A DNA stretch of 34,510 nt from an uncultured Leptolyngbyaceae cyanobacterium (GTDB lineage Bacteria > Cyanobacteriota > Cyanobacteriia > Leptolyngbyales > Leptolyngbyaceae): assembly GCA_938023035.1 (NCBI GenBank), contig CALIDI010000057.1, forward strand, positions 1 to 34,510. The letters are read 5' to 3'. Position 1 is the first letter of the stretch; each line of letters opens with the position of its first letter. Shown here piece after piece: positions 1 through 34,510 of this stretch. A program made the position numbers and the translations under genes. A model generated the notes under the pieces. The model made no database searches. It was not told the origin of the DNA and worked only from the letters and a program-made list of their open reading frames with translations.

Positions 1-581
1 CGCCCTGACGCTGCAATTACTGCTCCCAGAAGTGCTGCTCTGCTGACTTCTGATTCAAGTTGAGCAATCACGACACTGACTGCAATCGTTTGGTTTCGAC
101 CCGCGATTGGTTGAGGTCAAAATATAAAACAGAGATACTGGTGTAAGGTGTGAGTTAGTCTACTGGCGAGTTCGACTGCGCAGACTAGCGCCTCCTTGGA
201 TGTTAGAGAGGCTGGCAGTAGATTTAATTACCAGGGTCGCTCAGCAGGAAGCTCCAAGTTGTCAGGTATAGTAACCCCTTCATTTAAGCTCGATCATTAG
301 CCGCATGAGTTTCATTTCGCTTTTAGGCGTAAGGCTTTCAACTCTGCCTATTTTAGGTTTGATTCAACCCTAGGGTCGCTATTCGCCGGGTTACTGAGTC
401 TATTGGGGGAAGGGTATGGGAGCGTTGCCCCTAGCCAGGGGTTCCACCCGGTAGCTATGACTGTGGCAGAAATCCTAGGTATCAAAGAACTTGGGGTAGG
501 AAAAATTTTTTGAATAACTTTGGTGTTCAGGTTGACAGAGTACTATGATTTTCGCTAATTTGATAAATGTTGAGTCCAAGC
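1..581. other. Non-coding stretch upstream of tRNA-Glu
   Basis: No convincing gene is seen. The first 63 bases stay open in frame 1 up to a TGA at 61-63, and frame 2 stays open to a TGA at 44-46, so the window may begin inside the 3' end of a gene, but neither tail can be assigned. The rest is rich in short G/C hairpins, for example CCCCT at 427-431 pairing with AGGGG at 436-440. I looked for hallmarks of tmRNA, RNase P RNA and SRP RNA and did not find them. The tRNA promoter lies at its right end. Confidence 0.5.
532..561 (+). promoter_or_regulatory. Sigma70-type promoter of tRNA-Glu
   Basis: A perfect -35 hexamer TTGACA lies at 532-537, and TAATTT at 556-561 serves as -10 with an 18-nt spacer. 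The -10 ends 20 nt before the first base of the tRNA, which fits a short 5' leader. The assignment rests only on consensus match and position. Confidence 0.5.
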
Positions 582-654
582 GCCCCCATCGTCTAGAGGC
601 CTAGGACACCTCCCTTTCACGGAGGCGACGGGGATTCGAATTCCCCTGGGGGTA
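582..654 (+). tRNA. tRNA-Glu (anticodon UUC)
   Basis: A 73-nt cloverleaf. The acceptor stem pairs GCCCCCA (582-588) with TGGGGGT (647-653), closing with a G-U pair, followed by discriminator A at 654. The anticodon stem pairs CCTCC (609-613) with GGAGG (621-625) around the loop CTTTCAC, placing the anticodon TTC at 616-618. The T arm contains the usual GGGGATTCGAATTCCCC. CCA is not encoded. In cyanobacteria this tRNA supplies both translation and, through glutamyl-tRNA reductase, the start of tetrapyrrole (chlorophyll, bilin, haem) synthesis. Confidence 0.96.
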
Positions 655-677
655 TAGAGATTAATTTAGTTCTGTAG

Positions 678-703
678 AACCACCCGCTGTAGGGTGGTTT
701 TTT
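678..703 (+). terminator. Rho-independent terminator of tRNA-Glu
   Basis: AACCACCC (678-685) pairs with GGGTGGTT (692-699) around a six-base loop, and the 3' arm runs into a run of T up to 703. It starts 24 nt after the tRNA. Nothing further is recognised between here and the 3' end of fabG at 971. Confidence 0.9.
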
Positions 704-970
704 AGTGGAAGAAATTAATGATATAAGCTCATAGGGCTTTTCCTGTCAGATAGGCAGTGTGGGCTAAGGCTGGGAGGAGTTACAGGAGTTCTACCTCTAG
801 CTGGGGGTAGCGCCTCTATTCCCCTGCTTGAACGGTTAATGCACTGGCTTAGCGCTACACTTTGCCTGCAAGGGCAGGAAATGTACCCAAAGAGATTCCA
901 TTTTCTGTTGGCTTATAGGTTTAGCGTTTTTATCGAGCGAGTAGATTTGTCTCGCACGATGAGTGGTTGC

Positions 971-1756
<786 letters not shown>

Positions 1757-1868
1757 CTATCAACAACTGCCCCAGCAGGCGTTATTCGGAGCTAGGGCGC
1801 TAGTTCATCATAAGGGGAAAGAGGCCGCAAGCTAAAATACCCAACAAGTCAGCAGCGGGCCAGTCAGT

Positions 1869-1894
1869 TTAGTAGACCACATTAGTAGACCACA
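1869..1894. repeat. Perfect 13-bp tandem duplication
   Basis: TTAGTAGACCACA occurs twice back to back (1869-1881 and 1882-1894) in the spacer between the fabG start and the stop of the upstream gene. It looks like a simple slippage duplication; a role in fabG regulation cannot be shown. Confidence 0.85.
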
Positions 1895-1993
1895 GTGGAA
1901 ATCAGCCGACTGTTCAGGAAGCTGGAACCTCGAACGCAGTGAGATGGTTCACCTTGCACCTGACATTTTGAATACCGCTTAGGGGTACTAGAG

Positions 1994-4009
1994 TTAGGGT
2001 GCCGTCACAGTTGAAGAAGAGGGCGGTGTCTGAGCCTCTTGCTCACTCAAAACCCAGAATGCATCAAAGCTCTGGGCGTCTATAGTGGCAGAGTTGGTAG
2101 TGCTAATACTCCGAATCGTGCCGAGTACTCGCTGCACCTCCTGCACAATTCCCTGATATTCTTTTGGGACTGTTGGCATTACCAGACTGTAGATGAAAGA
2201 AAGGGAAGACCCCATGTTGACATAGAAATAGCCTTCATTCGGTCTGGGCAATGTCTGAGTAGCGGTTTGAAACGTATAGGTAGGAGCCAGGGGCAGGTAG
2301 GGTTTGGGTGCTAGTTGGGGCAAGGTGCCTATCCCAGAGGTAATTAGCAGGGTATTGTCGTCTAACCAGCCGTAGGCGATGCCGCTGACTGGTTTTCCCC
2401 GTTCTAGAGTTTCCCAACTAGTGAAGGAATTTCCTTTAAACTGGCGGGTAATAATTCGCAGGGTTCCTGCATTGGCTCGCATGCGCCTATCCAGCTTTTG
2501 CAGTGCGTTCTCCGCTGCTGGGCGATCGCTGGTTTGCACAATCAACCCTACCCCTAAATCAAAGCCGGGGGCCAAAATGCTGAATAAGCTTCCCTTGGCT
2601 GGGAATAGAAAGAAAACATATTCGCCATCCAGCCAGGGCACTAAGTCAGCGTCAAAATCTAGCCCTAGATTTTGACGGAAGCCGAAGCGATATTGCTCAA
2701 GAATCGGTTGAAATTCAGCATCCTCCTTAGAAAGATCCAGAAATGTTTCCCATTGCTGCTTAAAGTTACGGCTATTCGCCGAGAGAAACGTAGCCCCAGG
2801 TAACCGCTGCAAAATTTGGGTTGGTTCTGCAACCGGCTGGGACACCCACTCCGGCTTGGGTGTGGTGTAGTAAGTATTGGTTTGAGAACGAACCCCATTG
2901 GGAACAGCCCAAACAAAACTATCAACAGCTTGATAGTCTCTCAGCAGGCGCTCTGTTTGCTGAAGGTTGAGCTTGGGGGAGAACAGCCGCGGCGAACCTG
3001 GGAGTGTTTTTCGATCAAGGCGATTAACTAGCTGTACGGCAGCAGGCAAATCACTATACAGGGTCAATAAGGAAGACTGATATTGGGGATGGGCCAGAGT
3101 ACGTTGAAAGGGGGGATAGGTTGCAAGGCGCGCGGGGTTATCCACAATCGCATCGATCATGCGCTCAAGAGCTTGGGGCGTTTGCGCCACAATGAAGTGC
3201 CCGGGTAAGCGGGCGATCGCCAGGCCGGGTACTGTCACACCTGTGTCACCTGGTAATGGCAGCGGTGCTGGGAGATTGGGTGGCAGATCCAACTGCGCTT
3301 GGTTGCCTCCTGGTGGCGCTTGGAGTCGGAATTGACCCGCTTGCTCAGTACCGGCTAGGAGCAGCTGCAATGAATGGGTCAGCTTCGCACCGGGGAAGAA
3401 TGGGCTGCTAACCCTAGAGGATGGGGCTAAGCTAGAAACAGGACTAGGCAACGGCTCAGCAGGAGCCTCTTCTGACTCATCAGGCCCAGGGGCACCCCCA
3501 GGCATCTGCGGCTGCCAAACCAACAGGGGCACTCCCTTATATTCGCGATCAGCATCGGGATTCCCCCGCGCCTCTTTAAGTTTGACAAGGAAGGCGTCGG
3601 CTAAGGGCTGATTCGCAATCGAAGCAATTAGCAGAGTGACATTTTCAATCGCTTCTGGCTCATTGACGGCAGGCATCACAGCGATCGCAAACTGATCCCC
3701 CAACCAACCCTTAACATCCCCCACTGTGATTTGGGGAGAAAGGATAAAGAGCGGCAGTTGATTAAAGGGTAAAAATGCTAACTGGGCCTGATAAGGATTA
3801 AATCGGTTCAGGTCTTGCCACAACTCAGGCCTCAGGTTGACCCGCAGCACCACAGCCATATTACTCGGCAACACCTCTGCAATATCTGATGATCTAACTG
3901 CAACCGAGGCAGTCTGGGCAACGGCCAATGGAGGCACGAGCAATGGCCCCAAGGCGGGCAAACAAGCAGACAGCAGCCCTGTCAACACCAGAGAAAAACG
4001 ACGTAGCAA
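1994..4009 (-). CDS. Exported DUF3352 domain protein
   Basis: A protein of 671 residues that matches the cyanobacterial DUF3352 family, whose function is unknown to me. The N-terminus MLRRFSLVLTGLLSACLPAL and onward is a signal peptide with likely cleavage after AVAQ near residue 32, so the bulk should be periplasmic. Residues about 168-206 form a Pro/Ser/Glu-rich low-complexity linker. No catalytic motif is evident. The frame stays open to a TTG at 4066, but I chose the TTG at 4009-4007 because AGGAGGGG-like Shine-Dalgarno bases lie six nt upstream and the signal peptide then starts with the positive residues RR; the upstream TTG lacks such a site. The gene stands alone, facing a long divergent spacer. 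Confidence 0.82.
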   Translation of the reverse strand: MLRRFSLVLTGLLSACLPALGPLLVPPLAVAQTASVAVRSSDIAEVLPSNMAVVLRVNLRPELWQDLNRFNPYQAQLAFLPFNQLPLFILSPQITVGDVKGWLGDQFAIAVMPAVNEPEAIENVTLLIASIANQPLADAFLVKLKEARGNPDADREYKGVPLLVWQPQMPGGAPGPDESEEAPAEPLPSPVSSLAPSSRVSSPFFPGAKLTHSLQLLLAGTEQAGQFRLQAPPGGNQAQLDLPPNLPAPLPLPGDTGVTVPGLAIARLPGHFIVAQTPQALERMIDAIVDNPARLATYPPFQRTLAHPQYQSSLLTLYSDLPAAVQLVNRLDRKTLPGSPRLFSPKLNLQQTERLLRDYQAVDSFVWAVPNGVRSQTNTYYTTPKPEWVSQPVAEPTQILQRLPGATFLSANSRNFKQQWETFLDLSKEDAEFQPILEQYRFGFRQNLGLDFDADLVPWLDGEYVFFLFPAKGSLFSILAPGFDLGVGLIVQTSDRPAAENALQKLDRRMRANAGTLRIITRQFKGNSFTSWETLERGKPVSGIAYGWLDDNTLLITSGIGTLPQLAPKPYLPLAPTYTFQTATQTLPRPNEGYFYVNMGSSLSFIYSLVMPTVPKEYQGIVQEVQRVLGTIRSISTTNSATIDAQSFDAFWVLSEQEAQTPPSSSTVTAP

Positions 4010-4483
4010 GATTCTCCCCTCCACCGTTAACGCATGACGTTGCAACAACAAAAACCCAAAAAACAAGCAACACAGCCTTTACCAGCAAACGGCTGACTGA
4101 TTGACTTAAACTCCAGCACAAGCGCAAACCGCTTGTTTCTTTACAGAGACATCTTGGATGCTGAGCTTAGACAAGGTTGCTTTCCACCTCTGACCCTGGA
4201 CAAATGCACCGAAGCTACCGCTTTATCAAGCTAGTTGATTTTTTGATGGTTGTCACAAGATATTCCACGTCATTTCATAATTGGGCTGGTACTCCCTGCC
4301 CAACTTTTTACCGATCAATTTCCACGACGCCCAGAGATTCATGAATCACTAAAATTGCTGTCATGCGTCACAACTTAATTCATTGAGTAGGACAATATCA
4401 ATCTGGAGCAACAGTGGAAAGCGGCTGAAGCGGATATCCTAAACTTGCTGAGTACCTGAGAAAATATCTCATCAAGCCTATCC

Positions 4484-4592
4484 TCTGGTAACCCTGACGA
4501 CTCAAGTCGCAGTGATACGGACAGAACCTGCCTCCGTAAGTTACGAAAGGCTTCTAGTGACGTAGGCGAGCTGCACGCATGTCGTCACAGTT
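4484..4592 (+). repeat. Dispersed structured repeat, copy A
   Basis: Homologous to 17173-17293 on the same strand. The first 25 bases match copy B at 24 positions, 4531-4550 match 17221-17240 at 17 of 20, and 4579-4592 match 17280-17293 at 12 of 14; the bases between differ. Foldable elements: CTG-A-CGAC (4494-4501), loop TCAA, then GTCG-CAG (4506-4512); TACGGA (4516-4521) with TCCGTA (4533-4538); and GTGACG (4557-4562) with CGTCAC (4583-4588). The first two hairpins can also form in copy B. It may be a small mobile repeat (MITE-like) or a structured RNA; I do not recognise the family. Confidence 0.65.
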
Positions 4593-4782
4593 CAAACCGT
4601 CGGACACGTTGCAAACACCCTTTTAGAACCTTAGTTACCGAGTGGCATCCGGGAATGGGATTAAGCGTAGTCCTAATTCGCATAACTTGATGGTGCAGCC
4701 CACCACCCAAAAGAGGAATCAATAAAGAGAAATCAAGACGATGGAGTGGCGGCTGAACTTGTCGATTGATTCAAAACGGTGC

Positions 4783-4832
4783 GACACAATAGGTTAGGAT
4801 ATTGCTGACTTCAGCGCTGAACCTATTGTGTC
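4783..4832. promoter_or_regulatory. Perfect 13-bp inverted repeat upstream of histidine phosphatase
   Basis: GACACAATAGGTT (4783-4795) is the exact reverse complement of AACCTATTGTGTC (4820-4832), separated by 24 bases that themselves contain the 10-base palindrome TCAGCGCTGA (4811-4820). The downstream arm ends 82 nt before the chosen start codon. No T run follows, so it is not a standard terminator. It could be an operator for a dimeric regulator or a 5'-leader stem of the phosphatase/dihydroorotase-like operon. Confidence 0.7.
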
Positions 4833-4914
4833 AGGCCGGTGCGATCGCCCCTTTTCCCTTTCTCGCTATCTCCTCGCGCCATTAACCACTTACCCACTGC
4901 AATGGAGGTTACCT

Positions 4915-6264
4915 GTGCCAACCCGCGTAATTCTAGTGCGTCATGGTGAAAGCAGCTACAACGTTGAGCGCCGTGTGCAGGGCTATTTAGACGAGTCAAC
5001 CTTGACGGAAACAGGGAAGACAATGGCACAGCAAGTGGGCATGGCCCTCCGGGATTTGCCCATCGACATGACTTACACTAGCCCCCTGCAACGAGCAAAG
5101 GATACAGCCAACATTATTTTGGCTCAGTTAAATGATTCTCCTCGACTGACGGTAACAGAGAGCCTGAAAGAAATTAACCTGGCCTGTTGGGAAGGGTTGC
5201 TCTTTCGCGATATAGAAGAGAAATATCCCGATCAGTATCGCCAATGGCGTGATGCCCCTGACCAACTTTGTATGCAGGTGACCGATGCCGAAGGGCGCGT
5301 GCAAGATTACTACCCTGTGCAAGCCCTGTACGAACGCGCCAAGCAGGTTTGGCAAGAAATTCTCTCCAATCATGCCGGGCAAACAGTTTTGATTGTGGGC
5401 CATAGCGGCATTAATCGGGCATTAATCAGTACGGCCATTGGCCTTACAGCCGAGCAGTATCAGGTGATCAATCAGGCAAACTGCGCGATTAGCGTTTTGA
5501 ATTTTGCCGCTGGGTTTGGTTCACCGGTTCAAATTGAGTCGCTGAATCAAACGGCTCATTTGGGGCTGCCGCTGCCAAACCCACACAAGGGTGAACAGGG
5601 TGCACGGCTGGTGCTGGTGCGTCATGGCGAAACGCAATGGAACCGCGAGAAGCGGTTTCAAGGACAAATTGATGTGCCCTTAAATACAACAGGGCGTTTG
5701 CAAGGGGAACAGGTGGCTCAATTTCTTAAGTCCATTCCTCTGCGCTATGCCGTCAGCAGCCCACTGCTGCGCCCTAAGGAAACGGCAGAAATGATTTTGC
5801 ACTATCATCCTGCCGTTAAGCTGGAGTTGGAACCGGATTTGAAAGAAATCAGTCATGGTCTCTGGGAGGGCAAGCTCGAAGCTGAAATTGCCGCAGCATT
5901 TCCAGGTATGTTAGAGCAGTGGCAGACGGCTCCTGCAACGGTGCAGATGCCTGAAGGGGAAAATTTGCAGGATGTCTGGAAACGCGCGATCGCGGCTTGG
6001 GAAAGAATTGTACAGGCCGCCATGGAACGACCAGAGCGAGGAATCACTTTAGTGGTGGCCCACGACGCGATTAATAAAGCCATTCTTTGCCATGTAGTAG
6101 GGTTAGGCCCAGAGAGCTTCTGGCGGTTTAAACAGGGGAATGGGGCCGTTAGCGTGATTGATTACCCCAAGGGGCTGGCAGGTAAACCTATCCTGCAAGC
6201 GAGTAACATCACCGCCCATCTGGCCGGAGGGGTACTCGATCAAACAGCAGCTGGAGCATTGTAG
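4915..6264 (+). CDS. Two-domain histidine phosphatase (phosphoglycerate-mutase-like)
   Basis: A protein of 449 residues with two tandem histidine-phosphatase domains, roughly 1-205 and 228-440. Domain 1 has the phospho-accepting RHG at 9-11 (H10) and the second catalytic histidine H163 in VGHSG. Domain 2 has RHGE with H237, and H383 in VVAHD. Both active sites therefore look intact. Cyanobacterial proteins of this type are annotated as phosphoglycerate mutase, and relatives in the family are metal-independent phosphoserine phosphatases; the substrate cannot be decided here. The start is a GTG: GGAGG at 4904-4908 is six nt upstream, and the RHG motif then falls at the usual distance from the N-terminus, although the frame remains open to 4828. 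The stop is 15 bp before the next gene, so the two are probably co-transcribed. A large perfect inverted repeat lies upstream. Confidence 0.9.
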   Translation: MPTRVILVRHGESSYNVERRVQGYLDESTLTETGKTMAQQVGMALRDLPIDMTYTSPLQRAKDTANIILAQLNDSPRLTVTESLKEINLACWEGLLFRDIEEKYPDQYRQWRDAPDQLCMQVTDAEGRVQDYYPVQALYERAKQVWQEILSNHAGQTVLIVGHSGINRALISTAIGLTAEQYQVINQANCAISVLNFAAGFGSPVQIESLNQTAHLGLPLPNPHKGEQGARLVLVRHGETQWNREKRFQGQIDVPLNTTGRLQGEQVAQFLKSIPLRYAVSSPLLRPKETAEMILHYHPAVKLELEPDLKEISHGLWEGKLEAEIAAAFPGMLEQWQTAPATVQMPEGENLQDVWKRAIAAWERIVQAAMERPERGITLVVAHDAINKAILCHVVGLGPESFWRFKQGNGAVSVIDYPKGLAGKPILQASNITAHLAGGVLDQTAAGAL

Positions 6265-6279
6265 GGATGAGCGATCGCG

Positions 6280-7611
6280 ATGCATGAATTGCTCCAACAG
6301 GTTCGGTTGTTAGACCCCTTGGCAGGAACCGATCACATTGTTGATTTGTTACTGGAGTCAGGGGTGATTCGGGCGATAGCGTCTCATCTGAGCGACCTAC
6401 CAGAGGCGACCATCGTATACGATTGCCGAGGCATGGTGGCTGGGCCGGGTTTGGTCGATCTCTACAGCCATTCTGGGGAACCTGGCCATGAGGAACGAGA
6501 AACCCTCGAATCCCTTATGCAGGCAGCGATCGCGGGTGGTTTTACTCGCATCCATCTGCTCCCTGATACCCAGCCCGCGATTGATAACCTGGCGACCGTG
6601 ACCTGGTTAGCAGAACGCCAAGCAGCGATCGCCCAAAAAAGTCTAGCCCCCCTCCCCCGGGTGGGCTGCTGGGCCGCGCTCACCCAAGCTGCCCAGGGAC
6701 AACAAATGAGTGAAATCGCCGAACTAGCAGCGGCCCAGGTCGTTGGTTTTGCAGATGGCTATCCCTTAGGGAATCGCCTGCTGCTACAGCGACTGCTAGA
6801 ATATGCTCGCCCCTTGCAAAAGCCCATTGCCCTTTGGGCCTGTGACCCTGATTTAACTGGCAATGGGGTCGTGCGGGAGGGAGATACGGCCCTATTGCTA
6901 GGATTACCCGGAATCCCAGCGATCGCAGAAACAACGGCGATCGCTACGATCTTAGAGTGCGTCGAAGCCCTGGGTACCCCTGCGCATCTGATGCGGGTTT
7001 CAACCGCTCGTGGTGTGGCGCTGATTCAGGCTGCAAAGGCTCGCCATCTGCCGATTACAGCCAGCACCACCTGGATGCACCTGTTACTCAATAGTCAGGA
7101 TCTCATCAGTTATAACCCCAACTTACGCCTGGCTCCCCCCTTGGGAAACCCTACCGATCAGCAGGCACTCATTGCCGGTGTGGCCAATGGGGTCATTGAC
7201 GCGATCGCAATTGACCACACTCCCTACACCTATGAGGAGAAAACGGTTGCCTTTGCAGAAGCTCCTGCCGGTGCGATCGGGTTAGAGTTTGCGCTGCCTT
7301 TACTCTGGCAAAACCTGGTAGCAACAGGAGAACTTTCTGCCCTGACCCTATGGAACGCCCTCAGCACCCAACCCGCCCGATGTTTGCACCAGCCCCCTCC
7401 GGCTCTGGCAATCGATCACGCGGCTGAATTAGTGCTCCTCGATTTGCGCAAATCCTGGGAGATTCATCCCGCTCTGCTGCGCTCCCAGGCCCACAATACG
7501 CCCTGGCTGTACCGAAAGATTGAGGGGCAAGTCACCAAAGTATGGACAAATGCCAGAAGAATCGAAATGAATCCAATAGATCAATCAATCTGTGCATCTA
7601 GAGGTCAATGA
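6280..7611 (+). CDS. Dihydroorotase-like protein, probably catalytically inactive
   Basis: A 443-residue amidohydrolase-superfamily protein that resembles class I dihydroorotase (pyrimidine synthesis) over its full length. The metal site is degraded: the usual DxHxHxREPG reads DLYSHSGEPG at residues 60-69, so the first histidine is Y62 and the substrate-binding arginine is G66; the HVST histidine is arginine (MRVSTARG); TPHHLL is TTWMHLL; DHAPH is DHTPY, keeping the aspartate. This is the pattern of non-catalytic PyrC-prime (PyrX) proteins, which in some bacteria serve as structural partners of aspartate transcarbamoylase. That role is inferred from family knowledge. The ATG at 6280 directly follows a HIP1 site (6271-6278). 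It follows the histidine phosphatase by 15 bp, likely in one operon. A genuine dihydroorotase would be expected elsewhere in the genome. Confidence 0.85.
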   Translation: MHELLQQVRLLDPLAGTDHIVDLLLESGVIRAIASHLSDLPEATIVYDCRGMVAGPGLVDLYSHSGEPGHEERETLESLMQAAIAGGFTRIHLLPDTQPAIDNLATVTWLAERQAAIAQKSLAPLPRVGCWAALTQAAQGQQMSEIAELAAAQVVGFADGYPLGNRLLLQRLLEYARPLQKPIALWACDPDLTGNGVVREGDTALLLGLPGIPAIAETTAIATILECVEALGTPAHLMRVSTARGVALIQAAKARHLPITASTTWMHLLLNSQDLISYNPNLRLAPPLGNPTDQQALIAGVANGVIDAIAIDHTPYTYEEKTVAFAEAPAGAIGLEFALPLLWQNLVATGELSALTLWNALSTQPARCLHQPPPALAIDHAAELVLLDLRKSWEIHPALLRSQAHNTPWLYRKIEGQVTKVWTNARRIEMNPIDQSICASRGQ

Positions 7612-8283
7612 CTCCAGTGATACTACGGAATCAGATGCAACAAACACCATTTTTCTGACGAAAACCATACTATTCCCGTACATTCTCTGAGAACCCACAA
7701 GTTCCTCTTCACGGGATTACCGGAGTTTTGAAGGTTAGATAAATTCATTTAACTTGAATGTTTAGTTGATCCAGCCATCCGTCAATAATAAGCGTGAAGT
7801 TGTCGATAGTACTGAGAGATTTCTTGGGATTAGGCAGCTTTTGATACTGTCTATCGTCCGTATCAGGAGGGTAAACTTAACTGTTATCCTGCTTACTCGA
7901 GGTGTTAAAAGTGTAACTTCCCTGTGATGTAAAGCTTCAAAATCCTCTTCCAAGGGAGATTAACGCACACTGTATCTACCGACTAAGACAAAGGGAAAAA
8001 CCTCGAAGGCGGTATTTCCTTCAACATTTGATAAAACTTTGTATCCACAAAGATTCGTATCTAATGATACGCAGGCTTAGTCAACTTTCATTAGTTGCAC
8101 GGCTCCTAGCGTTATCTTCTGGATTGATCTGATGGTCTAAAGGAATGCTTTCGAGATCTAGATTGCTGGTTTTCAGTCTTCTTTGTCTTTGTAGAGTTAC
8201 TTGAGATTTGCTGTTTCTGAAAGTTTCTAGAACTCAACCATTCATTATCTAGAAGCGCATTTTTATCGTCGAGGTTTATATCT
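7612..8283. other. 672-bp spacer without a gene
   Basis: Visibly more A/T-rich than the flanking genes, with no reading frame that looks coding. A small perfect hairpin CGTATC-TAAT-GATACG lies at 8056-8071. It must hold the promoter of the adenylation-domain gene at 8284, which I could not place. Confidence 0.5.
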
Positions 8284-11025
8284 GTGACCGCATTTTCCTC
8301 TGAGACAGTTATCATTCACCAGATGCTTGCTCAGCAAGCAGCCACTACCCCCCACGCGACGGCGATCGCGGCTCCTGGCCGTACACCCCTTAGTTATCAA
8401 CAATTATTAAGCCAATTCACAGAGGTCGCCACAACACTCGCCTCCATGGGGATTGGGTTCGGCAAGCGAGTTGGCATTGTACTGCCCAGTAGCCCAGAAT
8501 TGGCCGTTGCCATTCTGGCGATTTCTGCCTGCGCGACCAGCGTACCTCTTAACCCGGCTTATAGCGTGGCCGAGTTTGAAGCTTACCTCAGGGATACTTC
8601 CATTGATGCGGTGATCGTACTGGCTGGGGAGGCTTCTCCAGCGATCGCCGCTGCACACCATTGTCAAATCCCAGTGATTCAGCTACATCCCGATTTGGCG
8701 GCGGCTGCCGGTACTTTTCATTTAACCACCACCGCCGAGCTTGAGCCAGTGGCGGTCAGCTACGCCACAGCGACAGATATTGCCTTGATTTTGCACACCT
8801 CAGGAACGACTTCACGGTCAAAGATTGTGCCGCTCAGTCACGCCAATATCTATGCCGCTAGCCAAAATGTCATTGCCGCTCTGGAATTAGGGCCAAGCGA
8901 TCGCTGCCTCAGTGTTATGCCTCTATTTCACAGTCAGGGGTTGATTGCCGGATTGATCGCCTCTCTCTATGCCGGGGGAAGCGTTGCTTGTGCCCCCTCC
9001 TTCGATGCAGCACAGTTCTATCTATGGTTAGATGAATTACGCCCGACCTGGTACACAGCGGTTCCTACCATTCACCAGGCGGTTCTCAGCATCGCCAAGC
9101 AGTACCCAGATATTTTGGCACGTTGTTCACTCCGGGTCATTCGTTCCGCTTCTGCGTCCTTACCCGTTCCGGTTTTCCGCGATTTAGAAACAACCTTCAA
9201 TGTCAAAGTGATTGAGGGCTATGGCCTAACGGAAGCGTTTCAGATTACCAGCAACCGCATCTCCCGTCCTCAAAAAATCCGGTCGGTCGGCTTACCCGTG
9301 GGTACCGAAATTGCCATTATCGATGCGGCTGGAACGTTTCTTCCCCCAGGTGCTGTCGGCGAGGTGGTCACCAAGGGTGGCAATGTGATGCAAGGCTATG
9401 AGAACAATCCCCAGGCAAATGCCACAGTATTTCTGGATGGCTGGCTGCGCACAGGGGATCAGGGCTATATCGATGATGAAGGGTATCTTTTCTTAACTGG
9501 ACGGTTGAAGGAGTTGATTAACCGTGGCGGAGAAAAGATTACCCCGTTAGAAGTAGAAGAAGCGTTGTTGGAGCATCCCCACGTTGCGGAGGCAGTTGCC
9601 TTTGCTGTTCCCCACCCTCGTTTGGGTGAAGATGTTGCAGCAGCCGTGGTGGCAAAACCGGGTGCGGCTGTGACAGGGCGATCGCTGCGCCAGTTTCTCG
9701 CCAGCCGGTTAGCCGAATTCAAAGTTCCCAACCAGATTGTGCTGCTGCCGGAAATTCCCAAAAGCTCAACGGGTAAGTTTAAGCGTTCAGAATTAGCCGT
9801 GACGCTGAAGCATCACCTGCAGACAGCCTATGTTGCCCCAACCAATGCCCTAGAAGTGCAGCTTGTGCAGATTTGGCAGCAGACTTTGCAGATGGAGCCT
9901 ATCGGCATTGATGATAACTTCTTTAGTCTGGGTGGAGACTCCCTCCAAGCAGTACAGATGGTGGCCGCAATTGAGCAACAACTGCAACGGCAATTGCCGA
10001 ATGATGCTTTGTTTCAGGCTCCCACAATTCAGCAATTGGCAGAATTAATGCGGCAGTTAGAGTCGGCAACGACTTGGAACTCTCTGATAACGATCAAATC
10101 TAGTGGCAACCGCACTCCTCTATTCTTGATCCATGATGTTGAAGGAGAGACGATTCTCTATCGCACTCTCGCCCTGCAACTTGACCCAGAGCGTCCAGTC
10201 TATGCGCTGCGGCCTCTGGGGCGAGAAGGCTTCCCGATTTTGCAAACGCGGATTTCGGAGATGGTAGACCACTATCTCGCTCAGATCCAGCAGGTGCAGC
10301 CCCAGGGGCCTTATCTGCTAGGGGGGCTGTGTGCAGGGGGTGTGCTGGCTTATGCCCTGGCGCTGAAACTGGAGGCCCAAGGAGAAACTGCTGATGTCTT
10401 TTTATTCGACGCGGCTGCTCCTAAAGCCCCGAAACACTCGCCCCATCGACAACGGCTGCAGCGGCTTACCGCTCGATTGCAAGAGGTTCAACATACCAGC
10501 CACCTTGAGAAAATGTTGTCTACAGCTCTGGTTATTCTGAATAAGGCGAAAAATCTAACCACCTATTTGGCGCGATCGCACTGGCAGCGCTTGCAAACCT
10601 ACGCGCGGATCAGTGGCCTCCGCTTTTGCCTCGATCGCCAGTTACCATTGCCCTGGTTTTTGCGCCAACTGTCTGTGCGACAGGTCTATCGCTATGCGAT
10701 TCGCGAGTTTCATCCCTCCCCCCTCCGTCGGAGTCGGCTGATTCTCTTTCGTGCAACAGAGAAGTTAATCACAAATCTTCCTGGCATTGATGATGAACCC
10801 TTTATGAATCTTTATAGCGATTCATTGTTAGGGTGGGGAAGCTGCTCGACTCAGCCAGTCCAAGTCTTTGACGTGCCCGGTGGCCATTCCAGCATGTTGC
10901 AAGAGCCGCAGGTGCAGGTTTTGGCAGAAAAAATGCGAGCGTGTTTGCAGCCGGTTCTCAAGGTAGATACGTCCTCTGGTTTGGGGCCGCTTCCATTGGC
11001 CAATGTACTTTCCAGGGATTATTAA
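8284..11025 (+). CDS. Acyl-activating, carrier and thioesterase (A-PCP-TE) single-module synthetase
   Basis: A 913-residue protein with three parts. Residues about 10-510 form an AMP-forming adenylation domain with TSGTTSRSK at 172-180, GYGLTEA, RTGDQGYIDDEGYLFLTGR and the C-terminal PKSSTGKFKR lysine region; it looks more like acyl-CoA/oxalate-CoA ligases (AAE3 type) than amino-acid domains. Residues about 525-600 are a carrier domain with the phosphopantetheine serine S553 in LGGDS. Residues about 615-900 are an alpha/beta-hydrolase thioesterase with GGLCAGG (C683), D709 and H868 as the likely triad, so the nucleophile is cysteine instead of serine. No condensation domain is present, which suggests activation and off-loading or self-condensation of one acyl substrate. 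The GTG start has GAGG nine nt upstream. There is no neighbouring tailoring gene; a phosphopantetheinyl transferase must act from elsewhere. Product unknown. Confidence 0.88.
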   Translation: MTAFSSETVIIHQMLAQQAATTPHATAIAAPGRTPLSYQQLLSQFTEVATTLASMGIGFGKRVGIVLPSSPELAVAILAISACATSVPLNPAYSVAEFEAYLRDTSIDAVIVLAGEASPAIAAAHHCQIPVIQLHPDLAAAAGTFHLTTTAELEPVAVSYATATDIALILHTSGTTSRSKIVPLSHANIYAASQNVIAALELGPSDRCLSVMPLFHSQGLIAGLIASLYAGGSVACAPSFDAAQFYLWLDELRPTWYTAVPTIHQAVLSIAKQYPDILARCSLRVIRSASASLPVPVFRDLETTFNVKVIEGYGLTEAFQITSNRISRPQKIRSVGLPVGTEIAIIDAAGTFLPPGAVGEVVTKGGNVMQGYENNPQANATVFLDGWLRTGDQGYIDDEGYLFLTGRLKELINRGGEKITPLEVEEALLEHPHVAEAVAFAVPHPRLGEDVAAAVVAKPGAAVTGRSLRQFLASRLAEFKVPNQIVLLPEIPKSSTGKFKRSELAVTLKHHLQTAYVAPTNALEVQLVQIWQQTLQMEPIGIDDNFFSLGGDSLQAVQMVAAIEQQLQRQLPNDALFQAPTIQQLAELMRQLESATTWNSLITIKSSGNRTPLFLIHDVEGETILYRTLALQLDPERPVYALRPLGREGFPILQTRISEMVDHYLAQIQQVQPQGPYLLGGLCAGGVLAYALALKLEAQGETADVFLFDAAAPKAPKHSPHRQRLQRLTARLQEVQHTSHLEKMLSTALVILNKAKNLTTYLARSHWQRLQTYARISGLRFCLDRQLPLPWFLRQLSVRQVYRYAIREFHPSPLRRSRLILFRATEKLITNLPGIDDEPFMNLYSDSLLGWGSCSTQPVQVFDVPGGHSSMLQEPQVQVLAEKMRACLQPVLKVDTSSGLGPLPLANVLSRDY

Positions 11026-11035
11026 AAATGCCATA

Positions 11036-11068
11036 AAAAAGCCCTGGAGATCTCTTCTCTAGGGCTTT
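11036..11068. terminator. Bidirectional terminator hairpin
   Basis: AAAGCCCT (11038-11045) pairs perfectly with AGGGCTTT (11061-11068) around a 15-base loop. Read on the plus strand it lies 10 nt after the A-PCP-TE stop; read on the minus strand it is followed by a T run (the A run at 11035-11040) and lies about 105 nt after psbM. It probably ends both convergent transcripts. Confidence 0.8.
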
Positions 11069-11173
11069 CACACAAGGAATCAAGGTTTTTGTTCAATAAG
11101 TTTTTCTATCTCTTCTCTCAAGCCTGTTTGGGGTTGCGGCAGAGCCAGTCATTCCACCGCTTGCAAACTACAT

Positions 11174-11278
11174 TTACTCAGGATTTTTTTGAGTTTGGAT
11201 GTAGAGAATGATGAGAAACACTGCTGGGACTAGAACAAAGAGAATACTGGCAATGAACCCCAGATCATTAACTTGCAT
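11174..11278 (-). CDS. psbM: Photosystem II reaction centre protein M
   Basis: A 34-residue reading frame beginning [18 protein letters not shown] and ending YIQTQKNPE. It is one transmembrane helix (about residues 6-28) with the conserved N-terminus of PsbM, a low-molecular-mass subunit at the monomer-monomer interface of the photosystem II dimer in the thylakoid membrane. Length and sequence match the family (33-36 residues). An AGGT sequence lies just upstream of the ATG. It is monocistronic and convergent with the preceding gene; the hairpin at 11036-11068 can end its transcript. Confidence 0.95.
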
Positions 11279-11497
11279 AGACCTGCCTACCCGTTGAGTC
11301 AGTATTTACAGAAATAGAATACCATCGCGCCTGCGCCATCCTGTGGGGAAACCCCAAATTGGTGAAGCTAGTGAGCCGATTTGAAATATTTCTTTAACTT
11401 TGCCAGATTTGTCAGATATGTGATTGCTCTGAAAGGGGTTTTCCCGTTTAGAAATCTTTAGGTCTAATCACAGTTTAAAGCTAGAATCCAAAATCCT

Positions 11498-12181
11498 ATG
11501 AATCACTGGGTGCAGCATCTGCGCGGATTGATGACACTCGTAGTGGCCGATGCTTGCCCGCTGTGTGGGCGTCCTGCTGCTAATGATTTTTGCTCGGCCT
11601 GTCAGCGTCAGGTACAGACCTGCGCCTTGCCGCCAGCGGTGAGTAAGGTGAAGGCAGATGGCTATGCTCTTTTCGCCTGGGGTCGATATGGAGATGCACT
11701 GAAGCGGGCGATTGCCGCGCTGAAGTATGACAAACGCTTGGAGTTAGCCCGCCCTCTGGGGTATCGGATGGCCGATGCTTGGCTGGCAACTCCGAGCCTG
11801 CCAAAACAATTGGTGGTGGTGCCGATTCCGTTGCATGTCAGCAAGCAACAGCAGCGGGGGTTTAACCAGGCCGAACAATTGGCGATTCATTTTTGCGACC
11901 AGACGCGCCTCCCCCTTGCCCGCCAGGGGCTGACAAGACATCTGGAAACCACCGCCCAGTTTGGCTTATCGGCAACGGAGCGATTGCGCAACCTGGAACA
12001 TGCCTTTTCTGTTGGGAGTGCTTTTGCCAAACAGCGACCCCAGCACCCGGTTTTGCTATTGGATGACATTTACACGACTGGGGCAACCATCCGCGCAGCT
12101 ACTCAAGCCCTGCGCCGACAGGGCATCCGTGTTTGGGGGGCAGCGGTTTTGGCTCAGGCGATGATGGAGCGATCGCCCTAA
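11498..12181 (+). CDS. comF: ComF family phosphoribosyltransferase-like protein
   Basis: A 227-residue ComF homologue. The N-terminus has a four-cysteine zinc site (C20, C23, C32, C35), followed by a type I phosphoribosyltransferase fold with the PRPP-loop motif LLLDDIYTTGAT around residues 186-197 (D189, D190) and the family motif QQQRGFNQAE. In naturally transformable bacteria ComF takes part in handling single-stranded DNA during uptake; in cyanobacteria it is one of the competence-associated genes. Length fits the family. No strong Shine-Dalgarno precedes the ATG. A HIP1 site overlaps its 3' end. No other competence genes are nearby. Confidence 0.88.
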   Translation: MNHWVQHLRGLMTLVVADACPLCGRPAANDFCSACQRQVQTCALPPAVSKVKADGYALFAWGRYGDALKRAIAALKYDKRLELARPLGYRMADAWLATPSLPKQLVVVPIPLHVSKQQQRGFNQAEQLAIHFCDQTRLPLARQGLTRHLETTAQFGLSATERLRNLEHAFSVGSAFAKQRPQHPVLLLDDIYTTGATIRAATQALRRQGIRVWGAAVLAQAMMERSP

Positions 12182-12441
12182 ATGCCCTATCCAGAACGCT
12201 CGACAAAACTACTTTGCAGAACCACTTTGTTGAAATCGCTATGAGAGCCTTGGCCATCAGTCGCTGGGTGCGATTAAACTAAAGATGTTTCGGGGATAGG
12301 AAGGGGCAATTCCCCCACTTCCTGTACTTCCAGTCAATTGAGTAGGCCTTCTAGCAAGTCGAACAGTGGTTTCCTGTCCTTGCTACTAAGGCGCTGCGCT
12401 ATAGCGATCCGGTTACTTGATTTTCCACCAACGGCTGCCCT

Positions 12442-13110
12442 ATGTCACTGACCCCTACTCACCGTACCAAGCTTGACGATACAGATGATATGCTGTTCTA
12501 TTCTTTTCCCCGGTTTGTTACCCATGTTGACGAGGGCTTTATTCAGCAATTGACCCAGCTTTATCGAGAACGGCTCCAGCCAAATACTCGCATTTTTGAT
12601 CTGATGAGCAGTTGGGTTTCTCACTTGCCAGAAGAAATGACCTTTACCCACGTGGAAGGGCATGGCATGAATGCGGAGGAACTAGCCCAAAACCCTCGGC
12701 TTCACCACTTTTTTGTCCAAAATTTGAATCAAGACCCGAAGTTACCTCTGGAAAATGACTCCTTCGATGCAGTGCTTAATGCTGTATCAGTTCAATACTT
12801 GCAATATCCAGAAGCGGTGTTTAGTGAAATCTGTCGGGTTTTGAAGCCGGGCGGCATTGCTATCGTGAGCTTTTCAAATCGGATGTTTTACCAAAAGGCA
12901 ATTGAAATCTGGCGAGAGGCTAGCGAAACGAGTCGGGTTGCCTTAGTCAAGCATTACTTTAAGGCGGTACCAGGGTTTAATGAACCGGAGGCGATTGGAC
13001 GGCCCTCCCAGGTTCCCTCGGTTCTGAGGATGATGGGGTTACCAGGGGGAGATCCCTTTTATGCGGTGATGGCAACCAAGGCAAACACGGCTTCGCCATC
13101 CCTGGCCTAG
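12442..13110 (+). CDS. Class I SAM-dependent methyltransferase
   Basis: A 222-residue protein with a Methyltransf_11-like core. Seen: a first strand RIFDLMSSWVSHLP in place of the canonical glycine-rich motif I, the motif IV-like LPLENDSFDAVLNAVSVQYL, and EICRVLKPGGIAIVSFSNRMF as the post-motif region. Such cyanobacterial proteins are annotated only as methyltransferases; the substrate is unknown, and the altered motif I leaves SAM binding less certain than usual. The start is the ATG at 12442; an alternative in-frame ATG lies 16 codons on. It stands 260 bp after comF, so co-transcription is uncertain, and it is convergent with mfd with only 13 bp between the stop codons. Confidence 0.8.
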   Translation: MSLTPTHRTKLDDTDDMLFYSFPRFVTHVDEGFIQQLTQLYRERLQPNTRIFDLMSSWVSHLPEEMTFTHVEGHGMNAEELAQNPRLHHFFVQNLNQDPKLPLENDSFDAVLNAVSVQYLQYPEAVFSEICRVLKPGGIAIVSFSNRMFYQKAIEIWREASETSRVALVKHYFKAVPGFNEPEAIGRPSQVPSVLRMMGLPGGDPFYAVMATKANTASPSLA

Positions 13111-13123
13111 GCTGGGATTGCTT

Positions 13124-16100
13124 CTAAACCAGTGCCGCTTCAGGGATAGCACCTTGCATCTTCGTGAGCCAGGTGACCAGGTTCTCTACTTGTTGGTCAG
13201 CATTCAGGATTCCCAGTCCGCGTACTGTGACTTTACCAGGGGTATAAACGAACCGAGAATGGAGGTTTTCCGGTAGGTTGGCTTTCAGCAAATTCCAGGC
13301 GGGTTCGGCCATTGGGGTTTCTAACGAGATGTGCTGGTTACCTTCGGGCTTGATCCGGGCAAAGCCAAGCTGCCGGGCGATCTGTTTTAACTCCATCACC
13401 CGTAGAAGTTGTTGAGCGGCTTTGGGAAGTGGGCCGTAGCGATCGCTCCAGTCAGCGGCGATTTGGGTCAACTCGTACTTAGAACTGGCAGAAGCCACGG
13501 CCCGGTACGCACTCATCTTTTGATCTAAATCAGGAATGTAATCCGCAGGGATAAATGCCGTAAGGTTCAGGTCGATCTGCGTATCATCCACCTGGGGAAT
13601 GGCTTGCCCACGAATTTCTTGAATGGCCTCTTGCAGCATTTCCACATACAGGTCAAACCCGATCGCATCCATCTGGCCCGACTGTTCTGCCCCCAGCAGG
13701 TTCCCCACTCCGCGAATTTCCATATCCCGCATGGCGAGTTGATAGCCTGAACCCAAATGAGCAAACTCCTGAATCGCCCGTAAGCGTTGACGGGCGGTCT
13801 CCGTAAGCTGGCTTTGTTTCGGGTAAAACAGCCAGGCGTGGGCTTGAATCCCGGCTCGGCCTACCCGCCCACGCAACTGATAAAGTTGGGAAAGGCCAAA
13901 GCGATGGGCATCTTCGATCAGGATGGTGTTGACGCGGGGAATATCTAACCCCGATTCAATAATGGTGGTGCAGACGAGAATTTCGGCTTCCCCCTCACTG
14001 AAGGTTAGCATCGTAGCCTCTAGCTCGGTTTCCGGCATTTGCCCATGGGCGATCGCGATGCGTGCGCCAGGAATCATTTCCCGCAAACTAGCGGAAATCT
14101 CTTCAATCCCCTCGACCCGTGGCACCACATAAAACACCTGACCACCCCGATCCAACTCTTGGCGAATCGCTGAGCGTACTGTCTCGGCATCATAGGGGGA
14201 GAAATGCGTCTTGATTGGACGGCGAGATGGAGGTGGAGTCGTAATCAGACTCATTTCGCGCACTCCCGACAGGGCCATGTAGAGCGTCCGGGGAATGGGC
14301 GTTGCACTTAGGGTCAACACATCTACCTGAGTTTTCAGAGATTTGATTTTTTCTTTTTGATTGACTCCGAAGCGCTGCTCTTCATCAATCACCAGCAGAC
14401 CCAAATCGCGAAATTCTACACCCTTACCCAACAGTTGATGGGTGCCGACAACCACATCTAGTTCGCCCGTTTTAAGCCGCTGCAAGATGGCTTTCTTCTC
14501 TTGTAGAGTGCGGAAGCGATTGAGCAAACCGACCTGCACAGGGTAGGGGGCAAACCGCTCCTTGAGTGTATGGTAGTGCTGTTGTGTCAAAATCGTCGTT
14601 GGAGCCAATAGGGCCACTTGTTTGCCAGAAGTAACGGCTTTAAAGATGGCTCGAATCGCGACCTCTGTTTTGCCAAAGCCGACATCACCACAAATCAGCC
14701 GATCCATCGGGCGATCGCTCTCCATATCTTGCTTCACATCCTGGGTTGCCTTTAATTGATCGGGGGTTGGTTGATAGGGAAACGATTCTTCCAACTCCTG
14801 CTGCCAGGGATTGTCTTGGGGGTAAACATAGCCCTGCTGGGCAGCTCGCTGGGCATAGAGCTGTAGCAAATCCACTGCTAGCTTTTTGATCGACTTGCGC
14901 ACCTTGGCTTTGGTCTTTTCCCAGGCTTTGCCCGAGAGTTTATTGAGTTCGGGAGTACCGCTCCCTGTCCCCCGGAACCGGGAAAGGGCATTGAGCTGAT
15001 CGGCGGCTACCCGCAGCAACCCATCCGCGTACTGAATGACCAGATATTCGCGGGTTTCGCCACTGATGGTAAGACTTTCGAGCTTGAGGAATCGCCCCAC
15101 ACCATGACTTTTATGGACAATGTAATCCCCCGGTCGTAGTTTATTTGGGTCAACTTGCTTAGAAGCAGCTCGCCGCCGTTTTCGCACATAGCCAGGGGTG
15201 GCCAGACTGTGCTGCCCAAAAAACTCTCGGTCAGTGATTACCACAACCCGATAAGTGGGCAAGATAAAGCCCTCTAGCTCCGCCACGCCGGAATACTTCA
15301 CGGCAACGGGGATGCGCTGGGTTAGCAGTTTGTCGATCGCTAGGTAATCGCGCGGGTTGGGGATAAACTGGGCAGGACAGTCATGCTCCTGTAACAAAGC
15401 CACAGTTCGCGAGGGCTGGGCCGAAATGAGCCACGTCGAGAATTTGCGATCGCGTTCCTCCCGCAGCGTCTCGGCCAAGCGGGCAAACTGATGGGGAATG
15501 GCTGGCACCGGGCGGCTGGCCAGATTCACCGGAGCCGGTCGGGCCTTTTCTCTCGCGGCGCGTGTTAGGCTGCCCAACGTTTTGACCGATTCTTCGGCTA
15601 ACTCGGTCAGATAGAGGCAGTCAAACAGCTCAACAGCGGCAAAGGCATCGGCAAAACAGCAATGGATCGGTGGCAAAGGCTTGGCTGTTGCCTCACCCCC
15701 TGTTAAACGGTTCTGAGTGTTTACCACTTCGCGGTAGTGATCTGCCACATGCTCAAACCAGCGATCGCCGTGGGCCTTGCATTGCTCTGGCTCATCAATC
15801 GCAATCAGGGTATGCTCTGGCAGGTAATCAAGCAAGGAGACCGGCTGCTCAAAAGCAATCCCCAGAAAACGGCGAGCGCCCTCCGGCATTAGCCCCTCGT
15901 CTAACCTTTCCTGTTCTTCTAGAGTCAGCCATTGTTTCACCTGTTCCTGCTTTTCGGGGGAGAGGGCCGCTTGAATAATTGGAGTCAGGCTCGTAGGGGT
16001 CAGCACCGTTTGGAGAATCCGATCCAGCGATCGCTGGGTAGCCGGGTCAAACTCACGAATTTGCTCTAATTCATCGCCAAACAATTCCAACCGCACAGGC

Positions 16101-16753
16101 AACTCTGAAGCAACAGGAAATACATCCACAATATCGCCTCGGCGACTCCATTGCCCCTCTGACTCCACCAAAGCAACCCGCTCATAGCCGAGCCAGGTCA
16201 ACTCATCCCCCAGCCGTCCTAGATTCAGTTCCATGCCCTGGCGTAGGGTCAGGCAGAAAGGCTGAAACGCCTTCGCTGGTGGTAAATGGGGTTGCAACGC
16301 TCGCTCTGTTGTCACAATCGCCAAGGAAGCTGCCCCTGCTGTTGTCGCTTCTAGCACCAACGACCCATCGGCCCGAAGACCTTTTTCCTTGTTCTGATTG
16401 TGCTGAGACTGCCCCCGACCCAGCACCTCTGCCAATACCTGAAGTTGGCCCCAGACCATCTCGGCTTCTGGATCGAAGGGTTCATAAGGAGATGCCTCCG
16501 AAGTCGGATAGAAATGCACAGTTTGCCAACCCATCACCTCCAATTGAGCGGCCCAACGACCTGCTTCCTCTAGGGTGGCGCAAACGACCAGCAGCGGACG
16601 CTCTTGGGCACGGGCCAGGGTCGAGCTAACAACCCCCTTGGGCAAACGCGCCAGGCCACTCAGGCGCAGTTGCTGATACTTCCCCAGACTGTTGAGGAGT
16701 TCGGCGGTGAGGGGCGATCGCCCTAGGGCACGAATCATCGAAGAGAGCGCCAT
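13124..16753 (-). CDS. mfd: Transcription-repair coupling factor
   Basis: A protein of 1209 residues. Mfd recognises RNA polymerase stalled at DNA lesions, pushes it off with its DNA translocase and recruits UvrA for nucleotide excision repair. Seen in order: the UvrB-like N-terminal region, the CarD-like RNA-polymerase interaction domain ([16 protein letters not shown], roughly residues 490-545), the superfamily-2 translocase with Walker A GDVGFGKT (689-696, K695) and Walker B DEEQ (790-793), the helicase motif [10 protein letters not shown], and the C-terminal domain. All motor motifs are intact. The frame extends to a GTG at 16792, but I start at the ATG at 16753 ([15 protein letters not shown]) because homologues begin there. 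Full length for the family. Transcribed alone, convergent with the methyltransferase. Confidence 0.95.
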
Positions 16754-17411
16754 AGCTGCTGAAATCCAAAGAGCAGAGTCATCCATTTTCACATATTCTA
16801 AAAGTCGTTCATAGAATTAGGGAGGTTCTCCCCAGCCTTTGCGGTGCACCTCAAGCCTCCAGGTGGAGTAGAATATGCGCCATCGATACTCTGCGCTGAT
16901 GGCTTTTCATGACCCAAATCAGTCGGCTAGCACGAGGGTTGGCAGCAATGAAGCAACTGGGTCAAGAGCAAGCATCAACCTCAAAGCAGCAAGATTTCCA
17001 TCTGATCAGAATTGTCTAAACCCTGCTCAATCAACGGCCGGAGTAGAGCCGTTGTAAACGGAAGTGTGTTTCCAACAGCACCGTCGCGTGAGAAAGGGCA
17101 AGCCATTGAGAAATTCTAAGTTAGGAAAAGTTAGAAACCTTTGCTCCTAGAGGACGCTCTAAGGGCCAATCTTCTGGTAGCCCTGACGACTCAAGTCACG
17201 GCAGTACGGATAAAGCCCTACCTCCGCAGGTTACGGAAGGATCGTACTGGACTTAGTCCGCTGCGGCGGAGTTGGACTGATGTCATCGCAGTTTTTTAAA
17301 ATGCCGGATACTGTTCAAATGTCCTCTGAACTGACTGTCTGCAGGGTGCCCTCAGCATGGCGTCAAGCACTGAGCAGTTGTAGAGCAAACATGCCGGGTA
17401 ATCGGGAACAC
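16754..17411. other. 658-bp spacer upstream of mfd
   Basis: No convincing gene. It holds copy B of the dispersed structured repeat (17173-17293). The mfd promoter should lie at the left end but no clear -35/-10 pair was found. Confidence 0.5.
17173..17293 (+). repeat. Dispersed structured repeat, copy B
   Basis: The second copy of the element at 4484-4592, same strand. The first 25 bases differ from copy A at one position. GAC-TCAA-GTC (17188-17197) and TACGGA (17205-17210) with TCCGCA (17223-17228, one mismatch) conserve the hairpins of copy A. The 3' half differs and carries its own pairing AGTCC (17255-17259) with GGACT (17274-17278). The copy ends in a T run at 17292-17297, which resembles the end of a transcript. 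It is followed by the 3' end of a minus-strand gene. Confidence 0.65.
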
Positions 17412-17867
17412 TCAGCAATTTCTCAACCTATGAAGTCGTGCTCTTTTGGTACTCTTTTGGTAAACTGACCGGCCTGAGTGAAATTGCACCGGAAAAATGT
17501 AAAACACTTCTCCTGTTTCGCCAATGCCAAATTGTGCCACAAACTCTTTAGCACGGCGATCAAGGTAGGGACGCGCCGCCTCTGGAGGCAGCTTAGCCGC
17601 CATAGCCAAATCTAGGGCAGAAATGTAGCCCTGCTGAGTTTGCAAGAGCCGATAAAACACACAATCAAGCGCCGCCTGCCGCCGCCGCTCAGCCTGTTGT
17701 CGCCCCTGCCAACCCCAACCGCAAACAATCAGGGGCAACCCCACTCTTAGCAACGGCACCAGTAGGCCTAGAAGGGAAACAAGCGACCACAACAAGCTAA
17801 AAATGGCGCAAAAACCAACAAAATAAATAAAGGGGTTAATATTGCTAGAGGTTGGCTGCTTTGCCAT
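17412..17867 (-). CDS. Small membrane protein with winged-helix-like tail
   Basis: A 151-residue protein I cannot name. Residues about 12-39 are strongly hydrophobic, with a second hydrophobic stretch at about 42-52, giving one or two membrane spans. An Arg/Gln-rich segment (GRQQAERRRQ) follows. Residues about 70-125 (RLLQTQQGYISALDLAMAA and on to EVFYIFP) look like a helix-turn-helix followed by a beta wing, as in small cyanobacterial conserved hypotheticals. The last residues are basic. The ATG at 17867 is preceded by no strong Shine-Dalgarno. It is divergent from the Nif11-type gene. Function unknown. Confidence 0.7.
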   Translation of the reverse strand: MAKQPTSSNINPFIYFVGFCAIFSLLWSLVSLLGLLVPLLRVGLPLIVCGWGWQGRQQAERRRQAALDCVFYRLLQTQQGYISALDLAMAAKLPPEAARPYLDRRAKEFVAQFGIGETGEVFYIFPVQFHSGRSVYQKSTKRARLHRLRNC

Positions 17868-18126
17868 GATGCAACACTCAGAGCCAATAATTCAATTGTA
17901 CTATACTTGCTTGATTTTGCAAGACTGGCCAGGGGTTAAGGCGATGTCGAATTTTGCTTCGGGTTAGGTCTGCTCCGAGTTTCGCTGATAGCCAGGGTTT
18001 GTGACACAGTCATAGAGTAATTGGGCACTATTATACTGATATCGGTTCAACCAGCTAGTTTACCCATCTGCGAGAGAGTAGCAGATTTGCGCTGATACGA
18101 TCGCCCCATTTGTAGGAGTTCAAGTG

Positions 18127-18372
18127 ATGTCTTTGGAAAGCGCCCAACGATTTCTCGAAGCCGTCGCCTATGACGATGAGCTGCGTGAAAAATTTAACCT
18201 GGTGCAAACTCCAGAAGATTTTTTGCGTTTGACTGAGCAGCTTGGTTATAGCTTTACTGCGGCAGAGTTGATGGAAATTGCCAAGGCCGAAGGAGAAAAT
18301 AAAGGAATCACGACTCGCCGTAGAACAGGGGTATGGCATTGGCTGCGTACGATCAACTGGGTCGATCACTAA
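18127..18372 (+). CDS. Nif11 domain protein
   Basis: An 81-residue protein whose first 60 residues match the Nif11 family (MSLESAQRFLEAVAYDDEL, then TPEDFLRLTEQLGYSFTAAEL). Nif11 domains occur near nitrogen-fixation genes and as leader sequences of cyanobacterial ribosomally made peptides. Here the tail (about residues 62-81, with TTRRRTGVWHW) has no Gly-Gly cleavage site and no cysteine, and no lanthionine synthetase, cyclodehydratase or peptidase-transporter lies in the window. It is therefore more likely a stand-alone Nif11 protein than a peptide precursor. ATG at 18127 chosen over the GTG one codon upstream because GGAG at 18115-18118 is then 8 nt away. Confidence 0.82.
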   Translation: MSLESAQRFLEAVAYDDELREKFNLVQTPEDFLRLTEQLGYSFTAAELMEIAKAEGENKGITTRRRTGVWHWLRTINWVDH

Positions 18373-18577
18373 TATGGCGATGCGGAATGCAAAATGCAGC
18401 AGGTAAAGTGAAAAATGCTGAGAATTGAGAATTGAATCGCCTGTAAAACTTACCACAACGCCACAAAGTTAGCGCTTGGTATCTTATCGTTTTGTTCTAG
18501 GACACCATCTGCTAGGCAAGCTTTCTGAATGATGAAGACAGTTTTGGGGTTATCAGTTGACCAGTGGATGTGAGTTC

Positions 18578-20554
18578 ATGCGCCTGTTCCATAAAATCTT
18601 GCCTTTGTTCTTGGCCACTTTGCTGGCGATCGCGACGGTTTCTGCCCCAGCATCCATGGTAAACGCAACAACCCTCCGCCCTAACGACAATCTGGTCACA
18701 GAAGGCATTCCAGCTATCCCGTTAGCACTCGTAGAGCGCGTTAACCGCTACACTGAGTTCCGGGGGGCCACTTTTCAAAACTGGCATCCTACCAAGCGCG
18801 AGATGTTAATCGCGACTCGTTTTGCAGAGGTGCCCCAAATCCATCAGGTGCGCTTTCCGGGCGGAGCACGGCGACAATTGACCTTTTTTGCCGATGCGCC
18901 TTCGGCTCCGACCTATCAGCCAACCAACGGCGAGTATTTTGTCTTTAATCGGGATATTGGCGGCAATGAGTTTGGTCAAAACTATCGCTATGACTTAGCA
19001 ACCGGGGAAATTACCCTGCTCACGGATGGAACCTCTAAAAATTCGCGGGGTATCTGGTCAACCCAGGGCGATCGCATGGCTTATACCTCAACCCGGCGCA
19101 ATGGCAAGGATAACGACATTTATCTCATCAATCCGCTCAACCCCTCGTCTGATCGACGGCTGGCTGAGGTCGAAGGGGGCGGCTGGTATCCCCTGGATTG
19201 GGCCCCCGATGATCAGTCGTTACTTGTGTTGGAATTCATCTCGGTGAATGAGAGTTACCTCTGGTTGATGGATAGCACCACGGGGGAAAAAACGCGGTTG
19301 ACTCCTCAGGTCACTGGAGGCACTCCGATTTACTATGGTGCAGCGGCTTTTAGTCGAGATGGTCAGGGTTTGTATCTAGTGAGCGATCGCGGTTCAGAGT
19401 TTCACCACCTGTTCTATTTAGATCGAGCAACCGGCGAATTTACCGACCTCACCCCCCAGCTTCACTGGGATGTCGAAAGCTTCGATCTGTCTGAAGATGG
19501 GCACTGGTTAGCCTATATCAGCAACGAAGATGGCGCTAGCGTGTTGCATTTGCTCGATGGGATGACTCGCACCGAAAAGCTCCTGCCCAAACTACCTCTG
19601 GGCCGCATTCTTGGCATGGGCTGGCATCGTAACAATCAGGATTTGGGCTTTACCCTGACCTCAGCTCGCTCGACGGCAGATGCCTACTCCATCAATGTCA
19701 GAACCAACCAAATCGAACGCTGGACCGAGAGCGAGACCGGTGGCATGGATATTCGTCATTTCTCTGAAGCCGAATTAGTACGCTGGCCCAGCTTTGATCA
19801 GCGCCTCATTTCTGGGTTTCTTTATCGGCCCCCAGCCCGGTTCGCTGGCAAACGTCCGGTCATTATCAACATCCACGGCGGGCCTGAAAGTCAGTATCGT
19901 CCGGGCTTTCTGGCTCGCAGCAATTACTACCTAAATGAATTGGGTATCGCCCTGCTCTATCCCAATGTGCGTGGCTCCACAGGCTATGGCAAAACCTTCT
20001 TGCAGCTTGACAATGGCTACCGGCGGGAGGACGCGGTGAAAGACATTGGCGCTTTGCTGGATTGGATTCAGACACAGCCAGATTTGGATAGCGATCGCAT
20101 TCTGGTAACCGGCGGCAGCTACGGCGGCTACATGTCCCTAGCTGTGGCAACCCACTATAGCGATCGCATCCGCGCTGCAATTAACATTGTCGGCATCTCC
20201 AACTTCGTCACCTTTTTGGAGAATACCGAAAGCTATCGCCGGGATCTGCGTCGGGTAGAATATGGAGATGAACGCGATCCTAAAATGCGGGAGTTCTTAA
20301 CTCAAATTTCGCCCCTGACCAATGCGGCAAAAATTCGGCGACCCCTGTTTGTGATTCATGGCAAGAATGACCCTCGTGTGCCAGTCAGTGAAGCGGAGCA
20401 GATCGTAGAGGTCGTACGCCGTAACAACGTGCCAGTCTGGTACCTAATGGCAAAGGATGAAGGTCATGGCTTCTCGAAGAAGCCCAACATTGACTTCCAG
20501 TTTTATGCCACGGTGAAATTCGTGCAGCAATACCTGTTAAGCGATACCCGCTAG
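18578..20554 (+). CDS. Secreted S9-family prolyl-oligopeptidase-like serine peptidase
   Basis: A protein of 658 residues. The N-terminus (MRLFHKILPLFLATLLAIAT) is a signal peptide, so it should act in the periplasm or outside. Residues about 50-390 contain repeated beta-propeller-like segments, including YTSTRRNGKDNDIYLI and YLVSDRGSEFHHLFYLD. The C-terminal third is the alpha/beta-hydrolase domain with the HGGPESQYRP oxyanion region, nucleophile S514 in GGSYGGY, D598 in HGKNDPRVP and H630 in DEGHGF. This is the layout of acylaminoacyl-peptidase/dipeptidyl-peptidase relatives that cut short peptides; substrate unknown. The frame opens at a TTG at 18557, but the ATG at 18578 begins the signal peptide cleanly. 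It is convergent with the next gene with 90 bp between them. Confidence 0.92.
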   Translation: MRLFHKILPLFLATLLAIATVSAPASMVNATTLRPNDNLVTEGIPAIPLALVERVNRYTEFRGATFQNWHPTKREMLIATRFAEVPQIHQVRFPGGARRQLTFFADAPSAPTYQPTNGEYFVFNRDIGGNEFGQNYRYDLATGEITLLTDGTSKNSRGIWSTQGDRMAYTSTRRNGKDNDIYLINPLNPSSDRRLAEVEGGGWYPLDWAPDDQSLLVLEFISVNESYLWLMDSTTGEKTRLTPQVTGGTPIYYGAAAFSRDGQGLYLVSDRGSEFHHLFYLDRATGEFTDLTPQLHWDVESFDLSEDGHWLAYISNEDGASVLHLLDGMTRTEKLLPKLPLGRILGMGWHRNNQDLGFTLTSARSTADAYSINVRTNQIERWTESETGGMDIRHFSEAELVRWPSFDQRLISGFLYRPPARFAGKRPVIINIHGGPESQYRPGFLARSNYYLNELGIALLYPNVRGSTGYGKTFLQLDNGYRREDAVKDIGALLDWIQTQPDLDSDRILVTGGSYGGYMSLAVATHYSDRIRAAINIVGISNFVTFLENTESYRRDLRRVEYGDERDPKMREFLTQISPLTNAAKIRRPLFVIHGKNDPRVPVSEAEQIVEVVRRNNVPVWYLMAKDEGHGFSKKPNIDFQFYATVKFVQQYLLSDTR

Positions 20555-20644
20555 GCCTGCTTGGGATTTCTCGTTTGGAATTGGAGCATCTGTCCCAGAA
20601 ACCGCAAGGGAAAGCCCATCCGCCAGATTAGTGCACTTTCATCA

Positions 20645-21157
20645 TCACTCAAACAGCCGAAAGTAAGGATAGCGCACGGGTGCCCCTGGTTCTTTCTCCA
20701 AGTCAAAGTTAATTACATCCCAGCAGGGCACTTCCTGGGCGTCTGGGCTAAACTCAACGGGCAACCCATAAAGCCGGGGCGCAGAACCTTCAGCCGTGCC
20801 TCGCCATGGGGTACTACGCTCCAGATAGGTGCTGATTAGGTCTTTATAGCGTTGGGCAATAATGATCTTAGTGGCCCGATAACCCTGGGTGTAAAGCCGA
20901 TCAAGGGCTTCATGAATCTCAAAGCGGATGCCATCAGGGTGGGTATGCTGACGATACCAATCTCCTTGCCAATGTCGCCAGTGCCGCCCTGACTGCAAAT
21001 GAACGAGTTCCCCTGTTTTAGGGTTGGCCTCAAACGCCCCATGGCGTTGACACAGGTAAGTATCTGTCAGAGTCAGTGCAGGGATGGTTTGACGGCAATG
21101 AGGGCACTGAATCTCTGGCCCAAAGATGGGGTATTGCTGCAAAGCGGGGTGAGTCAT
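20645..21157 (-). CDS. TIGR02652 family zinc-ribbon protein
   Basis: A protein of 170 residues recognised as a member of the TIGR02652 family of cyanobacterial proteins of unknown function. A zinc site CxxC-x14-CxxH is formed by C18, C21, C36 and H39 (IQCPHC and LCQRHG). The conserved block SGRHWRHWQGDWYRQHTHPD follows, then a helical region (EALDRLYTQGYRATKIIIAQ). The open frame runs to 21292, but the ATG at 21157 (MTHPALQQYPIFGPEIQCPH) gives the family length and avoids overlap with the divergent gene. The 86-bp gap to that gene must hold both promoters; a TATTAT at about 21203-21208 could serve as a -10. Confidence 0.85.
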   Translation of the reverse strand: MTHPALQQYPIFGPEIQCPHCRQTIPALTLTDTYLCQRHGAFEANPKTGELVHLQSGRHWRHWQGDWYRQHTHPDGIRFEIHEALDRLYTQGYRATKIIIAQRYKDLISTYLERSTPWRGTAEGSAPRLYGLPVEFSPDAQEVPCWDVINFDLEKEPGAPVRYPYFRLFE

Positions 21158-21243
21158 CAGAGCGGTTTTGCCGAATTTCGACAGATCAGTGCCAGTGGAT
21201 TTTATTATACCCCTAGCCCTTCTAAGAACAATGCTGAGGGAAA

Positions 21244-21792
21244 ATGCCCGTGAATGATTTTGCCAACCAACTCCCAACTTATTGGGAACCACCCGATTTA
21301 TCTAAGGCTACCTTTGTTGCGGCCAATGCAACTGTGGTGGGTACTGTCATCCTAGCAGAGGGAACCAGCATTTGGTACGGGGCAGTGCTGCGCGGAGATG
21401 TAGAGCGCATCCAGATTGGGGCCTATAGCAATGTGCAGGATGGGGCCATTCTCCATGGCGACCCTGGACAACCCACTATTCTCGAAGCCTATGTCACGGT
21501 GGGGCATCGAGCGGTCGTCCATAGTGCCTACATTGAGCAAGGCTGCTTGATTGGGATTGGGGCCATTGTGTTGGATGGGGTGCGGGTTGGGGCCGGAAGC
21601 TTAATTGGAGCGGGGGCGGTGGTGACGAAGGATGTGCCAGCGCGATCGCTAGTAATCGGTATTCCCGGCAAAGTGATTCGCCAGCTTTCTGAGCCAGAAG
21701 CAGCCCATCTGATTGATCATGCCCAGCGTTACGAAAAGCTTGCCCAGGTTCATGCCGGGACGGGTACCGATCCGGGTTTTAGCGTTGCTTAG
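21244..21792 (+). CDS. Gamma-carbonic-anhydrase family hexapeptide-repeat protein
   Basis: A 182-residue left-handed beta-helix protein of the gamma-CA/ferripyochelin-binding/YrdA group. The first 150 residues carry hexapeptide repeats. The three metal-binding histidines of gamma-CAs are present as H71 (ILHG), H88 and H93 (GHRAVVH), and RGD at 50-52 and NVQDG at 63-67 are conserved. The protein lacks the RbcS-like repeats of CcmM. Many such homologues are inactive as carbonic anhydrases; activity is not decided by sequence. GAGGG at 21236-21240 is only three nt from the ATG at 21244, and a GTG at 21250 (MNDFANQLP) has better spacing, so the start is uncertain by two codons. Divergent from the TIGR02652 gene. 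Confidence 0.88.
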
Positions 21793-22050
21793 GCCAACTC
21801 AACAATGAGGAAAGAACAGAAAAGGAATGAGAACTCCATAACCTGAATGTCTGTCACCTAACCGTCCACCCTAAAGGCACAGAGGAAACAAGAAAATGGC
21901 CTTGGGAAGCCACCGGTTTTGCCATTGATTGAATCCACACTCTTGAGCCAGGGTCTCGGTTAAGCCGGAATTGGATTGCGCCATTTAGATTTAGAGCAGA
22001 ACACTCAACCCGCTGATTTGCAACAATTTGTATCGTTGCAGCCACTTTAT

Positions 22051-22093
22051 TGTATACGGGGACACAATTCGCTAAGGGGTATACCCCTAATAT
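22051..22093 (+). promoter_or_regulatory. NtcA-activated promoter of urtA
   Basis: TGTA (22051-22054), 8 bases, CACA (22063-22066) matches the NtcA consensus TGTA-N8-TACA with one change. After a 22-nt spacer comes the -10 box TAATAT (22088-22093), exactly the spacing of class II NtcA promoters. NtcA activates nitrogen-assimilation genes when ammonium is scarce, and the urt operon is a known target in Anabaena. A palindrome AGGGGTATACCCCT lies between site and -10 (22075-22088). Nothing else is recognised in the 21793-22180 spacer. Confidence 0.85.
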
Positions 22094-22180
22094 CTCCAGA
22101 GTTGTTAGGACAAGCCTCTCCTAATTCCTTGCAGCGCTCCCCCAATGCAAAACCTAGTAGTTTGTAGTGTGAAGTAAGCC

Positions 22181-23488
22181 ATGACGAAACAAATTGGTCG
22201 GCGTGAATTTCTGTTCTTCGGTTCTGCCACAGCAGGCACCTTGCTGCTCAAAGCCTGCACTCCTACCGCCACAACACCTGATGCTTCACCAACGGCAGCA
22301 GCACCAGCGGCAGCAGGAGGCGATGCCGTCAAGGTAGGTATTCTCCACTCCCTCAGCGGCACCATGGCTATCTCTGAAAAGAGTGTGGTAGATGCAGAGA
22401 AGCTCGCTATTAAGGAAATTAACGCAGCCGGTGGAGTCCTCGGTAAACAGATCGAGGCTGTTGTTGAAGATGGGGCCTCGGATTGGCCCACTTTCAACGA
22501 AAAAGCGAAAAAGCTAATTGAGCAAGATAAAGTAGCCACCGTGTTTGGATGCTGGACTTCTGCAAGCCGCAAAGCAGTGCTGCCGACCTTTGAGTCTCTC
22601 AACCACATGCTCTGGTACCCCGTGCAATATGAGGGGCAAGAGTGCTCCAAAAACATTTTCTACACCGGCGCAGCACCCAACCAGCAGATTGAGCCATCGG
22701 TCGAGTGGTTGCTGGAAAAGTACAAAGGGCAGCCTTTCTTCCTGGTCGGGTCTGACTATGTATTTCCCCGAACCGCGAACACCATCATCAAAGCCCAGTT
22801 AGAAGCGAAGGGTGGTAAGGTCGTCGGTGAAGACTACATCCCTCTGGGTGGAACAGAAGTGACCCCCATCATCTCCAAGATTAAGCAGGCATTGCCAGAC
22901 GGTGGCGTGATTTATAACAGCTTAAACGGAGATAGCAACGTCGCCTTCTTTAAGCAGTTGCAGGGCGCAGGCATGGGGCCTGACAAATATCCTTCGATGT
23001 CAGTCAGTATTGCGGAAGAAGAAGTGAAGGCCATTGGGGTGGAATACTTGAAGGGTCACTATGCGGCCTGGAACTACTTCCAAACCGTCGATACCCCAGA
23101 AAGTAAGAAGTTTGTTGAGGCCTTCAAGAAGGAATATGGGGATGACCGAGTGGTCAATGACCCAATGGAAGCCGCCTACATCATGGTTTATCTCTGGAAG
23201 CAGGCGGTTGAGAAGGCCGGAACAGTTGATGATCTGGAGAAGGTGAGGGCCGCAGCCATTGGTCAAAAACTGATGGCCCCTGAAGGGGAAGTGACCCTGG
23301 AAGCCAACCACCACCTATCAAAAGTAGTGCGGATTGGGCAGGTGCGAGATGATGGCCTGTTTGACATCGTTTCTGATACAAAGACTGCTGTCAAGCCAGT
23401 GCCCTGGAACCAGTTTGTGGCTGAAACTAAGGGGTTTGCCTGCGACTGGTCTGACCCTGCCAAGGGTGGCAAATTCAAGATCAGCTAA
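22181..23488 (+). CDS. urtA: Urea ABC transporter substrate-binding protein
   Basis: A 435-residue periplasmic receptor for urea. The N-terminus has a twin-arginine pair (RREFLFFG, R7 R8), a hydrophobic stretch and a lipobox LLKAC with the acylated cysteine C26, so it is probably exported by Tat and anchored as a lipoprotein. A linker rich in Ala, Pro and Thr follows to about residue 48, then the type I periplasmic-binding fold ([52 protein letters not shown]), which is typical of UrtA. It is the first gene of the urtABCDE cluster, 88 nt downstream of an NtcA-type promoter. Length is normal for the family. Confidence 0.97.
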
Positions 23489-24009
23489 CCTACTTTGCTG
23501 ACGAGCCGCATCGATTGAGCGCAATGAGTAGCTTTGGTCAGAAAGCTGAGGACAAAACTCAGTGATCAAACGTTGATGTTGAGCAGGCTTTTTGACTTTC
23601 CATCGCTATAGTTTCTACAGGAATGGTCATCTCCCTTTAGGAAGCAGCAAACCACTGAGTCAGGGTAGATTTATCTGATTTTTATGATGCAGATGTCAAT
23701 GGAGATAGAGACATTTGAGAGTAGAAGTCTAACAATCTACCCTAATTTATTTTGTCTCAGACAATCAGTAACGAAATCCAGGCTCTAAGTGAGCGGTTCA
23801 CGACCCTTTAGTCGTTTGTCTAATGAAACTTGGTAAACCATTGGTAGCCCTGAATGTTTTTGCAAAAGATCGCAAGCTAGCCGTTTTAATCTTTGAAAGG
23901 GTGTAAAACTCGCAATTTAAGGATGTTTTGTGGTTTTCGACATCCTGGTTACAGCTTTATCTGTTGTCAACGTTCAAGATAGACTCGTTCAGTATCAGGA
24001 GAGAAGGCA
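23489..24009 (+). other. 521-bp gap between urtA and urtB
   Basis: Unusually long for the inside of this operon. A hairpin AGCTTT-GGTCAG-AAAGCT lies at 23530-23547, 41 nt after the urtA stop, without a T run. No second NtcA site matching GTA-N8-TAC was found and no small gene is evident. The hairpin could protect the 3' end of a separate, abundant urtA message. Confidence 0.45.
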
Positions 24010-25164
24010 TTGACTGCAATTCTCGAATCTTTTTTTGGGGGCTTGAGCATTGCCTCTGTACTCTTGCTAGCTGCTCTGGGCTTAGCCATTGTATTTGGTT
24101 TGATGGGTGTCATCAATATGGCCCATGGGGAACTGATGATGCTGGGGGCTTACACCACCTTTGTGGTGCAGAATGTTCTCAAGGGTACCCCGCTGGAATC
24201 TGTCTACATTTTGTTTGCCCTAGTGACGGCTTTTATAATGGCGAGCCTGCTGGGGATTATCCTAGAGCGAGGGGTGGTACGTTACCTCTATGGTAGGCCA
24301 TTGGAAACGTTGCTGGCCACCTGGGGTGTCAGCTTGATTTTGCAGCAATTGATTCGCAGCATTAGTTGGCAGCTAGCGACGGGAATTGTGCTGTTCAGCC
24401 TGCTCTTTTTTGGTACGCTCTGGTTTTTCTCGCGGCGTGGCGATTTTGAACGGTTTCGGGGCTGGTTTTTGGGCGTGATGTTGCCCATTTCTGCAGCGAT
24501 CACCTGGTTTGTTTCTGACCTGCTGGGCAAAACTCATAAAATGCCATTCACCCGTCCCTGGTTTGGAACCCAGGGGGTGGATGTCACCGCGCCTTCCTGG
24601 CTGCGGGGCGGGGTGCCGATTGTGCCAGGTTATCAACTGCCGTTGACGCGGCTATTTATCATTTTGTTGACCGCAGCTTGCCTGCTAGGAGTCTACTGGT
24701 TCCTGAATAAAACCGTCTGGGGACTGCGGATTCGGGCGGTGACCCAAAACCGAAATATGAGTGCCTGTTTGGGCATTCCCACTCAGAAGGTAGATGCACT
24801 CACTTTTGCGATTGGTTCTGGTCTGGCGGGCGTTGCTGGCTGTGCCGTGAGCTTGTTGAGTTCGGTTAGCTCTAACCTGGGCCAGCAGTACCTGGTTGAT
24901 ACCTTCATGGTGGTGGTGGTGGGTGGAGTTGGCAAACTGATCGGCAGTATTGCCGCCGCCACTGGGATTGGGTTGCTCAATTACGTGATTGCCGCTAATG
25001 CCTTGGGGCCATTGCTGAGTTTTAGCCCTGCCTTGACCGCGATTAGCGAATTTTTTGCCAGCGGTCCAATGGCGAAAGTCTTTGTGTTTGCCTTGATTGT
25101 GTTGTTTCTCCAAATCCGTCCGGCGGGGTTGTTTCCTCAAAAGGGGCGCACGGTAGATGCTTAG
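24010..25164 (+). CDS. urtB: Urea ABC transporter permease UrtB
   Basis: A 384-residue inner-membrane permease of the branched-chain amino acid (LivH) type. It is hydrophobic throughout, with about nine predicted membrane spans. The N-terminal pattern GLAIVFGLMGVINMAHGELMM and the LRIRAVTQNRNMSACLGI segment before the last spans are typical of UrtB; the latter is the region that contacts the ATPases. The start is a TTG at 24010 with AGGAG about eight nt upstream (tcaggagagaaggca), which decides the start. It forms the channel with UrtC. Confidence 0.95.
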   Translation: MTAILESFFGGLSIASVLLLAALGLAIVFGLMGVINMAHGELMMLGAYTTFVVQNVLKGTPLESVYILFALVTAFIMASLLGIILERGVVRYLYGRPLETLLATWGVSLILQQLIRSISWQLATGIVLFSLLFFGTLWFFSRRGDFERFRGWFLGVMLPISAAITWFVSDLLGKTHKMPFTRPWFGTQGVDVTAPSWLRGGVPIVPGYQLPLTRLFIILLTAACLLGVYWFLNKTVWGLRIRAVTQNRNMSACLGIPTQKVDALTFAIGSGLAGVAGCAVSLLSSVSSNLGQQYLVDTFMVVVVGGVGKLIGSIAAATGIGLLNYVIAANALGPLLSFSPALTAISEFFASGPMAKVFVFALIVLFLQIRPAGLFPQKGRTVDA

Positions 25165-25208
25165 GAGGAGTGTGAGATGGTTTGTCTTATTGGATGGGGG
25201 AATCGTTT

Positions 25209-26405
25209 ATGACGGTTAAAGCGATTGAGCCTGCTGTGGAACCGCGGGCGCTGGCAAAGGCGCGGCAACGCCGCTGGTTTTGGTTAGAGGTTGCTTTAGT
25301 CGTTGTCTGTGCCCTGCTGCTGTTGCTGGTGATTCCTGCTATCCTCAATGCGGTCGGGCAGGGGGTGCGGGTGAATCAACTGGGCCGCTTCCTGGCATTG
25401 GCGATCGCTGCCCTGGGCATCGATCTGATCTGGGGCTACACCGGGTTACTAAGCCTGGGCCATGGCATCTTCTTTGCCTTGGGGGGTTATGCCCTTGCCA
25501 TGTACCTGGAGTTGCAGGCAAAAGGGGGCGGCACTCCTGATTTTTTCTCCCTCTACGGGGTCACTGATCTCCCCACTTTCTGGCGGCCCTTTAACTCTTT
25601 GCCCTTTACCATCATCGCCATCTGGTTGATTCCAACCCTGGTGGCCATTGCCCTGGGTTATCTCGTCTTCCGCAATCGGATTCGTGGAGTTTATTTCTCA
25701 ATTCTGACCCAGGCAGCTTTGATCGTCTTCTTCAACTTTTTTAACGGTCAGCAAAAGCTCATTAACGGTACCAACGGCCTCAAAACCTCAACTTCACCTA
25801 TCTTCGGAGTGCAGGCAAGCGCCCCCCGCGCCCAGGCAATTTTTTATGCCCTCAGCGTCGTGTTTCTGGTGCTGGGCTATGTTGTGTGTCGCTGGCTCAC
25901 CAGTGGGCGCATGGGGCGCATGTTGGTGGCCATTCGAGATGATGAGCCACGGGTGCGGTTTTCTGGCTATAACCCCACTGGGTTCAAGGTGTTTGTGTTT
26001 GCGGTATCGGCAGCCCTCGCCGGAATTGCGGGGGCACTATTCACAGTGCAGTCGGGTATTATTACGCCCAGTTCTTCCCTCAGCACTGCCTTCTCAATTG
26101 AAATGGTGATTTGGGTTGCGGTCGGCGGTCGGGCGACCCTGGTGGGTGCGATTTTTGGCACCTTACTGGTCAACTTTGCCAGAACCCTTTTGAGTGAGCA
26201 GTTTCCGGCAGTATGGCTGTTTTTCCAGGGGGCGCTGTTTCTCTCTGTTGTAACCATTCTGCCCAACGGCATTATCGGCTGGCTTCGTAGCAGTGGCTTT
26301 GCTTTGGGGCGATCGCTCTTTGGCAGGCGTCACCCAGTTGCTACCTACCCCAGTCTTGAAACCGATCCAGATGTGGAATATGAGCGACAAAATCTTAGAG
26401 ATTGA
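25209..26405 (+). CDS. urtC: Urea ABC transporter permease UrtC
   Basis: A 398-residue second permease, LivM type, partner of UrtB. Seen: multiple membrane spans, the conserved GYTGLLSLGHGIFFALGGYA near residue 80, and the cytoplasmic coupling segment MLVAIRDDEPRVRFSGYNP. The open frame extends to a TTG at 25182, but GGGGGA seven nt before the ATG at 25209 supports this start. It lies 44 bp after urtB and its last 26 nt overlap urtD, which indicates translational coupling. Confidence 0.95.
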   Translation: MTVKAIEPAVEPRALAKARQRRWFWLEVALVVVCALLLLLVIPAILNAVGQGVRVNQLGRFLALAIAALGIDLIWGYTGLLSLGHGIFFALGGYALAMYLELQAKGGGTPDFFSLYGVTDLPTFWRPFNSLPFTIIAIWLIPTLVAIALGYLVFRNRIRGVYFSILTQAALIVFFNFFNGQQKLINGTNGLKTSTSPIFGVQASAPRAQAIFYALSVVFLVLGYVVCRWLTSGRMGRMLVAIRDDEPRVRFSGYNPTGFKVFVFAVSAALAGIAGALFTVQSGIITPSSSLSTAFSIEMVIWVAVGGRATLVGAIFGTLLVNFARTLLSEQFPAVWLFFQGALFLSVVTILPNGIIGWLRSSGFALGRSLFGRRHPVATYPSLETDPDVEYERQNLRD

Positions 26406-27132
26406 GCACCTGACCGTCAGCTTTGACGGGTTTAAGGCCATTACAGACCTGAATTTTAGCCTGGATTTCGGGGAATTGCGGGTAGTCATTGGGCCAAATG
26501 GAGCCGGCAAAACCACCTTTATGGATGTAATTACGGGCAAAACCAAGCCAACTGAAGGCAAGGTGTACTTCAAAGGCAAAGATATCCTGCCCTACCGGGA
26601 ACATGAAATCGCCCAGATGGGAATTGGCCGCAAGTTTCAAACGCCAAGAGTTTACCTAAAGCTGACTCCCCGTGAAAATCTAGAGCTTTCCTGCGTCCGC
26701 CACAAAAATGTTTGGTCAGTCCTGAGGGGCAAAGCATCGAGTGAAGAACGGCACACCGTCAATGATTTACTCGAAACGATCGGCCTGACCAGTCGGGCCG
26801 ATATTCCAGCAGAGTTGCTCTCCCACGGAGAAAAACAACGGCTGGAGATTGGTATGTTGGTGGCCCAATCTCCCGATTTGCTGCTGATAGATGAACCCGT
26901 TGCTGGTTTAACCGATGAGGAAACCGAAGCCGTTGGTCATCTGCTAATGCAATTGGCCGAAACCCATTCGATTATGGTGATTGAGCATGACATGGAGTTT
27001 GTGCGTCAGATTGCCCGCAAGGTAACGGTGCTGCACCAGGGAACCGTTTTGTGCGAAGGCTCAATGGATGAAATACAAAACGACCCGCGGGTGATTGAGG
27101 TCTATCTTGGCAAGGAAGATGAAGATCACTGA
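26380..27132 (+). CDS. urtD: Urea ABC transporter ATPase UrtD
   Basis: A 250-residue ATP-binding subunit (LivG type). Walker A GPNGAGKTT at 38-46, the signature LSHGEKQRLEIGM (the usual second glycine position is histidine, as is common in UrtD), Walker B LLLIDEP and the switch histidine in VIEHD are all present. I start at the ATG at 26380 (MSDKILEIEHL), the family position, although the frame opens earlier inside urtC; an in-frame ATG three codons upstream is the only near alternative. It forms the ATPase pair with UrtE. Confidence 0.95.
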   Translation: MSDKILEIEHLTVSFDGFKAITDLNFSLDFGELRVVIGPNGAGKTTFMDVITGKTKPTEGKVYFKGKDILPYREHEIAQMGIGRKFQTPRVYLKLTPRENLELSCVRHKNVWSVLRGKASSEERHTVNDLLETIGLTSRADIPAELLSHGEKQRLEIGMLVAQSPDLLLIDEPVAGLTDEETEAVGHLLMQLAETHSIMVIEHDMEFVRQIARKVTVLHQGTVLCEGSMDEIQNDPRVIEVYLGKEDEDH

Positions 27133-27267
27133 GAAGGGGTGAAAACAGTTCTATGATACGGAGCTTTTTGCCAGAGTTCTCTCAGTAAAATTTTGCTAGG
27201 TTGCCGACTCTCAAACTCAAGCACTTTTCTTCTCTGGAAATGAATTCTTAAAAATTTGGAGTCTATT

Positions 27268-28026
27268 ATGTCTCAAGCCAATGGATCGGTTGCCACATCT
27301 CCCGCTGCGCTGGATACCCAGCCAATGCTCGACATTCGTGGCTTAAATGTTTACTACGGCGAGAGTCATATTCTCCGAAATGTCGATATGAGTGTGCAAC
27401 GGGGGCAGATGGTTTGCCTGATCGGGCGCAATGGGGTCGGTAAAACCACGATGATGAAAACCATTATCGGTCTCTTGTCGCCTCGTAGCGGCTCAATTGT
27501 GTTGGAGGGTAAGGAAATTACCCGCCTTTCTCCAGACCGCCGAGCTAAGGCCGGGATTGGCTATGTTCCTCAGGGGAAGGATATTATTCCACGGCTAACT
27601 ATTCGAGAAAACCTACTGCTAGGGTTAGAGGCGTTGCCACCAGGGAGTGCGAAGAGCCAGACTATTCCCGATGATATTTTTGAGTTGTTCCCCGTGTTAA
27701 AGACGATGTTGAACCGTTTGGGCGGTGACTTGAGTGGCGGGCAACAGCAGCAGTTAGCGATCGCCCGCGCAATGATGGGTCGCCCTCGGCTGCTCGTGCT
27801 GGATGAACCCACCGAAGGAATTCAACCCTCGATCGTCTTAGAGATTGAAGCCGCTGTGAAGAGCATTATCCGGGAGACAGGTATTTCCGTTTTGCTAGTG
27901 GAGCAACATTTGCACTTTGTGCGGCAGGCGGACTGGTACTATGCCATGCAAAAGGGCGGCATTGTTGCCTCTGGGCCTACGAAAGATTTGAGCAAGGATG
28001 TGATTCAAGAATTTTTGGCGGTGTGA
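27268..28026 (+). CDS. urtE: Urea ABC transporter ATPase UrtE
   Basis: A 252-residue ATP-binding subunit (LivF type). Walker A GRNGVGKTT at 53-61, signature LSGGQQQQLAIARAMMG, Walker B LLVLDEPTEG and the switch histidine in LVEQH are intact. The ATG at 27268 has GGAG six nt upstream (27258-27261) and yields about 19 extra N-terminal residues, rich in Ala and Ser, before the family start motif MLDIRGLNVYYGESHILRNV. Starting at that internal Met (27325) would give the usual length but has no Shine-Dalgarno. It follows urtD by 135 bp and ends the urt cluster. Confidence 0.94.
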   Translation: MSQANGSVATSPAALDTQPMLDIRGLNVYYGESHILRNVDMSVQRGQMVCLIGRNGVGKTTMMKTIIGLLSPRSGSIVLEGKEITRLSPDRRAKAGIGYVPQGKDIIPRLTIRENLLLGLEALPPGSAKSQTIPDDIFELFPVLKTMLNRLGGDLSGGQQQQLAIARAMMGRPRLLVLDEPTEGIQPSIVLEIEAAVKSIIRETGISVLLVEQHLHFVRQADWYYAMQKGGIVASGPTKDLSKDVIQEFLAV

Positions 28027-28352
28027 GAATCGCAGATTCAATCTTCTGACAGATTCAACCTACTAAATCGCCTAAGACTCCACGACAGCGGCACAGGTAA
28101 ATGGTGATAGCACCCTTATTTCTTAGAGTGTTTTGCTGTGAAGACACGATGCGTCTCCGCTGCCAAGAGAAGAGAGAAGAGAGAATTACGCAGCCCTAGC
28201 CGGTTACAATGTGGGCGAACTGGCCAAAGTTAGACTCGCTGGCTACAACAATGACTAGTGCGTAGTGCCGGAGCAAAGAAAATGAAGGTTGGTACTTCTG
28301 GAGGGTCAACATCAAAAATGATGATGTTGTTTGGCGAGGCTTGAACAAGTTG
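28027..28352. other. 326-bp spacer between convergent urtE and ligase gene
   Basis: No gene seen. A purine-rich GAGAAGAGA-type run lies at about 28165-28182. No clear rho-independent terminator is visible for urtE. Confidence 0.5.
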
Positions 28353-30134
28353 CTAGTGTTGATGAACCTGAAGCCAACTCTCCAAACTTGCCAGTAGCCA
28401 GAGTTTCACACCATAGCGCCGCCAAGTATCACCACGGTAGGCGAGCCAATCGCGCATCAGTGACTGATTGAGGTAGGGGGCGATCGCCGCTTGTCGATTC
28501 AGCAGCAATGCCTTGGCTTCGCGCTGCCAGTGTTTTTGAAACCCAATTTGCACCGGCACCATCATCCCACTCTTGGGGCGGTTCACAATGGCATGGGGTA
28601 ATAAATCTGCTACTGCTTGCTTAAGAACCGCTTTTTCTTGAACGCCAGAGAGCTTGTATTCTGGTGGGATTTGCATACTCAGATGAACCATACGCGGATC
28701 GAAGAGGGGCGATCGCCCTTCTAAACCCACTGCTCGCATCAGGTTACTGACCTTCGTCAGAATATGATCCGCCCCCTTGAAACGGATATTGATCGCCATC
28801 AGACGATTCAGATAATGCAGGTCTGAATTAAGCCAACCCTCAAAGTAGTAAGGTTCTGACTGTATCACTTGCCAGATCTCTGGCTGGAGCAGTTGCGGCA
28901 AGTCAGCGGCGCACTTTTGAAAGCTGATCAGGTAGGCCTGAACTGCGTCTTGTTGGTTAAAACTGCCATATATACTCTGGATCAGCATGGGCTGATTCTT
29001 GGGGCCACCGAAGCACGGATCACCCCCTTCACCGTTTAACACCACGTTCACGAATTGCTTTGCGATTCGTCCCAGCAGCAAGTTTGGAACTGTGAGCGGA
29101 TCGCCAATGGGATTATCCAAGTGGGCCATAGCCTCAGGCAAAAATGCCCACAGGTCAGACAGGGAAATTTCAAGGATATGGTGCTGGGTCTGACAATGCT
29201 GCGCCACCAGTGAGGAGAATTCCAGTTCGTTCGGGTATGGCTCGCCAAAGTGAACCGAAAAGGTATGTACAGGTGAATGATGGAGCTGACAGGCAAGTGC
29301 TGTCACACAGCTTGAATCAATTCCGCCTGACAGAAAGCAGCCGACGGGTTCATGTTTGGGCAAGGCATCCCTCACGGTCTTCTCCAGCAGGTGGCGCAAT
29401 CGCTGGCTATGCCATGCAATGGGTTCTGTGGCTCCCACAATCTGCTCTTGCAAACTCCAATAAGACTGGAGTTGACCGCTGGGCAGTTGTATCGTTGTGC
29501 CGGGGAGCAGCTTTCGTACCCCTTTCCAAAGAGTGCGCTCACCGGGTACAAAGGCACAACAAAGGTAGTCCCGCAGGGCAATCTCGTCTATCTCTTGGTG
29601 GTGGTATGGCAGCAGCGATCGCAGGCGAGGGGCAATCCAGCGAATGGCTCCATCGGTGGTGTAATACAGGGTCTGTGCACCAGCAGGGTCGCGACCAAGG
29701 GCTAGCGTTTGGCGATCGCGATCATAGACCGCAAGGGCAAAGGTTCCGACAAGCTGCTGCCACGGAGCGAGGGCATCTTCTGCGCCGAGGCGCTCCCAAA
29801 GGTGGGCAGCCAAGTGTAAGCGATTCTCCGGCTCCTCAGTTAGCCCAAGCTGGTCAGCTAAAGCGGTCGGTTGACACCACCAGGCAGTTCCAATAATGAC
29901 CCAGCGCGCTGAGGGGCTGAAGACCGGAATCGCATCGAGCGAGGGTGAAGATGAAGATGAAGGAGATGCAGCGAAAAGAGCAATTTTGCCATCTTGCCAG
30001 TCCGGTCGTTCTGACAGTGACTCGACGGCTCCAAAGGCAATTCTCCAAGCTGGCGTCACTTCTGGAGCAAGCAGGGGAAATCTATAAGGTATGGGTTGAA
30101 AGAAAGACTGAAACTGACCTCTGGGGAGCCGCAT
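28353..30134 (-). CDS. Asparagine-synthetase-like amide ligase without glutaminase cysteine (1)
   Basis: A 593-residue homologue of class B asparagine synthetase. The N-terminal region (about 1-240) keeps the glutaminase fold (GTFALAVYDRDRQTLALGRD, then QTLYYTT) but there is no Met-Cys start, so it cannot hydrolyse glutamine by the usual N-terminal nucleophile. The C-terminal region has the ATP-pyrophosphatase loop SGGIDSS at 269-275, NGEGGDPCFGG in the place of the AsnB SGEGADELFGG, RSPLFDPRM, and NRPKSGMMVPV with the conserved lysine. This is the pattern of beta-lactam synthetase and lasso-peptide cyclase, which adenylate a carboxylate and join it to an internal amine. I start at the ATG at 30134; a TTG four codons upstream is possible. 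It is divergent from the plus-strand cluster at 30502. Substrate unknown. Confidence 0.85.
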   Translation of the reverse strand: MRLPRGQFQSFFQPIPYRFPLLAPEVTPAWRIAFGAVESLSERPDWQDGKIALFAASPSSSSSPSLDAIPVFSPSARWVIIGTAWWCQPTALADQLGLTEEPENRLHLAAHLWERLGAEDALAPWQQLVGTFALAVYDRDRQTLALGRDPAGAQTLYYTTDGAIRWIAPRLRSLLPYHHQEIDEIALRDYLCCAFVPGERTLWKGVRKLLPGTTIQLPSGQLQSYWSLQEQIVGATEPIAWHSQRLRHLLEKTVRDALPKHEPVGCFLSGGIDSSCVTALACQLHHSPVHTFSVHFGEPYPNELEFSSLVAQHCQTQHHILEISLSDLWAFLPEAMAHLDNPIGDPLTVPNLLLGRIAKQFVNVVLNGEGGDPCFGGPKNQPMLIQSIYGSFNQQDAVQAYLISFQKCAADLPQLLQPEIWQVIQSEPYYFEGWLNSDLHYLNRLMAINIRFKGADHILTKVSNLMRAVGLEGRSPLFDPRMVHLSMQIPPEYKLSGVQEKAVLKQAVADLLPHAIVNRPKSGMMVPVQIGFQKHWQREAKALLLNRQAAIAPYLNQSLMRDWLAYRGDTWRRYGVKLWLLASLESWLQVHQH

Positions 30135-30247
30135 ATCTCGGGGCAAACCGATACAATACTAGGTATTTGGATAGCCTCAGGTTACCCGTTCAGCGTGCAT
30201 TAGTCACTGGTTAGAACCTGGTTAGAGAGAGCCTGTCACCGTTGCAG

Positions 30248-30345
30248 GCCCTCATCCTCTAGTCCCTGCTCCCAACCTGGGGGAGGGAGAGCCGAGCCAG
30301 CTCAAAGTCCCTCTCCCAAATTGGGAAAGGGATTAGAGCAACCCG
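30248..30345. repeat. Two-hairpin dispersed repeat of cyanobacterial type
   Basis: The segment begins GCCCTCATCCTCTAGTCCC and contains two consecutive imperfect hairpins: CTCCC/GGGAG around 30269-30287, and TCCCTCTCCCAA (30308-30319) with TTGGGAAAGGGA (30320-30331). This resembles the CCCTCATCCCC...CTCCCAAATTGGGAGAGGG element that is scattered in many cyanobacterial genomes. I recognise it from memory of such genomes; copy number cannot be checked here. It separates the near and far CTGGTTAG motifs in the divergent spacer. Confidence 0.65.
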
Positions 30346-30376
30346 AGAATACCAGAAAAGGGTGTGAGCAAGGGTG

Positions 30377-30416
30377 ATATGCGCCCTGGTTAGGTAATAT
30401 GCACGCTGGTTAGAAA
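30377..30416. repeat. 20-bp tandem repeat with CTGGTTAG core in divergent spacer
   Basis: Two adjacent 20-base units (30377-30396 and 30397-30416) are 16/20 identical and share ATATGC and CTGGTTAG. CTGGTTAG also occurs at 30207-30214, 30218-30225 and 30449-30456, giving five copies within 250 bp between the two divergent halves of the ligase cluster (spacer 30135-30501). Copies at 30386 and 30406 are 20 bp apart, about two helical turns, as expected for cooperative protein binding. A regulator site is an inference. Confidence 0.6.
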
Positions 30417-30501
30417 TCTGGTGATTGATCAAGCTTGTTTTCCTACTGCTGGTTAGTTCGTTGCTCTGCCTGTCCAGATTGATTGCTTTTAGGGAGGAAC
30501 C

Positions 30502-31113
30502 ATGTCTTCCAGAATTACCAATGAACAGCTTCAGCAGATTGTTAGAGAAGTTGAGCGACTGAAAAAAGAGGAGCAGGCAACGCTGAGCCGGGAAGAGGTG
30601 AAGCAAGTGCTAGAGGAGCTGAGCTTGCCCACCGATCTCCTGGATCAGGCGGTTATGCAGGTTAACCTGCGCTTGAAGAGAGGAAAGTTGCGCCAGACTG
30701 GCTTGATGGCTGGCTCACTTTTATTGGTCGGCATCGCTGCGATGTTATTTTGGCTTCAACAAAAGCAGGCAACGCTGGCCCAGGTAAGAGCTGTGCAAGA
30801 CCGCATTACCCTGATGCAAACTGATGGCGGCAATCTCAATGTGGTCAATCGGCAGCAGTCGCCAGAGGTGTTTTATCAGGTGACGCTGGATCAGGCACCC
30901 GTGGGAGATCGCCTCACGTTGAGCTGTAGCTGGACTGATCCGGCCGGGGTCATTGTCAAGCAGAACCGGTACGAAACTAAGAAGATTACGACACCTGTTT
31001 GGAATACGCATTGTCGGATGCCGCTGGGTTCTAGTACAACCCCCGGAACTTGGACTGTGGAAATGTTTTTGGGCGATCGCTCTCTGGAGCGTGCCCAGTT
31101 TCAGGTTCAGTAG
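30502..31113 (+). CDS. Single-span membrane protein with beta-rich C-terminal domain
   Basis: A 203-residue protein of unknown function. Residues 1-62 are charged and helical (QQIVREVERLKKEEQATLSR), possibly a short coiled coil. Residues 67-87 form one membrane span (GLMAGSLLLVGIAAMLFWLQ) flanked by basic residues on the N side, predicting a cytoplasmic N-terminus. Residues about 100-203 form a beta-rich, immunoglobulin-like domain outside the cytosol, with two cysteines (C142, C171) that may form a disulfide. The ATG at 30502 has a strong GGAGG at 30494-30498. It is the first gene of the plus-strand ligase cluster and ends 29 bp before the chosen start of the next gene. Confidence 0.75.
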   Translation: MSSRITNEQLQQIVREVERLKKEEQATLSREEVKQVLEELSLPTDLLDQAVMQVNLRLKRGKLRQTGLMAGSLLLVGIAAMLFWLQQKQATLAQVRAVQDRITLMQTDGGNLNVVNRQQSPEVFYQVTLDQAPVGDRLTLSCSWTDPAGVIVKQNRYETKKITTPVWNTHCRMPLGSSTTPGTWTVEMFLGDRSLERAQFQVQ

Positions 31114-31142
31114 GGATGCCAACTAGGAGACTTACCCCGCTG

Positions 31143-33029
31143 ATGAATACGCCCCATGCATTTGTCGGTTGCTGGGGCTGGGAGCAGCCAGATGTCTTAA
31201 AAAGTCAGCTAGCCCAGCATTTGGAGAAGTGCTCCCTGCCTAAATCGGAGATCCGCTGGGGGAAACAGGCTTCTTCTTGGGCTAGCTCTTCTGTTGCCAA
31301 ACCCTGCGGCTGGGCAATTGCCTACATCAATCCTCGCACCTCCCTATCCTTTCCCTATCCATCTCACGCTACATTTCACGATCTAGATGCCAGCATTTCT
31401 TTGTTGCCTGAGTCTTCTTCTTACTTGTCTGCGCTGTGTGCAGGTGGAATCTTAACCAATCTACAACCGGATGGTTCCCTTCTCCCTGATGCTTGGGTAA
31501 GACTGGTGCAGCATGCTGACGGTAGCGCAGGACTGGAACTCGGGCGCGATTGCTTTGGACGCGTGCCTCTCTACTGGCAGCAGCGACAGCAGGTTCTCTG
31601 GTTTTCGTCTCGGTTGCAGCTTTTGCTAGCAGAGTTACCCGTAGACATTGATGCAGCCGCCCTCCATACCTATACTTGCTTTTCCTATGTGCCTACGCCC
31701 CTGACTCCTGTTCAGGGCATCCAGGCGATTCCCGCAGGGATGCAGCAAACCTGGCGACTGGATGAAACAGGGACGCTGGAATATGTCCAGGGGCGATCGC
31801 AGGAATGGCAGGAGGCAACCGACCAAATTCACGATGAGCCGACAGCCGTTAGGACGCTCCAGACCCTCCTCAAAGACGCTATCTGCCGCCAGACTGCCGA
31901 CCTTAAGGACGAACCCGTTGGCGTGTTGCTGTCGGGGGGCTTAGATTCTTCTATCGTCGCTGCGCTGCTCGTGCAGCTGGGAATGCGGGTAACAGCCTAT
32001 TCCCTAGATTTCGGTATTCCTGAATACTCAGAACTGGACTATGCCCGGTGCGTAGCCGATTCCCTGAACATTCCGCTGGTGACGGTGGATGCCTCCGCAA
32101 AACAGATTCGTCGGGCGATCGCCCCCACTGCGGCGGCGCTGGATCTGCCCTTTGGCGACGGGGTGACGGTTCCCCTGTTTTTACTGAAGCAGCGAGCTGC
32201 TCAGGATACATCCGTCATCTTCAATGGAGAACACGGCGATCAGTTGTTTGCAGGGTGGACGAACAAGCCGCTGATTGCAGCCGGTGTTTATGGCCATTTG
32301 GCAACGGATCACCCAGTTCCAGAAGCCGACTTTTATCAGCACTATCTGAAAACGTTTCATCGGCTTGCAGGGTATGAGCATCACGTTTTTCAGCCCAGTT
32401 TCCTGGCGCAGCACGAACTCATCAATCCGGTTGAATGGCTACAGGAGTCCCTCGATCCGCAGTTTTCGACGGGTATTCTGCATCGGCTGCGGCGGGCTAA
32501 TTTAATGCTCAAGGGGGCCCAAAATATCCAGCCCCGTGCGACGGCTTTGGCCTTTGCCCACGGCTTGCACGTGCGATCGCCCTTCTGTGATGTGCCACTA
32601 GCAGAATGGACATTTCGCCTATCTGGGGAACTGTGCCTGCGAGGTTCTTGCGAGAAATACATCCTCAAGCGAGCTGTTGAGAATTGGCTGCCGCCTGAAA
32701 TCGTCTGGCGCACCAAGCGCGGCATGGGTGTTCCTTTAACCTTGTGGTGCTTCCATGATTTATGGAGAGAGCTGGGCATCTGGCTCAACCCGTCCGTTTT
32801 GCAATCCCAGTCTCACTTCCGGCCTAATATTGCCACTCAAATGGTTTCAGGTTCCTTGGGTGGTGCAATTCAAGGGCGGCGAATTGGTGAGTGCCTGTGG
32901 CTGTTGTTGATGTGGCAAGCTTGGCGCAAAGCCGTGCTCAAAGAGGCAGATCTTCCCCATTCCTGGAATCATCCCTTCTGGCTTCCTGCTCTACTCTGGC
33001 GGAGGTTCAACCGATGGCAGAATTCTTGA
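31143..33029 (+). CDS. Asparagine-synthetase-like amide ligase without glutaminase cysteine (2)
   Basis: A 628-residue second AsnB homologue, only distantly similar to the one at 28353. The N-terminal region keeps RDCFGRVPLYW from the glutaminase fold but begins MNTPHAFVGCWGW, with no cysteine at position 2; the nearest cysteine, C10, is inside a strand. The synthetase region has SGGLDSS at 264-270, FNGEHGDQLFAG, RSPFCDVPLAEW and WRTKRGMGVPL, so ATP-dependent carboxylate activation should be possible. Start choice is uncertain: the ATG at 31116, two nt after the previous stop, would add nine residues; 31143 fits the family N-terminus better, with GGAG about 13 nt upstream. Its 3' end overlaps the next gene by 16 nt. 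Acting without glutaminase, it likely uses another amine donor. Confidence 0.85.
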   Translation: MNTPHAFVGCWGWEQPDVLKSQLAQHLEKCSLPKSEIRWGKQASSWASSSVAKPCGWAIAYINPRTSLSFPYPSHATFHDLDASISLLPESSSYLSALCAGGILTNLQPDGSLLPDAWVRLVQHADGSAGLELGRDCFGRVPLYWQQRQQVLWFSSRLQLLLAELPVDIDAAALHTYTCFSYVPTPLTPVQGIQAIPAGMQQTWRLDETGTLEYVQGRSQEWQEATDQIHDEPTAVRTLQTLLKDAICRQTADLKDEPVGVLLSGGLDSSIVAALLVQLGMRVTAYSLDFGIPEYSELDYARCVADSLNIPLVTVDASAKQIRRAIAPTAAALDLPFGDGVTVPLFLLKQRAAQDTSVIFNGEHGDQLFAGWTNKPLIAAGVYGHLATDHPVPEADFYQHYLKTFHRLAGYEHHVFQPSFLAQHELINPVEWLQESLDPQFSTGILHRLRRANLMLKGAQNIQPRATALAFAHGLHVRSPFCDVPLAEWTFRLSGELCLRGSCEKYILKRAVENWLPPEIVWRTKRGMGVPLTLWCFHDLWRELGIWLNPSVLQSQSHFRPNIATQMVSGSLGGAIQGRRIGECLWLLLMWQAWRKAVLKEADLPHSWNHPFWLPALLWRRFNRWQNS

Positions 33030-34261
33030 CCCACAATTCTATGTTTGCTCAAGACTCATTTGCTCAGACACTGGCTCAAGACTTACTAGAGACCTATGGG
33101 TCACCGTTGTATGTGTATGAGGGCGATCGCCTGTGTCATACCCTGCACCACATCACTCAAGCTTTTGAGTATCCCCACACCCACTTTCACTTTGCTAGCG
33201 TCACCAATGGCAACGTGGCCTTGCTGCAAATGATTCGAGGGGCCGGGTGGGGCCTCCATGCCAATACCCCAGGGGATGTGTTTTTGGGACTCACAGCCGG
33301 TTTTCATCCCGACCAAATCGTCTACAGCGGCAGCAACCTCAACGCCGTTGAAATGCAGCAACTGCGGGATTGGGGCGTGACAACGCTCAATTTAGACAGC
33401 CTATCGCAGCTAGAACTTTGCTGCAAAATCTATGCTGCAAGCACAGCATCCATCGACCCCGACGGTCTGCGGTTGGGACTGCGCCTCAATGTGCCAGAAC
33501 TGACGGGAGAGAGTCGCATCGGTGTGCGTCCAGAAGAATTGCCAGCGGCGATCGCCCTCACCCATCAATGGGGCTTGTGCCTGACGGGTGTTCACTTCTA
33601 TCGAGGCACAGGCACTAATGCAACCCAAGCCTTTACGCAAGTGATTGACCGCGTGATTGCTATCGCCCAAACCCTACCCGACTGGCGCTATCTTGACTTT
33701 GGCGGGGGCTTTGGCTATCCCTATCGGCATGGCGGAGCGGCGTTTGATTGGCCCGCGTTTGGTGCTGAAATGACCCAAGCGTTGCAAACGCTCAACCGAC
33801 CAACCGAGCGACCCATCGAGTTAATCATTGAGCCAGGCAGAGCAGCGATCGCTGGATGTGCCACCTTGCTGACGCGCGTGGTCTCGGTCAAGTGGCAGGG
33901 CGATCGCCAAATTGTGGGAACCGACACCACCGTGGCTAATCTGTCGGTTCCTTCAGTTCACGGCGGCTACCGCGAAATCCGTGCCCTTAGCCCTTCTCAC
34001 ACCTCAACCCTTTACTCCACAGATGTTTGCGGAAACACCACCTACTCCCGCGACTATCTCGGTCGCCAATGCCCACTGCCCCAACTCGAAATTGGTGACA
34101 TTTTAGCCATCCTTGACGTCGGAGCCTACGGTTATGCCATGTCTTCCCATTTTCTACATCGCCCCCGCCCAGCAGAGGTGTTGCTAGAGGGTAGTTCTCA
34201 CCGACTGATTCGCCAGCGAGAAGATTATCAAGTCCTCATCCGCAACCAGATTTTTGTATAA
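33014..34261 (+). CDS. Fold-III PLP decarboxylase homologue lacking the Schiff-base lysine
   Basis: A 415-residue protein related to diaminopimelate/ornithine-type decarboxylases (alanine-racemase barrel plus beta domain). The motif that normally carries the PLP lysine (YAxKAN) reads FASVTN, placing V63 at the lysine position; no nearby lysine could replace it. Other sites are kept: VHFYRG (for HxGS), DFGGGFGYPY, IEPGRAAIAG, STDVCGN with the catalytic-loop cysteine, and DVGAYGYAMSS plus RPRPAEVLLEG. Loss of one residue while the rest stays conserved suggests a changed activity or a binding role instead of decay. ATG at 33014 chosen because GGAGG at 33001-33005 is eight nt upstream; the frame opens earlier, inside the ligase gene. 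Overlap of 16 nt with the ligase indicates coupled translation. Confidence 0.85.
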   Translation: MAEFLTHNSMFAQDSFAQTLAQDLLETYGSPLYVYEGDRLCHTLHHITQAFEYPHTHFHFASVTNGNVALLQMIRGAGWGLHANTPGDVFLGLTAGFHPDQIVYSGSNLNAVEMQQLRDWGVTTLNLDSLSQLELCCKIYAASTASIDPDGLRLGLRLNVPELTGESRIGVRPEELPAAIALTHQWGLCLTGVHFYRGTGTNATQAFTQVIDRVIAIAQTLPDWRYLDFGGGFGYPYRHGGAAFDWPAFGAEMTQALQTLNRPTERPIELIIEPGRAAIAGCATLLTRVVSVKWQGDRQIVGTDTTVANLSVPSVHGGYREIRALSPSHTSTLYSTDVCGNTTYSRDYLGRQCPLPQLEIGDILAILDVGAYGYAMSSHFLHRPRPAEVLLEGSSHRLIRQREDYQVLIRNQIFV

Positions 34262-34287
34262 CTCCAGGCTTTTGTAAGGAGAAGCTC

Positions 34288-34510
34288 ATGAAATGTATTC
34301 AATGTGGTACGGATAGTGGTTATTCAGAACGCAAGGACAACAACTACCGCTGCCCCAAATGCCAACATCCATTTGCTTTTGAACCCATCCAAATGGGAAA
34401 CCTCCGTTTTACGGATGGCTTTTTTGAAAAGGCGATCGCTGACCTTTCTGCCAATAATACCCTCTACTTTACGCCGCAGCAATTTTCCTACTGGCTCAAT
34501 CACAGATTAC
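34288..34510 (+). CDS. Zinc-ribbon protein, 3' end outside window
   Basis: Partial: 74 residues are visible and the frame is still open at the last base. It begins MKCIQCGTDSGYSERKDN; C3, C6, C22 and C25 form a CxxC...CxxC zinc ribbon. A segment LRFTDGFFEKAIADLSANNT and LYFTPQQFSYWLNHRL follow. This start resembles larger cyanobacterial conserved hypotheticals with an N-terminal zinc ribbon; function unknown. AGGAG at 34276-34280 is seven nt before the ATG, and the gene lies 26 bp after the decarboxylase homologue, so it is probably the fourth gene of the plus-strand cluster. Confidence 0.75.
   Translation, partial: MKCIQCGTDSGYSERKDNNYRCPKCQHPFAFEPIQMGNLRFTDGFFEKAIADLSANNTLYFTPQQFSYWLNHRL

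Follow-up and report, generated by a model that had tools for sequence, protein, structure and literature searches.

A lysine-less branch of fold type III decarboxylase homologues within a conserved cyanobacterial gene unit

The PLP lysine is a defining feature of the decarboxylase family. Several described proteins can be compared with the one analyzed here, which we call c0. Diaminopimelate decarboxylase (LysA) has the same two-domain fold, glycine loop and EPGR and GAYG motifs, but c0 lacks its PLP lysine and catalytic Cys and has Tyr instead of His. The type III decarboxylases associated with carriers or exosortases (TIGR03099; BtrK, PDB 2j66/7ru7) share the fold too, but their PLP lysine is intact and they cluster separately in the tree; in some lysine-bearing sequences found beside acyl-carrier genes the His is, as in c0, replaced by Tyr, and a GT motif is shared as well. 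The PLP homeostasis protein YggS/PLPHP has a barrel of the same fold type without the second (beta) domain, and it is not known to catalyse a reaction. In contrast to c0, wild type YggS/PLPHP has the lysine, and it was missing from the 45 PDB matches of c0 found by phmmer. The passages of PMC9601805 on the K36A variants of YggS report that PLP was still held non-covalently in the pocket and that, in solution, it was also taken up through other lysines. The antizyme inhibitor, an inactive homologue of ornithine decarboxylase (PDB 4zgz), is a member of the fold with a partner role, by analogy like c0; the match between both was weak (E 1.9e-4). According to the sections of PMC3543441 on their active sites, antizyme inhibitors drop residues that contact PLP and mostly retain the Lys and the Cys. 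c0 is the reverse, with the contacts kept (glycine loop, E273, R276 and Y372) and both Lys and Cys lost.

The window, i.e., the whole stretch of 34,510 nucleotides that we analyzed, comes from an uncultured Leptolyngbyaceae cyanobacterium (assembly GCA_938023035.1, contig CALIDI010000057.1). c0 is encoded at 33014..34261 on the forward strand, and its ORF and phmmer, Pfam and TIGRFAM matches describe a lysine-less decarboxylase homologue of 415 amino acids. Both Pfam domains scored above their gathering thresholds (PF02784, 75.8 bits against 23.4; PF00278, 57.6 bits against 23) and, judged by these domains, the phosphate cup and the pyridine-N Glu, c0 is a member of the alanine-racemase-fold (fold type III) decarboxylase superfamily. 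The best PDB match by phmmer was 2p3e (E 8.7e-40). The score for the LysA family TIGR01048 was 241.1 bits, below the curated cut-off of 297.9, as was that of the Gloeothece orthologue (244.7 bits). With this score, and with the PLP lysine and the catalytic Cys both absent, c0 does not qualify as an ordinary LysA; the genome of the window encodes a separate LysA in which the lysine is present. The XrtA-associated decarboxylases of TIGR03099 were discarded as well (100.1 bits versus a curated cut-off of 478.45). An AlphaFold2 model, built on an alignment of four rows (the window and loci L032-L034), had a mean pLDDT of 55, with residues 275-415 below 50. Searched with Foldseek, this poor model matched LysA, ornithine, arginine and lysine decarboxylases and BtrK, which supports the barrel only. 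In the viral contigs screened for relatives of c0, none of the 185 pattern matches was one.

The codon at 33200..33202 (forward strand) is GTC, coding for V63 at the position where the motif YAxKAN carries the PLP lysine. This had been noticed in the first-pass annotation, and ORF, codon and alignment all agree with it. In the phmmer alignment to 2p3e the c0 segment FASVTNGN lies opposite YAVKANFN, with V63 against the lysine of LysA. Val was found in 54/54 rows that cover the site with open frames and are not ordinary LysA, two of them from outside the class, and in 52/52 rows of the clade; c0 of Gloeothece verrucosa PCC 7822 also has it. These counts set aside ordinary LysA with its lysine (L088, L002 and L023), three duplicates (L056 of the window, L064 of L037 and L069 of L042) and two loci without the site (L087 and L090); a query of genome contigs with the single c0 protein matched three loci. 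The same column was K in 25/25 lysine-bearing relatives, while the lysine-less rows of the tree had V (13/16) or M (3/16). The annotation had asked if a residue other than Lys was fixed among orthologues, and Val is. On these alignments the loss of the lysine is conserved in the c0 branch.

A strain mutation, a sequencing error or a decaying pseudogene retains practically no probability as an explanation. Genuine decay does exist in one genome (G452, locus L090), where all five genes of the unit described below have decayed together. Against this, Lys was found in none of the clade rows, the constancy of Val comes with open frames, and the dN/dS of c0 across 11 close pairs was 0.10-0.34, indicating purifying selection; these results refute it for the c0 clade. 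Furthermore, c0 was the best conserved gene at the 14 loci with five genes (mean identity 67%, followed by 61 for c1', 57 for c1, 50 for c3 and 48 for c2).

Since the PLP lysine is absent, we infer that no internal aldimine can arise at the usual place and that c0 is not a conventional PLP decarboxylase, which supports the core of the earlier reading at the level of sequence. A different lysine could provide the aldimine of an otherwise ordinary decarboxylase, as the YggS variants mentioned above might illustrate, and K293 is in fact invariant in the 52 clade rows. However, this is the sole invariant Lys of c0, and the position is also Lys in 23 of the 25 lysine-bearing relatives, so that K293 is not a replacement. 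The invariant positions of the 52 rows gave no support for any replacement lysine reaching the PLP aldehyde and, the catalytic Cys being lost too, this explanation appears very improbable.

The other motifs of the pocket are kept, as the annotation had stated: the glycine loop GGGFG that forms the PLP phosphate cup (residues 230-234, 33701..33715), EPGR (273-276, 33830..33841) and GAYG (370-373), whose Y372 (34127..34129) is a phosphate contact, all on the forward strand. The residue table indicates that G230-G232, E273, R276, D347 and Y372 are retained in 16/16 lysine-less rows. The roles of the E273 (pyridine-N contact) and R276 (phosphate) positions are those given in parts of PMC7857480 and PMC11866407. 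The phosphate-site residues retained in c0 could be structural. The loop cysteine, on the other hand, had been listed as kept and is not. The Cys probably meant, C339 (34028-34030, forward strand), is off-site and aligns with V or A next to the glycine of the loop, and the true catalytic position is occupied by T343 (34040..34042, forward strand; VCGNTTYSRD in c0 opposite IVGPICETGD in the phmmer alignment). Thr is present there in 52/52 clade and 16/16 lysine-less rows, versus Cys in 24/25 lysine-bearing ones. Close to it, R346 (34049..34051, forward strand) is a new Arg found in 16/16 lysine-less rows, the 25 lysine-bearing ones having G, I, N, M or V. A swap that had been overlooked affects the His stacked against the PLP ring, replaced by Y196 (33599..33601, forward strand) in 16/16 lysine-less rows. 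Among the 25 lysine-bearing rows this position was H in 19, Y in four and F in two, so Tyr196 alone is no mark of lost catalysis.

In a tree calculated after removing the three trait columns, a single branch (support 100/99) separated the 16 lysine-less rows (13 of the 55 with Val, and three with Met) from the 25 lysine-bearing ones. The lysine-less branch covers two phyla. The Met variants, more distant from c0, belong to Mesorhizobium and Sinorhizobium and were searched for in plasmids; the tree excluded M. huakuii 7653R (a match in four pieces with a broken frame) and M. loti CP050294 (100% identical). The rhizobial genes adjoin two radical SAM genes and not AsnB-like genes, and the larger radical SAM protein of Mesorhizobium resembles the RiPP enzyme ApyD (298 bits, below the cut-off of 750). 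Within the 52-row c0 clade, 70 of the 115 positions in active-site loops were invariant versus 45 of 300 elsewhere. Judged by tree and alignments, the c0 branch of the fold type III decarboxylases is old, strongly constrained and lysine-less. Database records of lysine-less members are titled 'decarboxylase', 'diaminopimelate decarboxylase' or 'alanine racemase', so their function has probably been mis-assigned.

Such a pattern might mean that c0 is still an enzyme with a new chemistry, using PMP or a PLP external aldimine with an amine carried by a protein or peptide, and with new catalytic groups in Tyr196, Thr343 and Arg346. No part of c0 is better conserved than its active-site loops, and replacements common to two phyla are what is expected of a re-specialised rather than a dead site. 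The radical SAM neighbours of the rhizobial members, one of them ApyD-like, point in the same direction, and the fold relatives BtrK and MccE act on carrier- or peptide-bound substrates, according to the portion of PMC7857480 that deals with them. Yet the same source, where it treats eukaryotic ornithine decarboxylases, describes the lysine as essential for both exchange and decarboxylation, and a search of the open-licence literature found no PMP-dependent member of fold type III. We regard this chemistry as possible, if somewhat unlikely.

c0 forms part of one conserved unit with c3, c2 and one or two AsnB-like proteins, as comparison of the loci has shown. The usual unit consists of a small putative membrane protein (c3), an AsnB-like protein (c1), c0 and a zinc-ribbon/Toprim-like protein (c2), often with a second AsnB-like protein (c1'). 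In the window c3 is found at 30502..31113 (forward strand), an ORF of about 205 amino acids with an apparent single membrane segment, identified by eye, and no confident family among the profiles. c1 (31050..33029, forward strand; ORF and profiles) is asparagine-synthetase-like with the PP-loop SGGLDS, and its start is likely the ATG at 31143. c1' (28353..30146, reverse strand) is by its profiles a divergent member of the same gene family. c2 (34288..34510, forward strand), zinc-ribbon, membrane and Toprim-like, is cut by the contig end; its orthologues end in Phe-Gly (six pieces under 330 amino acids were set aside for this count). Over 42 loci, c1 was directly upstream of c0 in 36, c3 was upstream in 34, c2 was downstream on the same strand in 40 and c1' was within the stretch in 22. 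At the two loci without a nearby c2, it was encoded elsewhere in the same genome. In a sample of 386 genomes of the phylum c0 co-occurred with c2 in 35/35 genomes. Three genomes had c2 and c1' and no c0, so that this pair does not depend on c0. c1 was missing beside c0 at L044, L085, L096 and L097 and lay on the other side at L086, so that c0 is not tied to c1. Against the PADLOC models of known anti-phage defence systems, five unit proteins, three of which came from Gloeothece, gave only a weak match of c1 to QueC (23.3 bits).

The c1 and c0 ORFs overlap by 16 bases (33014-33029), and in genome G206 (L087) they are fused in one reading frame. Together with the position of c1 in most loci, this could be taken to indicate that c0 is a pure pseudoenzyme, a scaffold or regulator of c1 (or c2) acting through the dimer fold with cofactor binding lost, by analogy with inactive homologues such as the antizyme inhibitor (covered in part of PMC3543441). 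We consider it clearly unlikely. A scaffold would have no obvious reason to keep the glycine loop, E273, R276 and Y372 in 16/16 rows, and the pattern of loss that those passages describe for antizyme inhibitors is the opposite one. Of the options raised in the annotation (binding of PLP or an adduct, a scaffold for the ligase, or other chemistry), the conservation of phosphate and pyridine-N contacts in 16/16 rows speaks for ligand binding rather than for a pure scaffold.

The explanation that we prefer, tentatively and at close to an even chance, is that c0 is a repurposed B6-pocket protein that works beside the AsnB-like proteins and binds its ligand non-covalently. The pocket would most likely still accept a B6 vitamer, such as PLP, PMP or a pyridoxyl adduct, or else a comparable ligand with a phosphate, without a covalent bond; the K36A variants of YggS are a precedent for this on the same type of barrel. 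c0 would then bind or position the ligand as a subunit of the overlapping c1, which may in turn have the C-terminal tail of c2 as its substrate. With the lysine lost and the protein nevertheless strongly conserved in a multi-gene system, the task of c0 is probably different from ordinary decarboxylation.

The partner had been annotated as an overlapping ligase; the overlap stands, the ligase itself is unusual in having no N-terminal glutaminase Cys. The PP-loop SGGxDS was found in 37/37 c1 and 20/20 c1' ORFs. No 'MC' appeared in the first 80 amino acids, counted from putative start codons, of the 57 c1 and c1' ORFs of at least 450 amino acids (10 shorter pieces were excluded). By this count both proteins would lack the N-terminal catalytic Cys of a glutamine-dependent asparagine synthetase, the PP-loop being present. 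At the place that, judged by the AsnB motif, probably corresponds to that of the Glu-Tyr dyad, c1 and c1' have GDQLFxGW or GDP[CN]FxGP. They share the Asn_synthase domain and the PP-loop SGGxDS with TsrC, ScdTA and PesC, but unlike these characterised AS-like amidating enzymes they probably lack the dyad. With the glutaminase Cys and probably the dyad missing, an activity of their own is doubtful for c1 and c1'. The AS-like amide and nitrile synthetases PesC, TsrC and ScdTA act on the C-terminal carboxylate of peptides, as stated in part of a preprint (PMC13060819), and are a precedent for c1 acting on the tail of c2. The unit might be a system for the modification of protein C-termini, a quite improbable proposal as it stands, in which the AsnB-like proteins, devoid of glutaminase, would activate the carboxylate at the Phe-Gly end of c2, with c0 presenting the nucleophile. 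The latter would be an amine, perhaps PMP or a PLP-bound amino acid, safe from a free lysine.

c0 leads to a conserved cyanobacterial gene unit, and we found no description of the unit or of a c0-type protein in the open-licence literature. A branch spanning two phyla without the Lys and the Cys, and with the phosphate and pyridine site kept, is a natural test of what this fold does without covalent anchoring of the cofactor. Because the AsnB-like proteins, the lysine-less B6-fold protein and the Phe-Gly-ended c2 travel together, the modification of a C-terminus is directly testable. If true, the loss of the lysine would be an adaptation for holding and passing on an amine adduct rather than for turnover, and the Met-type relatives of rhizobia would play an analogous part beside radical SAM peptide-modifying enzymes.

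The reading frame of c0, the lysine-less decarboxylase homologue of alanine-racemase fold (33014–34261, plus strand, 415 aa), carries both family domains in Pfam (PF02784, 75.8 bits; PF00278, 57.6 bits), and its best PDB matches by phmmer are diaminopimelate decarboxylases (top 2p3e, E 8.7e-40). As the first-pass annotation had claimed, residue 63 is a valine (codon GTC, 33200–33202) that aligns with the PLP lysine of these enzymes. Against the NCBIfam lysA model c0 scores 241.1 bits, below the curated cut-off of 297.9, and the NCBIfam comparison found no model naming this branch above its own cut-off. The genome has three PF02784 matches: c0, a LysA of the ordinary kind that carries Lys and Cys (L002, at C27) and one within a 676 aa frame (at C15) that is probably an arginine decarboxylase.

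We have compared 16 lysine-less with 25 lysine-bearing rows of homologues, taking residue roles from the accessible text of two structure papers (PMC7857480, PMC11866407). The position of the PLP lysine is Val in 13 and Met in 3 of the lysine-less rows and Lys in all 25 others, and that of the catalytic Cys is Thr in 16/16 versus Cys in 24/25. The loop cysteine had been listed as kept; its real position is T343 in c0, and the residue meant was probably the neighbouring C339. The ring-stacking His is Tyr in all the lysine-less rows, but since four lysine-bearing rows also have Tyr there and two have Phe, this change by itself would still allow catalysis. In 16/16 lysine-less rows the phosphate loop keeps its three glycines, and the Glu contacting the pyridine nitrogen, the following Arg, the phosphate Tyr and the Cys-loop Asp are likewise unchanged; Arg346 is a new residue in every one of these rows. 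K293, the sole invariant lysine of the c0 clade, was rejected as a substitute PLP lysine because 23 of the 25 ordinary relatives also have Lys there.

Loss of the lysine is a fixed trait of an old clade. Matches to c0 at E 1e-30 or better were found in 22 genomes out of a related set of 97 that includes the window's own, one of them being an ordinary LysA of 31% identity (G072, L023). In the phylum sample 36 of 386 genomes matched the c0 profile at E 1e-40 or better, one again with an ordinary LysA bearing Lys (G125, L088). A table of 59 rows held three ordinary LysA with Lys and two rows without the site; the remaining 54/54 had Val, including L085 and L086, from another class of the same phylum, which read YAVVCN and YAIVCN. 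Val is also found in a plasmid homologue of Gloeothece verrucosa PCC 7822 (WP_013335014.1, annotated as "decarboxylase"). Met takes this position, and Tyr and Thr again replace His and Cys, in more distantly related proteins encoded on rhizobial plasmids: one of Mesorhizobium huakuii (annotated "alanine racemase", WP_280515984.1; 34% identity to c0 of the window) and one of Sinorhizobium meliloti GR4 (annotated "diaminopimelate decarboxylase", WP_015241380.1; 39% identity to the Mesorhizobium protein). In two rhizobial plasmid clusters (L106, 7962–9155; L112, 6941–8047) two radical SAM genes adjoin the Met-type protein, the larger product in L106 being ApyD-like; these are possibly peptide-modification clusters.

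In a tree of the 41 rows with three trait columns removed, one branch split lysine-less from lysine-bearing rows (UFBoot/SH-aLRT 100/99; 100% of 200 bootstrap trees), and an LG+G4 tree with all columns gave the same split (SH-aLRT/UFBoot 99.4/99). The lysine-bearing rows are those that surfaced in the searches, a non-exhaustive sample, and some end branches are long, the program warning that a long-branch effect may lie behind the joining of the Met rows. On this tree the lysine appears to have been lost on one branch, not in many separate events.

Without the lysine, the internal aldimine could not form at its usual place, and the lost Cys is reported as catalytic in relatives in the available text of PMC7857480 and PMC11866407. 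With both gone, the sequence makes ordinary decarboxylation by c0 very unlikely. Its pocket would instead hold a B6 vitamer or adduct non-covalently, which is plausible by analogy because, in the part available of PMC9601805, crystals of YggS lysine variants retain PLP non-covalently in the pocket. Antizyme inhibitors show the opposite of c0, having lost PLP contacts and mostly kept Lys and Cys (PMC3543441, accessible text), and this reverse pattern makes it improbable that c0 is a pure scaffold. Together with the YggS precedent it leads us to prefer, tentatively, a ligand-holding subunit, which might contact its partners; that c0 is an enzyme with new chemistry seems rather doubtful.

The unit has the usual order c3, c1, c0, c2, to which another AsnB-like gene, c1', is often added. 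In the window c3 (30502–31113), the AsnB-like c1 (31050–33029) and c2 (34288–34510, cut by the contig end) are on the plus strand and c1' (28353–30146) on the minus strand. Adjoining them (22181–28026) are genes for a periplasmic binding protein, two permeases and two ATPases, an ABC transporter of branched-chain-amino-acid or urea type. The c3 product, of about 205 aa, has an apparent single membrane segment, and no confident family was found for it. In c2 a CxxC...CxxC zinc ribbon is followed by a hydrophobic part and a Toprim-like domain (PF21180, 29.8 bits in L032 and 20.8 in L035, cut-off 24.1; no match in c2 of L085). L036 has c2 in three tandem copies.

Where all five genes are present, at 14 loci, mean identity is highest for c0 (67%, against 61 for c1', 57 for c1, 50 for c3 and 48 for c2). 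In a 52-row clade, 70 of 115 positions are invariant in the active-site loops, with borders that we chose from family motifs, versus 45 of 300 elsewhere, and dN/dS was 0.10–0.34 across eleven close c0 pairs. Several genomes (L046–L054) have in-frame low-complexity insertions in two c0 loops (residues about 143–150 and 325–334), with unchanged active-site motifs.

PP-loop SGGxDS is kept in all 57 AsnB-like ORFs of at least 450 aa, and none has "MC" within its first 80 residues. The c1 of G133 (L086, 10250–11962) starts MSGICG, with Ser at the place of the glutaminase Cys of MCGI, and is perhaps, from its sequence, an intermediate in glutaminase loss. In what we take, from the AsnB motif, to be the position of the Glu-Tyr dyad, c1 has GDQLFxGW (37/37, two by inspection) and c1' has GDP[CN]FxGP (20/20). 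In contrast, PesC, TsrC, ScdTA, AsnO and AsnB have the dyad according to the accessible text of a preprint (PMC13060819), which also describes AS-like enzymes activating a peptide C-terminal carboxylate. By this analogy the tail of c2 is a candidate substrate of the AsnB-like proteins. After a variable stretch, the last two residues are Phe-Gly in 43 of the 44 c2 ORFs above 330 aa, and 36 of these 43 finish with [DE]SFG; the sole exception, L033, is a draft sequence in which a base is ambiguous.

The genes of the unit are conserved together. At 42 loci c1 lies directly upstream of c0 on the same strand in 36 (of the six others, L043 lies at the edge of its contig, c1 of L086 is on the other side, and no c1 adjoins c0 in L044, L085, L096 or L097), c2 downstream on the same strand in 40 (L043 included), c3 upstream in 34 and c1' inside the examined stretch in 22; in L048 and L049, the two loci where c2 is not nearby, it is elsewhere in the same genome. 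In the phylum sample c2 is present in 35/35 genomes having c0, counting G206, whose c0 lacks the N-terminal half, and G452, which has decayed copies of both. In G206 (L087, 8103–9959) a single frame joins c1 to the C-terminal half of c0, the V63 site being missing. Among the 351 genomes without c0 only four matched c2, with one 46-position remnant and three c2 + c1' pairs (L124, L125, L126; G099, G110, G127) that have no c0, c1 or c3 beside them. These three belong to one family of genomes, their c2 ends in DFG and their matches to the c0 profile score 97–125 bits, as ordinary LysA does. The unit may have had such a pair as its ancestral core. G452 (L090) is a loss of the whole unit, with fragments of all five genes at the same locus, every one broken, and this joint decay argues for a single function. 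No description of the branch or unit was found in titles and abstracts of the open-licence papers that the literature searches listed. The c0 branch is a new variant within a known fold family, and the whole unit may be new.
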